Shown here one piece after another: positions 1-39,465 of a stretch of 39,465 nucleotides of DNA. This DNA is from Candidatus Gastranaerophilales bacterium (lineage in GTDB: Bacteria; Cyanobacteriota; Vampirovibrionia; Gastranaerophilales; Gastranaerophilaceae): positions 1-39,465 of the forward strand of contig CALUTJ010000023.1 in assembly GCA_944323685.1 (NCBI GenBank), read 5' to 3'. The position numbers were made by a program, and so were the translations under genes. A model generated the notes under the pieces. The model was not told where the DNA came from. It searched no databases and saw only the letters and a program-made list of their open reading frames with translations. How positions within the stretch are numbered: position 1 is the first letter of the stretch; every line of letters begins with the position of its first letter.

Positions 1-1
1 C

Positions 2-97
2 CATTTTTCAGGCTTCACCACAGTTCAGCCGAAAAAGAAGGCAAAGGTGAGCAGTGACGGCTCGAAGGCTCGAGGCATCACTGCGACACTAGATTAG
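2..97 (+). CDS. Possible 3' end of an unidentified gene (partial)
   Basis: An open frame enters from the left edge and runs 31 codons to TAG at 95-97. Its product ends in a lysine-rich stretch (QPKKKAKVSSDG) and I recognise no family. Codon choice (AAG, GGC, GAC, CTA) and GC content differ from the AT-rich genes that follow. The frame spans a strong inverted repeat, so it may equally be non-coding repeat sequence. The opposite strand also has a short open frame here (MPRAFEPSLLTF and on), so coding is not established. Confidence 0.2.
   Translation, partial: HFSGFTTVQPKKKAKVSSDGSKARGITATLD
51..84. repeat. Imperfect inverted repeat / hairpin in GC-rich edge sequence
   Basis: GCAGTGA (51-57) is complementary to TCACTGC (78-84), and inside it CTCGA (61-65) is complementary to TCGAG (70-74), leaving a 4-base loop. 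Two 3-base internal segments (CGG and GCA) do not pair fully. There is no T-run after it, so it is not a typical terminator. It lies in the only clearly GC-richer patch near the left edge, where an assembly would break at a repeated element. Confidence 0.45.
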
Positions 98-284
98 ATA
101 AATACGGTTGTTAAATCTTAAATTTTAACTTACCCTGCATAAGCTCCTTCAAACTTAAAACACACAATACATAAACATCGTGAAAAGCTTTATATACACA
201 GAATTAAGACTTTTTCGGATTTTTTTTAAAAAGCATATATTTGTAATAAAATATTTACTGTAAAAATAATTTGAGGATATTCTT

Positions 285-1553
285 ATGACAAGACCGATGA
301 CAATTGCAGAAAAAATACTGGCAAAACATGCCGGCTTAAGTGAAGTTACGCCGGGGCAGCTTATCAGTGCAAAGCTTGATATCACACTTGCAAATGACAT
401 AACAGGGCCTGTCGCAATAAAAGAATTCCAAAAAATCGGAGTGGATAAAGTTTTTGATAAAGACAGAGTCGTCTTTGTACCTGACCATTTTGTCCCGAAC
501 AAAGACATTAAATCAGCCCGGCAGGCAAAAAGTGTCAGAGAGTTTTCCAAAGAACAAAACCTGAAAAACTATTTTGAAGTCGGTAGAATGGGAATTGAAC
601 ACGCACTGCTGCCCGAAAAAGGCATTGTTACAGCAGGTGATTTAATCATAGGGGCTGACTCACACACCTGCACTTACGGAGCATTAGGCGCTTTTGCCAC
701 AGGTGTCGGCTCAACAGACCTTGCCTGTGCAATGGCAAGCGGTGAAACATGGTTTAAAGTACCTTCAACAATTAAAGTTGAGTTTAACGGAAAACTCAAC
801 AAATGGGTAAGTGCAAAAGATTTAATATTACACCTGATCGGGGATATAGGTGTAGACGGAGCGCTTTATAAAGTTCTTGAAATCGGCGGCAGCGCAATTG
901 AAGAAATGGAAATGGACGGCCGATTAACCATCTGCAACATGGCTATTGAAGCCGGAGCTAAAGCGGGAATAATTGTTCCCGACAAGGTTACAAGAGAATA
1001 TTTAAAGAACAGAAGTCTCAGAGAACCTGTATTCTACACAAGTGATACAGATGCACAGTATGAAAAAGTTCTTGTGTATGATGTTTCCAAAATTGAACCA
1101 ACCGTTGCATTCCCTCATTTGCCGGAAAATACAAAACCGATTTCTCAAGTGGGTGAGATAAAAATAAATCAATCGGTAATAGGCAGCTGTACAAACGGCA
1201 GACTTTCCGACCTCGCTGTTACGGCAGAAATTTTAAAAGGAAGAAAAGTTCACCCTGACGTACGTTTGATAGTATTTCCGGGAACGCAGGATATTTATCT
1301 TGAAGCAATAAAACTCGGTTATATACAAACAATCATAGAAGCTCAAGGCGCTGTCTCCACGCCGACCTGCGGGCCTTGCTTAGGCGGATACGCCGGCATT
1401 CTGGCAGAAGGCGAAAGATGCATCTCTACCACAAACAGAAACTTTGTCGGACGAATGGGACACGTAGACAGCGAAGTTTATCTCGCTTCACCGGCTGTTG
1501 CAGCCGCAAGTGCTGTACTCGGAAGAATAGCTTCCCCCGTGGAATTGGATTAA
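285..1553 (+). CDS. leuC: 3-isopropylmalate dehydratase large subunit LeuC
   Basis: This 422-residue aconitase-superfamily protein interconverts 2- and 3-isopropylmalate in leucine synthesis, using a cytoplasmic [4Fe-4S] cluster and a separate small subunit (LeuD). The three cluster cysteines are visible: C302 in IGSCTNGR, and C362 and C365 in [26 protein letters not shown] around residue 125 is the conserved active-site loop. The length matches the short LeuC class of about 420 residues (shared with homoaconitase-like enzymes), not the 465-residue enterobacterial form. Start ATG 285 has GAGG at 273-276, 8 bases upstream. No leuD, leuA or leuB is in view, so LeuD must be encoded elsewhere. 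A homoaconitase-type substrate cannot be excluded from sequence alone. Confidence 0.93.
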
Positions 1554-1571
1554 AATCTAACGAACAAAGTA

Positions 1572-1600
1572 TTACCAAACAAACTAATATTTGATACAAT
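1572..1600 (+). promoter_or_regulatory. Candidate promoter of mlaE, predicted leaderless start
   Basis: A -10 box TACAAT at 1595-1600 lies 17 bases after a weak -35 TTACCA (1572-1577). Only seven bases separate the -10 box from the mlaE ATG at 1608, and there is no Shine-Dalgarno sequence. Transcription would therefore begin at or next to the start codon. Confidence 0.45.
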
Positions 1601-1607
1601 ATATTTT

Positions 1608-2435
1608 ATGAATTCCTCCAGAGTAATTGAAATATTCAGACAGAGTGCAACATTTGCTTTAGGTAAAATGCTTGTTAACCAGACTCAGGATTTTTTTGAA
1701 ACCCTTGGCGAAATGGGCATAAGAACCTGTCAGGTGTTTTATCTTACAGTAAAGGCTCTCATTCAAAGACAAATGAAATGGAAACTGATTATAGATCAGT
1801 GTTCACGTTTTGCTGTTGATTCTCTGCCCATAACTCTGACCATTGTCGGTATGGTTTCGGTTATTATCTCTATGCAGGTTGCACCTGAGATGGTTAAACA
1901 GGGCGGAGAAAAATTTGTCGGAGCGCTGATGGCGGTTGTTACAACAAGAGAACTCGGTGTTATTATGTCAGGTTTTGCAATTATTTCAATGATAGGCTCC
2001 TCTTATGCTTCAGAAATTGCGACAATGAGGGTAACAGAGCAGATTGATGCCCTTAAAGTGCTAAAGGTTAACCCGATAGAGTATCTTTTTATTCCGCGTG
2101 TTGTTGCGGGTTTTGTTATGATGCCCGTTGTTGTGATAATAGCCTCCACTTTCGGGCTTATATGTTCGGGAATTGCCGCACACTTAAGCGCCCATATAAG
2201 CAGACTTAACTATATAAGCTCACTGTGGCAGGGGTTGTATCTTAAAGATATTTTTGTATCTCTGGGGAAAGCAGCCTGCTTCGGCGCCGCAATTGCCATA
2301 ATCAGCAGCACATGCGGCTACCTTGCTTACGGCGGAGCAAAAGGTGTAGGGCTTTCTACAACCAAAGCCGTTGTATGGTCGTTTGTTGCGATTTGCATAA
2401 TCGACTATATTTTCGCGTCAATATTCTTCTTTTAA
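1608..2435 (+). CDS. mlaE: MlaE-family lipid ABC transporter permease
   Basis: This 275-residue inner-membrane permease belongs to the MlaE/YrbE (DUF140) family, which with an MlaF ATPase and an MCE protein moves phospholipids between inner and outer membranes. The family signature is clear at residues 144-156 (EQIDALKVLKVNP), followed by PRVVAGFVMMPVVV. Several hydrophobic segments span residues 60-85, 110-140, 165-190 and 220-275, and the amphipathic N-terminus is typical. It is first in mlaE-mlaF-mlaD order, 54 bases after leuC. No Shine-Dalgarno precedes ATG 1608; a -10-like TACAAT ends at 1600, so translation may be leaderless. In plants and cyanobacteria the equivalent is TGD1-like. MlaA, MlaB and MlaC homologues are not in this window. 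Confidence 0.93.
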   Translation: MNSSRVIEIFRQSATFALGKMLVNQTQDFFETLGEMGIRTCQVFYLTVKALIQRQMKWKLIIDQCSRFAVDSLPITLTIVGMVSVIISMQVAPEMVKQGGEKFVGALMAVVTTRELGVIMSGFAIISMIGSSYASEIATMRVTEQIDALKVLKVNPIEYLFIPRVVAGFVMMPVVVIIASTFGLICSGIAAHLSAHISRLNYISSLWQGLYLKDIFVSLGKAACFGAAIAIISSTCGYLAYGGAKGVGLSTTKAVVWSFVAICIIDYIFASIFFF

Positions 2436-2482
2436 AAAAACACAGAAAATTTAACTTATACTAACCCACAAGGACAAAAACA

Positions 2483-3208
2483 ATGAGCATAGATGTAAGA
2501 CATCTTAAAAAATCTTTTAAAGACAAAACCGTTCTGGATGACATATCGTTTAAGGTTGAAGACGGAGAGATTCTGGCGGTTGTCGGACTCAGCGGTGCAG
2601 GGAAAAGCACCATATTAAAACTTATTTGCGGGCTAACTCAACCCGACAGCGGGGAAATTATTGTTTCACCGGGGGACATAGCCATGGTTTTTCAGTATTC
2701 AGCGTTGTTTGACTCCTTGGACGTTTTTGAAAATATAGCTTTTGCACTCAAAGAGAGAAAAGAATTCAAAAACAAATACACTCAAAAGCAGCTGGAAGAA
2801 ATAGTTGCCCAAAAATTGAAACTTGTCGGACTGGAAGGCATTGAAAATAAAATGCCGCACGAACTCTCAGGCGGTATGCAAAAACGCGTAAGTTTTGCAC
2901 GTGCGGTTGTAACAGACCCTAAAACAATTTTATATGACGAACCTACTGCCGGACTTGACCCTGTGTCATCAACAATGATTGAAGATTACATAGTAAGACT
3001 CAAAGACGAGTTCAATCCCGCATCCGTTATTGTTACACACCAATTATCCACCATTCAAAGGTGTGCGTCAAAAGTCATCATGTTGTATAATACAAAAATC
3101 GTATACTCCGGAACCCCTCAGGATATGATAGAAGGCGGAAACGAGTACACAAAACAATTTATAAACGCCTGCATTGACGGCCCCATGAAAGTAGCAGGAA
3201 GCGATTAA
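2483..3208 (+). CDS. mlaF: MlaF-family lipid ABC transporter ATPase
   Basis: This 241-residue cytoplasmic ATPase powers the MlaE permease. All ABC motifs are intact: Walker A GLSGAGKST at 35-43, Q71 of the Q-loop followed by YSALFDSL (typical of MlaF), signature LSGGMQ at 128-133, Walker B ILYDEPTAGLD from 149 and switch H186 in VTHQ. The length matches the family (about 240-270). ATG 2483 has AAGGA 9-10 bases upstream. It sits 47 bases after mlaE and 26 bases before mlaD, consistent with one operon. The C-terminus lacks the extension by which E. coli MlaF subunits swap contacts; whether it dimerises differently is unknown. Confidence 0.93.
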   Translation: MSIDVRHLKKSFKDKTVLDDISFKVEDGEILAVVGLSGAGKSTILKLICGLTQPDSGEIIVSPGDIAMVFQYSALFDSLDVFENIAFALKERKEFKNKYTQKQLEEIVAQKLKLVGLEGIENKMPHELSGGMQKRVSFARAVVTDPKTILYDEPTAGLDPVSSTMIEDYIVRLKDEFNPASVIVTHQLSTIQRCASKVIMLYNTKIVYSGTPQDMIEGGNEYTKQFINACIDGPMKVAGSD

Positions 3209-3234
3209 TAAAAAATAAAAGGAATTTTATAAAA

Positions 3235-4599
3235 ATGCGTTTTTCATCCTCATTTAAAGTCGGTTTATTAACTTTATCAGCACTTATAATATTGATTTTT
3301 TCAATACTATGGATAAAAGGCAGAGCACTTTCAGCCGGCGAAAGGCTGTTTGTAGATTTTAAAGATATTAACGGGATGCGTCCGGGTTCTGCCGTACAGT
3401 TAATGGGGCTTAGGATAGGTCAGGTGGAAGAAATCACACCTGTTTTAACAAACCCTGATGACCCGTATGTAAGGGTAAAGTTTGTTATAACAGAACCTGA
3501 CATAACAATACCTAACGCATCAACAATCTCAATCCAGCAGTCAGGTATTATTGGTGAACAGTTCCTTGAAATTACCCCGCCAAAATTAAGAACCATTTAT
3601 CTTCCGATAAACAAACGCTCACAGGTGCTGCACGCTAATGACAAAGTGCAGATGATTTTGAGCAACAAACCTTATGATGTAGGTAAGGTAAAAAAAATAG
3701 AAATTATCCAGACAAAAACTTTGCCGATAAATATTCAGGAAGAAATAAAAACACCTTCAGCCTACAAGGTAGGTTACATTGTTACTTTGCCGGGGCTTCA
3801 GCTTCCTGACAGGCTTCAGGCCAAGGTTAAAACCGCCGATTCTAAACACTATTTATTCTTAAAACCTTATACAAAAATGGAACTTGCTTATCCTAAATCA
3901 ACCTCAAGATTTACGGTAATTGAACCGTTAAGACTCTCTGACTTTATGGATTTGCAATACAGAGCAGCAATGGCGCTGGCAGAAACAAACGAAAAGCTCA
4001 GTGCACTTATGTCTGACGACATTATTGCCGATTTAAAAAATATCGTAGCAAATGTTGATATGCTGACAATAAAAGCCAACTCAACACTTGACAAAACACA
4101 GGCTCTGCTTGATTCTTCAAGAAAAGATCTGGATTCTTTGATGGTTACAACAGACAAACTGTCAGGCAAAATTATTGTTCTTACTGACAACATTAACAAA
4201 ATTATAGGCGACGAAGACTTTAAAGACACACTGATGTCAACAACAAAATCAATTGACAGATTATCGCAGAATCTGAACAAAGTTCTTGAAGATCCAAAAA
4301 CAAAAGAAACTATGGATAACCTGAATGTTGCAAGTAAGAATATATCCGAAATTGCCACTTACGTAAACACAATGACAAAAGACCCTGTCTTAAAAGAACA
4401 GATTAATACAACGGTTACAAAGTTCAATAAAGCACTCGATGACCTGTCCTGTACATTAGAAACTGTTAACGGACTTACAACGGACAAAAAAGAAGAACTC
4501 AATGACACAATTAACAATGTTAACGAAACTTCCAAAAACCTTCGCAAGTTCTCGGAAAAATTGAACAAACGATTCCTGCTGTTCAGGTTAATGTTCTAA
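3235..4599 (+). CDS. mlaD: MlaD-like MCE-domain protein with long C-terminal helical region
   Basis: This 454-residue membrane-anchored MCE (mammalian cell entry) protein is the periplasmic substrate-binding component of the Mla transporter. Residues 9-27 form a signal-anchor helix, followed by an MCE domain at about 37-117 (LFVDFKDINGMRPGSAVQL, then IGEQFLEI). A further segment at about 120-235 (KVGYIVTLPGLQL) is not part of the E. coli protein. Residues 240-450 are polar and heptad-like, rich in D, N, K, T and L, with repeated -NLNK-, -DNINK- and -NNVNETSKNL- units, and so are probably long alpha helices. It is about 2.5 times the length of E. coli MlaD (183). The shape suggests a tube or needle-like bridge as in PqiB/YebT or mycobacterial Mce proteins; that is inferred. 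A good AAAGGA precedes ATG 3235. Confidence 0.88.
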   Translation: MRFSSSFKVGLLTLSALIILIFSILWIKGRALSAGERLFVDFKDINGMRPGSAVQLMGLRIGQVEEITPVLTNPDDPYVRVKFVITEPDITIPNASTISIQQSGIIGEQFLEITPPKLRTIYLPINKRSQVLHANDKVQMILSNKPYDVGKVKKIEIIQTKTLPINIQEEIKTPSAYKVGYIVTLPGLQLPDRLQAKVKTADSKHYLFLKPYTKMELAYPKSTSRFTVIEPLRLSDFMDLQYRAAMALAETNEKLSALMSDDIIADLKNIVANVDMLTIKANSTLDKTQALLDSSRKDLDSLMVTTDKLSGKIIVLTDNINKIIGDEDFKDTLMSTTKSIDRLSQNLNKVLEDPKTKETMDNLNVASKNISEIATYVNTMTKDPVLKEQINTTVTKFNKALDDLSCTLETVNGLTTDKKEELNDTINNVNETSKNLRKFSEKLNKRFLLFRLMF

Positions 4600-4613
4600 A
4601 TAAAGGAGAAAGT

Positions 4614-5030
4614 ATGAAAAAGAAAATAACACTTATCGCATTAATATCAGTATTATTATCAACAGCAATAAGCAACATTGCTTTGTCAGATACTACAGAT
4701 ATGGTAAAGGCTTTTGGAAAAATTGCAGAGATTTATGCGGAAGATATGCTCCCTGTATTGCGTGGACCAGCTAAAAGCTGCACGCCCGCATCTTCACAAA
4801 AAGGACTTTTGATAATTTACGGTAAAAAGGGAAATAATTGTCATTTGTTTTATCAGGGGATAGATTGCAATTTACCCGAAGATGTGCTGCAAAAATTTGT
4901 TCTGTCTTTGACCGTAGTATCAGATAATGCAAAAAGAGGATATATAAATCCAAATTCATCAGCAGATAAGACTCTTTCCGGCATTATTTCAAATCCTCAA
5001 TATTGTAAAATACAACAAAATAGTTATTAG
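4614..5030 (+). CDS. Secreted four-cysteine protein, paralog 1, unknown function
   Basis: I do not recognise this 138-residue protein. It has a clear export signal (MKKK, then a hydrophobic core to about residue 22, with likely cleavage near residue 25). The mature part has four cysteines, C56, C76, C85 and C131. It is homologous to the next gene: both share CTPA, then L-x-I-Y-G-K, C-H, C-x-L-P, V-L-x-K and QYCKI, and the four cysteines have identical spacing (20, 9 and 46 residues). This suggests a small disulfide-bonded periplasmic or surface domain. It starts 14 bases after mlaD with a strong GGAG, so it is probably co-transcribed with the Mla genes and may work with them; that is guilt by association only. 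Confidence 0.8.
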   Translation: MKKKITLIALISVLLSTAISNIALSDTTDMVKAFGKIAEIYAEDMLPVLRGPAKSCTPASSQKGLLIIYGKKGNNCHLFYQGIDCNLPEDVLQKFVLSLTVVSDNAKRGYINPNSSADKTLSGIISNPQYCKIQQNSY

Positions 5031-5049
5031 TATAGTAGAGAGAAAGTAT

Positions 5050-5475
5050 ATGAGGAAACATATGAAAAAAAATATAAAAACTATCTTAACAGCATCATTG
5101 CTCACACTGTGCCTGTGCAGCTGCGCAATGGCAAAAGACAAAACAATGGAAGACATTTTCCGTCAGGGGTACATGCAGGGCGCCAAAGAGCAGGCTAAGG
5201 TAATGCTGCCTATCTGGGAAAAAGCGGCAAAGTGCACTCCGGCAAAATCAAATGACGGAAGCCTCGAGATTTACGGGAAAGAAAACGGGCAATGTCATAT
5301 AAGATATTCGCACAATGATTGTTATCTTCCTGATAAAGTTCTTAAAAAATACACAAAAGCAGCTATAAAACACATAAATAACACCCTTGCCGGCAACTGT
5401 GACCCATTTTCAGCAGAAACAAGATATATGCAGTCCGTACAAAACAATGAACAGTACTGTAAAATCAAATATTAA
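5050..5475 (+). CDS. Secreted four-cysteine protein, paralog 2, possible lipoprotein
   Basis: This 141-residue exported protein is paralogous to its upstream neighbour, 19 bases away. The signal peptide contains a lipobox-like LCSC ending at C25, so it may be lipid-anchored, unlike paralog 1. Mature-domain cysteines C62, C82, C91 and C137 match paralog 1 with the same spacing; an extra C117 is unique. A second in-frame ATG at 5062 (MKKNIKTIL) has GAGG at 5052-5055 in front and is an alternative start; ATG 5050 has the purine run GAGAGAAAG. The strong hairpin just after the stop suggests that the Mla-linked operon ends here. No family assigned. Confidence 0.8.
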   Translation: MRKHMKKNIKTILTASLLTLCLCSCAMAKDKTMEDIFRQGYMQGAKEQAKVMLPIWEKAAKCTPAKSNDGSLEIYGKENGQCHIRYSHNDCYLPDKVLKKYTKAAIKHINNTLAGNCDPFSAETRYMQSVQNNEQYCKIKY

Positions 5476-5490
5476 TAAACAAAGATTTTT

Positions 5491-5522
5491 AATTTACCCC
5501 TGACCTGTGTCAGGGGTAAATT
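5491..5522. terminator. Perfect 14-bp hairpin closing the leuC/mla region
   Basis: AATTTACCCCTGAC (5491-5504) pairs perfectly with GTCAGGGGTAAATT (5509-5522) around the loop CTGT. It lies 15 bases after the last gene of the upstream run. The T-run is on its 5' side, not after it, so if it terminates it is not a textbook intrinsic terminator; it could also protect the 3' end. Confidence 0.6.
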
Positions 5523-5605
5523 GTAAAAGAACACACAGTTTTATTTTTTACTGCATATGGTTTTGAATAGTTAATTTCAATATTTATACAAAATAGAAAT
5601 TGTTA

Positions 5606-5625
5606 ACATAATAAAAATATTATGT
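5606..5625. promoter_or_regulatory. 8-bp palindrome in intergenic region, operator candidate
   Basis: ACATAATA (5606-5613) and TATTATGT (5618-5625) form a perfect inverted repeat around AAAA. It lies in the 237-base gene-free stretch between the secreted paralogs and the Cys-His-Asp protein, about 90 bases before that gene. The rest of the stretch is very AT-rich with no other structure I can name. Palindromes arise easily in such sequence, so this is weak. Confidence 0.25.
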
Positions 5626-5712
5626 ATATTTTTATTACATTAATGGCAATTTTTGTTAATAAAATATCTTTTACAAATTAAGGTCTATTTTAATTAAGTA
5701 TTGGAAGGTTAA

Positions 5713-6525
5713 ATGGTTTCTCCCTGTTATTTCCCAAATTACGGGTACAACAATTTTTATAGCGGTGTTCAAACACGGGTTCCGCAATATTCTCAACCGG
5801 CGCTAACTCAGGGATTGCCTCAATACAACCGATTGCAAAATTACAATTATTCGGGATATTTTAATCAATATCAACCGGCTAATGCTGCATATTATACGCA
5901 ACCGATAAATTATACATATAGCAATTTGAACAATAATATAAAACTCGCAGAATCTTTGTTGAATGAATTTAATTCTCAATATCCCAATCTTGAATCATTT
6001 ACAATGTCCGAGCTGCGTTCAATAAAAGCTCAAAAATATAATCCTCATTCTATTCAAACAACAGTATTAAAGGGAATTGCCGACAGAGATTTTGAAAAAA
6101 TGATTTCTTATCTCAACAAAAGACCTAATCAAAGATTGATGACGTTTGACGAATATCTTGCAATGGTAAAACAAGAATTTGCGACATATAATATGGGCAA
6201 TTGCGGTGAAAGGGCTTATATTTTGCATGACAGGCTTAACAAAACGGGAATAAAAAATCAAGCTGTTATTGAAATAAGCGGAAATAAAAATTATAACAAT
6301 CACGTTTTTAATGTTATAGGGCTTGCACCAGACGCTGTTTTTAATAAACCTGAAACCTGGGGGCCTGAAGCTATTGTAGTGGATGCCTGGAGCAACAGGA
6401 TTATGAAACCTCAAGAAGCTTTTAATTTTTATAATCATTTTTTTGAATACGGGCAAAATAACCCGATGAAGGTAGACAATTTAGATATAACAAAACTGTT
6501 TAAACCTTCCGTTCAGACATATTAA
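5713..6525 (+). CDS. Orphan protein with Tyr/Asn/Gln-rich N-terminus and Cys-His-Asp domain
   Basis: This 270-residue protein matches no family I can name confidently. Residues 1-75 are low complexity, rich in Y, N, Q and P (NYGYNNFYSG; PQYNRLQNYNYSGY), with no signal peptide. Residues 78-265 form a compact domain with the ordered signature of papain-fold peptidases, transglutaminases and deamidases: C164 in GNCGERA, H197 in NNHVFNV and D224 in VVDAWSN. Family knowledge: N-C-G/A-E, H-V/A and D-x-W triads occur in transglutaminase-like enzymes and in effector proteases or glutamine deamidases. Catalysis is an inference. GGAAGG upstream supports ATG 5713. It stands alone between a terminator-like hairpin and uvrC, which has its own putative promoter. 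Confidence 0.8.
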   Translation: MVSPCYFPNYGYNNFYSGVQTRVPQYSQPALTQGLPQYNRLQNYNYSGYFNQYQPANAAYYTQPINYTYSNLNNNIKLAESLLNEFNSQYPNLESFTMSELRSIKAQKYNPHSIQTTVLKGIADRDFEKMISYLNKRPNQRLMTFDEYLAMVKQEFATYNMGNCGERAYILHDRLNKTGIKNQAVIEISGNKNYNNHVFNVIGLAPDAVFNKPETWGPEAIVVDAWSNRIMKPQEAFNFYNHFFEYGQNNPMKVDNLDITKLFKPSVQTY

Positions 6526-6556
6526 TAACAAACCCGACCTTAAAATATATAACTTG

Positions 6557-6565
6557 TGCTAAGAT
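6557..6565 (+). promoter_or_regulatory. Candidate extended -10 for uvrC, predicted leaderless
   Basis: TGC followed by TAAGAT (6560-6565) resembles an extended -10 element. The uvrC ATG at 6573 is seven bases downstream and has no Shine-Dalgarno sequence. A -35 box is not evident. Confidence 0.35.
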
Positions 6566-6572
6566 TATTACT

Positions 6573-8450
6573 ATGAGTATTCAAAAATCCAACCTGCCCG
6601 CAGAGGTAAAACAAACCCTTGCCGTAATACCGGAGCTAAGCGGTTCTTATCAGTATTTTGATAACAACGGCGAAATTATTTACGTGGGCAAAGCCAAAAA
6701 CTTAAAAAAAAGAGTCTACAGCTACTTTAACAAACACCACGACTCGCCAAAACTCAGGGTTATGGTGCCTCAGATTGCAAAAATCCAGTTCATTGTCACC
6801 GACAGCGAGGTTGAGGCTCTTATTCTTGAATCTCACCTTATAAAGAAACACAAACCAAAATACAATGTACTTTTAAAAGACGATAAAAAATTCCCGTATT
6901 TCGTCATAACTGATGAAGAATACCCGAGAATTATAGTTGCACGAAAAGCCAACAAAAATAAAATCAAAGGCAAATATTTCGGCCCATATACAGATTCACG
7001 TGCAATGTACGCAACTTTGGATTTGATAAAAAAGTTGTTTCCGCTAAAACAATGCAAAAATCCTAAATTTAAAGACCGCCCCTGCCTGTATTACCACATA
7101 GGACGCTGTATGGCACCATGTCAGAGGCTTGTCACACCTGAAGAATACAAAAAGGTTTTAAAAAACGTGGAACTTTTTTTAACGGGTAAACAAAAAGAAC
7201 TGGTTGACGCGTTAAAAAAAGAGATGGAAAAATACGCAGCTACAGAGGACTTTGAAAAAGCTGCAAGGTATCGTGACAGCTGGCTTGATGTACAAAAAAC
7301 AATGGAACATCAAAAAGTCGTATTTGAAAACACAAACATAAATCAGGATATAATCGCGGTCTACAGCGAAGGCAGTCTTTTTGTTGTATCTCTTTTACAA
7401 ATACGACAGGGCAGACTTACTGATAAAAAAGATTTTCAATTTTCTAACACAGAAACTTTTGAACAGACAGAAGAAAATTTTGCAAACGAAAGCGAAGTTC
7501 TGGCAGCATTTTTAAAAGAATACTATACACTTGCATCAGAATTTGATATACCTAATACTGTTGTTGTTCCCCGTGTTTTAGAAAAAGAAGATATCGAACT
7601 CTATGCAAAATGGCTGGAATCAGTTGCTAATAAAAAAGTAAAAATAACAGATTCGCCAACAAAAAGAAATATTGAGCTTTTAAACCTTGCTCAAAAAAAT
7701 GCAAAATTCTATTTTGAAAAAGTAAAACTTCAAAAATTGACGGAAATTCAAAGAGACTACAACGAAGTAGGCAGCTATATTCAAGAAAAACTCGGTCTGT
7801 CAAAATTCCCGTATGTTGTGGAGTGCTTTGATATCTCACATATTCAGGGTACAAACACGGTTGCTTCAATGGTTACTTTTGAAAACGGACTGCCCAAGAA
7901 ATCACGATACAGAAAATTTAAGGTGAAATCTACGGAATCAAAACCCGATGACTTTAAATCCTTGCAGGAGGTTGTGGAAAGAAGATACTTCGGCAAGTTG
8001 ACAGAAACTCTGCCAATGCCGGATTTAATAATAATAGACGGCGGCAAAGGCCAGTTATCATCCGTTCTGGAAATCTTTGATGCACACAATTTTCACCCTG
8101 ATGTTGTTTCTCTTGCCAAAAGACTGGAGGAAGTCTTTAAACCTCACCAATCCAATCCCGTAATATTCCCGATTAATTCACCGGCTTTGTACTTTTTCCA
8201 GAGAATAAGAGACGAAGCTCACAGATTTGCAATAACCTTCCACAGGCAGCTGCGCGGCAAAAAAGCCACTGAATCGGTACTTGATGAAATAAAAGGGCTG
8301 TCTAAAGCCAATAAAGAAATACTAATGCACGAATTTAAAGACGTTAAAAAGATTTCTCAGGCAAGTTACGAACAGTTGAAAGAAAAAACAAACGCCCGTA
8401 CGGCAAAGGCTGTTTACAACTTTTTTAATCCGAATATACAAATTACGTAA
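6573..8450 (+). CDS. uvrC: Excinuclease ABC subunit C (UvrC)
   Basis: This 625-residue UvrC makes both incisions around bulky DNA lesions after recruitment by UvrAB. Domains in order: GIY-YIG nuclease (about 23-100; GSYQYF and IIYVGKAKNLKKRV), a cysteine cluster (CKNPKFKDRPCLYYHIGRC and APC, about 157-185), a UVR motif for UvrB contact (about 200-240), the RNase H-like nuclease domain (VECFDISHIQGTNTVASMV, IIDGGKGQL, RDEAHRFAI) and C-terminal helix-hairpin-helix repeats. The length is normal (about 600-625). Its 3' end overlaps the convergent PilB-like gene by 8 bases. It lacks a Shine-Dalgarno sequence and may be read from a leaderless mRNA. Confidence 0.97.
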   Translation: MSIQKSNLPAEVKQTLAVIPELSGSYQYFDNNGEIIYVGKAKNLKKRVYSYFNKHHDSPKLRVMVPQIAKIQFIVTDSEVEALILESHLIKKHKPKYNVLLKDDKKFPYFVITDEEYPRIIVARKANKNKIKGKYFGPYTDSRAMYATLDLIKKLFPLKQCKNPKFKDRPCLYYHIGRCMAPCQRLVTPEEYKKVLKNVELFLTGKQKELVDALKKEMEKYAATEDFEKAARYRDSWLDVQKTMEHQKVVFENTNINQDIIAVYSEGSLFVVSLLQIRQGRLTDKKDFQFSNTETFEQTEENFANESEVLAAFLKEYYTLASEFDIPNTVVVPRVLEKEDIELYAKWLESVANKKVKITDSPTKRNIELLNLAQKNAKFYFEKVKLQKLTEIQRDYNEVGSYIQEKLGLSKFPYVVECFDISHIQGTNTVASMVTFENGLPKKSRYRKFKVKSTESKPDDFKSLQEVVERRYFGKLTETLPMPDLIIIDGGKGQLSSVLEIFDAHNFHPDVVSLAKRLEEVFKPHQSNPVIFPINSPALYFFQRIRDEAHRFAITFHRQLRGKKATESVLDEIKGLSKANKEILMHEFKDVKKISQASYEQLKEKTNARTAKAVYNFFNPNIQIT

Positions 8451-9837
8451 AGTATTTTTCAAGAGCCTGTTTATCAAAAACTTCTATACTGTCTTTGCTG
8501 TGTAAAAATATCAGGCAAGTAAGCATTGATTTGAACATGGAAAATTCGTTTAAAGAAAACTTCTTCATCAAATCAGCGATATTTTCAGCCAAAAATTCAG
8601 TTATAAGCGTTTTATTTTTAAATACAAGCGAGGTAAAATAATCAAGCCCCTCTTTTGTGTTTATACCTTCAAAATACAGGATATCCGGTGACTGAAACTC
8701 GATAAACCTCATTGCTTTATCAAGGTTAAAGCCTATATGCTCGTTGAGTTCACACTGGTTAACATTTTCGAGATTATATTTTGTGATAGATTCAATTGTC
8801 ATTACATTTTTGTTTTGAGTAGCTATCTCCGACAAAATAGAATAAATCATATGCGTTTTTCCGCATAAAGAAGAACCGCAAACAAGGATTATTCCGGGAG
8901 CATTAATAGCTTTTGCTATTGTGTTTATCTTTTTGTCATCAAGTCCACACTCGGAAAGTTTTTTCGGAGGCTTATATATTTTGACGGAAATTCTCTCGCC
9001 GTGTATTGTAGGGAAGGCGGATATACTGGCAATAAGAGCCACATCATCAACTTTGAAACTCAATTTTCCCAGCTGTGGAAGCTCAGACACAGTAGGGTCA
9101 AGATTGGATAACGTTTTCAACTTTGCAATAAATGAAGAAACAAGTATGGAAGGGATTTCGCCGGTTAATATATTTTGCGAGTTGTCTTTAAATATAACAC
9201 TCAATCCGTTTGGCACATGTTCAAAAAAGAGTTCATGCACGTCTTGCAATATAGCCTGCTTTAATACAGCACGAATCATTTTTTGTATATGCTCGTCAGA
9301 AAGCCCCGAAGAAACCTCAGTTCCGTTCAAGACCTCTCTCCAGTCATATTTGGGTTTGTCATCATCAATAAAAATCTGCCCGACAGAACTTGAGCTTGTG
9401 TAATACTCTTCTATCTTTTTTAAAATTGCATGTTCGGAAGATATTACGGGTTCTATCTCGCATTTTGCATCTTCTACAATTTTATCTATTGCAAACAAAT
9501 CCAGCGGGTCTGACATTGCCACAGTTAATATGCCTTCAATTTCAAAAAGCGGTATGACCTTATATTTTTGAGCGTTATTAAGATTGATATAGCTCAAACA
9601 TTTTTTATCAAGGGAATAATCCTCAAGATTTACGTATGGAATATGGAGTTTGCCCTCCAAAAATTTAAGCAGCGTATCTTCTTCGATAAGTCCTGATGAA
9701 ATCAAAACCTGACCTATGTTTACGTGCTGGGCATCGGCAACCTGTTGTGCGGTTTCCAAATCCTCGTATTTGATAAGATTGTCACGCACAAGGTCATATT
9801 TTAATTTTTCGAGTGTTTTATTTCTTACAAACTCCAT
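8443..9837 (-). CDS. Degenerate PilB/GspE-like protein with MshEN-type N-terminal domain
   Basis: This 464-residue protein is related to type IV pilus/type II secretion assembly ATPases. Residues 25-145 resemble the GspE-N/MshEN domain (NIGQVLISSGLIEEDTLLKF), which binds cyclic di-GMP in some PilB/MshE proteins; the usual R of the RLGQ motif is N here. Residues 170-300 match the PilB N2 region (FPTIHGERISVKIY). The ATPase core is eroded: Walker A reads GSSLCGKTH (321-329) where GPTGSGKTTT is usual, the Walker B segment PDILYFEGIN (384-393) replaces PDIxxVGEIRD, and the His-box and zinc-binding tetracysteine loop are absent. It retains GKT, so nucleotide binding is possible, but normal pilus-motor activity looks unlikely. 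It is last in an operon after a histidine kinase and a response regulator, implying a regulatory or output role (inference). Confidence 0.82.
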   Translation of the reverse strand: MEFVRNKTLEKLKYDLVRDNLIKYEDLETAQQVADAQHVNIGQVLISSGLIEEDTLLKFLEGKLHIPYVNLEDYSLDKKCLSYINLNNAQKYKVIPLFEIEGILTVAMSDPLDLFAIDKIVEDAKCEIEPVISSEHAILKKIEEYYTSSSSVGQIFIDDDKPKYDWREVLNGTEVSSGLSDEHIQKMIRAVLKQAILQDVHELFFEHVPNGLSVIFKDNSQNILTGEIPSILVSSFIAKLKTLSNLDPTVSELPQLGKLSFKVDDVALIASISAFPTIHGERISVKIYKPPKKLSECGLDDKKINTIAKAINAPGIILVCGSSLCGKTHMIYSILSEIATQNKNVMTIESITKYNLENVNQCELNEHIGFNLDKAMRFIEFQSPDILYFEGINTKEGLDYFTSLVFKNKTLITEFLAENIADLMKKFSLNEFSMFKSMLTCLIFLHSKDSIEVFDKQALEKYFT

Positions 9838-9851
9838 TGTTTTGCCCGCTT

Positions 9852-10223
9852 TTATTTAAGATATTCTTTTACTTTATTTATAACTTCGTCAAGTTCAAAA
9901 GGTTTGGTTATATATTCGTTTACGCCTGTTTCCTGTCCGATTAACTTGTCATCCTCCTGAGAACGTGCTGTCACCATGATAATCGGAATATCTTTGTATT
10001 TGTTGTCATATTTTAAAAGACGGCTGATTTTGTATCCGTTAATTTTAGGCATCATAACATCAAGTATCATCAAATCCGGCATGATTTCTTTTGCCATATT
10101 AAGCCCGGCCTCGCCGTCATAAGCGCAAAAACATTCGTACCCCTGCGCCTCAAGCATAAATTTAAGAGTTTCTACAATATCCTGCTCGTCATCAACAATA
10201 AGAATTTTTTTATTATCACTCAT
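9852..10223 (-). CDS. CheY-like single-domain response regulator
   Basis: This 123-residue stand-alone receiver domain has the acidic pocket (VDDEQ at residues 10-14), phospho-acceptor D55 in LMILDVMMPKING, the switch threonine in MVTARS and the conserved lysine in ITKPFE. It has no output domain, so it should act by protein-protein contact, as CheY or PilG/PilH do. It begins 6 bases after the histidine kinase stop, with GGAGG inside the kinase 3' end, and lies 14 bases before the PilB-like gene. The natural reading is that the kinase phosphorylates this protein and the PilB-like protein is its partner; only the gene order supports that. Confidence 0.92.
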   Translation of the reverse strand: MSDNKKILIVDDEQDIVETLKFMLEAQGYECFCAYDGEAGLNMAKEIMPDLMILDVMMPKINGYKISRLLKYDNKYKDIPIIMVTARSQEDDKLIGQETGVNEYITKPFELDEVINKVKEYLK

Positions 10224-10229
10224 TTATAG

Positions 10230-12344
10230 CTATACCTCCGCCAAATCGTTTTGAGAAACCTCTTTGTTTAAAGAATTTTCCACAAACTCAAACAGTTCTT
10301 TTGCATCGGCTCCGCCTTCAGGAAAGGTTGCCGATGAATACAATATATCATATTTTGAGTCTGTCTGCTCTTGAGTATCGGGTTTTATTGTACTTTCGAT
10401 TTTCTTTTCTATAAAGCTCTGGGCAAATTTATCGGCCTCTGGAATCATTACAGCAAAGAAATTTGCATCCTCTTGAGAAAAATAGGCCTCTTTTGTGTTT
10501 GCCGTCTTTCTTATAATAGAAATTTTCCCTTCTTGAATTTCTGAAATAAAAGACTTATCTTTACCCTGAAATTCTTTTATAAGTACAAGCAAAAGGCTTT
10601 GATTACAAGCTTTTGCTTTGGCAATCTCTTTATCCAGATCAAGAATAAATTTTTCTTTTTCACTCAAAACAGGAATAACAAAAGAAAAAGTCGTACCGCG
10701 GTTTAGCTCGCTTTCTACCCATATAAAACCTTTATGTGCTTCTATAAGCTGTTTGGCAATGGGAAGCCCCAGACCGGTTCCGCCGTTTTTACGGTTTAGA
10801 GAATTTTCTATCTGCTGGAACTGGTCAAAGACTTTTTTCTGATCCTCGGGTGCTATGCCTATGCCGCTGTCTTTTACGGAAACTTTTATATAATTTTCAT
10901 AAAACGATACATTTTCAATACCGGCAAGTTTAGTCCTGTCAATATCTTTTAACGAAATATTTTCTGTTTTAATTATTATGTTTCCGTTTTCGTTTGTAAA
11001 TTTTATTGCGTTTGAAACAAGGTTAGACATAACCTGCTCAATCCTCTGGTTATCATAGTAAGTTCGGGCAATGTTATCGTCTTTTTCAAGAGTAAGTGTA
11101 ATATTTTTATCTTTTGCAACATTTTCAAACGTATTTTTTATAAACTCAACGGGAGTGTTAATATTGGCTTTTTCGAATTTAAAATCCATTTTTCCGGCTT
11201 CGACTTTTGATAAATCCAACAGGTCGTTAATAATACCCGAAAGCCTTGTCACATTGCGCTGGGCCATGTTTAAGAATTTATCCATAATAGAACTTACCTC
11301 TCCGGCTTTACCGCTGAGGCAAATTTCCAAAGAATTTTTTATTGCCGTTAAAGGAGTTCTTAACTCATGAGAAACAATCGAAATAAATTCCGATTTCAAA
11401 CGTTCCAGTTTTTCAAGTTTTATGTTTGTTTTCTTGATTTCATCGTATAAAGAGGCATTTTCTAAAGGTAGTGACACCTGTCTTGCAAGAGTTTGAAAAC
11501 ATGTTGTGTCTTCTTGCGAAAAATCAGCTTCTCTAAAAACCTCAATAAGTCCGAAAAACTTTTCCCCTACATTTATCGGAGCAAAAAGATTGTCAAATTT
11601 CAGGATATTGAGATCGTATTCCTCAAGCGGGTGTTTAATATTTTTTATAACTTTTATGTCGTTAATGTTAATATCATAGGGAATTCTTTTTTTGTCAAAA
11701 AGCGCTCTGTAGCTTAAAATCGCCCTCAGCTTAAGAGAATGTTCAAGTCTTGGAGAAACAGCGTAAAGCGAATTTATTATTAAATCAATATTGTGCTCGT
11801 CATTGAACACAAGCGTTGACGAAAGTGAAAAACTCAAGCTCTTTTCCAACCCGTCTATCATTATGTTTATTAGTTTTTGTTTGTCTAATGAACCTGCAAG
11901 CCCCGTTGACGTATTATACAAAACATCAAGCTGGTAAAGACTTTTTGCAAGTTCACTGTTATTTGTGGAAAGTGTATCGATAGCTTTTTTGAGTTTAAGA
12001 TTTGTATTTACGCACGCAGCCAGCACCTTTTCATTAACAGGTTTTGTTACATAAGCATTGGTCAGCTTTAAAATCTCGACATTGTCTGTATCGGGATTGA
12101 TGACGGAAATTATTGCAATATTTTCTCTGATATTAAACGCTTGCAGCTTTTTGCAAAGAATAAGCGCATCAGGATTCTTTATATTTTCATCAATTACAAT
12201 AAGAGATATCAGGTTTTTTTCAGCATAATTAAGTATTGCAGACTCATCGGTTGAAACAATAACAGCCGTTGAAGTCTTGGCAAGTGCCTGCGTAATTATC
12301 TTATTAAGGTTTTCATCATCCGATACTAACAATATTTTTGGCAT
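10230..12344 (-). CDS. Hybrid sensor histidine kinase: REC-GAF-HisKA-HATPase-degenerate GGDEF
   Basis: This 704-residue cytoplasmic protein has no membrane segment. In order: an N-terminal receiver domain (DD at 9-10, D52 in IVIDEN, K in VTKPVNE); a GAF-like sensor (about 150-300); HisKA with H326 in SIVSHELRTPLTAIK; HATPase_c with the N-box VMSNLVSNAIKF, G1 DSGIGIAPED, a QFQQI F-box and G2 GGTGLGLPIAK; then about 150 residues resembling a diguanylate cyclase fold. There, LDKEIAKAKACNQSLLLVLI and FFAVMIPEAD recall GGDEF flanks and SSATFPEGGADAKEL recalls the domain end, but the GGDEF motif is replaced (SQEDANF), so it cannot be a normal cyclase. It heads an operon with a CheY-like regulator and a PilB-like protein. 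No Shine-Dalgarno precedes ATG 12344. Confidence 0.88.
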   Translation of the reverse strand: MPKILLVSDDENLNKIITQALAKTSTAVIVSTDESAILNYAEKNLISLIVIDENIKNPDALILCKKLQAFNIRENIAIISVINPDTDNVEILKLTNAYVTKPVNEKVLAACVNTNLKLKKAIDTLSTNNSELAKSLYQLDVLYNTSTGLAGSLDKQKLINIMIDGLEKSLSFSLSSTLVFNDEHNIDLIINSLYAVSPRLEHSLKLRAILSYRALFDKKRIPYDININDIKVIKNIKHPLEEYDLNILKFDNLFAPINVGEKFFGLIEVFREADFSQEDTTCFQTLARQVSLPLENASLYDEIKKTNIKLEKLERLKSEFISIVSHELRTPLTAIKNSLEICLSGKAGEVSSIMDKFLNMAQRNVTRLSGIINDLLDLSKVEAGKMDFKFEKANINTPVEFIKNTFENVAKDKNITLTLEKDDNIARTYYDNQRIEQVMSNLVSNAIKFTNENGNIIIKTENISLKDIDRTKLAGIENVSFYENYIKVSVKDSGIGIAPEDQKKVFDQFQQIENSLNRKNGGTGLGLPIAKQLIEAHKGFIWVESELNRGTTFSFVIPVLSEKEKFILDLDKEIAKAKACNQSLLLVLIKEFQGKDKSFISEIQEGKISIIRKTANTKEAYFSQEDANFFAVMIPEADKFAQSFIEKKIESTIKPDTQEQTDSKYDILYSSATFPEGGADAKELFEFVENSLNKEVSQNDLAEV

Positions 12345-12401
12345 GATAATATGTTAACACGCCGCAAAAAATCAGGCTAATTATTAAGGATTCGTTTAAA
12401 A

Positions 12402-13526
12402 TCATTTAATTTTATCGGCAAATTCTTTTGCTATTATTTCGACTATCCTTTTAGAAGCAAGACCGTCCCCGTAAGGGTTTACAGCTTCCGACATTTTTTT
12501 ATACTCGTCCTGATTGTCAAGCAGCTTTTGAACCTCTTCAACAATTTTTTGAGTATCGGTACCGACAAGCTTAACAGTACCGTATTCCACTGCTTCGGGA
12601 CGTTCCGTTGTTGTTCTTAAAACAAGAACAGGCTTGCCTAAAGACGGGGCTTCTTCCTGTACTCCGCCCGAATCTGTCATTATTATGTGAGATTCTTTCA
12701 TCAAAGAACAAAACGGAGCATACTCCATAGGTTCAATAAGATGTATACGTTCTTTTCCGCCTAAAAACTCATTAACCGGCTGCTGCACATTAGGATTCAA
12801 ATGAACCGGATAAACAACCTGTATATCTTTATTTTTTTCAACAAGCTCAAGTACGGCTCTGCAAATATTTCTTATAGGTTCGCCAAAATTTTCTCTTCTG
12901 TGAGAAGTAAGAAGAATTGTTTTAAGCTCCGGATTTAAACCAATATAACTTAAATCCGCTTTATTATTTTCCACTGTATGCAGCAGTGCATCTATAACGG
13001 TATTACCGGTCTTATAAATATGTTGCGCGCTAATGGAAGATTTTACGAGATTGTCGCAGCTTGTTTGGGTCGGTGCAAAATGATAAGAACTCAATGCATC
13101 CGCAAAAACTCTGTTTATCTCTTCAGGGAAAGGGTAAAACTTGTTGAAAGTTCTCAACCCTGCCTCTACATGCCCGACGGGAATTCTTGCATAAAAAGCG
13201 GATAAAGCGGCTGCCATGGATGTCGTTGTATCTCCGTGCACGAGAACAATATCAGGCTTGCTCTGTTCAAAAACATCTTTCATAAGCATAAGAACTTCTG
13301 TTGTAATGCTCCATAAATCCTGATTGGGCTTCATTATATTCAGGTCAAAATCAGGGAATATTTGAAAAAGTTTCAGCACCTGATCAAGCATCTGTCTGTG
13401 TTGTGCCGTTACACATACAATGCTTTTAAAAACATCGGGCTGCTTTTCAAATTCTTTTACCAGCGGCGCCATCTTTATAGCTTCCGGACGTGTTCCGAAT
13501 ACCGTTAAAACTCTGATTTTTGACAT
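12402..13526 (-). CDS. wecB: UDP-N-acetylglucosamine 2-epimerase (non-hydrolysing)
   Basis: This 374-residue enzyme converts UDP-GlcNAc to UDP-ManNAc for surface polysaccharides. Family motifs are all present: GTRPEAIK at 11-18, HGDTTTSMA from H97, GHVEAGLRT with E121, TSHRRENFG with H209-N213, DSGGVQEEAPSLGKP from D285 and RTTTERPEA. The length is normal (about 375). ATG 13526 has AAGGA 9 bases upstream inside a palindrome. It is divergent from mnmA, the two promoters sharing one -35 region. It ends 57 bases before the histidine kinase with no visible terminator, so read-through into the kinase operon is possible. Confidence 0.96.
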   Translation of the reverse strand: MSKIRVLTVFGTRPEAIKMAPLVKEFEKQPDVFKSIVCVTAQHRQMLDQVLKLFQIFPDFDLNIMKPNQDLWSITTEVLMLMKDVFEQSKPDIVLVHGDTTTSMAAALSAFYARIPVGHVEAGLRTFNKFYPFPEEINRVFADALSSYHFAPTQTSCDNLVKSSISAQHIYKTGNTVIDALLHTVENNKADLSYIGLNPELKTILLTSHRRENFGEPIRNICRAVLELVEKNKDIQVVYPVHLNPNVQQPVNEFLGGKERIHLIEPMEYAPFCSLMKESHIIMTDSGGVQEEAPSLGKPVLVLRTTTERPEAVEYGTVKLVGTDTQKIVEEVQKLLDNQDEYKKMSEAVNPYGDGLASKRIVEIIAKEFADKIK

Positions 13527-13534
13527 AAAAATAA

Positions 13535-13559
13535 ATCCTTAGCCGTAATAACTAAGGAT
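13535..13559. promoter_or_regulatory. Perfect 8-bp palindrome overlapping the wecB transcription start
   Basis: ATCCTTAG (13535-13542) and CTAAGGAT (13552-13559) are perfect inverted repeats separated by 9 bases. The palindrome begins directly after the wecB -10 box (13560-13565), covers the predicted start site near 13553 and includes the wecB Shine-Dalgarno AAGGA (13536-13540, minus strand). It could be a repressor operator; an RNA hairpin hiding the Shine-Dalgarno would need a start further upstream. Confidence 0.45.
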
Positions 13560-13589
13560 ATTATAGTTCAAACTTTTTATAATAGACAA
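13560..13589 (-). promoter_or_regulatory. wecB promoter, sharing its -35 with mnmA
   Basis: On the minus strand TTGTCT (13589-13584) is followed after 18 bases by TATAAT (13565-13560). The -35 lies on the same base pairs as the -35 of the divergent mnmA promoter. Confidence 0.55.
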
Positions 13590-13612
13590 TATCCAAAATT
13601 TTAAACTATAAT
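13583..13612 (+). promoter_or_regulatory. mnmA promoter, predicted leaderless start
   Basis: TAGACA (13583-13588), an 18-base spacer and a perfect TATAAT (13607-13612) precede the mnmA ATG at 13619 by only six bases, with no Shine-Dalgarno sequence. Transcription should start at or beside the initiation codon. Confidence 0.6.
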
Positions 13613-13618
13613 TGTTAT

Positions 13619-14680
13619 ATGGTTAACGAGAACAAAAAAATAAAGGTTGCAGTCGCACTATCAGGAGGACTGGATAGCAGTGTAACATGTTTTCTGCTAA
13701 AACAGCAGGGTTATGATGTTTGTACAGTTACGGCAATAATGGTCAGGGACGAAAAATTCAAAACCGTTGTCCAAAACGCCAAAACCGTTGCACAAAAGCT
13801 CGGCGTAGCTCATTATGTTCTTGATTTAAGCACGGAATTTAAAAAAGATGTTATAGATTATTTCGAAAATGCTTACAAAAACGGAAAAACACCTAACCCG
13901 TGCATCTTATGCAACCGCACGATAAAATGGGGCAGACTGTTTGATTATGCCACACAAGAACTCGGGTGTGATTATGTAGCCTCGGGACATTATGCACGTA
14001 TCATCGATGATAACGGCATAAAAAAAATGTATCCCGCACGCGATGAACAGAAAGATCAGCAGTATTATTTGTTTGAACTTGACCAAAGCCATTTAAACAA
14101 AATAATGTTTCCTCTGAGCGATTATGTCAAAGAAGAAATCAGACAAATTGCGATAGATAACGACCTTCCGTCAAAATCTTCAAAAGAAAGTCAGGATATT
14201 TGTTTTATTACCAAACCGATGACAACCAAAAAATACCTGCTCGAAAAATTCGGAACAAGAAAAGGCAGTTTTATCTATATTAAAGACGGACGCAAACTCG
14301 GTATTCATGAAGGATTCTGGCAATACACAATCGGTCAGAGAAAAGGTATCGGCATTGCGTTTGAACAGCCTTTGTACGTAGTAAAACTTGATGCGCAAAA
14401 AAATATAGTATATGTCGGCACAAAAGAAGATTTGTACAGTGATTTTACAGAAATTAAAGAGGTAAAATTACAATACCCGATTGAACAAAGCGAGTTTGAC
14501 GCACTTGTAAAAATCCGCTACAACATGCAGGCGCAAAAAGCCCGTGTAAAAATCGATAAAGAACAAAAAACAGCCAAAATATTTTTTGAAACTCCTGTTG
14601 CATCGATTACGCCGGGGCAGGCGGTCGTTTTTTACGATATAAATGACAGACACTTAATCGGCGGAGGCTGGATTGACTGA
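13619..14680 (+). CDS. mnmA: tRNA-specific 2-thiouridylase MnmA
   Basis: This 353-residue cytoplasmic enzyme thiolates U34 of tRNA-Lys, -Glu and -Gln. The PP-loop ATP site is SGGLDSS at 15-21. The two catalytic cysteines are C98 (NPCILCN) and C195 (SQDICFI), followed by the beta-barrel regions (YTIGQRKGIGIAF; TPGQAVVFYD). The length matches the family (about 350-370). ATG 13619 follows a perfect -10 box by six bases, so the message is probably leaderless. The stop overlaps the TTG start of hydE by 8 bases, giving translational coupling. Sulfur would come from a cysteine desulfurase relay encoded elsewhere. Confidence 0.97.
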   Translation: MVNENKKIKVAVALSGGLDSSVTCFLLKQQGYDVCTVTAIMVRDEKFKTVVQNAKTVAQKLGVAHYVLDLSTEFKKDVIDYFENAYKNGKTPNPCILCNRTIKWGRLFDYATQELGCDYVASGHYARIIDDNGIKKMYPARDEQKDQQYYLFELDQSHLNKIMFPLSDYVKEEIRQIAIDNDLPSKSSKESQDICFITKPMTTKKYLLEKFGTRKGSFIYIKDGRKLGIHEGFWQYTIGQRKGIGIAFEQPLYVVKLDAQKNIVYVGTKEDLYSDFTEIKEVKLQYPIEQSEFDALVKIRYNMQAQKARVKIDKEQKTAKIFFETPVASITPGQAVVFYDINDRHLIGGGWID

Positions 14681-15716
14681 AATCACAGAACTTATCGAAA
14701 AAGCACAAACTACTCATTCTCTGAAAAAAGATGAGCTTGTTTCTGTCTTAAATGACAACTCCGCAAACGATATCTTGTTTAAAACCGCGGATATCGTGCG
14801 CAAAAAATATGTCGGAGATGAAGTGCACCTGCGCGGATTAATAGAGTTTTCAAATATTTGTAAATGCAGCTGCTTTTATTGCGGATTAAGAAAAGACAAT
14901 CCGTCGGTACAAAGATACAGAATGACAGCGGAACAGATTATTGAACTTGCGCAAAACGCCAAAGACTACGGATACAAAACAGTCGTTTTACAATCCGGCG
15001 AAGACGCTTTTTTTGATACAAAAAAATTGTGCAAAATAATTTCTTCCATTAAGAGTTTAGGTCTTGCCCTGACGCTGAGCGCAGGAGAAAAAACCTACGA
15101 AGAGTACAAGGCATACAAGCAAGCAGGCGCTGACAGATACCTTTTAAGAATAGAAACCACGGATAAAAATCTTTATGCAAAACTGCACCCGTCAATGAGT
15201 TTTGAGAACAGAGTCCGTTGTCTTAAAGACCTTAAAACACTCGGGTTTGAAGTCGGTACAGGCTGTCTTGTCGGTCTGCCGCAACAAAGTGATGAATCGC
15301 TTGCAAACGATATTTTATTTTTTAAAGAACTCGATGCAGATATGATAGGGCTAGGACCGTTCATTCCCTGTCCGAATACTCCGCTTGAAAACGAAAAAGG
15401 CGGAACTTTGATAAAAGCGCTCAAGGTTATGGCTTTGACAAGGCTTCTTTTGCCGGACATAAATATTCCTGCGACAACAGCGATGGAAACACTTCAGCCA
15501 AACGGCAGAATACTTGCGCTTCAAAGCGGAGCCAACGTAGTCATGCCTGATGTTACGGAGCAAGACTGCAAACAAAAATATACAATCTATCCTGGCAAAG
15601 CAGGGCTTAACAATACTGCGCTTGACTACAAAAACAGCATAGTAAAAAATATAGAATCAATAGGCCGTACAATATCAGAGGGTTACGGTTTTCATAACAA
15701 AATTTTTGGAAAATAA
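14673..15716 (+). CDS. hydE: [FeFe]-hydrogenase H-cluster maturation radical SAM protein HydE
   Basis: This 347-residue radical SAM enzyme helps assemble the diiron subcluster of [FeFe]-hydrogenase together with HydF and HydG. The 4Fe-4S/SAM motif is C63-x3-C67-x2-C70 in NICKCSCFYCGLR. HydE-typical segments follow: LQSGED, LLRIETTDKNLYAKLHP, GTGCLVGLPQQ and IGLGPFIPCPNTP. The length matches HydE (about 345-350). It is close to BioB and PylB, but these motifs favour HydE. The start is TTG 14673 inside the mnmA 3' end, with GGAGG at 14663-14667, 5 bases upstream. No hydA, hydF or hydG is in the window. It converges on aroE with a 4-base gap. Confidence 0.9.
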   Translation: MTEITELIEKAQTTHSLKKDELVSVLNDNSANDILFKTADIVRKKYVGDEVHLRGLIEFSNICKCSCFYCGLRKDNPSVQRYRMTAEQIIELAQNAKDYGYKTVVLQSGEDAFFDTKKLCKIISSIKSLGLALTLSAGEKTYEEYKAYKQAGADRYLLRIETTDKNLYAKLHPSMSFENRVRCLKDLKTLGFEVGTGCLVGLPQQSDESLANDILFFKELDADMIGLGPFIPCPNTPLENEKGGTLIKALKVMALTRLLLPDINIPATTAMETLQPNGRILALQSGANVVMPDVTEQDCKQKYTIYPGKAGLNNTALDYKNSIVKNIESIGRTISEGYGFHNKIFGK

Positions 15717-15720
15717 ATTA

Positions 15721-16572
15721 TTACCCGGCCAGTTCTTCGAGCGCAGCCATCTTCATAACTTCTGGCTTTGCCTTTTTACCCGTCCAAATTTCAAAAGCTT
15801 TAGCACCTTGATATACAAACATATCCAGCCCCGTAATCGTTTTGTATCCGTTTTTTTGCGCTAACTTTATAAACTGAGTCTTTAAAGGGTTGTATACAAT
15901 ATCATAAACCGCAGCATCTTGAGGAAGAGTTTTCAACACATCTTCTTCTATCGGACTTATTCCCATAGCTTTGCCGCGCATTCCGACGGGAGTGGAGTTA
16001 ACAAGCATTTTAGAATCCGACAAATCTCGCAAACTTTGCATTTGCTTAAGGTTAAACGTAACGGACGGGAAGTTGTTTCTTAAAAAATTAACCATATCCT
16101 GAGCATTAATGATATTACGTGCGAAAAATTCAATTTCCCTGACTCCGATTTGTGAAAAAGCTATTGCCGCTGCACGTGAAGCCCCGCCCGTACCGAGTAT
16201 GGAAACTTTTTTGCCTTTTAAATTTGCCTGAATATCTGAGGGAATAGCTGTCATAAAACCGTAAATATCGGTATTATAGCCGGAAAGCGTATGATTCTCA
16301 TTTATTTTAACAGTATTTGCACATCCGGCAAGATCAGCAAGATGGTCAAACTCGTCTAAAAACAAGGTTATGGGCACTTTTAAGGGAATCGTTACGTTAA
16401 AACCCGTGTATCCTTGAGATTTAAGCTGTTTTACCCGTGTTACAAGGTCTTCCTGCTCGGTATCCAAAAGCTCATAGACTCCGTCGATATTAAGCTCTTT
16501 AAGCATTGCATTATGCATAACCGCAGACAGTGACTGGGTAAGCGGATGACCGATAACGGCAAATTTCATCAT
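15721..16572 (-). CDS. aroE: Shikimate dehydrogenase AroE
   Basis: This 283-residue enzyme reduces 3-dehydroshikimate to shikimate with NADPH in aromatic amino acid synthesis. Substrate-site residues are K65 (NVTIPLK) and D102 (NTDIYGF); the nucleotide-binding loop is GTGGASRAA at 127-135. The C-terminal GLDMFVYQGAKAFEIWTG is characteristic. The length is normal (about 270-285). Its ATG overlaps the topA stop in TAATG, with AAGGAG just upstream in the topA 3' end, so the pair is translationally coupled. A second ATG follows immediately and could also be used. The pairing with topA has no obvious metabolic meaning. Confidence 0.96.
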   Translation of the reverse strand: MMKFAVIGHPLTQSLSAVMHNAMLKELNIDGVYELLDTEQEDLVTRVKQLKSQGYTGFNVTIPLKVPITLFLDEFDHLADLAGCANTVKINENHTLSGYNTDIYGFMTAIPSDIQANLKGKKVSILGTGGASRAAAIAFSQIGVREIEFFARNIINAQDMVNFLRNNFPSVTFNLKQMQSLRDLSDSKMLVNSTPVGMRGKAMGISPIEEDVLKTLPQDAAVYDIVYNPLKTQFIKLAQKNGYKTITGLDMFVYQGAKAFEIWTGKKAKPEVMKMAALEELAG

Positions 16573-18902
16573 TATACTTCTCCTTCCCCGCTTCCGGCGA
16601 TTTCCAGAGGTTCGCTATACGAGCAGGAATTGTTGGAACAAACGAGTTTAGATTCTTTTTTGGTAACTTTTTTAACAAGATAAGCCCCGCAGTCAGGACA
16701 TTTTTTTGCAACCGGCTCATTCCAGGAAACAAAGTCACAATCAGGATACTTGCTACAGCCGTAAAATATTTTTCCGTATTTTGACTTACGCTGTATAACA
16801 TCACCCTCGCCGCATTTTGGACATTTAACGCCGGTTGTTACAACTAGACGTTTTCTGTGTTTGCACTCATCATTTGTGCATTGCAGGTATTTTCCGTACG
16901 GGCCGACTTTTACAATCATATCAGAGCCGCATTTTTCGCATTTTTCATCGCTTTTTTCGTCTACGGCAGCAGCAGTACCGTCTTTATTCAAAGGCAGCAT
17001 TGTTTTGCATTCGGGATAGCCGGAACACCCTAAGAATTGCGTACCGAAACGGCTTGTTCTTACAATCATTTTTTTGCCGCATTTAGGACAAACAACGTCT
17101 GACTCTATCAATACGCGAGGCATATTTTTCTTTGCCGAGTCGACAGTTTCCGTAAACGGAGCATAAAAATCCTTGAGGACCTCCGTCCAAACAGCTTTCT
17201 CTTCCGCAATATCATCGAGCTTTGTTTCCATCTGTGCGGTGAACTCATAGTTCATAATATCGGTAAAATATTTAACAAGCTCTCTGCAAAGGGTTCTGCC
17301 GAGTATTGTCGGAGCAAGCGCTTTCTCCTGCTTCTCCACATAACCTTTTTGCTGGATTTTTGAAATAATTGGCGCATAAGTAGACGGACGTCCGATGCCA
17401 TGTTCTTCAAGCGCCTTAACAAGAGAAGCTTCCGTAAATCTCGGCGGTGGTTGTGTAAAGTGCTGTTTGGGGTCAATCTTTTCTAGTTTTAGAGAATCCC
17501 CCTCTTTTAAATCAGGTATTTTACTTTTATCGATATCCTCGTCTGAATCATTATAAACTTTTAAAAATCCGTCAAAGGTAATTTTACTTGTACCGGCTTT
17601 AAACAGGTAGTCACCTGCGGAAATATCAACAGAAGTGTTTTTAACCTTTGCGTTTTCCATCTGAGATGCAATAAACCTTGACCAGATGAGTTTGTACAGT
17701 CTGTATTGCTCGGAGGTCAGATATTGCTTAATACTGTCAGGAGTTCTTTCTATATAAGAAGGTCTGATAGCTTCGTGAGCGTCCTGAACGTTTTTCCCCT
17801 TACCTTTAACATAATTGTTAGGTGTTGAGGGGTAATAGTTTTGACCAAAATTTTGAGTAATGAAATCTTTTGCTGCTGCCTGCGCATCATCGGAAATTCT
17901 GACAGAGTCGGTTCTCATATAGGTAATCAAACCGACAGGGCCGTCTGCTCCTATATCGATACCTTCATAAAGCTTTTGAGCTATCTGCATTGTTTTTGAT
18001 ACGCCGTAGCCGAGTTTTGAGCTGGCTTCTCTTTGCAGTGTTGAGGTGATAAACGGTGCCGATGGCTTTCTTTGAGTATCTCTGAAAGTTACTTTGCTGA
18101 CCTCATAAGCCAGACCTTTTTTAGAAAGTTCCGCTACAATTTTATCAGCCTCTTCTTTATTTTTTATTTCTATTTTTTTATCTTTGTATTTTGACAGCTC
18201 TGCACTGAAGGGAAGTTTATCCTTTAAAAGTTCAGCCGAAATAGTCCAGAATTCCACCGGAGTAAAAGCATCAATTTCATCTTCACGCTCGCAAATCATA
18301 CGCAGCGCAACACTTTGTACCCTGCCTGCCGAAAGCCTGTAGTTTCTCATTTTTTCCCAGAGCACCGGGCTGATTTTATACCCCACAAGACGGTCTAAAA
18401 TCTGTCTTGTCTGCTGGGCTTTAACCCTTTCCATATCAATCTGGCGAGAGTGTTCAACAGCATTTTTTATTGCTTTTGGAGTAATTTCGTTAAACTCAAT
18501 ACGATATATTTTGCTGTCCGGTACATCAAGAACCTGTCTGACATGCCACGCAATAGCTTCTCCCTCACGGTCTGGGTCGGACGCGAGAAGGACTTTGTCT
18601 GATTTTTTGGCAAGCTCGTTAAGTTTTTTCACTACGGCTGTTTTTTCAGGTATAACAATAAAACTTGGTTCAAAATTGTGTGCAACATCAAACCCGAGCA
18701 CTTTCGGCGGAAAATCTCTTATATGTCCGTAGCTGGCTTCTATCTGATAAGAATCGCCCAGTATTTTTTTTATGGTTTTAGATTTTGCGGGGGACTCTAC
18801 TATAACAAGAACTTTTTCGCCCTTAGATTTCGATTTTGTTTTCGCGGGCTTTTTTTCTTCCTGCTGTACATCACTTTTTTTTGTTTTTGCTGTTGGTGCC
18901 AT
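16572..18902 (-). CDS. topA: DNA topoisomerase I (TopA)
   Basis: This 776-residue type IA topoisomerase relaxes negative supercoils. A lysine-rich N-terminal tail (about 28 residues) precedes the TOPRIM domain with E36 (VIVESPAKS), SYGHIRDFPPK and the metal site DPDREGE (109-115). The active tyrosine is Y328 in GLITYMRTDS. The C-terminus carries four zinc-ribbon-like units starting CPKCGKK, CEKCGSD, CPKCGEG and CPDCGAY, each with a second Cys pair, though pair spacing varies and the last is less regular. The length is typical for forms with several zinc fingers. It shares a 166-base divergent region with the Xer recombinase and is followed directly by aroE. Confidence 0.97.
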   Translation of the reverse strand: MAPTAKTKKSDVQQEEKKPAKTKSKSKGEKVLVIVESPAKSKTIKKILGDSYQIEASYGHIRDFPPKVLGFDVAHNFEPSFIVIPEKTAVVKKLNELAKKSDKVLLASDPDREGEAIAWHVRQVLDVPDSKIYRIEFNEITPKAIKNAVEHSRQIDMERVKAQQTRQILDRLVGYKISPVLWEKMRNYRLSAGRVQSVALRMICEREDEIDAFTPVEFWTISAELLKDKLPFSAELSKYKDKKIEIKNKEEADKIVAELSKKGLAYEVSKVTFRDTQRKPSAPFITSTLQREASSKLGYGVSKTMQIAQKLYEGIDIGADGPVGLITYMRTDSVRISDDAQAAAKDFITQNFGQNYYPSTPNNYVKGKGKNVQDAHEAIRPSYIERTPDSIKQYLTSEQYRLYKLIWSRFIASQMENAKVKNTSVDISAGDYLFKAGTSKITFDGFLKVYNDSDEDIDKSKIPDLKEGDSLKLEKIDPKQHFTQPPPRFTEASLVKALEEHGIGRPSTYAPIISKIQQKGYVEKQEKALAPTILGRTLCRELVKYFTDIMNYEFTAQMETKLDDIAEEKAVWTEVLKDFYAPFTETVDSAKKNMPRVLIESDVVCPKCGKKMIVRTSRFGTQFLGCSGYPECKTMLPLNKDGTAAAVDEKSDEKCEKCGSDMIVKVGPYGKYLQCTNDECKHRKRLVVTTGVKCPKCGEGDVIQRKSKYGKIFYGCSKYPDCDFVSWNEPVAKKCPDCGAYLVKKVTKKESKLVCSNNSCSYSEPLEIAGSGEGEV

Positions 18903-19034
18903 AAACCTTTACTTGTCTGTATAAATAATGTATAACGATAAGCCTTGATATAATAACATCTTAAAAATTTTTAATCAATGGTTATTGCTTAAACGGCTTA
19001 AGACAAGCTTATAACTTAATTAATTATAAAATAG

Positions 19035-19063
19035 TAACCAATTAATATAAAAAATAGTATAAT
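19035..19063 (+). promoter_or_regulatory. Xer recombinase promoter, predicted leaderless start
   Basis: A perfect TATAAT at 19058-19063 lies five bases before ATG 19069, with no Shine-Dalgarno sequence. The -35 (TAACCA, 19035-19040, 17-base spacer) is weak. Confidence 0.5.
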
Positions 19064-19068
19064 ATTAT

Positions 19069-19938
19069 ATGCTCATACAATACATAGCTGAATATCTTGA
19101 ATATCTACAGGCGGAAAGAGGACTTGCACAAAACACTATCGATGCCTACAGACGTGATCTCACCGCTTTTTGTGACTTTTTGTATAAGCTCGCAGACATT
19201 GACGATTTTAACAAGATAACACGCCTTCACATCAACTACTACATAAAAGAGCTGCATGACAAAAACTATTCACCGACAAGCGTTACAAGAAAAATTGCGG
19301 CAATACGCGGCTGGTTCAGATGGCTCAGTGCAAACGAAATTACCCCAACAGACCCGAGTTTAGGCGTAGAACTTCCCAAACTCGCTAAAAAGCTGCCAAA
19401 AGTTATGACAGTCGCAGAGATAGAAAACATTTTAAAAAATCATCTTACGGATATAGAATCAGCTGTCTTAGAGCTGCTATACGGTGCGGGGCTGCGGGTA
19501 TCAGAGCTTGTAAATCTTGAACTTAATAATATTGAGATGTCGTCAAAATACGTACGCTGCATAGGCAAAGGTTCAAAAGAAAGGATTATCCCTATCGGAG
19601 AAAAGGCTGTTAAAGCCCTAAAAATTTACTTTAAAAAGCGAGAACTCTTGGTAAAAAAATTCAGACTTGATACAAAGAAACTTTTTATCAAAGAAAACGG
19701 AAAACCCGTGACCCGTCAGGATGTTTATGTTTTTATAAAAAAACAGGGCGAAATTTTAAAAAAACACATCTCGCCTCACACCCTGAGACACAGCTTTGCT
19801 ACTCATATGCTCGAAAACGGAGCAGACTTAAGGGTTGTTCAAGAATTACTCGGACACAGCGATGTGTCCACAACTCAGCTTTATACACACGTAAGCAAAA
19901 AACGTTTAAAAGAAGTCTACTTTGCAATTAACAACTGA
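19069..19938 (+). CDS. xerD: Tyrosine recombinase XerC/XerD
   Basis: This 289-residue site-specific recombinase has the length and layout of XerC/XerD, which resolve chromosome dimers at dif. The N-terminal SAM-like DNA-binding domain (1-105) is typical. All catalytic residues are present: R143 (GAGLRVSEL), K167 (GKGSKER), H237 and R240 (HTLRHSFATHML), H263 (LGHSDVSTTQ) and nucleophile Y272 (LYTHV). Sequence alone does not separate XerC from XerD, so the symbol is tentative. Nothing around it suggests an integron or prophage: neighbours are topA and metF. The start ATG is only five bases after a perfect -10 box. Confidence 0.9.
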   Translation: MLIQYIAEYLEYLQAERGLAQNTIDAYRRDLTAFCDFLYKLADIDDFNKITRLHINYYIKELHDKNYSPTSVTRKIAAIRGWFRWLSANEITPTDPSLGVELPKLAKKLPKVMTVAEIENILKNHLTDIESAVLELLYGAGLRVSELVNLELNNIEMSSKYVRCIGKGSKERIIPIGEKAVKALKIYFKKRELLVKKFRLDTKKLFIKENGKPVTRQDVYVFIKKQGEILKKHISPHTLRHSFATHMLENGADLRVVQELLGHSDVSTTQLYTHVSKKRLKEVYFAINN

Positions 19939-19952
19939 AGGAACCAGCGCAC

Positions 19953-20813
19953 TTGAAACTAAAAGATATTTACAATCAGGATAAAACTCCGGTAATCTCT
20001 TACGAAGTATTCCCGCCAAAAGACGACACTGACGGCGAAAAACTTGAAAATCTTTTTGAAGAATTAAACAAACTGCTTGTATTCAAGCCCTCTTTAATCT
20101 CTGTAACCTACGGCGCAGGCGGTTCTAACAGAAACGAGTCCGTAGAAATAATAAAACGTATAAAAGAAGAGCTTAAAATTACTCCGATGCCGCATTTTAC
20201 CTGCGTTTCAACGAGCACAAAAAACATAAGAGAATACTTAAAAACCTTAGAGTCATTTGATATTGAAAATATACTTGCACTCAGAGGCGATATGCCTCAA
20301 GACGGCAATGTCTGCCACGATTTTAAACACGCAGATGAGCTTGTGCAATACATAAAAGACAATACAAATCTCTCCGTTGCAATTGCCGGATATCCGGAAG
20401 GTCACAAAGAGTGCGAATCTTTTGAAAAAGATATGTTATACCTTAAACAAAAAGCCGACAAAGGCGCGGATGTGATTTATACCCAAATGTTTTTTAATAC
20501 GGAGCATTATTTTTCTTTTGTTGAAAAATGTCTGAAACTCGGGATTAATCAAACCGTCATACCGGGGGTTTTGCCGGTGTCCTCCTACAACCAGATTTTA
20601 AAAATGGCTGATATGTGTAAAGTAGAAATTCCCTCAAAAATGAGAGAAATCCTTGAAAAACATCAAGACGACAAAGATTATACAAAAAAATACGGCATAG
20701 AATACGCCTCTATCCAATGTCAAAAACTATTACAAAACGGAGCAAAAGGTCTGCATTTTTATACGCTTAACAAAGCACACGCCGTATCAGAAATTTTACA
20801 AAATATTTTATAA
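19953..20813 (+). CDS. metF: 5,10-methylenetetrahydrofolate reductase (MetF)
   Basis: This 286-residue TIM-barrel flavoprotein reduces CH2-H4folate to CH3-H4folate. Conserved segments are EVFPPK (E18), SVTYGAGG, PHFTCVS, ILALRGDMPQD and AGYPEGH, then DVIYTQMFF. The start is TTG 19953, 10 bases after AAGGA (19938-19942) that overlaps the xerD stop. It precedes a CH3-H4folate methyltransferase by 16 bases, suggesting that the methyl group is passed straight to a corrinoid protein. The partner for electron input (an MetV-type zinc protein in acetogens) is not seen here. Confidence 0.95.
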   Translation: MKLKDIYNQDKTPVISYEVFPPKDDTDGEKLENLFEELNKLLVFKPSLISVTYGAGGSNRNESVEIIKRIKEELKITPMPHFTCVSTSTKNIREYLKTLESFDIENILALRGDMPQDGNVCHDFKHADELVQYIKDNTNLSVAIAGYPEGHKECESFEKDMLYLKQKADKGADVIYTQMFFNTEHYFSFVEKCLKLGINQTVIPGVLPVSSYNQILKMADMCKVEIPSKMREILEKHQDDKDYTKKYGIEYASIQCQKLLQNGAKGLHFYTLNKAHAVSEILQNIL

Positions 20814-20829
20814 ATAAAGGAAACAATCA

Positions 20830-21756
20830 ATGAAATTAATATCAGAAAACCTTCACATAATATCCAAAACGACAAAAGAAGCGGTGCTGAATCGCGATGA
20901 ATGCTACATAAAAAATCTGCTGGAAAGACAGATAAAAACTCAACCGGACTGGATAGACCTCAATATCGGCCCTGCAAGAGGAGCCTTTGCAGGGACAATG
21001 CAATGGCTTGTGGATATTGTTCAATCAATGACCGATATTCCTCTTTCTTTAGACAGTACAAACGCTGAAGAGATTGAAAAAGGCCTTTCGCTTGCAAAAC
21101 AACCGCAAAAGTGGATTATAAACAGCACAAGTGCAGACGAAGCCAGACTGGACAGGGTTACGGACATTGCCGCAAAATACGGATGCAGCCTGATTGCACT
21201 CACTATGAACAGCGAACTCGGCATCCCAAAAGAAGCGGACAAAAGATTGGAGCTTGCGTTTGAGATTTGCTCAGCTGCCGAAGCCAAAGAAATTTCTAAC
21301 GACAGATTATATTTCGACCCTTTGATTCTGCCGGTTTGTGTCGACCAGACACAGGCTGTCGAGGCATTAAACACAATAAGAATGCTTAAAGAAAGCTTTG
21401 AACCTCAGGTGAATACAACCATAGGGCTTTCAAATGTATCTAACGGCTGCCCTAAAGAATTAAGACCGCTTATTAACAGGGTTTTTATGGTGCTTGCGGC
21501 CGGTTGCGGCATAGACAGTGCTATTGTTGATTCTTTTGATGAGGAACTTTTAAGAATTAACAGTGTAATAGAAACGCAAACAGCGCAAAAGTCATATGAT
21601 AACGCATACCTGTCTTTGTTTGAAATTATGCAGAATTTTGAAGAGCTTGATGCAGTAAAATACGATGCAAATGACCCTCAACAGGTTAAAATAATAAAAA
21701 CCGCCCAGATTTTGTTAAATCACAAGGTGTATACAAACAGCTATCTTGAAATATAA
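20830..21756 (+). CDS. Methyltetrahydrofolate methyltransferase (AcsE/MeTr-like)
   Basis: This 308-residue protein has the dihydropteroate-synthase-like TIM barrel of CH3-H4folate:corrinoid methyltransferases. Key positions known from the acetogen MeTr (D75, N96, D160, N199) have clear counterparts: D75 (LSLDST), N98 (WIINST), D163 (YFDPLI) and N202 (IGLSNVS, followed by NGCPKELR). DLNIGPARG (43-51) is the pterin-binding loop. The last 45 residues extend beyond the usual barrel end. In acetogens the acceptor is the corrinoid iron-sulfur protein; no acsCD, CODH or B12-protein gene is in view. It directly follows metF with AAAGGA 8 bases before ATG. It could serve a partial Wood-Ljungdahl branch, methionine synthesis or demethylation; the acceptor is not known. 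Confidence 0.85.
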   Translation: MKLISENLHIISKTTKEAVLNRDECYIKNLLERQIKTQPDWIDLNIGPARGAFAGTMQWLVDIVQSMTDIPLSLDSTNAEEIEKGLSLAKQPQKWIINSTSADEARLDRVTDIAAKYGCSLIALTMNSELGIPKEADKRLELAFEICSAAEAKEISNDRLYFDPLILPVCVDQTQAVEALNTIRMLKESFEPQVNTTIGLSNVSNGCPKELRPLINRVFMVLAAGCGIDSAIVDSFDEELLRINSVIETQTAQKSYDNAYLSLFEIMQNFEELDAVKYDANDPQQVKIIKTAQILLNHKVYTNSYLEI

Positions 21757-21763
21757 ACCTAAA

Positions 21764-21781
21764 TTGTGAAAAAAATCACAT
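21764..21781. promoter_or_regulatory. Rex-like / CRP-like operator upstream of adhE (site 1)
   Basis: TTGTGA, six A residues, then TCACAT form a near-palindrome. It fits Rex (TTGTGAA-N4-TTCACAA) at 12 of 14 fixed positions and CRP (TGTGA-N6-TCACA) exactly. It lies between the methyltransferase stop and a possible upstream promoter (TAGACA at 21791, TATACT at 21812). Confidence 0.55.
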
Positions 21782-21891
21782 TTTGTTTTTTAGACAACTG
21801 TTTAAACTTAATATACTGTATATATATTTAGAAGCATTGTCACAAGAGTTTTTCACAGATTCATAAAATTTAATAATTGTAAAAATAACAC

Positions 21892-21919
21892 TTGAAATTT
21901 TCTTATTTATGTGTAATAT
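21892..21919 (+). promoter_or_regulatory. adhE promoter
   Basis: TTGAAA (21892-21897) and TAATAT (21914-21919) are separated by 16 bases, with TG just before the -10. The start would fall near 21926, inside the second operator. Confidence 0.5.
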
Positions 21920-21922
21920 TAA

Positions 21923-21940
21923 TAGTGAATTATTTCACGA
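21923..21940. promoter_or_regulatory. Rex-like operator over the adhE start site (site 2)
   Basis: TAGTGAA-TTAT-TTCACGA matches the Rex consensus TTGTGAA-N4-TTCACAA at 12 of 14 fixed positions with symmetric deviations. It sits between the -10 box and the Shine-Dalgarno, a classic repressor position. Rex releases DNA when NADH is high, which would switch on adhE to reoxidise NADH. Confidence 0.6.
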
Positions 21941-21957
21941 TAAAGGAGATATTACAC

Positions 21958-24600
21958 ATGGCAACAAAAAAGCAAGCCGAAACTGAAAAGTTAGAAAAGG
22001 CTTTTAACAAATCAACAGAGGTAAAAACTCATGATGATTTGAAATTAATCATCGAAAGAGCTAAAAAAGCTCAAAAAATTTATGCAACCTTCTCACAGGA
22101 ACAGGTTGACAAAATCTTTAAAGCAGCAGCTACAGCAGCTGACAAAATGAGAATTCCTCTTGCTAAAATGGCTGTAGAAGAATCCGGCATGGGCGTTATG
22201 GAAGATAAAATCATCAAAAACCACTTCGCTGCCGAATACATCTACAACAAATATAAAAATATGAAAACAGCAGGCGTTATTTTTGAAGACAAAGCTAACG
22301 GAATCAAAAAAGTAGCTGAACCTATCGGTGTTATTGCAGCTGTTATTCCTACTACTAACCCGACCTCAACTGCTATTTTCAAATCATTAATTGCATTAAA
22401 AACCCGTAACGCTCTTGTATTTTCACCTCACCCGAGAGCTAAAAAATGTACTATAGAAGCAGCAAGAATCGTTCTTGACGCTGCTGTTAAAGCTGGCGCT
22501 CCGGACGGACTTATTGCATGGATTGACGAACCGTCAGTTGAACTTTCAGGCGCTTTGATGCACCACGAAGACATCGATATGATTCTTGCTACAGGCGGCC
22601 CTGGCATGGTTAAAGCTGCTTATTCATCAGGAAAACCCGCTTTAGGCGTAGGCCCCGGCAACACTCCCGCGGTTATTGATGAAACAGCTGATATCAAAAT
22701 GGCAGTTTCTTCAGTTCTTATGTCAAAAACTTTCGATAACGGTATGATTTGTGCTTCCGAACAATCAGTTGTCGTTGTTAAAGATGTATACGAAGAAGTT
22801 AAAAAAGAATTTATCTTAAGAGGTGCACACATCCTCAACGATAAAGAAAGAGCAAAAGTCGGCGCTATCATTATGAAAGACGGCAGAGTAAACGCAGCTA
22901 TCGTTGGTCAGCCTGCAACAAAAATTGCAGAGATGGCCGGTGTTACTGTTGAACCGGGTACAAAAGTTCTTATCGGTGAAGTAACAGATATTTGCGAAGA
23001 AGAGCCGTTTGCTCACGAAAAACTTTCTCCTGTCTTAGCTATGTACAAAGCTAAAGATTTTGACGATGCTGTACAAAAAGCCTATGATCTGGTAGACTTT
23101 GGTGGTGCGGGTCACACATCTGTTCTTTATACAGATGAAAGAGATTCTGAAAGAATCGAAAAATTCGGTGTAAAATTACACACTTGCAGAATCTTAATCA
23201 ATACTCCTTCTTCTCAAGGCGGTATCGGTGACTTGTACAACTTCAGACTCAATCCGTCATTGACATTGGGCTGTGGTTCCTGGGGCGGCAACGCTGTAAG
23301 TGAAAACGTTGGCCCTCAACACTTATTGAACATCAAGACAGTTGCTGAAAGGAGAGAAAATATGCTCTGGTACAAAGTTCCTGCTAAAGTATATTTCAAA
23401 AGAGGGGCTTTGGATTTGGCTCTCAGAGAATTGCAAGGCAAAAAACGTGCATTCATCGTTACGGACAGATTCTTATTCAATTCCGGCATGACTAATGCAA
23501 TCACTAACACATTAGACGAAATCGGTGTTGATTATCAAATCTTCTTTGACGTTAAACCGGATCCGACATTATCAACAATCAACGATGCAATGATGATGGT
23601 TAAAGCTTACGAACCTGATGTATTCATCGCATTAGGCGGCGGTTCTTCTATGGACGCAGCTAAAATCTTGTGGTTAATGTATGAACAACCTGATACAGTA
23701 TTCGAAGATATCGCAATGAGATTTATGGATATCAGAAAGAGAATCTGCATGATTCCTTCACTCGGTAAAAAAGCCGAAATGGTTTGTGTACCGACAACAT
23801 CAGGTACAGGTTCAGAAGTTACTCCGTTTGCTATCATCACTGATGACCAGACAGGTGTTAAATACGCAATCGCCGATTACGCATTGACTCCTAACGTAGC
23901 AATCGTTGACCCGAACCTTGTTGACACAATGCCTAAAGGTTTGACGGCAGTATCAGGTTACGATGCTATCACTCACGCAATCGAAGCTTATGTATCTACA
24001 ATGGCAACAAACTTCACAAACTCTAACTCTTTAGAAGCATTGAAGCTGTTATTCAGATATTTGAAACGTTCTTACGACAACGGTGCAAACGATCCGCAGG
24101 CAAGAGAAAAAGTTCACTATGCTTCAACAATTGCAGGTATGGCATTTGCTAACGCATTCTTGGGTGTTTGCCACTCTATGGCTCACAAACTCGGCGCTAT
24201 GTTCCACGTACCTCACGGTATGGCTAACGCTCTGTTAATCAATCAGGTTATCAAGTTCAACGCAACTGACAAACCTACAAAACAGGCTGCATTCCCGCAG
24301 TACAAATTCCCGAATGCTAAAGCAAGATACGGTCAAATCGCTGATGAATTAGGCTTGGGCGGCAAAAATGATGATGAAAAAGTTGAATTGCTGCAACAGG
24401 CTCTCGTTCAGATGAAAAAAGACCTCGGTTTGCCTATGTCTATTAAAGAATTCGGTATCGAAGAACACGAATTCCTTGAAAAACTGGACGAAATGGTTGA
24501 ACTCGCATTCGACGACCAGTGCACAGGTGCAAACCCGAGATATCCGCTGTTTGAAGAAATCAAACAAATGTATCTCGATGCATACTACGGAAGAATATAA
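21958..24600 (+). CDS. adhE: Bifunctional aldehyde/alcohol dehydrogenase AdhE
   Basis: This 880-residue fusion reduces acetyl-CoA to acetaldehyde and on to ethanol, regenerating two NAD+. The N-terminal acylating aldehyde dehydrogenase has its catalytic C265 in NGMICASEQ; the C-terminal iron-dependent alcohol dehydrogenase shows GGGSSMDAAK, DAITHAIEAYVS and the histidine-rich CHSMAHKL and FHVPHGMAN that ligate iron. The length is normal (870-890). ATG 21958 is preferred over an upstream in-frame start because AAGGAG lies at 21943-21948. Codon use differs from its neighbours: ATC, AAC, TTC, GCT and GGT are favoured and ATA is almost absent, which indicates very high expression. Two Rex/CRP-like operators flank the promoter, and a bidirectional terminator follows. 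Confidence 0.98.
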   Translation: MATKKQAETEKLEKAFNKSTEVKTHDDLKLIIERAKKAQKIYATFSQEQVDKIFKAAATAADKMRIPLAKMAVEESGMGVMEDKIIKNHFAAEYIYNKYKNMKTAGVIFEDKANGIKKVAEPIGVIAAVIPTTNPTSTAIFKSLIALKTRNALVFSPHPRAKKCTIEAARIVLDAAVKAGAPDGLIAWIDEPSVELSGALMHHEDIDMILATGGPGMVKAAYSSGKPALGVGPGNTPAVIDETADIKMAVSSVLMSKTFDNGMICASEQSVVVVKDVYEEVKKEFILRGAHILNDKERAKVGAIIMKDGRVNAAIVGQPATKIAEMAGVTVEPGTKVLIGEVTDICEEEPFAHEKLSPVLAMYKAKDFDDAVQKAYDLVDFGGAGHTSVLYTDERDSERIEKFGVKLHTCRILINTPSSQGGIGDLYNFRLNPSLTLGCGSWGGNAVSENVGPQHLLNIKTVAERRENMLWYKVPAKVYFKRGALDLALRELQGKKRAFIVTDRFLFNSGMTNAITNTLDEIGVDYQIFFDVKPDPTLSTINDAMMMVKAYEPDVFIALGGGSSMDAAKILWLMYEQPDTVFEDIAMRFMDIRKRICMIPSLGKKAEMVCVPTTSGTGSEVTPFAIITDDQTGVKYAIADYALTPNVAIVDPNLVDTMPKGLTAVSGYDAITHAIEAYVSTMATNFTNSNSLEALKLLFRYLKRSYDNGANDPQAREKVHYASTIAGMAFANAFLGVCHSMAHKLGAMFHVPHGMANALLINQVIKFNATDKPTKQAAFPQYKFPNAKARYGQIADELGLGGKNDDEKVELLQQALVQMKKDLGLPMSIKEFGIEEHEFLEKLDEMVELAFDDQCTGANPRYPLFEEIKQMYLDAYYGRI

Positions 24601-24628
24601 TACTTATTGTGAAATAAGATCCTTAAAA

Positions 24629-24664
24629 TACCCGCTGATTAATTTCGGCGGGTATACTTTTTTA
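24629..24664. terminator. Bidirectional intrinsic terminator after adhE
   Basis: TACCCGC (24629-24635) pairs with GCGGGTA (24648-24654) and is followed by ACTTTTTT on the plus strand. On the minus strand it is followed by TTTTAAGG, so it can also end transcription of the convergent paralog pair. Confidence 0.85.
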
Positions 24665-24698
24665 TTTATTACACTATAATCAAGACAGAAATTGTTTT

Positions 24699-25562
24699 TT
24701 AGTTTTGTCCTTCCTGCTCCTCTTCTCTATTAGTACGGGAAGGAGTGTATCTCATCATCTGAATAACTGTGGCTATAAAACATAATATGTAATTTAAACG
24801 TTGAGTTTTTTTATAAGTCCTGTCAATCTCAAGCATTTCATCTTGCAGTCTTTGTTTGTCTATAAATCTGTTGTACGAATATTCGTTTACCGGAATTTTT
24901 TTGTTGTTTTCTTTATCGACATAATATAACATTCCCTCAGAATCTCTCTCATAGGTTTGTTTTATACGGTTCATTCCGTTTCTGTCTTTAAGTTCTATAT
25001 CAAAAGTTTTGCTTCCGAGTGTATCTAAATTAATTCTATACGAGTACAATTCCGTAGGCTGAGCCGCTTTTTTAGAAGCAATTTCGCCGCTTATAATATT
25101 ATCCTCGAGTTCATCAGTAGAAAAAGTCAGACCAATTTTTGTATCGCCCATATCAAACTGTGCGCCGTACAAAGAATCATCAAGTTTTGTAAACGCAGGC
25201 ATTTCAATTGAATTAAAATTATTCAATTGATAAAAGGCATTTGAGGTTTTTCCCTGAGAATCAATCTCTTTTTTTACCTCTTCCAAAATATCAATTGATT
25301 GTGCATCTTGTTGATATTGCTGCAATTGTTTCTGCCGGCTGTCATTAAACTTTTTTACAACAAACGGGTTAACAGCAAGAGTGTTAATTATAAGCGTCCA
25401 GTAAATAACATCTACAAACGACCCCCCTTTTTTATTTTTAGGTGGTTGAGAGCTGTCATTGTGCCATCTTCCCCCTGCCCCTGTCGTCATGCCCGGAGCA
25501 CGTTTAAACGAAGCACGTTTATTTGTGTAGTTATTATATGTACTAATTTTTTGTATTTGCAT
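24699..25562 (-). CDS. Uncharacterised membrane protein, tandem paralog B
   Basis: I cannot assign this 287-residue protein to a family. The N-terminus is polar with SFKRAPG at 18-24 and a glycine-rich stretch, followed by a hydrophobic segment at about 49-68 (FVDVIYWTLIINTLAVNPFV), a soluble middle (70-245) and a second hydrophobic segment near 255-268 (LNYILCFIATVIQMM). Its middle aligns colinearly with the upstream gene: NIISGEIAS against NFSGLVSVA, and EGMLYYVDKENN against DGQLFAIDKTNN. The two are diverged duplicates. The start overlaps the upstream gene by 20 bases in another frame, implying coupling. There is no normal signal peptide. Confidence 0.75.
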   Translation of the reverse strand: MQIQKISTYNNYTNKRASFKRAPGMTTGAGGRWHNDSSQPPKNKKGGSFVDVIYWTLIINTLAVNPFVVKKFNDSRQKQLQQYQQDAQSIDILEEVKKEIDSQGKTSNAFYQLNNFNSIEMPAFTKLDDSLYGAQFDMGDTKIGLTFSTDELEDNIISGEIASKKAAQPTELYSYRINLDTLGSKTFDIELKDRNGMNRIKQTYERDSEGMLYYVDKENNKKIPVNEYSYNRFIDKQRLQDEMLEIDRTYKKTQRLNYILCFIATVIQMMRYTPSRTNREEEQEGQN

Positions 25563-26361
25563 TTTTATTTATCTTTCTTGCCAGTCCCGCCTTTATACCG
25601 AAAATATATCCTGCAAAAATTGAAAAGGAGCTGATTGCAATAAGCGAAATCATATCATCTTTGTCTTTTTGTTTATCCTTAATTTCTGCCTCTTTTTGTC
25701 TTACTTCTTCCCAAAAAGCTTTGTTTAAAACGGTAACAGAATTATTTGTTTTGTCGATAGCAAAAAGTTGTCCGTCAAAATTGCGGTGTATCAAATATTC
25801 CTCGGCTTCAGAACCGTCAACAATGTTACGCAGTTTTAGATTGGTATTATATTTGTCGAGTATTTGAGCATCAAAATTGTAGGTTTCACGGCTATTCCAC
25901 TGTTTGTTAGCAACAGACACAAGTCCGCTGAAATTTTTCAAGTCATCAGAGGCTGAAGCGATGTTTAAATTTACCTTATAATTTTCGAACTCAATATCGC
26001 CTTTAAAAGTGTTTCTGCCGGTTTGCGCAAACATTGCTTTATCGGTATCAATTAAATCAGCAAGCTGAGCAAAGTAATATCTTTTTTCATCTCTTACTGA
26101 GTCATTATCATACTCGCCGTATCTTTCCGAAACATAAGTCATAACAGGGTCTGTAGGCTGTTTAATTTTTTCCGCCTGATTATTTGAGCAAGACGGAGTC
26201 ATTGTGACAAGTGCCGCAGCAATAGCAAGTGCCTTAGGGTCAAGCGAATTTATAACATTTTGTTTGTGCGCTTGTGTATTTTTTTTACGAGATTTAAAAT
26301 TTGACTTTAAATTTGCAGGTGTTGAAGTGAAATTGTGCAAATTTACGACAGATACTCTCAT
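25543..26361 (-). CDS. Uncharacterised membrane protein, tandem paralog A
   Basis: This 272-residue protein of unknown function begins with a 42-residue polar, basic leader containing NFKSRKK (21-27), then a hydrophobic stretch ending in a lipobox-like TPSC (LAIAAALVTMTPSCSN, about 45-60). A soluble domain (65-230) follows, then a charged KQKDKDD linker and a C-terminal transmembrane helix (MISLIAISSFSIFAGYIFG) with a basic tail. If exported, the long leader would be unusual. It is homologous to the downstream gene. An AAAAGGAAT precedes ATG 26361. The pair sits between queA (which would run into it) and the adhE terminator; whether it is in the asd-queA transcript is unclear. Confidence 0.75.
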   Translation of the reverse strand: MRVSVVNLHNFTSTPANLKSNFKSRKKNTQAHKQNVINSLDPKALAIAAALVTMTPSCSNNQAEKIKQPTDPVMTYVSERYGEYDNDSVRDEKRYYFAQLADLIDTDKAMFAQTGRNTFKGDIEFENYKVNLNIASASDDLKNFSGLVSVANKQWNSRETYNFDAQILDKYNTNLKLRNIVDGSEAEEYLIHRNFDGQLFAIDKTNNSVTVLNKAFWEEVRQKEAEIKDKQKDKDDMISLIAISSFSIFAGYIFGIKAGLARKINKNANTKN

Positions 26362-26454
26362 ACAATATTCCTTTTAAAAACTGAATTTTTCAACGTTTAT
26401 ACAAACTATCTGAACAAATTTTTTTGTTAAAGTCTGATGTTGATTTTACATAAC

Positions 26455-27516
26455 TTAATTTATAAGCATACAATCGCCGTAGCTGTAAAACTTGTACTGC
26501 TCTTTGATAGCTTCTTCGTATGCTTTAAAGACAAAATCCTTGCCGGCGAAAGCCGAAACAAGCATAATAAGCGTGGATTTTGGCAGGTGGAAGTTTGTAA
26601 TCAGCCTGTCAACAACCTTAAACTCAAAACCGGGATATATAAACAGGTTTGAATCTTCGATAGTTTCAATAATTTCGCCGTATTTTTTCATACAGGTTTC
26701 AAGTGTTCTGACAGAGGTTGTCCCCACTGCCGTAATTTTTTTACCCTGTTTTTTTGCCTGCATAATAAGCTGAGCGGTTTGCTTACAGATTTCAAATTCC
26801 TCGGAATCCATTTTGTGCTCAAGAATATTTTCTACCTTAACCGGACGGAAGGTACCGAGTCCTACATTTAAAGTTACGTTACAAATTTGAACACCTTTTG
26901 CTTTGAGCTTATCAAGAATTTCGTTTGTAAAATGCAATCCCGCAGTAGGCGCGGCAACAGAACCTTCCTTTTGTGCGTATACAGTCTGATATCTGTCATA
27001 ATCAAGGCTTTTTAACTGTTCGTCCGTCATTGTTCTTTCAATATAAGGCGGAAGAGGAATATTGCCCACTTTATCGAGAATTTCGTAAAAATCTCCGTCG
27101 TAGTGCATTTCAACAAGCCATTTTCCTTCGTTTTGTCTTGTCAAAACCTTGACATAAAGATCTGGCGAAATATCAATGAGTGTTTCTTCCTTAACCCTTT
27201 TAGACGGATTAATCAACACTTCCCAGACTTTGTCGCTTATACGTTTAAGCAAAAATACCTCAATATGCGCTCCGGTATCTTTTCTGCCGAAAAGTCTTGC
27301 AGGCATAACCTTTGTGTTGTTAAGTACAATTACGTCATTTTCATCAAAATAATCAGTTATGTCATAAAAATGCTTGTGTTCTATTGCCTGCGTTTTTCTG
27401 TCAAGCACCATCATTCTGCAATTTTCGCGTTTTTGCGACGGAACCTGTGCAATAAGTTCTTTTGGCAGGTCATAATCATAACAGCTGACACTATATTTGT
27501 CTTGTATATTTTCCAT
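26455..27516 (-). CDS. queA: S-adenosylmethionine:tRNA ribosyltransferase-isomerase (QueA)
   Basis: This 353-residue enzyme transfers and isomerises the ribosyl group of SAM onto 7-aminomethyl-7-deazaguanine in tRNA, forming epoxyqueuosine. Conserved blocks: YDYDLPKELIAQ near the N-terminus, VLNNTKVMPARLFG, EVFLLKR, PLPPYI, QTVYAQKEGSVAAPTAGLHF, NVTLNVGLGTFRPV and TNFHLPKSTLIMLVSAFAG. ATG 27516 is chosen: the in-frame TTG at 27534 lies right against the asd terminator T-run, and QueA proteins normally begin a few residues before the DLP motif. GGA 7 bases upstream is a modest ribosome site. The gene follows asd but is separated from it by an intrinsic terminator. Confidence 0.95.
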   Translation of the reverse strand: MENIQDKYSVSCYDYDLPKELIAQVPSQKRENCRMMVLDRKTQAIEHKHFYDITDYFDENDVIVLNNTKVMPARLFGRKDTGAHIEVFLLKRISDKVWEVLINPSKRVKEETLIDISPDLYVKVLTRQNEGKWLVEMHYDGDFYEILDKVGNIPLPPYIERTMTDEQLKSLDYDRYQTVYAQKEGSVAAPTAGLHFTNEILDKLKAKGVQICNVTLNVGLGTFRPVKVENILEHKMDSEEFEICKQTAQLIMQAKKQGKKITAVGTTSVRTLETCMKKYGEIIETIEDSNLFIYPGFEFKVVDRLITNFHLPKSTLIMLVSAFAGKDFVFKAYEEAIKEQYKFYSYGDCMLIN

Positions 27517-27534
27517 AGCTTCATCCAACTTCAA

Positions 27535-27563
27535 TAAAAAAGACTTTGTTTGCTCAAAGCCTT
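27535..27563 (-). terminator. Intrinsic terminator of asd
   Basis: On the minus strand AAGGCTTTG and CAAAGTCTT pair (one G-U) around the loop AGCAAA, followed by a T-run. It lies between asd and queA. Confidence 0.8.
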
Positions 27564-27572
27564 TTTTGTTGA

Positions 27573-28589
27573 CTAATATAATTTCATTTCAATTACTTTT
27601 TGTGCAATTCTTACGGTATTAAGAGCCGCACCGATTCTGATATTGTCTGCAACGCACCAGAGATCTATAGCATTGTCAAAGGCAATATTTTTTCTGATTC
27701 TGCCGACATAAACAGGATCTTTTCCGGCTGCATCCACAGGGGTCGGGTAGACGTAGTTTTCAACATCATCCATAACTTCAACACCCCATGCGTTTTCTAA
27801 AAGTTCTTTTGCTTTTTGAGCGGAAATTTCTTTTTCAAATTCAATTGTTACCGCCTCAGAGTGTCCGTGGAATACCGGTACTCTGACAGCAGTGCAAGAG
27901 ATTGGAACATCTTCTCCCAGGTGGAGAATTTTTCTTGTTTCGTTTGTAACCTTCATTTCCTCTTTTGTATAGCCGTTTTCACAGAACACATCAATTTGAG
28001 GAATAACGTTGTAAGCTATGGGCTTTTTAAATTTTACGTTTTCAAAATCTTTGCCCTCGTTAGCAGCAACAGTGTTTTCCTTAAGCTCGTTTATTGCGGC
28101 AAGCCCTGCACCTGAAACTGCCTGATAAGTGCTTACGATAAGTCTTTTTATTTTAGCGTAATCATGCAGAGGTTTTAAAACCAGCATAAGCTGTGATGTT
28201 GAGCAGTTCGGGTTCGGAATAATACCTTTGTGATTTTTTAAATCATCGTCATTTACCCCGACGATAACAAGCGGACAATCCTTATCCATTCTGTATGCAC
28301 TGGAATTATCAATAAAAACACAGCCACGTTTTACGGCTTCCGGAGCAAGAGCTTTTGATGTTGAACCACCAGCCGAGGCAAGAACAATATTCACACCTTC
28401 AAAAGCATCGGGAGTTGCTTCTATAATTGTATGTTCTTCTCCCTTAAACGTAATTTTTTTACCTGCGCTTTTTGCACTTGCAAGAAATTTAATCTCGTTG
28501 TAAGGAACATTTTGTTCAACAAGAATTTTTAAAATTTCTCTGCCTACTACACCGGTTGCGCCTAAAACTGCTATGTTTGGTTTGTTCAT
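27573..28589 (-). CDS. asd: Aspartate-semialdehyde dehydrogenase
   Basis: This 338-residue enzyme reduces aspartyl phosphate to aspartate semialdehyde with NADPH, the branch point to lysine/diaminopimelate, threonine and methionine. The Rossmann loop is GATGVVG at 10-16, catalytic C129 is in NPNCSTSQL, and VFHGHSEAV carries the acid/base and substrate-binding residues. The length is typical (about 335-345). AAGGGA lies upstream of ATG 28589; a TATAAT on the minus strand at 28629-28624 is a possible -10. An intrinsic terminator follows the gene. It is divergent from lpxI across a 189-base AT-rich region. Confidence 0.97.
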   Translation of the reverse strand: MNKPNIAVLGATGVVGREILKILVEQNVPYNEIKFLASAKSAGKKITFKGEEHTIIEATPDAFEGVNIVLASAGGSTSKALAPEAVKRGCVFIDNSSAYRMDKDCPLVIVGVNDDDLKNHKGIIPNPNCSTSQLMLVLKPLHDYAKIKRLIVSTYQAVSGAGLAAINELKENTVAANEGKDFENVKFKKPIAYNVIPQIDVFCENGYTKEEMKVTNETRKILHLGEDVPISCTAVRVPVFHGHSEAVTIEFEKEISAQKAKELLENAWGVEVMDDVENYVYPTPVDAAGKDPVYVGRIRKNIAFDNAIDLWCVADNIRIGAALNTVRIAQKVIEMKLY

Positions 28590-28666
28590 TTAATTATCCC
28601 TTTTGTTACTACAAATAAATTATATTATAAAATTATTCTTTTAATAATAATTTTTTAGTGCAATAT

Positions 28667-28694
28667 TTGAAAAAAAAACTTGTTATTGTATTAT
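28667..28694 (+). promoter_or_regulatory. lpxI-lpxB operon promoter
   Basis: TTGAAA (28667-28672) and TATTAT (28689-28694) are spaced by 16 bases. The start would be near 28701, giving a leader of about 78 bases that contains a weak stem (ATGTAT 28706-28711 with ATACAT 28725-28730). Confidence 0.45.
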
Positions 28695-28778
28695 AGACTT
28701 ACGGGATGTATCGTTGAAAAAATAATACATTCTGCAAATAGATTTTAGAATAGAATTTTTCGCAAAAAGGAGAGGAAA

Positions 28779-29594
28779 TTGTCTATTGTTCTGGATAAAA
28801 AGCAATGTTTGATAGCCGGTGACGGAGAACTTCCCGTTGCAATGGCGGAATCCGCACAAAAAAACGGTTTTGATGTCGTGGCAATTTCCCTGTCATCCGA
28901 TAACAGAAACAGACTCAAAAAATACTGTTCAAAGGTTTATAACTTTGGCCCAGGTGAAGTTCTAAAGATAAAACAAACTCTTATCGATGAAAAAATCACT
29001 CAGGTCACATTTATCGGTAAAGTACACAAAGGTTTGCTCTTAAGACGTCCAAAACTCGATATGGAAGCAATCCGGCTTATGAAAGAAGCTCAAAGGCTCA
29101 ATGATGATGCGGTTATGCTTATCATTGTCGAACAGCTTGAAAAAATGGGCATAATGGTGCTGGATCAGACAATATTTATCAAAAATCTTATGGCACCTCC
29201 GGGGGTTCTCGGTGTGCATGAACCTGACGAAGAACAGTCGCTTGACGTTGAATACGGTTTCTGGCTTGCAAAAGAAATGGGTAAACTTGATGTCGGTCAG
29301 TCCGTTGTTATAAAAAACAAAATGATTATGGCGGTTGAAGCCATAGAAGGCACAGACAAATGTATCGAAAGAGGCTGCAAACTCGGCGGTAAAGGCATTA
29401 CTGTGGTAAAAGTAAGCAAACCGACTCAGGACAAACGTTTTGATATTCCCGCAATAGGGCTTAATACGCTGAAAACAATGGACAGATTCGGTGCAAAAAT
29501 TCTTGCTATTGAAGCTAACGAAACAATTATAGTAGACCAGAAAAAAGTTATAGATTTTGCCAACAAAAAAGGCATAATCGTTATGTCAATCTAG
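28779..29594 (+). CDS. lpxI: UDP-2,3-diacylglucosamine pyrophosphatase LpxI
   Basis: This 271-residue LpxI (DUF1009) protein hydrolyses UDP-2,3-diacylglucosamine to lipid X in lipid A synthesis, replacing LpxH in many bacteria. The N-terminal Rossmann-like half begins LIAGDGELPVAMAESA; the C-terminal half carries GVHEPDEEQSLDVEYG, AVEAIEGTD and IPAIGLNTLKTMDRFGAK, which are typical. The length matches the family (about 270-280). The start is TTG 28779 with a strong AAGGAGAGG 7-12 bases upstream. It is followed after 56 bases by lpxB, whose substrate includes the LpxI product, so the functional link is direct. Confidence 0.93.
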   Translation: MSIVLDKKQCLIAGDGELPVAMAESAQKNGFDVVAISLSSDNRNRLKKYCSKVYNFGPGEVLKIKQTLIDEKITQVTFIGKVHKGLLLRRPKLDMEAIRLMKEAQRLNDDAVMLIIVEQLEKMGIMVLDQTIFIKNLMAPPGVLGVHEPDEEQSLDVEYGFWLAKEMGKLDVGQSVVIKNKMIMAVEAIEGTDKCIERGCKLGGKGITVVKVSKPTQDKRFDIPAIGLNTLKTMDRFGAKILAIEANETIIVDQKKVIDFANKKGIIVMSI

Positions 29595-29599
29595 CGGAC

Positions 29600-29620
29600 G
29601 GCTTTTGTGTGCAAAAAGCC
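29600..29620 (+). other. Short stem-loop between lpxI and lpxB
   Basis: GGCTTTT (29600-29606) pairs with AAAAGCC (29614-29620), with an unpaired A nearby and no T-run after it. It could be an RNA processing or stability element within the operon. Confidence 0.3.
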
Positions 29621-29650
29621 CGTAACTAACTGAAGGCGGAGGCTTGAATT

Positions 29651-30784
29651 ATGGAGAAAAAAAAGCTATTTATCGTTACGGGAGAGCTGTCTGGCGACAA
29701 ACACGCATCGCTTGTTGTTGAGCATTTAAAAAAACTTCGCAGCGATATTGAAATCGAGGCAATCGGCGGTGAAAATCTAAAAAAAGCAGGCGTAAAACTC
29801 TTTGTCGACCATACAAAAGCCCACATGTCAGCAATGGGGCTTACGCCAAAGATTCTTTTTGACCATTTGACGCTGGGCAAAAGGCTTGTAGATTACCTTA
29901 CAAAAGAATACAAACCTGATATGGTCTTGCTTATTGACTACGGCGGATTTAACCTGAATATTTCAAAATTTTTAAAAAAAGCGGGTATAAAAGTTTTTTA
30001 CTATATACCGCCGCAAATTTGGGCTTCACGCAAATGGAGAATAAAAACGGTCAAGAAAAACATTGCCAAAGTTATGACTATCTTTCCGTTTGAAGAAGAT
30101 ATGTACAAAAAAGAGGGCATAGATGTACAATTCGTAGGTCACCCGCTTGTATCTCAAATGCCGACTGCTGCTGACAGAGATAGTGTTTTTGAAAAATACG
30201 GACTTGATAAAAACAAAAAACTTATTTCGATTTTCCCGGGCAGCCGCACATTTGAGCTGCATTATCTTGCACAAACCTTTTTAAATGCAGCAAAAATTAT
30301 TCAGGAAAAAGAAAAAGACGTGCAGTTTGTTATTGCACAAGCAGACAGCTTAAATGACAAGACGTTTGGTAAATTTATAAAAGATACGGATATAAAAATC
30401 GTTAAAAATGCAAACTATGAACTTTTAAGCGCGTCTGACGCCTTGATGCTTGCTTCCGGAACGGTTGCACTTGAGGCTGCTTTGTACAATACCCCGATGA
30501 TAATAAGCTATAAAGGCCCCTGGTTTGCATACCTTGTATACAGGCTTGTACGCTGCATTGACAGAGTATGTCTGCCTAATATTATTATGAATAAAGATAT
30601 TGTTCCTGAACTTTTAATGGCAGATTCTAACCCGCATACGATAGCTGATTACCTTTTAAAAATTCTCAACGACGAAACATACAGACAAAACATGATACAC
30701 GATCTGTCACAGGTTAAGGCTATTCTGTCAAAACACGAGGCAGCGGCCGAAGTTGCTCAAACATTAAGCACGGAGCTTGGATAA
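29651..30784 (+). CDS. lpxB: Lipid-A-disaccharide synthase LpxB
   Basis: This 377-residue GT19 glycosyltransferase joins lipid X to UDP-2,3-diacylglucosamine at the inner-membrane surface, forming the beta-1,6 lipid A disaccharide. Family features: VTGELSGDKHASLVVEHL at the N-terminus, LLIDYGGFNLNIS, PPQIWASRKWRIK, FPFEEDMYKKEG and VGHPLV, then FPGSRTFEL and LASGTVALEAALYNTPM for sugar-nucleotide binding. The length matches (about 375-390). GGAGG lies 8 bases before ATG 29651. The stop overlaps the next ATG in TAATG, coupling it to the transporter pair. Confidence 0.96.
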   Translation: MEKKKLFIVTGELSGDKHASLVVEHLKKLRSDIEIEAIGGENLKKAGVKLFVDHTKAHMSAMGLTPKILFDHLTLGKRLVDYLTKEYKPDMVLLIDYGGFNLNISKFLKKAGIKVFYYIPPQIWASRKWRIKTVKKNIAKVMTIFPFEEDMYKKEGIDVQFVGHPLVSQMPTAADRDSVFEKYGLDKNKKLISIFPGSRTFELHYLAQTFLNAAKIIQEKEKDVQFVIAQADSLNDKTFGKFIKDTDIKIVKNANYELLSASDALMLASGTVALEAALYNTPMIISYKGPWFAYLVYRLVRCIDRVCLPNIIMNKDIVPELLMADSNPHTIADYLLKILNDETYRQNMIHDLSQVKAILSKHEAAAEVAQTLSTELG

Positions 30785-31419
30785 TGACGGGAAACGATAA
30801 CCAAACAGCTGAAACCAAAAAAATAAGTCTTTTAAAATTGTTCTGGATATTTTTTAAAATAGGCCTTGTGCTTTTTGGCGGCGGGTACGCTATTTTGCCG
30901 TTTTTAAAAAGCGAAATGTGCGACAAAGAGAACATCTGTACAATGGAAGAAATAACAAACTATTATGCACTGAGCCAGTGTTTTCCGGGGCTTGTCGCAG
31001 GGAATGTTTCAATGTTCACAGGATACAAAGCACGCGGGGTAGCAGGAGCAATAGCTGCCGTAACCGGTGTTTGTTTGCCCGCTTATTTAAGTATTGTTCT
31101 AATATTCTCGTTTTTATCGGTGATTACGCACTATCCTGTAGTACAAAGCATTTTTTCGGTACTTGATATTGCTGTTTGTGTATTAATATTTTTGACAATA
31201 CTTGAGTTATGGGAGTTTTCCATATACGACAAATTTACAATGTTTATATTTATAACGGCCGTAGCCGCCGCAATGTTTAACATATCGCCTTTTATAATTG
31301 TTATCAGCGCAGGCAGTGCCGGTCTGTTAAGAAACATATTACTGCCTAAGGCGGCAAAATGTGCTTGCTCCGAAAAATGCGAAAAAGAAGCGGGAAAGGA
31401 GCAATCCAACGATGCATAA
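30784..31419 (+). CDS. Chromate-transporter-family half protein 1
   Basis: This 211-residue membrane protein has a single CHR domain. The family motif appears early (FKIGLVLFGGGYAILPFLKSE, residues about 20-40, then LSQCFPGLVAGNVSMFTGYK), followed by four to five further hydrophobic segments and a cytosolic cysteine/lysine-rich tail (CACSEKCEKEAGKEQ). Long ChrA proteins carry two such domains; short ones, as here, come as adjacent pairs. The start overlaps the lpxB stop by one base. Substrate is uncertain: many CHR proteins are annotated for chromate efflux only by homology, and location in a lipid A operon suggests another physiological anion or role. Confidence 0.88.
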   Translation: MTGNDNQTAETKKISLLKLFWIFFKIGLVLFGGGYAILPFLKSEMCDKENICTMEEITNYYALSQCFPGLVAGNVSMFTGYKARGVAGAIAAVTGVCLPAYLSIVLIFSFLSVITHYPVVQSIFSVLDIAVCVLIFLTILELWEFSIYDKFTMFIFITAVAAAMFNISPFIIVISAGSAGLLRNILLPKAAKCACSEKCEKEAGKEQSNDA

Positions 31420-31978
31420 CGTATTACTTCTTGCTTTTGAATACATGAAAATCGGTGCAGTTGCTATCGGCGGCGGGTATACGGTTATTCCTTTTTTGTA
31501 TTATCTGGTTGAAAAATACCACTGGTTTAATGTTGCAGAAATCACCCAGATGATTGCTGTATCAAATCTCACGCCCGGGCCAATAGGAATTAATATGGCA
31601 ACATTTGTCGGGGTAAAAGTAGGTGGAATAATAGGCTCTGCCTTTACGACAATAGCTTTTATGATTCCATCTGTCATAATAATATGCTGCCTTGCTAAAT
31701 TTTTGAAAAAAAATCAGGAAAACAAATACATAAATTTTGTTATGTACGGTCTTAGACCTGCAGCAGTTGCACTAATCGGGGTAGCAGGTTTAAAGATTAT
31801 GAACACAACATTTTTTCACTTTGAAAAATTCAAAGCAGCACATAACCTTTTTGACATAATATCGCTTAAAGCACTGATTTTGCTTGTTATATTTACCGCA
31901 ATAGGTTTAAAAATGCGCAAAAATCCGATGATATTAATTGTACTTGCTATTATAGCAGGGTGTTTTATAAAAGTTTAA
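31412..31978 (+). CDS. Chromate-transporter-family half protein 2
   Basis: This 188-residue single-CHR-domain membrane protein is the partner of the preceding one. The motif is EYMKIGAVAIGGGYTVIPFL, then AVSNLTPGPIGINMATFVG, a better match to the canonical CHR N-P-G segment than in half 1. About six hydrophobic segments follow. ATG 31412 overlaps the half-1 gene by 8 bases and has AAAGGA about 11 bases upstream; a longer in-frame start at 31361 lies inside half 1, has no ribosome site and adds a charged tail unlike the family. The two halves probably form a heterodimer with opposite topologies. Confidence 0.88.
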   Translation: MHNVLLLAFEYMKIGAVAIGGGYTVIPFLYYLVEKYHWFNVAEITQMIAVSNLTPGPIGINMATFVGVKVGGIIGSAFTTIAFMIPSVIIICCLAKFLKKNQENKYINFVMYGLRPAAVALIGVAGLKIMNTTFFHFEKFKAAHNLFDIISLKALILLVIFTAIGLKMRKNPMILIVLAIIAGCFIKV

Positions 31979-31999
31979 TCCACTCAAAAAAAGTCTTTT

Positions 32000-33073
32000 T
32001 TAAGCTTCTGCCATATCAAAAGCTTTTTTTATTGATTCATTATACGGAGGATACAAAACTCCTTTTTCTGTAATGATTCCTTTGATTAAAGAAGCGGGAG
32101 TTACATCAAAGCCGGGATTTATTACGTTTACACCTTCAGCACAGACTGATTTTCCGTTAATGTGTGTAACTTCTTCGTGGCTGCGCTCTTCAATTGGTAT
32201 TTGTTTGCCCGTTTCAATTGAAGTATCTATTGTCGACAAAGGAGCCGCAATATAAAAAGGCACATTGTGATAATTTGCGACAATTGCAAGGTTATAAGTA
32301 CCTATTTTGTTTGCAGTATCACCGTTGAGTGCAATTCTGTCAGCACCGACAACAACCATGTCAATCATACCTTTGTTCATAAAATACCCGCTCATACCGT
32401 CAGTGATAAGAGTTACAGGAATACCGTCCATAGCAAGTTCAAAGGTAGTGATTCGTGCACCCTGCTGTCTGGGGCGGGTTTCGTCCGCAAAAACCTGTAT
32501 TGTATCATCATTTGCAAAAGCTGAACGTACAACCCCTAAAGCCGTACCGTAGCCTACTGTTGCAAGAGCACCCGCGTTGCAGTGCGTAAGAATAGTTGCT
32601 CCTTTTTTCGGAACAAGTGCTGCACCGTTATCCCCGATTTTTTTGTTTATTTCTATATCTTCGTTTTCGAGTTGAATACCATGGTCAATAAGCATTTGCA
32701 CCATTTCATTAACGGATTTGCCGCTGTCTTTTATGTAGTCATACTGTTTATCAACAGCCCACATAAGGTTTACAGCGGTAGGTCTTGAACTTTTGAGATA
32801 CTCTGCTTTAGCTTTCAGTTTTTGCAAAAATTCCTGCGGGTTTTGTGTATCCTGGGCTATTTCAAGTGCAGCCAGCGCCATACCGTGAGCACCTGCAATA
32901 CCAATAGCCGGCGCGCCTCTGACCACCATTGTTTTTATGGCATCAAACATATCATCTGATGTTGTTATATCAACCAGTTTGTATTCATAAGGGATAACAA
33001 GCTGGTCAACCATTCTTGATACTTTTTTATCTTTTATCCATTCAATAGTCTTTATTTTTGATTTAAAATCCAT
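32000..33073 (-). CDS. mtnA: S-methyl-5-thioribose-1-phosphate isomerase (MtnA)
   Basis: This 357-residue enzyme isomerises methylthioribose-1-phosphate to the ribulose form in methionine salvage. Catalytic residues are C165 (ILTHCNAGAL) and D245 (VGADRIALNGD), with RGAPAIGIAGAHG near residue 52 and ADETRPRQQGARIT. It resembles eIF2B subunits but has both MtnA catalytic residues. The length is normal (about 345-360). AAAGGA lies 8 bases before ATG 33073. No other salvage gene (mtnK, mtnB, mtnC, mtnD) is nearby, so here it may serve an alternative route, for instance the DHAP shunt or 5-deoxyribose disposal (inference). It follows a small membrane protein by 17 bases. Confidence 0.95.
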   Translation of the reverse strand: MDFKSKIKTIEWIKDKKVSRMVDQLVIPYEYKLVDITTSDDMFDAIKTMVVRGAPAIGIAGAHGMALAALEIAQDTQNPQEFLQKLKAKAEYLKSSRPTAVNLMWAVDKQYDYIKDSGKSVNEMVQMLIDHGIQLENEDIEINKKIGDNGAALVPKKGATILTHCNAGALATVGYGTALGVVRSAFANDDTIQVFADETRPRQQGARITTFELAMDGIPVTLITDGMSGYFMNKGMIDMVVVGADRIALNGDTANKIGTYNLAIVANYHNVPFYIAAPLSTIDTSIETGKQIPIEERSHEEVTHINGKSVCAEGVNVINPGFDVTPASLIKGIITEKGVLYPPYNESIKKAFDMAEA

Positions 33074-33090
33074 TCCTTACATCCTTTATA

Positions 33091-33567
33091 CTATTCTTTA
33101 ATTTCAATATCCGTTTGTGATTCTTCCGGTTTGGCTTCTATCTGATTGTATATGTACATTGTGACAAGTCCGGAAAAAGAATTCATCAATGCTGACAGCA
33201 GTGCAACAAAGAAAATCATCATAATCAGCACAAAAAATCCCGAACGGAATAACAGACTTACCCCGAGATAATAAGAGCCCTTATAAATAAAGCCGATGAT
33301 TGTTGCCAGCGGAACAAATGATATCGAAAAACCTAAAAACGATACAAAACCGATAATTGCACCATACATTGCACCCTGTCTTATATCAAGTATTCCCATC
33401 ATTTGCATTTTTTTCATATATATCATAATTATCGGCGCAGCCATCACAAATAAGGCAAAGAAAGAAAAATTGCATATAAACGGTATTATCGTGAGCACGC
33501 CGAGTATAAGCCCGAGCAGTCCTGAAAGTATAGACATTTGTTTAAATAATAGTTCTTTTAACAGCAT
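33091..33567 (-). CDS. Small integral membrane protein, unknown function
   Basis: This 158-residue protein is not assigned to a family. It has four hydrophobic segments: about 12-32, 34-51, 64-92 and 103-137. The short linkers and charged acidic C-terminal tail (EAKPEESQTDIEIKE) suggest both ends face the cytoplasm. Glycine and methionine are frequent. AAAGGA lies 6-7 bases before ATG 33567, and a TATAAT on the minus strand about 30 bases upstream suggests its own promoter. It lies between ruvC and mtnA on the same strand, without an evident functional tie to either. Confidence 0.75.
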   Translation of the reverse strand: MLLKELLFKQMSILSGLLGLILGVLTIIPFICNFSFFALFVMAAPIIMIYMKKMQMMGILDIRQGAMYGAIIGFVSFLGFSISFVPLATIIGFIYKGSYYLGVSLLFRSGFFVLIMMIFFVALLSALMNSFSGLVTMYIYNQIEAKPEESQTDIEIKE

Positions 33568-33613
33568 TTTTTGTCCTTTGTTTGTTTAACATTATAATTT
33601 TATAATAAAATCA

Positions 33614-34111
33614 TTACGATATACATCTCAATTCGACTTCCGCATTTCGGGCATGGCATACCGCAATAGCTATGGAATCCACTGTGTCATCGAGTTTCGG
33701 CCAGACATTGCCGTTTGTTTCAACCATTCTTTTTACGCCTTCTGCCACTTCTGTTTTAGAAGCGCGGCCGTAACCTGTTATAGTTTGTTTTACCACAATC
33801 GGAGTATATTCGTATGCGTCAATCGAGTATTTTTCAAGCAGCATTAGTATAACACCGCGTGCCTGTGCAACGGGAATAATTGTTTTCTGGTTTTTGAAAA
33901 AGTAAAGTTTTTCAACTCCCGCGCAATCCGGTTTGTACATGTTTATTATTTGTTCCAAATCTTGAGAAATTTCAAAAAGCCTGCCTGCATCGGTTTTGTT
34001 TTTGTCCGTTTGAATGGAACCCGAAGCAACAAGGTTGTACACCCCGTCAACAGCATCAATAATGCTGTAGCCGACTATTGCTATTCCCGGATCAAGCCCC
34101 AATATTCTCAT
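33614..34111 (-). CDS. ruvC: Holliday junction resolvase RuvC
   Basis: This 165-residue endonuclease resolves Holliday junctions with the RuvAB branch-migration motor. The four acidic catalytic residues are visible: D7 (GLDPGIAIVGY), E67 (GVEKLYF), D142 and D145 (DDTVDSIAIAVCHA). AQARGVIL and the KQTITGYGRASK segment are typical. The length is normal (about 160-175). ATG 34111 has no Shine-Dalgarno; a TATAAT ends seven bases upstream, so a leaderless message is likely. ruvA and ruvB are not in the window. Confidence 0.96.
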   Translation of the reverse strand: MRILGLDPGIAIVGYSIIDAVDGVYNLVASGSIQTDKNKTDAGRLFEISQDLEQIINMYKPDCAGVEKLYFFKNQKTIIPVAQARGVILMLLEKYSIDAYEYTPIVVKQTITGYGRASKTEVAEGVKRMVETNGNVWPKLDDTVDSIAIAVCHARNAEVELRCIS

Positions 34112-34118
34112 AAGTATA

Positions 34119-34146
34119 ATTATAATGTACGCAAACAGAAAGACAA
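34119..34146 (-). promoter_or_regulatory. ruvC promoter, predicted leaderless start
   Basis: On the minus strand TTGTCT (34146-34141), a 16-base spacer and a perfect TATAAT (34124-34119) precede the ruvC ATG by seven bases, with no Shine-Dalgarno sequence. Confidence 0.5.
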
Positions 34147-34238
34147 AATTGTATTATTTTGCAATATAAAAATAAAACAGCTGTGTTTTTGATGTATTAT
34201 AATTATATAAGTATTTATGAGATTTTGAGAGAGAATTA

Positions 34239-35057
34239 ATGAATAAATTAGAAAAAAAAATGTTGGGCACCCTGCTTGATTTGAAAGAAAATCATCACGT
34301 TGTCGGTGTCAAAGCAGAATTTGAAGCCGAAGGCACAAGGCTGGAAGAAGCTTTGCGTTTAAAAGAAGTTGTTACAAAAGCAGGCCTTGAATTAACAATA
34401 AAAATAGGCGGCTGCGAAGCCATTAAAGACATGTTTGAGGCAAGAACAATAGGTGTAAATACAATTGTTGCTCCTATGATAGAAACCGCCTACGCAATGA
34501 AAAAATATGTACAGGCAACAAACTATGTTTTTCCTGAAGAAGAACATAAAGACATAAAATTTTTAATAAATGTTGAAACTATTACAGGTTTTAACAATCT
34601 TGATGAAATGATAACCTCTCCTTACTTTAAAGAGGTTAACGGCATAGTTGTCGGACGTGTCGATATGACGGGGTCAATGGGATTATCAAGAGATGATATA
34701 AACACTGATGCAATTTTTGACATCGCAAATCAGGTTGCGCTCAAAACTCTTAAAAACGGCAAAGAAATGGTTATAGGCGGCGGCGTGTCCGCAGAATCTA
34801 TACAGTTTTTCAAAAGACTGCCCGAAGGCGCACTTAACAGGTTCGAAACCCGCAAAATTATTTTTGATGCACAAAAAGCAATTGCCGACCCCGATGCTGA
34901 CAAAGGTATTTTAAAAGCCGTCGGCTTTGAGCTTATGTGGCTCAGAAACAAACGCGAATTCTACGGTATGATATACAGAGAAGACGAAGCAAGACTTAAG
35001 CTTCTGGAATCCAGATACAAAAAGCTTATTGAAGACGCAGGCGGCCAGTATGAATAA
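34239..35057 (+). CDS. HpcH/HpaI aldolase / citrate lyase family protein
   Basis: This 272-residue TIM-barrel protein belongs to the pyruvate/phosphoenolpyruvate-dependent aldolase superfamily. The metal-binding acids are E113 (LINVETITGFNN) and D142 (VVGRVDMTGSMG), with the preceding R140 typical of this superfamily; VGVKAEFEAEG at 21-31 supplies an early active-site strand. An extended helical C-terminus (REFYGMIYREDEARLKLLES) differs from HpaI. Substrate is unknown. It starts a three-gene overlapping set with a HAD phosphatase and a TPP enzyme, as seen in surface-glycan gene clusters, which suggests chain extension or cleavage of a sugar acid (inference). GAGAGA lies before ATG 34239, and TATAAT occurs at 34198-34203. 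Confidence 0.83.
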   Translation: MNKLEKKMLGTLLDLKENHHVVGVKAEFEAEGTRLEEALRLKEVVTKAGLELTIKIGGCEAIKDMFEARTIGVNTIVAPMIETAYAMKKYVQATNYVFPEEEHKDIKFLINVETITGFNNLDEMITSPYFKEVNGIVVGRVDMTGSMGLSRDDINTDAIFDIANQVALKTLKNGKEMVIGGGVSAESIQFFKRLPEGALNRFETRKIIFDAQKAIADPDADKGILKAVGFELMWLRNKREFYGMIYREDEARLKLLESRYKKLIEDAGGQYE

Positions 35058-35700
35058 TATTGTTAACAATTTTATTTTCGATTTAGACGGAACTCTTGTT
35101 AACTCTTCTAACGAAGTTTTGTTATGCTTTAAAAAGGCCTTTGAAGCTTCTGACGTAAAAATAGATGAAACAAGACTTAACACAGACGTAATAGGCCCGC
35201 CGCTTGTCGAGATAATAAAACTTATTGCACCGGATTTAAAAAGTGAAGAAAAAATAAAAGAAGTAATGCAAAATTTTCGTCAAATATATGACAATGACGA
35301 AAATGACATAACAGACTTTTATTACGGAATATACGAATTTTTGTTAAACCTTAAAAAATCAAATAAAAAAATATTTCTCGCAACCTTCAAACCAATGCTG
35401 CCGACAATAAGGATTGTAAAAAAACTCAAGCTTGACATGTTTGAAGATATTTACACAATTGACAAATTCGGCGAAAAAATGTCTAAAACCGAAATGATAG
35501 AAGATATACTTAAAAAATATAATCTTAAAAGAGAAGAAACAGCAATGATTGGAGATGCTCTGACAGATATGGCGGCCGCCAAAGAGGCAGGGGTAAAAGC
35601 CATTGCGGCGCTATGGGGTTATGAAGCTGACAAAGAAAAGCTTAAATCTTGTGCGGATTTTGCAATAAACAATATAAGGGAATTAGAATGTCAAAAATAA
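35050..35700 (+). CDS. HAD-family phosphatase (phosphoglycolate phosphatase-like)
   Basis: This 216-residue haloacid dehalogenase-type phosphatase has nucleophile D11 and acid/base D13 in FIFDLDGTLVNSS, motif II threonine in LATFKPM and motif IV MIGDALTDMAAAKEAG. A helical cap (about 20-85) follows motif I, as in subfamily I phosphatases. The ATG at 35050 overlaps the aldolase stop by 8 bases; a longer in-frame start at 35029 adds residues with no family counterpart. The tight coupling suggests it dephosphorylates the product of the aldolase or the precursor of the TPP enzyme; the substrate is not predictable from sequence. Confidence 0.88.
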   Translation: MNNIVNNFIFDLDGTLVNSSNEVLLCFKKAFEASDVKIDETRLNTDVIGPPLVEIIKLIAPDLKSEEKIKEVMQNFRQIYDNDENDITDFYYGIYEFLLNLKKSNKKIFLATFKPMLPTIRIVKKLKLDMFEDIYTIDKFGEKMSKTEMIEDILKKYNLKREETAMIGDALTDMAAAKEAGVKAIAALWGYEADKEKLKSCADFAINNIRELECQK

Positions 35701-37472
35701 AAGTCAGTGATTATATTGCAAAAAGGCTGAAAGAAATCTATAACGTAAAAAATGTTTTTATGGTGTCAGGCGGCGGCGCAATGCACCTCAATGACAGTTT
35801 CGGCAAGTATATCCCTTATATTTGCAACCATAACGAACAGGCAAGCGCTATCGCTGCGGAAGGTTATGCCAAAGCTTCACAAAAACTTGCCGTTGTAAAT
35901 GTTACAACCGGCCCCGGCGGATTGAACTGTCTGAACGGGGTATTCGGACAGTGGACGGATTCAGTTCCTGTTCTGTATATTTCAGGACAGGTTAAATTTT
36001 CGACAACCCTTGCTTCTTGCCCTGATATAAAGCTGCGTCAACTCGGCGATCAGGAGGCTGACATAATCAGTGTTGTAAAACCGCTTACAAAATACGCAAA
36101 AATGGTTACGGAGCCTAAAGAGATAAAATATCATCTGGACAAAGCAATACACGAAGCCACTACCGGCAGAAAAGGCCCTGTCTGGCTTGATATCCCGATG
36201 AATGTACAGGGTGCTCTTGTGGAAGAAGATGAATTGATTGACTGTGACTATAGCTGCGGAATTTCTCCGACTAAAAACGATTGCAAAATTGAAGAAATAA
36301 TATCAAAACTAAAAAACGCCAAAAGACCCTTGATTGTTGCGGGCCATGGTATAAGATTATCAGGCCGGAAAAGCAATTTTATTAAACTGCTTGATAAATT
36401 CAAAATACCTGTTGTAACGACCTTTAACGGCTTTGATTTAATACCGGACAATCACCCCTGTTTTATAGGCCGAATAGGAACAATAGGCCAGAGATGCGGA
36501 AATTTTGCACTGCAAAATGCTGATGTTGTACTGTTTTTAGGTTCAAGAAACAACATACGCCAGATAAGTTATAACTGGGAAAATTTCGCAAAAAATGCTT
36601 ACAAAATAATTGTTGATATTGATAATGCAGAGCTGCAAAAACCTACAGTAAAACCGGATATGGCAATAAATGTTGATTTAGAAGACTTTTTGCCATTATT
36701 GTCAGAATCTGCCGGCGAAATAACAAAACCGGAATGGCTTGATTTTTGTAAAAAATTAAAAGAAAAATATTCATTTGAAAACACTGAGGAATACAAACAC
36801 ACGGATAAAATCAATGCGTACGGTGCTGTTCGCAGAATTACCGAGCTGCTGCCGCAAGGAGCAGCCTGTGTTTTAGGCAACGCGACAGCGATTATTGCAT
36901 CAATGCAAACAGCATTAATAAAAGAAAACCAAAGATATTTTTCAAATTCCGGCGATGCGTCAATGGGCTATGACGTCCCTGCCGCAATAGGCGCGTGCGT
37001 GGCCTCCGGAAATCAAAGCACTTTTTGTATAACAGGTGACGGCTCTATAATGATGAACATACAGGAGCTGCAAACCATAAAGCACAACAATCTGCCTGTC
37101 AAAATATTTGTAATAAACAACGATGGTTATATATCAATAAAACAAACACAAAACAACTTTTTTGAAGGAAGAAACACAGGCGCCGGCACAAACAGCGGTG
37201 TAAGCATTCCTGATTTTGTTAAAGTAGGCAGTGCTTTTGGTATAGAGTCATTCCGTATAACAAGGCCCGATGAAATTGACGGCGCGATAAATAAAATGAT
37301 TAACTCAAAAACACCTCTCATTTGCGAAATTATGGTCAATCCCGACTACATATTTTCTCCCAAATTATCCTCCAAAAAACTGGCCGACGGCTCTATGATT
37401 TCGCCTTCGCTTGAAGATATGTATCCGTTTTTGCCACGGGAAGAATTTGAACAAAATATGATTAAAGACTAA
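35688..37472 (+). CDS. Thiamine-pyrophosphate enzyme, acetolactate synthase-like
   Basis: This 594-residue ThDP-dependent enzyme has the three-domain layout of acetolactate synthase and pyruvate decarboxylase. The cofactor-activating E50 is in CNHNEQASAIAAEGYA, the first domain contains VTTGPGGLNCLNGV, the middle domain starts RPLIVAGHGI, and the ThDP/Mg motif G450-D-G ends at the NN near 478 (FVINNDGYISIKQTQ). It is not a clear IlvB: the N-terminus MSKIKVSDYIAKRLKE, with FMVSGGGAMHLNDS, is typical of homologues in surface-polysaccharide clusters. Some relatives (YerE type) add a two-carbon branch to a keto-sugar; that role is possible here but unproven. ATG 35688 has AAGGG 7 bases upstream and overlaps the HAD gene by 13 bases. 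Its 3' end overlaps the convergent rubredoxin gene by 4 bases. Confidence 0.88.
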   Translation: MSKIKVSDYIAKRLKEIYNVKNVFMVSGGGAMHLNDSFGKYIPYICNHNEQASAIAAEGYAKASQKLAVVNVTTGPGGLNCLNGVFGQWTDSVPVLYISGQVKFSTTLASCPDIKLRQLGDQEADIISVVKPLTKYAKMVTEPKEIKYHLDKAIHEATTGRKGPVWLDIPMNVQGALVEEDELIDCDYSCGISPTKNDCKIEEIISKLKNAKRPLIVAGHGIRLSGRKSNFIKLLDKFKIPVVTTFNGFDLIPDNHPCFIGRIGTIGQRCGNFALQNADVVLFLGSRNNIRQISYNWENFAKNAYKIIVDIDNAELQKPTVKPDMAINVDLEDFLPLLSESAGEITKPEWLDFCKKLKEKYSFENTEEYKHTDKINAYGAVRRITELLPQGAACVLGNATAIIASMQTALIKENQRYFSNSGDASMGYDVPAAIGACVASGNQSTFCITGDGSIMMNIQELQTIKHNNLPVKIFVINNDGYISIKQTQNNFFEGRNTGAGTNSGVSIPDFVKVGSAFGIESFRITRPDEIDGAINKMINSKTPLICEIMVNPDYIFSPKLSSKKLADGSMISPSLEDMYPFLPREEFEQNMIKD

Positions 37473-38095
37473 ATTTTATCAAAGAAAGATTTGTCTTTTT
37501 TACAAACCGGACAGACGTAAGTGTCAGGCTCTTTTGTAATGTCACCTTCGTAAACATAACCGCAAATTCTGCATTTATAAGCAATTTTGTCTGTCTGCTT
37601 TTTTTCTTCGATATAAGTAGGTGCGGCCTTTGGACTTTTGCCTTTTTTTATACGGTGGTAATACTCATAAGTCATCGGCTCATCTTTTTGTAACACATCT
37701 CCGTCAAGAATTTTGCCTATAAACACTGAATGAGTTTCTGTTTCAAATTTGTTAACAAGCTCGCAGATAATATATCCGACAGAATCTTCCAATACCTCAA
37801 GTCCGTCTATTTTTTGTGTTTTAACGTTTTCGAACTTATTGACTTCTCTGCAAGAACTAAAACCAAATGCTGGTATAATATTATCGTTTACGTGTTCACC
37901 TAGTATTGATATCGCAAACTTTTTGCTGTCTTCTATACATTTATTTGTAAAATTGTTGTGGTTAACGCTTATGCACAATGTATCGTACGTTATTTGCATA
38001 ACGCAGTTTACAACGCAGCCGACCGGTTTTTCTTTGCAGTTTGTTGTTACGACATAAACGCCGTAAGACAGTTTTGTCAAAACTTCATTATTCAT
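37469..38095 (-). CDS. Flavin reductase-rubredoxin fusion (high-molecular-weight rubredoxin type)
   Basis: This 208-residue fusion has an N-terminal FMN-binding flavin-reductase-like domain (1-150; LTKLSYGVYVVTTN, NCVMQITYDTLCISV and HSVFIGKILDGD) joined by a KKGKSPKAAPTY linker to a C-terminal rubredoxin (172-208) with iron ligands C175, C178, C195 and C198 (YKCRICGYVYEG; YVCPVCKK). Proteins of this layout (Hrb of Moorella) carry electrons from NAD(P)H to flavodiiron proteins that reduce NO or O2. The rubredoxin is short, lacking the usual insertion between Cys pairs, as in other fused forms. AAGGAG lies 8 bases before ATG 38095. No flavodiiron gene is in view. Confidence 0.92.
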   Translation of the reverse strand: MNNEVLTKLSYGVYVVTTNCKEKPVGCVVNCVMQITYDTLCISVNHNNFTNKCIEDSKKFAISILGEHVNDNIIPAFGFSSCREVNKFENVKTQKIDGLEVLEDSVGYIICELVNKFETETHSVFIGKILDGDVLQKDEPMTYEYYHRIKKGKSPKAAPTYIEEKKQTDKIAYKCRICGYVYEGDITKEPDTYVCPVCKKDKSFFDKI

Positions 38096-38140
38096 ATAAA
38101 ACTCCTTGTATTCATTTTTATTCTTTAAAATATCGGGGAT

Positions 38141-38749
38141 TTAATTCAGTTCTCTGGTTTTATAAGTAAAATACCCTTCATAATTATAGCTTGCATCTAT
38201 ACCTTTCATATAGACTTCACGGTCATTTATATCTGTTGTAAGAGCCTGTTTTAAAAGTTCTCGAATCTCGATATCTTTAATCGGACTGCGCTCCATTGCG
38301 AGCAGATAATCGTCCTTGTCGACCTTGCTCCAGTCAACTACCATAGATAGTTCTTTTTTCAGGATTAAGTCCAGCCATATACGTGCAGCACGCCCGTTAC
38401 CTTCTCTGAAAGGGTGTGCGGCATTCATTTCAACATATTTTGCAATAATTTCTTCGAAAGTTGATTGCGGCATTTGCTCAATATGTTCTAAAGCCTGTTT
38501 TAAATACATAACGGGTGCAAACCTGAAATTGCCTTTGGCTATAATAACGTTTCTGATTTCTCCCGCAAAGTAATAAATTTCATCAAATAAATGTTTATGG
38601 ATTTTTGATAATGCATCAAAAGTCCCCGCTTCAAGAGAATCAAGAACCCCTTTTTCAAATAGTTCAAGTGCTTTTTTCTTGCTTATTTTTTCTTCTTGTC
38701 TTGCAAGTTCAGAGGAATCAGTAATACCGAGTTTATTTTCTAAAACCAT
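38141..38749 (-). CDS. fic: Fic/DOC-family protein, class III (self-inhibited)
   Basis: This 202-residue Fic protein transfers AMP or another nucleotide moiety to target proteins. The active-site motif is complete: H112-PFREGNGR, with the flap upstream (GNFRFAP) and FAGEIRNV. Near the C-terminus, S187-YNY-E191-G192 fits the (S/T)xxxE(G/N) inhibitory helix of class III Fic proteins, which acts on the same chain, so a separate antitoxin is not needed; none is seen. AGGAAAGG precedes ATG 38749. It lies between a GmhA-like isomerase and the rubredoxin fusion, with gaps of about 45 bases on each side, probably one transcript. Confidence 0.93.
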
Positions 38750-38791
38750 TATTATACCTTTCCTGTCAATTATAACACAATTCTGCGTTTT

Positions 38792-39361
38792 TTATTTCTG
38801 AGCACAGGAAATTTGCATCAGCATATGGCACAGAATAAGGTGTATGTCCTCTGCTATTTGTTTATCACCTATATTGGCATTAACGGAAAATTTTGCTTTC
38901 TGCTTTAATTTTCCGCCATCACAGCCCGTTAACCCAACAGTAACAATGCCGTTTTGGTTTGCATAATCGATTGCTCTTAAAACGTTTTCGGAATTTCCGC
39001 TGCTTGAAATACCGATTACTACGTCGTTTTTTTGCACAAAGTTTTTAAGCTGCTCAACAAAAATATCTTCATAACACACATCGTTTGAATAAGACATTAC
39101 TGTAGAAATATTATCGCTCAAGCATATAAATCTAAAGCGTTTCCTATCGTCATACCCGTAGCTTGCTACTTTATTAAAATCACAACAATAATGGCTTGCA
39201 GTAGCAGCCGACCCGCCGTTTCCCATAATAAAAATATTAGAGCCGCTGTCACGTGCAATAGTCAGAATATTTTCGAATTGTTCAATCTCTTTTCTGTCTA
39301 AGTTATCTAAGGCTTTTTTTAATCTGTCAATGTAGCTGTTAATATGCTGCTCTATCATCAA
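38792..39361 (-). CDS. gmhA: SIS-domain sugar isomerase, GmhA-like (sedoheptulose-7-phosphate isomerase)
   Basis: This 189-residue sugar isomerase-fold protein resembles GmhA, which makes D-glycero-D-manno-heptose-7-phosphate for LPS or capsule. The phosphate-binding loops are NGGSAATASH (48-57) and ISSSGNSENV (118-127), with EDIHLILCHML near the C-terminus. Compared with E. coli GmhA, zinc ligand E65 appears as D61 and Q172 as E171, so metal use or substrate may differ; DiaA-like SIS proteins are an alternative. GGAG lies about 7 bases before the start; two adjacent ATGs (39361, 39358) are possible. It begins 20 bases after a terminator that follows the tRNA gene, leaving little space for its own promoter. 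Confidence 0.85.
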   Translation of the reverse strand: MMIEQHINSYIDRLKKALDNLDRKEIEQFENILTIARDSGSNIFIMGNGGSAATASHYCCDFNKVASYGYDDRKRFRFICLSDNISTVMSYSNDVCYEDIFVEQLKNFVQKNDVVIGISSSGNSENVLRAIDYANQNGIVTVGLTGCDGGKLKQKAKFSVNANIGDKQIAEDIHLILCHMLMQISCAQK

Positions 39362-39380
39362 AACTCCAAGGGCTGTTACT

Positions 39381-39412
39381 AAAAAAGCTTTTAGAATTTT
39401 TCTAAAAGCTTT
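39381..39412 (-). terminator. Intrinsic terminator after the tRNA gene
   Basis: On the minus strand, AAAGCTTTTAGAA and TTCTAAAAGCTTT form a perfect 13-bp stem with a three-base AAA loop, continuing into a T-run. It lies 9 bases after the tRNA CCA end and 20 bases before the GmhA-like start. Confidence 0.85.
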
Positions 39413-39420
39413 ATCATAAA

Positions 39421-39465
39421 TGGTTGCGGGAGCTGGATTTGAACCAACGACCTTCGGGTTATGAG
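39421..39465 (-). tRNA. Initiator tRNA-fMet (anticodon CAT), 3' part
   Basis: The minus strand reads from base 32 to base 76 of a tRNA: anticodon loop CTCATAA, anticodon arm CCC, variable loop, T arm GTTGG/TTCAAAT/CCAGC, acceptor strand TCCCGCA, discriminator A and encoded CCA. Three C residues after the loop imply the three G-C pairs of initiators. A72 with A73 matches the initiator 3' end, where base 1 is C and does not pair. The 5' half lies beyond the window. Confidence 0.9.

Follow-up and report, generated by a model that had tools for sequence, protein, structure and literature searches.

In Candidatus Gastranaerophilales bacterium, a histidine kinase, a single-domain response regulator and a PilB/GspE-derived protein (here called pPilB) are encoded together. 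We favour, with moderate confidence, the view that this trio is a stand-alone two-component module, in which the effector is a repurposed, non-motor relative of PilB acting as a nucleotide-dependent switch or scaffold. Gastranaerophilales are gut and aquatic bacteria related to cyanobacteria, widespread and little studied, and the pPilB paralogue is present in nearly all of them. If the proposal holds, pPilB would offer a clear example of a secretion or pilus motor co-opted for signalling and no longer tied to its machine. The only signalling PilB reported, that of Myxococcus, also works as a motor, whereas pPilB would be a dedicated paralogue. No description of a kinase-receiver-pPilB module was found in the titles and abstracts of the openly accessible papers searched.

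Gene organization and distribution

The trio lies on the minus strand of the 39,465-nucleotide stretch analysed here (the window). The kinase (704 aa; 10230..12344) is separated by 6 bases from the receiver (123 aa; 9852..10223), which is followed after 14 bases by pPilB (464 aa; 8443..9837), a protein composed of an MshEN domain and a truncated ATPase domain. These coordinates, the strand and both gaps, first given in a sequence-only reading of the window, are confirmed. Overall, the observations of that reading were partly confirmed and its interpretation partly supported. What has stood is its central idea, a phospho-signal operon with a former motor as regulator or output protein: the three genes are conserved and may be lost jointly, all are constrained, and the motor chemistry of pPilB is gone.

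Among 94 Gastranaerophilales genomes, 88 have an ortholog of pPilB, and none was found outside the order. In the phylum sample nearly every genome of the order has one, the exceptions being G050 and G350, and a search of plasmids returned only distant, ordinary homologs of the GspE/PilB type. The pPilB sequences form a single clade in the tree (support 100/100). As the sequence-only reading had expected, the gene trio is conserved in relatives, and this conservation is order-wide: the receiver gene is directly upstream of pPilB in 114 of 124 testable loci and does not adjoin it in 10, and the kinase gene is upstream in 107. The genes flanking the trio vary. In the window they are uvrC and wecB; several relatives of family f1 have MlaE lipid-transport genes beside the module, family f3 has ATP synthase beta/epsilon genes, and locus L072 has an AsmA/YhdP-like gene. 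Comparison of loci across families yielded no order-wide conserved neighbour that would hint at the output, and these genes were therefore not used to infer it.

The dN/dS ratio is about 0.02, a value good to an order of magnitude only because dS was saturated in many pairs. The pattern of constraint within the protein is inverted relative to true PilB: conservation is 46% in the MshEN domain and 77% in the ATPase domain of true PilB, compared with 59% and 43% in pPilB. Constraint has thus moved from the ATPase domain, the most conserved part of true PilB, to the N-terminal domain.

Domains and motifs of the three proteins

The kinase contains a HisKA domain (residues 317-384, with H326) and a HATPase_c domain (431-559) by Pfam, and H326, N445, the G-boxes and the ATP-lid residues are conserved in 31 full-length orthologs. 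Its sequence has no strongly hydrophobic stretch, in keeping with the soluble histidine kinase that had been proposed. Pfam also reveals two features that had been overlooked: residues 4-112 form a degenerate receiver domain, and a probable GAF-like region lies at about 155-296. The second gene encodes a lone receiver, as previously described: a single Response_reg domain (98 bits) with an intact phospho-acceptor site, D11, D12, D55, T85 and K107 being conserved in 63 orthologs. Judged by sequence, the pair thus carries the hallmarks of a two-component system, with an H-box and ATP-binding domain in the kinase and an Asp pocket with Thr and Lys in the receiver.

The kinase tail (residues about 560-704; 10233..10679, minus strand) has a GGDEF fold that lacks the motif, as suspected from the sequence. 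The AlphaFold2 model has a mean pLDDT of 83, nearly all top Foldseek matches are GGDEF domains, and VIA comparison with GGDEF structures gives Z scores of up to 13.8 (122 aligned residues, 2.6 A). When a profile built from the tail alignment was run against PDB sequences it returned no GGDEF match, unlike the fold comparison. Pfam recognises GGDEF in 6 of the 41 tails from orthologs (best E 2e-4). The active-site motif GG[D/E]EF occurs in none of the 41. The RxxD I-site is missing from the tail in the genus of the window, a site of this inhibitory type being present only in three early-branching relatives among these tails.

Several lines of evidence place pPilB within the PilB/GspE family. 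Pfam detects MshEN (62 bits) and T2SSE (92 bits), and the AlphaFold2 model (pLDDT 82.6) displays the folds of MshEN and of PilB N2D and C1, with PilB as the best solved relatives (VIA Z 24.3); the MshEN-type N-terminus recognised earlier is borne out by a Z of 17.3 to MshE with c-di-GMP (5htl). The protein scores 184.5 bits against TIGR02538, below the equivalog cut-off of 675.65. It resembles PilB/GspE proteins (TIGR02538, TIGR02533) in its MshEN, N2D and C1 folds, its Walker A motif and its Walker B glutamate; it differs from them in having no Asp box, arginine fingers, tetracysteine zinc loop, full C-terminus or linkage to pilC.

The nucleotide-binding site is better preserved than had been thought. 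Walker A (GSSLCGKT, residues 321-328; 8854..8877), which was described as damaged, matches GxxxxGK[ST] perfectly and is preserved by 124 of 128 orthologs; that description is rejected. For Walker B the same description is half right: the rest of GEIRD is lost, but the catalytic glutamate E390 (8668..8670) is invariant in all 128. Other elements of the motor have disappeared. The Asp box EDPxE, which genuine PilBs of the order retain, is found in none of 70 pPilB orthologs and has changed to E-S-x-x-K (ESITK, residues 349-353; 8779..8793), with E349 and K353 invariant (128/128) in the ortholog alignment. At the arginine-finger positions, which we take to correspond to EpsE R210 and R225, pPilB has S271 (112/128) and K286 (125/128), so that both fingers are lost. 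The C-terminus is shortened, and the absence of a zinc loop noted at first inspection was confirmed, since none of 70 orthologs has a CxxC towards its C-terminal end. These features suggest that pPilB is probably a nucleotide-binding, non-motor relative of PilB. In family f6 and at locus L064 the P-loop has been lost and pPilB is nevertheless retained; nucleotide binding is therefore not required everywhere.

Binding of c-di-GMP by MshEN was assessed from its two 24-residue motifs (RLG...LxxxLxxQ), using a relaxed form of the published pattern. In the N-terminal half of the domain (residues 6-71; 9625..9822) a near-invariant NKTxEKLKYDLVR stands in place of motif I, and none of the 128 orthologs passes the pattern there. 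Motif II is partly kept, 83 of 128 passing, and the Gln ligands are lost in both motifs.

Type IV pili and alternative explanations

A second, intact PilB, for which a search had been advised, is encoded in the host on contig C11, adjoining PilC and a secretin. PilB is also found in most trio-bearing genomes. By contrast, G061 (99% complete) and G055 (97%) lack PilB, PilC, PilT and secretin and keep the trio, with pPilB branches in the tree that are not longer than others. These genomes are drafts and their pilus loss is probably one event, as they are sister lineages. The converse is seen in G050 (99% complete), where the pilus set is full, with PilB, PilC and secretin, but all three genes of the trio are gone. 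The trio is thus separable from pili and, since it survives in species without them, the former motor is probably now a signalling part. The sequence-only reading had tentatively suggested that the module controls a genuine pilus or secretion machine. As a general rule this is contradicted by these three genomes, and pilus control as a conserved role is disfavoured by presence and absence across genomes.

The same genomes bear on an unlikely alternative, that pPilB regulates or joins the true pilus motor, via PilB hexamers or by competition for the platform protein, gated by the two-component pair. Descent from PilB, the retained MshEN and ATPase folds and the co-occurrence with PilB in most genomes would fit such a role, and examples of motors working as mixed pairs are known, namely PilB/TfpB and PilT/PilU (PMC11656802). 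It is hard to reconcile with unchanged constraint on the trio in G061 and G055, which lack the pilus genes, with pilus genes but no trio in G050, and with the absence of recognised pilus genes next to pPilB in the loci examined. It is more doubtful still that pPilB is a working, low-rate ATPase powering an unrecognised machine: the Walker A and Walker B residues described above would allow this, but the altered Asp box and finger positions, the missing zinc loop and C-terminal part, the retention of pPilB after P-loop loss and the lack of a PilC-type platform in G061 and G055 all argue against it.

Slightly less probable again is a c-di-GMP sensor in which the kinase tail and MshEN bind the nucleotide through altered sites. 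The host genome has 8 GGDEF-domain matches, motif II is partly kept, three tails from early-branching families retain RxxD, and PilF GSPII-B binds c-di-GMP although its Arg is replaced by Lys/Leu (PMC11731258). However, the essential Gly of motif I is Lys (K13) in 126 of 128 orthologs, and change of this Gly abolished binding in MshE (PMC5013675); both Gln ligands are gone, pPilB scores 26.5 with the NCBIfam model of the c-di-GMP motif (cut-off 38), and many relatives lack the kinase tail altogether. The nucleotide sensing envisaged earlier is thus weakened as far as c-di-GMP is concerned. A decaying pseudogene or a chance neighbourhood, to which the loss of several motifs might point, is very improbable and already contradicted by the order-wide conservation, low dN/dS, invariant residues and co-loss of the genes.

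A putative signalling route and its precedents

In the favoured two-component module, whose phosphotransfer residues are intact, the kinase would phosphorylate the lone receiver, and the phosphorylated receiver would then dock on pPilB, most likely on the MshEN four-helix bundle. In a true motor this bundle would be the point of action of c-di-GMP, as for MshE, or of PilZ, as for Xanthomonas PilB; PilZ docks on the N-terminal domain of PilB (PDB 7lko/7lkm). Docking would alter the state of pPilB, nucleotide-bound as against nucleotide-free, or oligomeric, and a target protein would read that state, with an output other than type IV pilus extension. A more specific version can be put forward only tentatively: that throughout the order the phosphorylated receiver replaces c-di-GMP as MshEN ligand, and that the motor domain, which would bind ATP without hydrolysing it, acts as a nucleotide-gated switch for a non-pilus process.

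Parts of this scheme have precedents. The PilB of Myxococcus xanthus signals for exopolysaccharide independently of pilus assembly, its nucleotide-free state having been proposed as the signal (PMC5544727). In Myxococcus a single protein thus fills both roles, whereas pPilB is a separate, dedicated paralogue that comes with a kinase and a receiver of its own. By analogy with this PilB only, our best guess is that the module controls a process of the cell envelope or surface polysaccharide. The hybrid kinase SgmT resembles the kinase of the trio in its GAF-type and C-terminal GGDEF-fold domains, but it binds c-di-GMP and its partner is a DNA-binding regulator (PMC3509222); here the tail has neither of the known sites and the partner is a lone receiver. 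The single-domain response regulator EpsW controls EpsZ through direct binding (PMC12802240); its target is a phosphoglycosyl transferase, while the candidate target here is a PilB-derived protein. Natural tests of the module are at hand, because some relatives are without the P-loop, the GGDEF-like tail, pili or the module itself.

Organization and conservation of the trio

Three genes on the minus strand of the window encode a histidine kinase (10230-12344), a lone receiver (9852-10223) and a PilB/GspE-derived protein, here termed pPilB (8443-9837). They are separated by 6 and 14 bases, the same layout as given by a sequence-only reading of this DNA. The contig is part of a 2.3-Mb draft genome (99.7% complete) whose nearest named records are Candidatus Gastranaerophilales MAGs. 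Gastranaerophilales are non-photosynthetic relatives of cyanobacteria. A UDP-GlcNAc 2-epimerase gene (12402-13526) is located on the same strand, 57 bases upstream of the kinase, and the two may share a transcript in the host genus; this adjacency is not conserved in other genera.

The trio is conserved in relatives. Of 94 order genomes searched, 88 carry a pPilB ortholog. In 114 of the 124 loci with room to tell its position, the receiver gene immediately precedes pPilB (median gap 10.5 bases), and 107 loci have the kinase upstream. The six genomes with no ortholog are G004, G050, G052, G060, G087 and G088, four of which are at most 80% complete. In a phylum-wide sample, G050 and G350 are the order members without pPilB among those listed, and outside the order no pPilB ortholog could be recognised; four other matches (~1e-56 to 1e-58) resemble ordinary PilBs. 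pPilB forms a single, fully supported clade. It has been relocated in parts of families f2 and f3, where the loci that were checked still pair kinase with receiver. The draft genome G080 holds two divergent, complete trios (L060, L061), but is possibly derived from two organisms, given its 7% contamination and 88% completeness.

Histidine kinase and lone receiver

The kinase contains HisKA and HATPase_c domains, sub-threshold GAF matches, and a weak N-terminal receiver (residues 4-112) just below the Pfam cut-off. Across 31 full-length orthologs the catalytic core is kept and the acidic pocket of this N-terminal receiver is not. A hydrophobicity scan of the protein found no stretch sufficient for a membrane helix, in keeping with a soluble kinase. 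The tail (556-704) was suspected to be a GGDEF fold lacking the motif, and this proved correct: its model (pLDDT 83) has nearly all of its best Foldseek matches among GGDEF domains, a VIA alignment of 122 residues reaches Z 13.8, and tails of individual relatives match Pfam GGDEF (best 2e-4). The GGDEF-type motif is absent from every tail examined, and RxxD at I-site spacing occurs in only 3 (families f4, f5). Since the tail is motif-less, missing from many relatives, and changes at two to three times the rate of the kinase core within the genus, it is a relic of a GGDEF domain, dispensable and undergoing erosion. The lone receiver comprises an entire phospho-receiver domain and lacks any output domain; D11, D12, D55, T85 and K107 are kept across 63 orthologs.

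A PilB-derived protein with shifted constraint

The PDB relatives of pPilB are PilB and GspE, and its model (pLDDT 82.6) aligns with PilB (Z 24.3) and with c-di-GMP-bound MshE (Z 17.3), confirming an MshEN-type N-terminus. The motor was thought to be damaged in Walker A and B. This requires correction, as the P-loop GSSLCGKT is intact in the host and retained in 124 of 128 distinct orthologs, and the Walker B glutamate is invariant (128/128). Other motor chemistry has nevertheless gone: EDPxE is replaced by E-S-x-x-K, in which E349 and K353 never vary; Ser and Lys occupy the arginine-finger positions; the C-terminus is short; and the cysteine (zinc) loop is absent, as previously noted. The four orthologs that lost the P-loop (L074-L076 of family f6, and L064) retain E349, K353 and E390. 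As judged from sequence, the nucleotide-binding residues are shown to be retained, the composite active site not.

Binding of c-di-GMP by MshEN depends on two RLGxx..G..LxxxLxxQ motifs, the first Gly being essential in MshE (PMC5013675) and the leading Arg not needed in PilF GSPII-B (PMC11731258). No pPilB (0/128) satisfies even the relaxed published pattern at motif I, because the Gly is Lys in 126/128 and the Gln mostly Ala; a near-invariant signature, NKTxEKLKYDLVR, occupies its place. Motif II satisfies the pattern in 83/128, yet without Arg and Gln. Nucleotide sensing through c-di-GMP, which had been considered for pPilB, is therefore unlikely; both motifs of the host's true PilB match the relaxed pattern.

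In ten matched genomes, true PilB shows 46% identity across the N-half of MshEN and 77% across the ATPase domain, whereas pPilB shows the reverse, 59% and 43% (63% and 57% without the P-loop losers). This pattern fits a function now carried by the N-terminal surface rather than the engine. Comparisons among members of the genus give dN/dS of ~0.02 for both pPilB and the receiver; dS is close to saturated in these comparisons.

Relation to pili and possible signalling

A second, intact PilB is encoded in the host genome with PilC and a secretin (contig C11:4889-10437, L078). This 766-aa protein carries a long, variable N-terminal extension (~190 residues) that aligns poorly in other genera. Control of such a pilus by the trio had been suggested, but does not hold as a rule. 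G061 (99% complete) and G055 (97%) gave no match to intact PilB, PilC, PilT-type protein or secretin in searches that succeed in other relatives; both retain the trio, with intact P-loop and ordinary pPilB branch lengths. The two are sister lineages in the tree of pPilB, so pilus loss may have been a single event. Conversely, G050 (99%) has PilB, PilC, PilT and secretin, and lacks pPilB, a kinase ortholog at E 1e-95 and a receiver at 1e-30. Thus, all three genes can disappear together, and the trio is not dependent on the pilus machinery.

The central idea of the sequence-only reading, a phospho-signal operon with a repurposed pilus motor, stands: the three genes are conserved as one set, the residues needed for phosphotransfer are intact, and the third protein, a PilB derivative, has lost its motor chemistry. 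The kinase would phosphorylate the receiver, which, like other lone receivers such as EpsW (PMC12802240), would work through protein contact. Its most likely partner is pPilB, being adjacent and co-lost, and the contact site is probably the MshEN bundle, where PilZ docks on Xanthomonas PilB (structures 7lko, 7lkm). Such contact would shift the nucleotide state of pPilB, to be read by a putative target protein. By analogy, Myxococcus PilB, which has the same fold and whose nucleotide-free form has been proposed as a signal for exopolysaccharide production without pili (PMC5544727), shows that a PilB could signal by nucleotide state, as proposed here for pPilB. The repurposed motor protein is probably the effector of a two-component system, a novel form of such signalling.

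Gene neighbourhood offers no dependable clue to the output of the trio. MlaE, ABC ATPase and MlaD lipid-transport genes lie at 1608-4599 of the window, and an MlaE gene directly adjoins pPilB at L042, L044 and L051, loci from several other genera; this arrangement recurs without being universal. In family f3 (L063, L065, L066, L073, L077), pPilB is 17-99 bases upstream of two same-strand genes of ATP synthase beta/epsilon size, Pfam-confirmed for L063 and L066 only. In several f1 genera (L042, L044, L045, L047, L051), an opposite-strand gene of ~260-270 aa lies between kinase and receiver.
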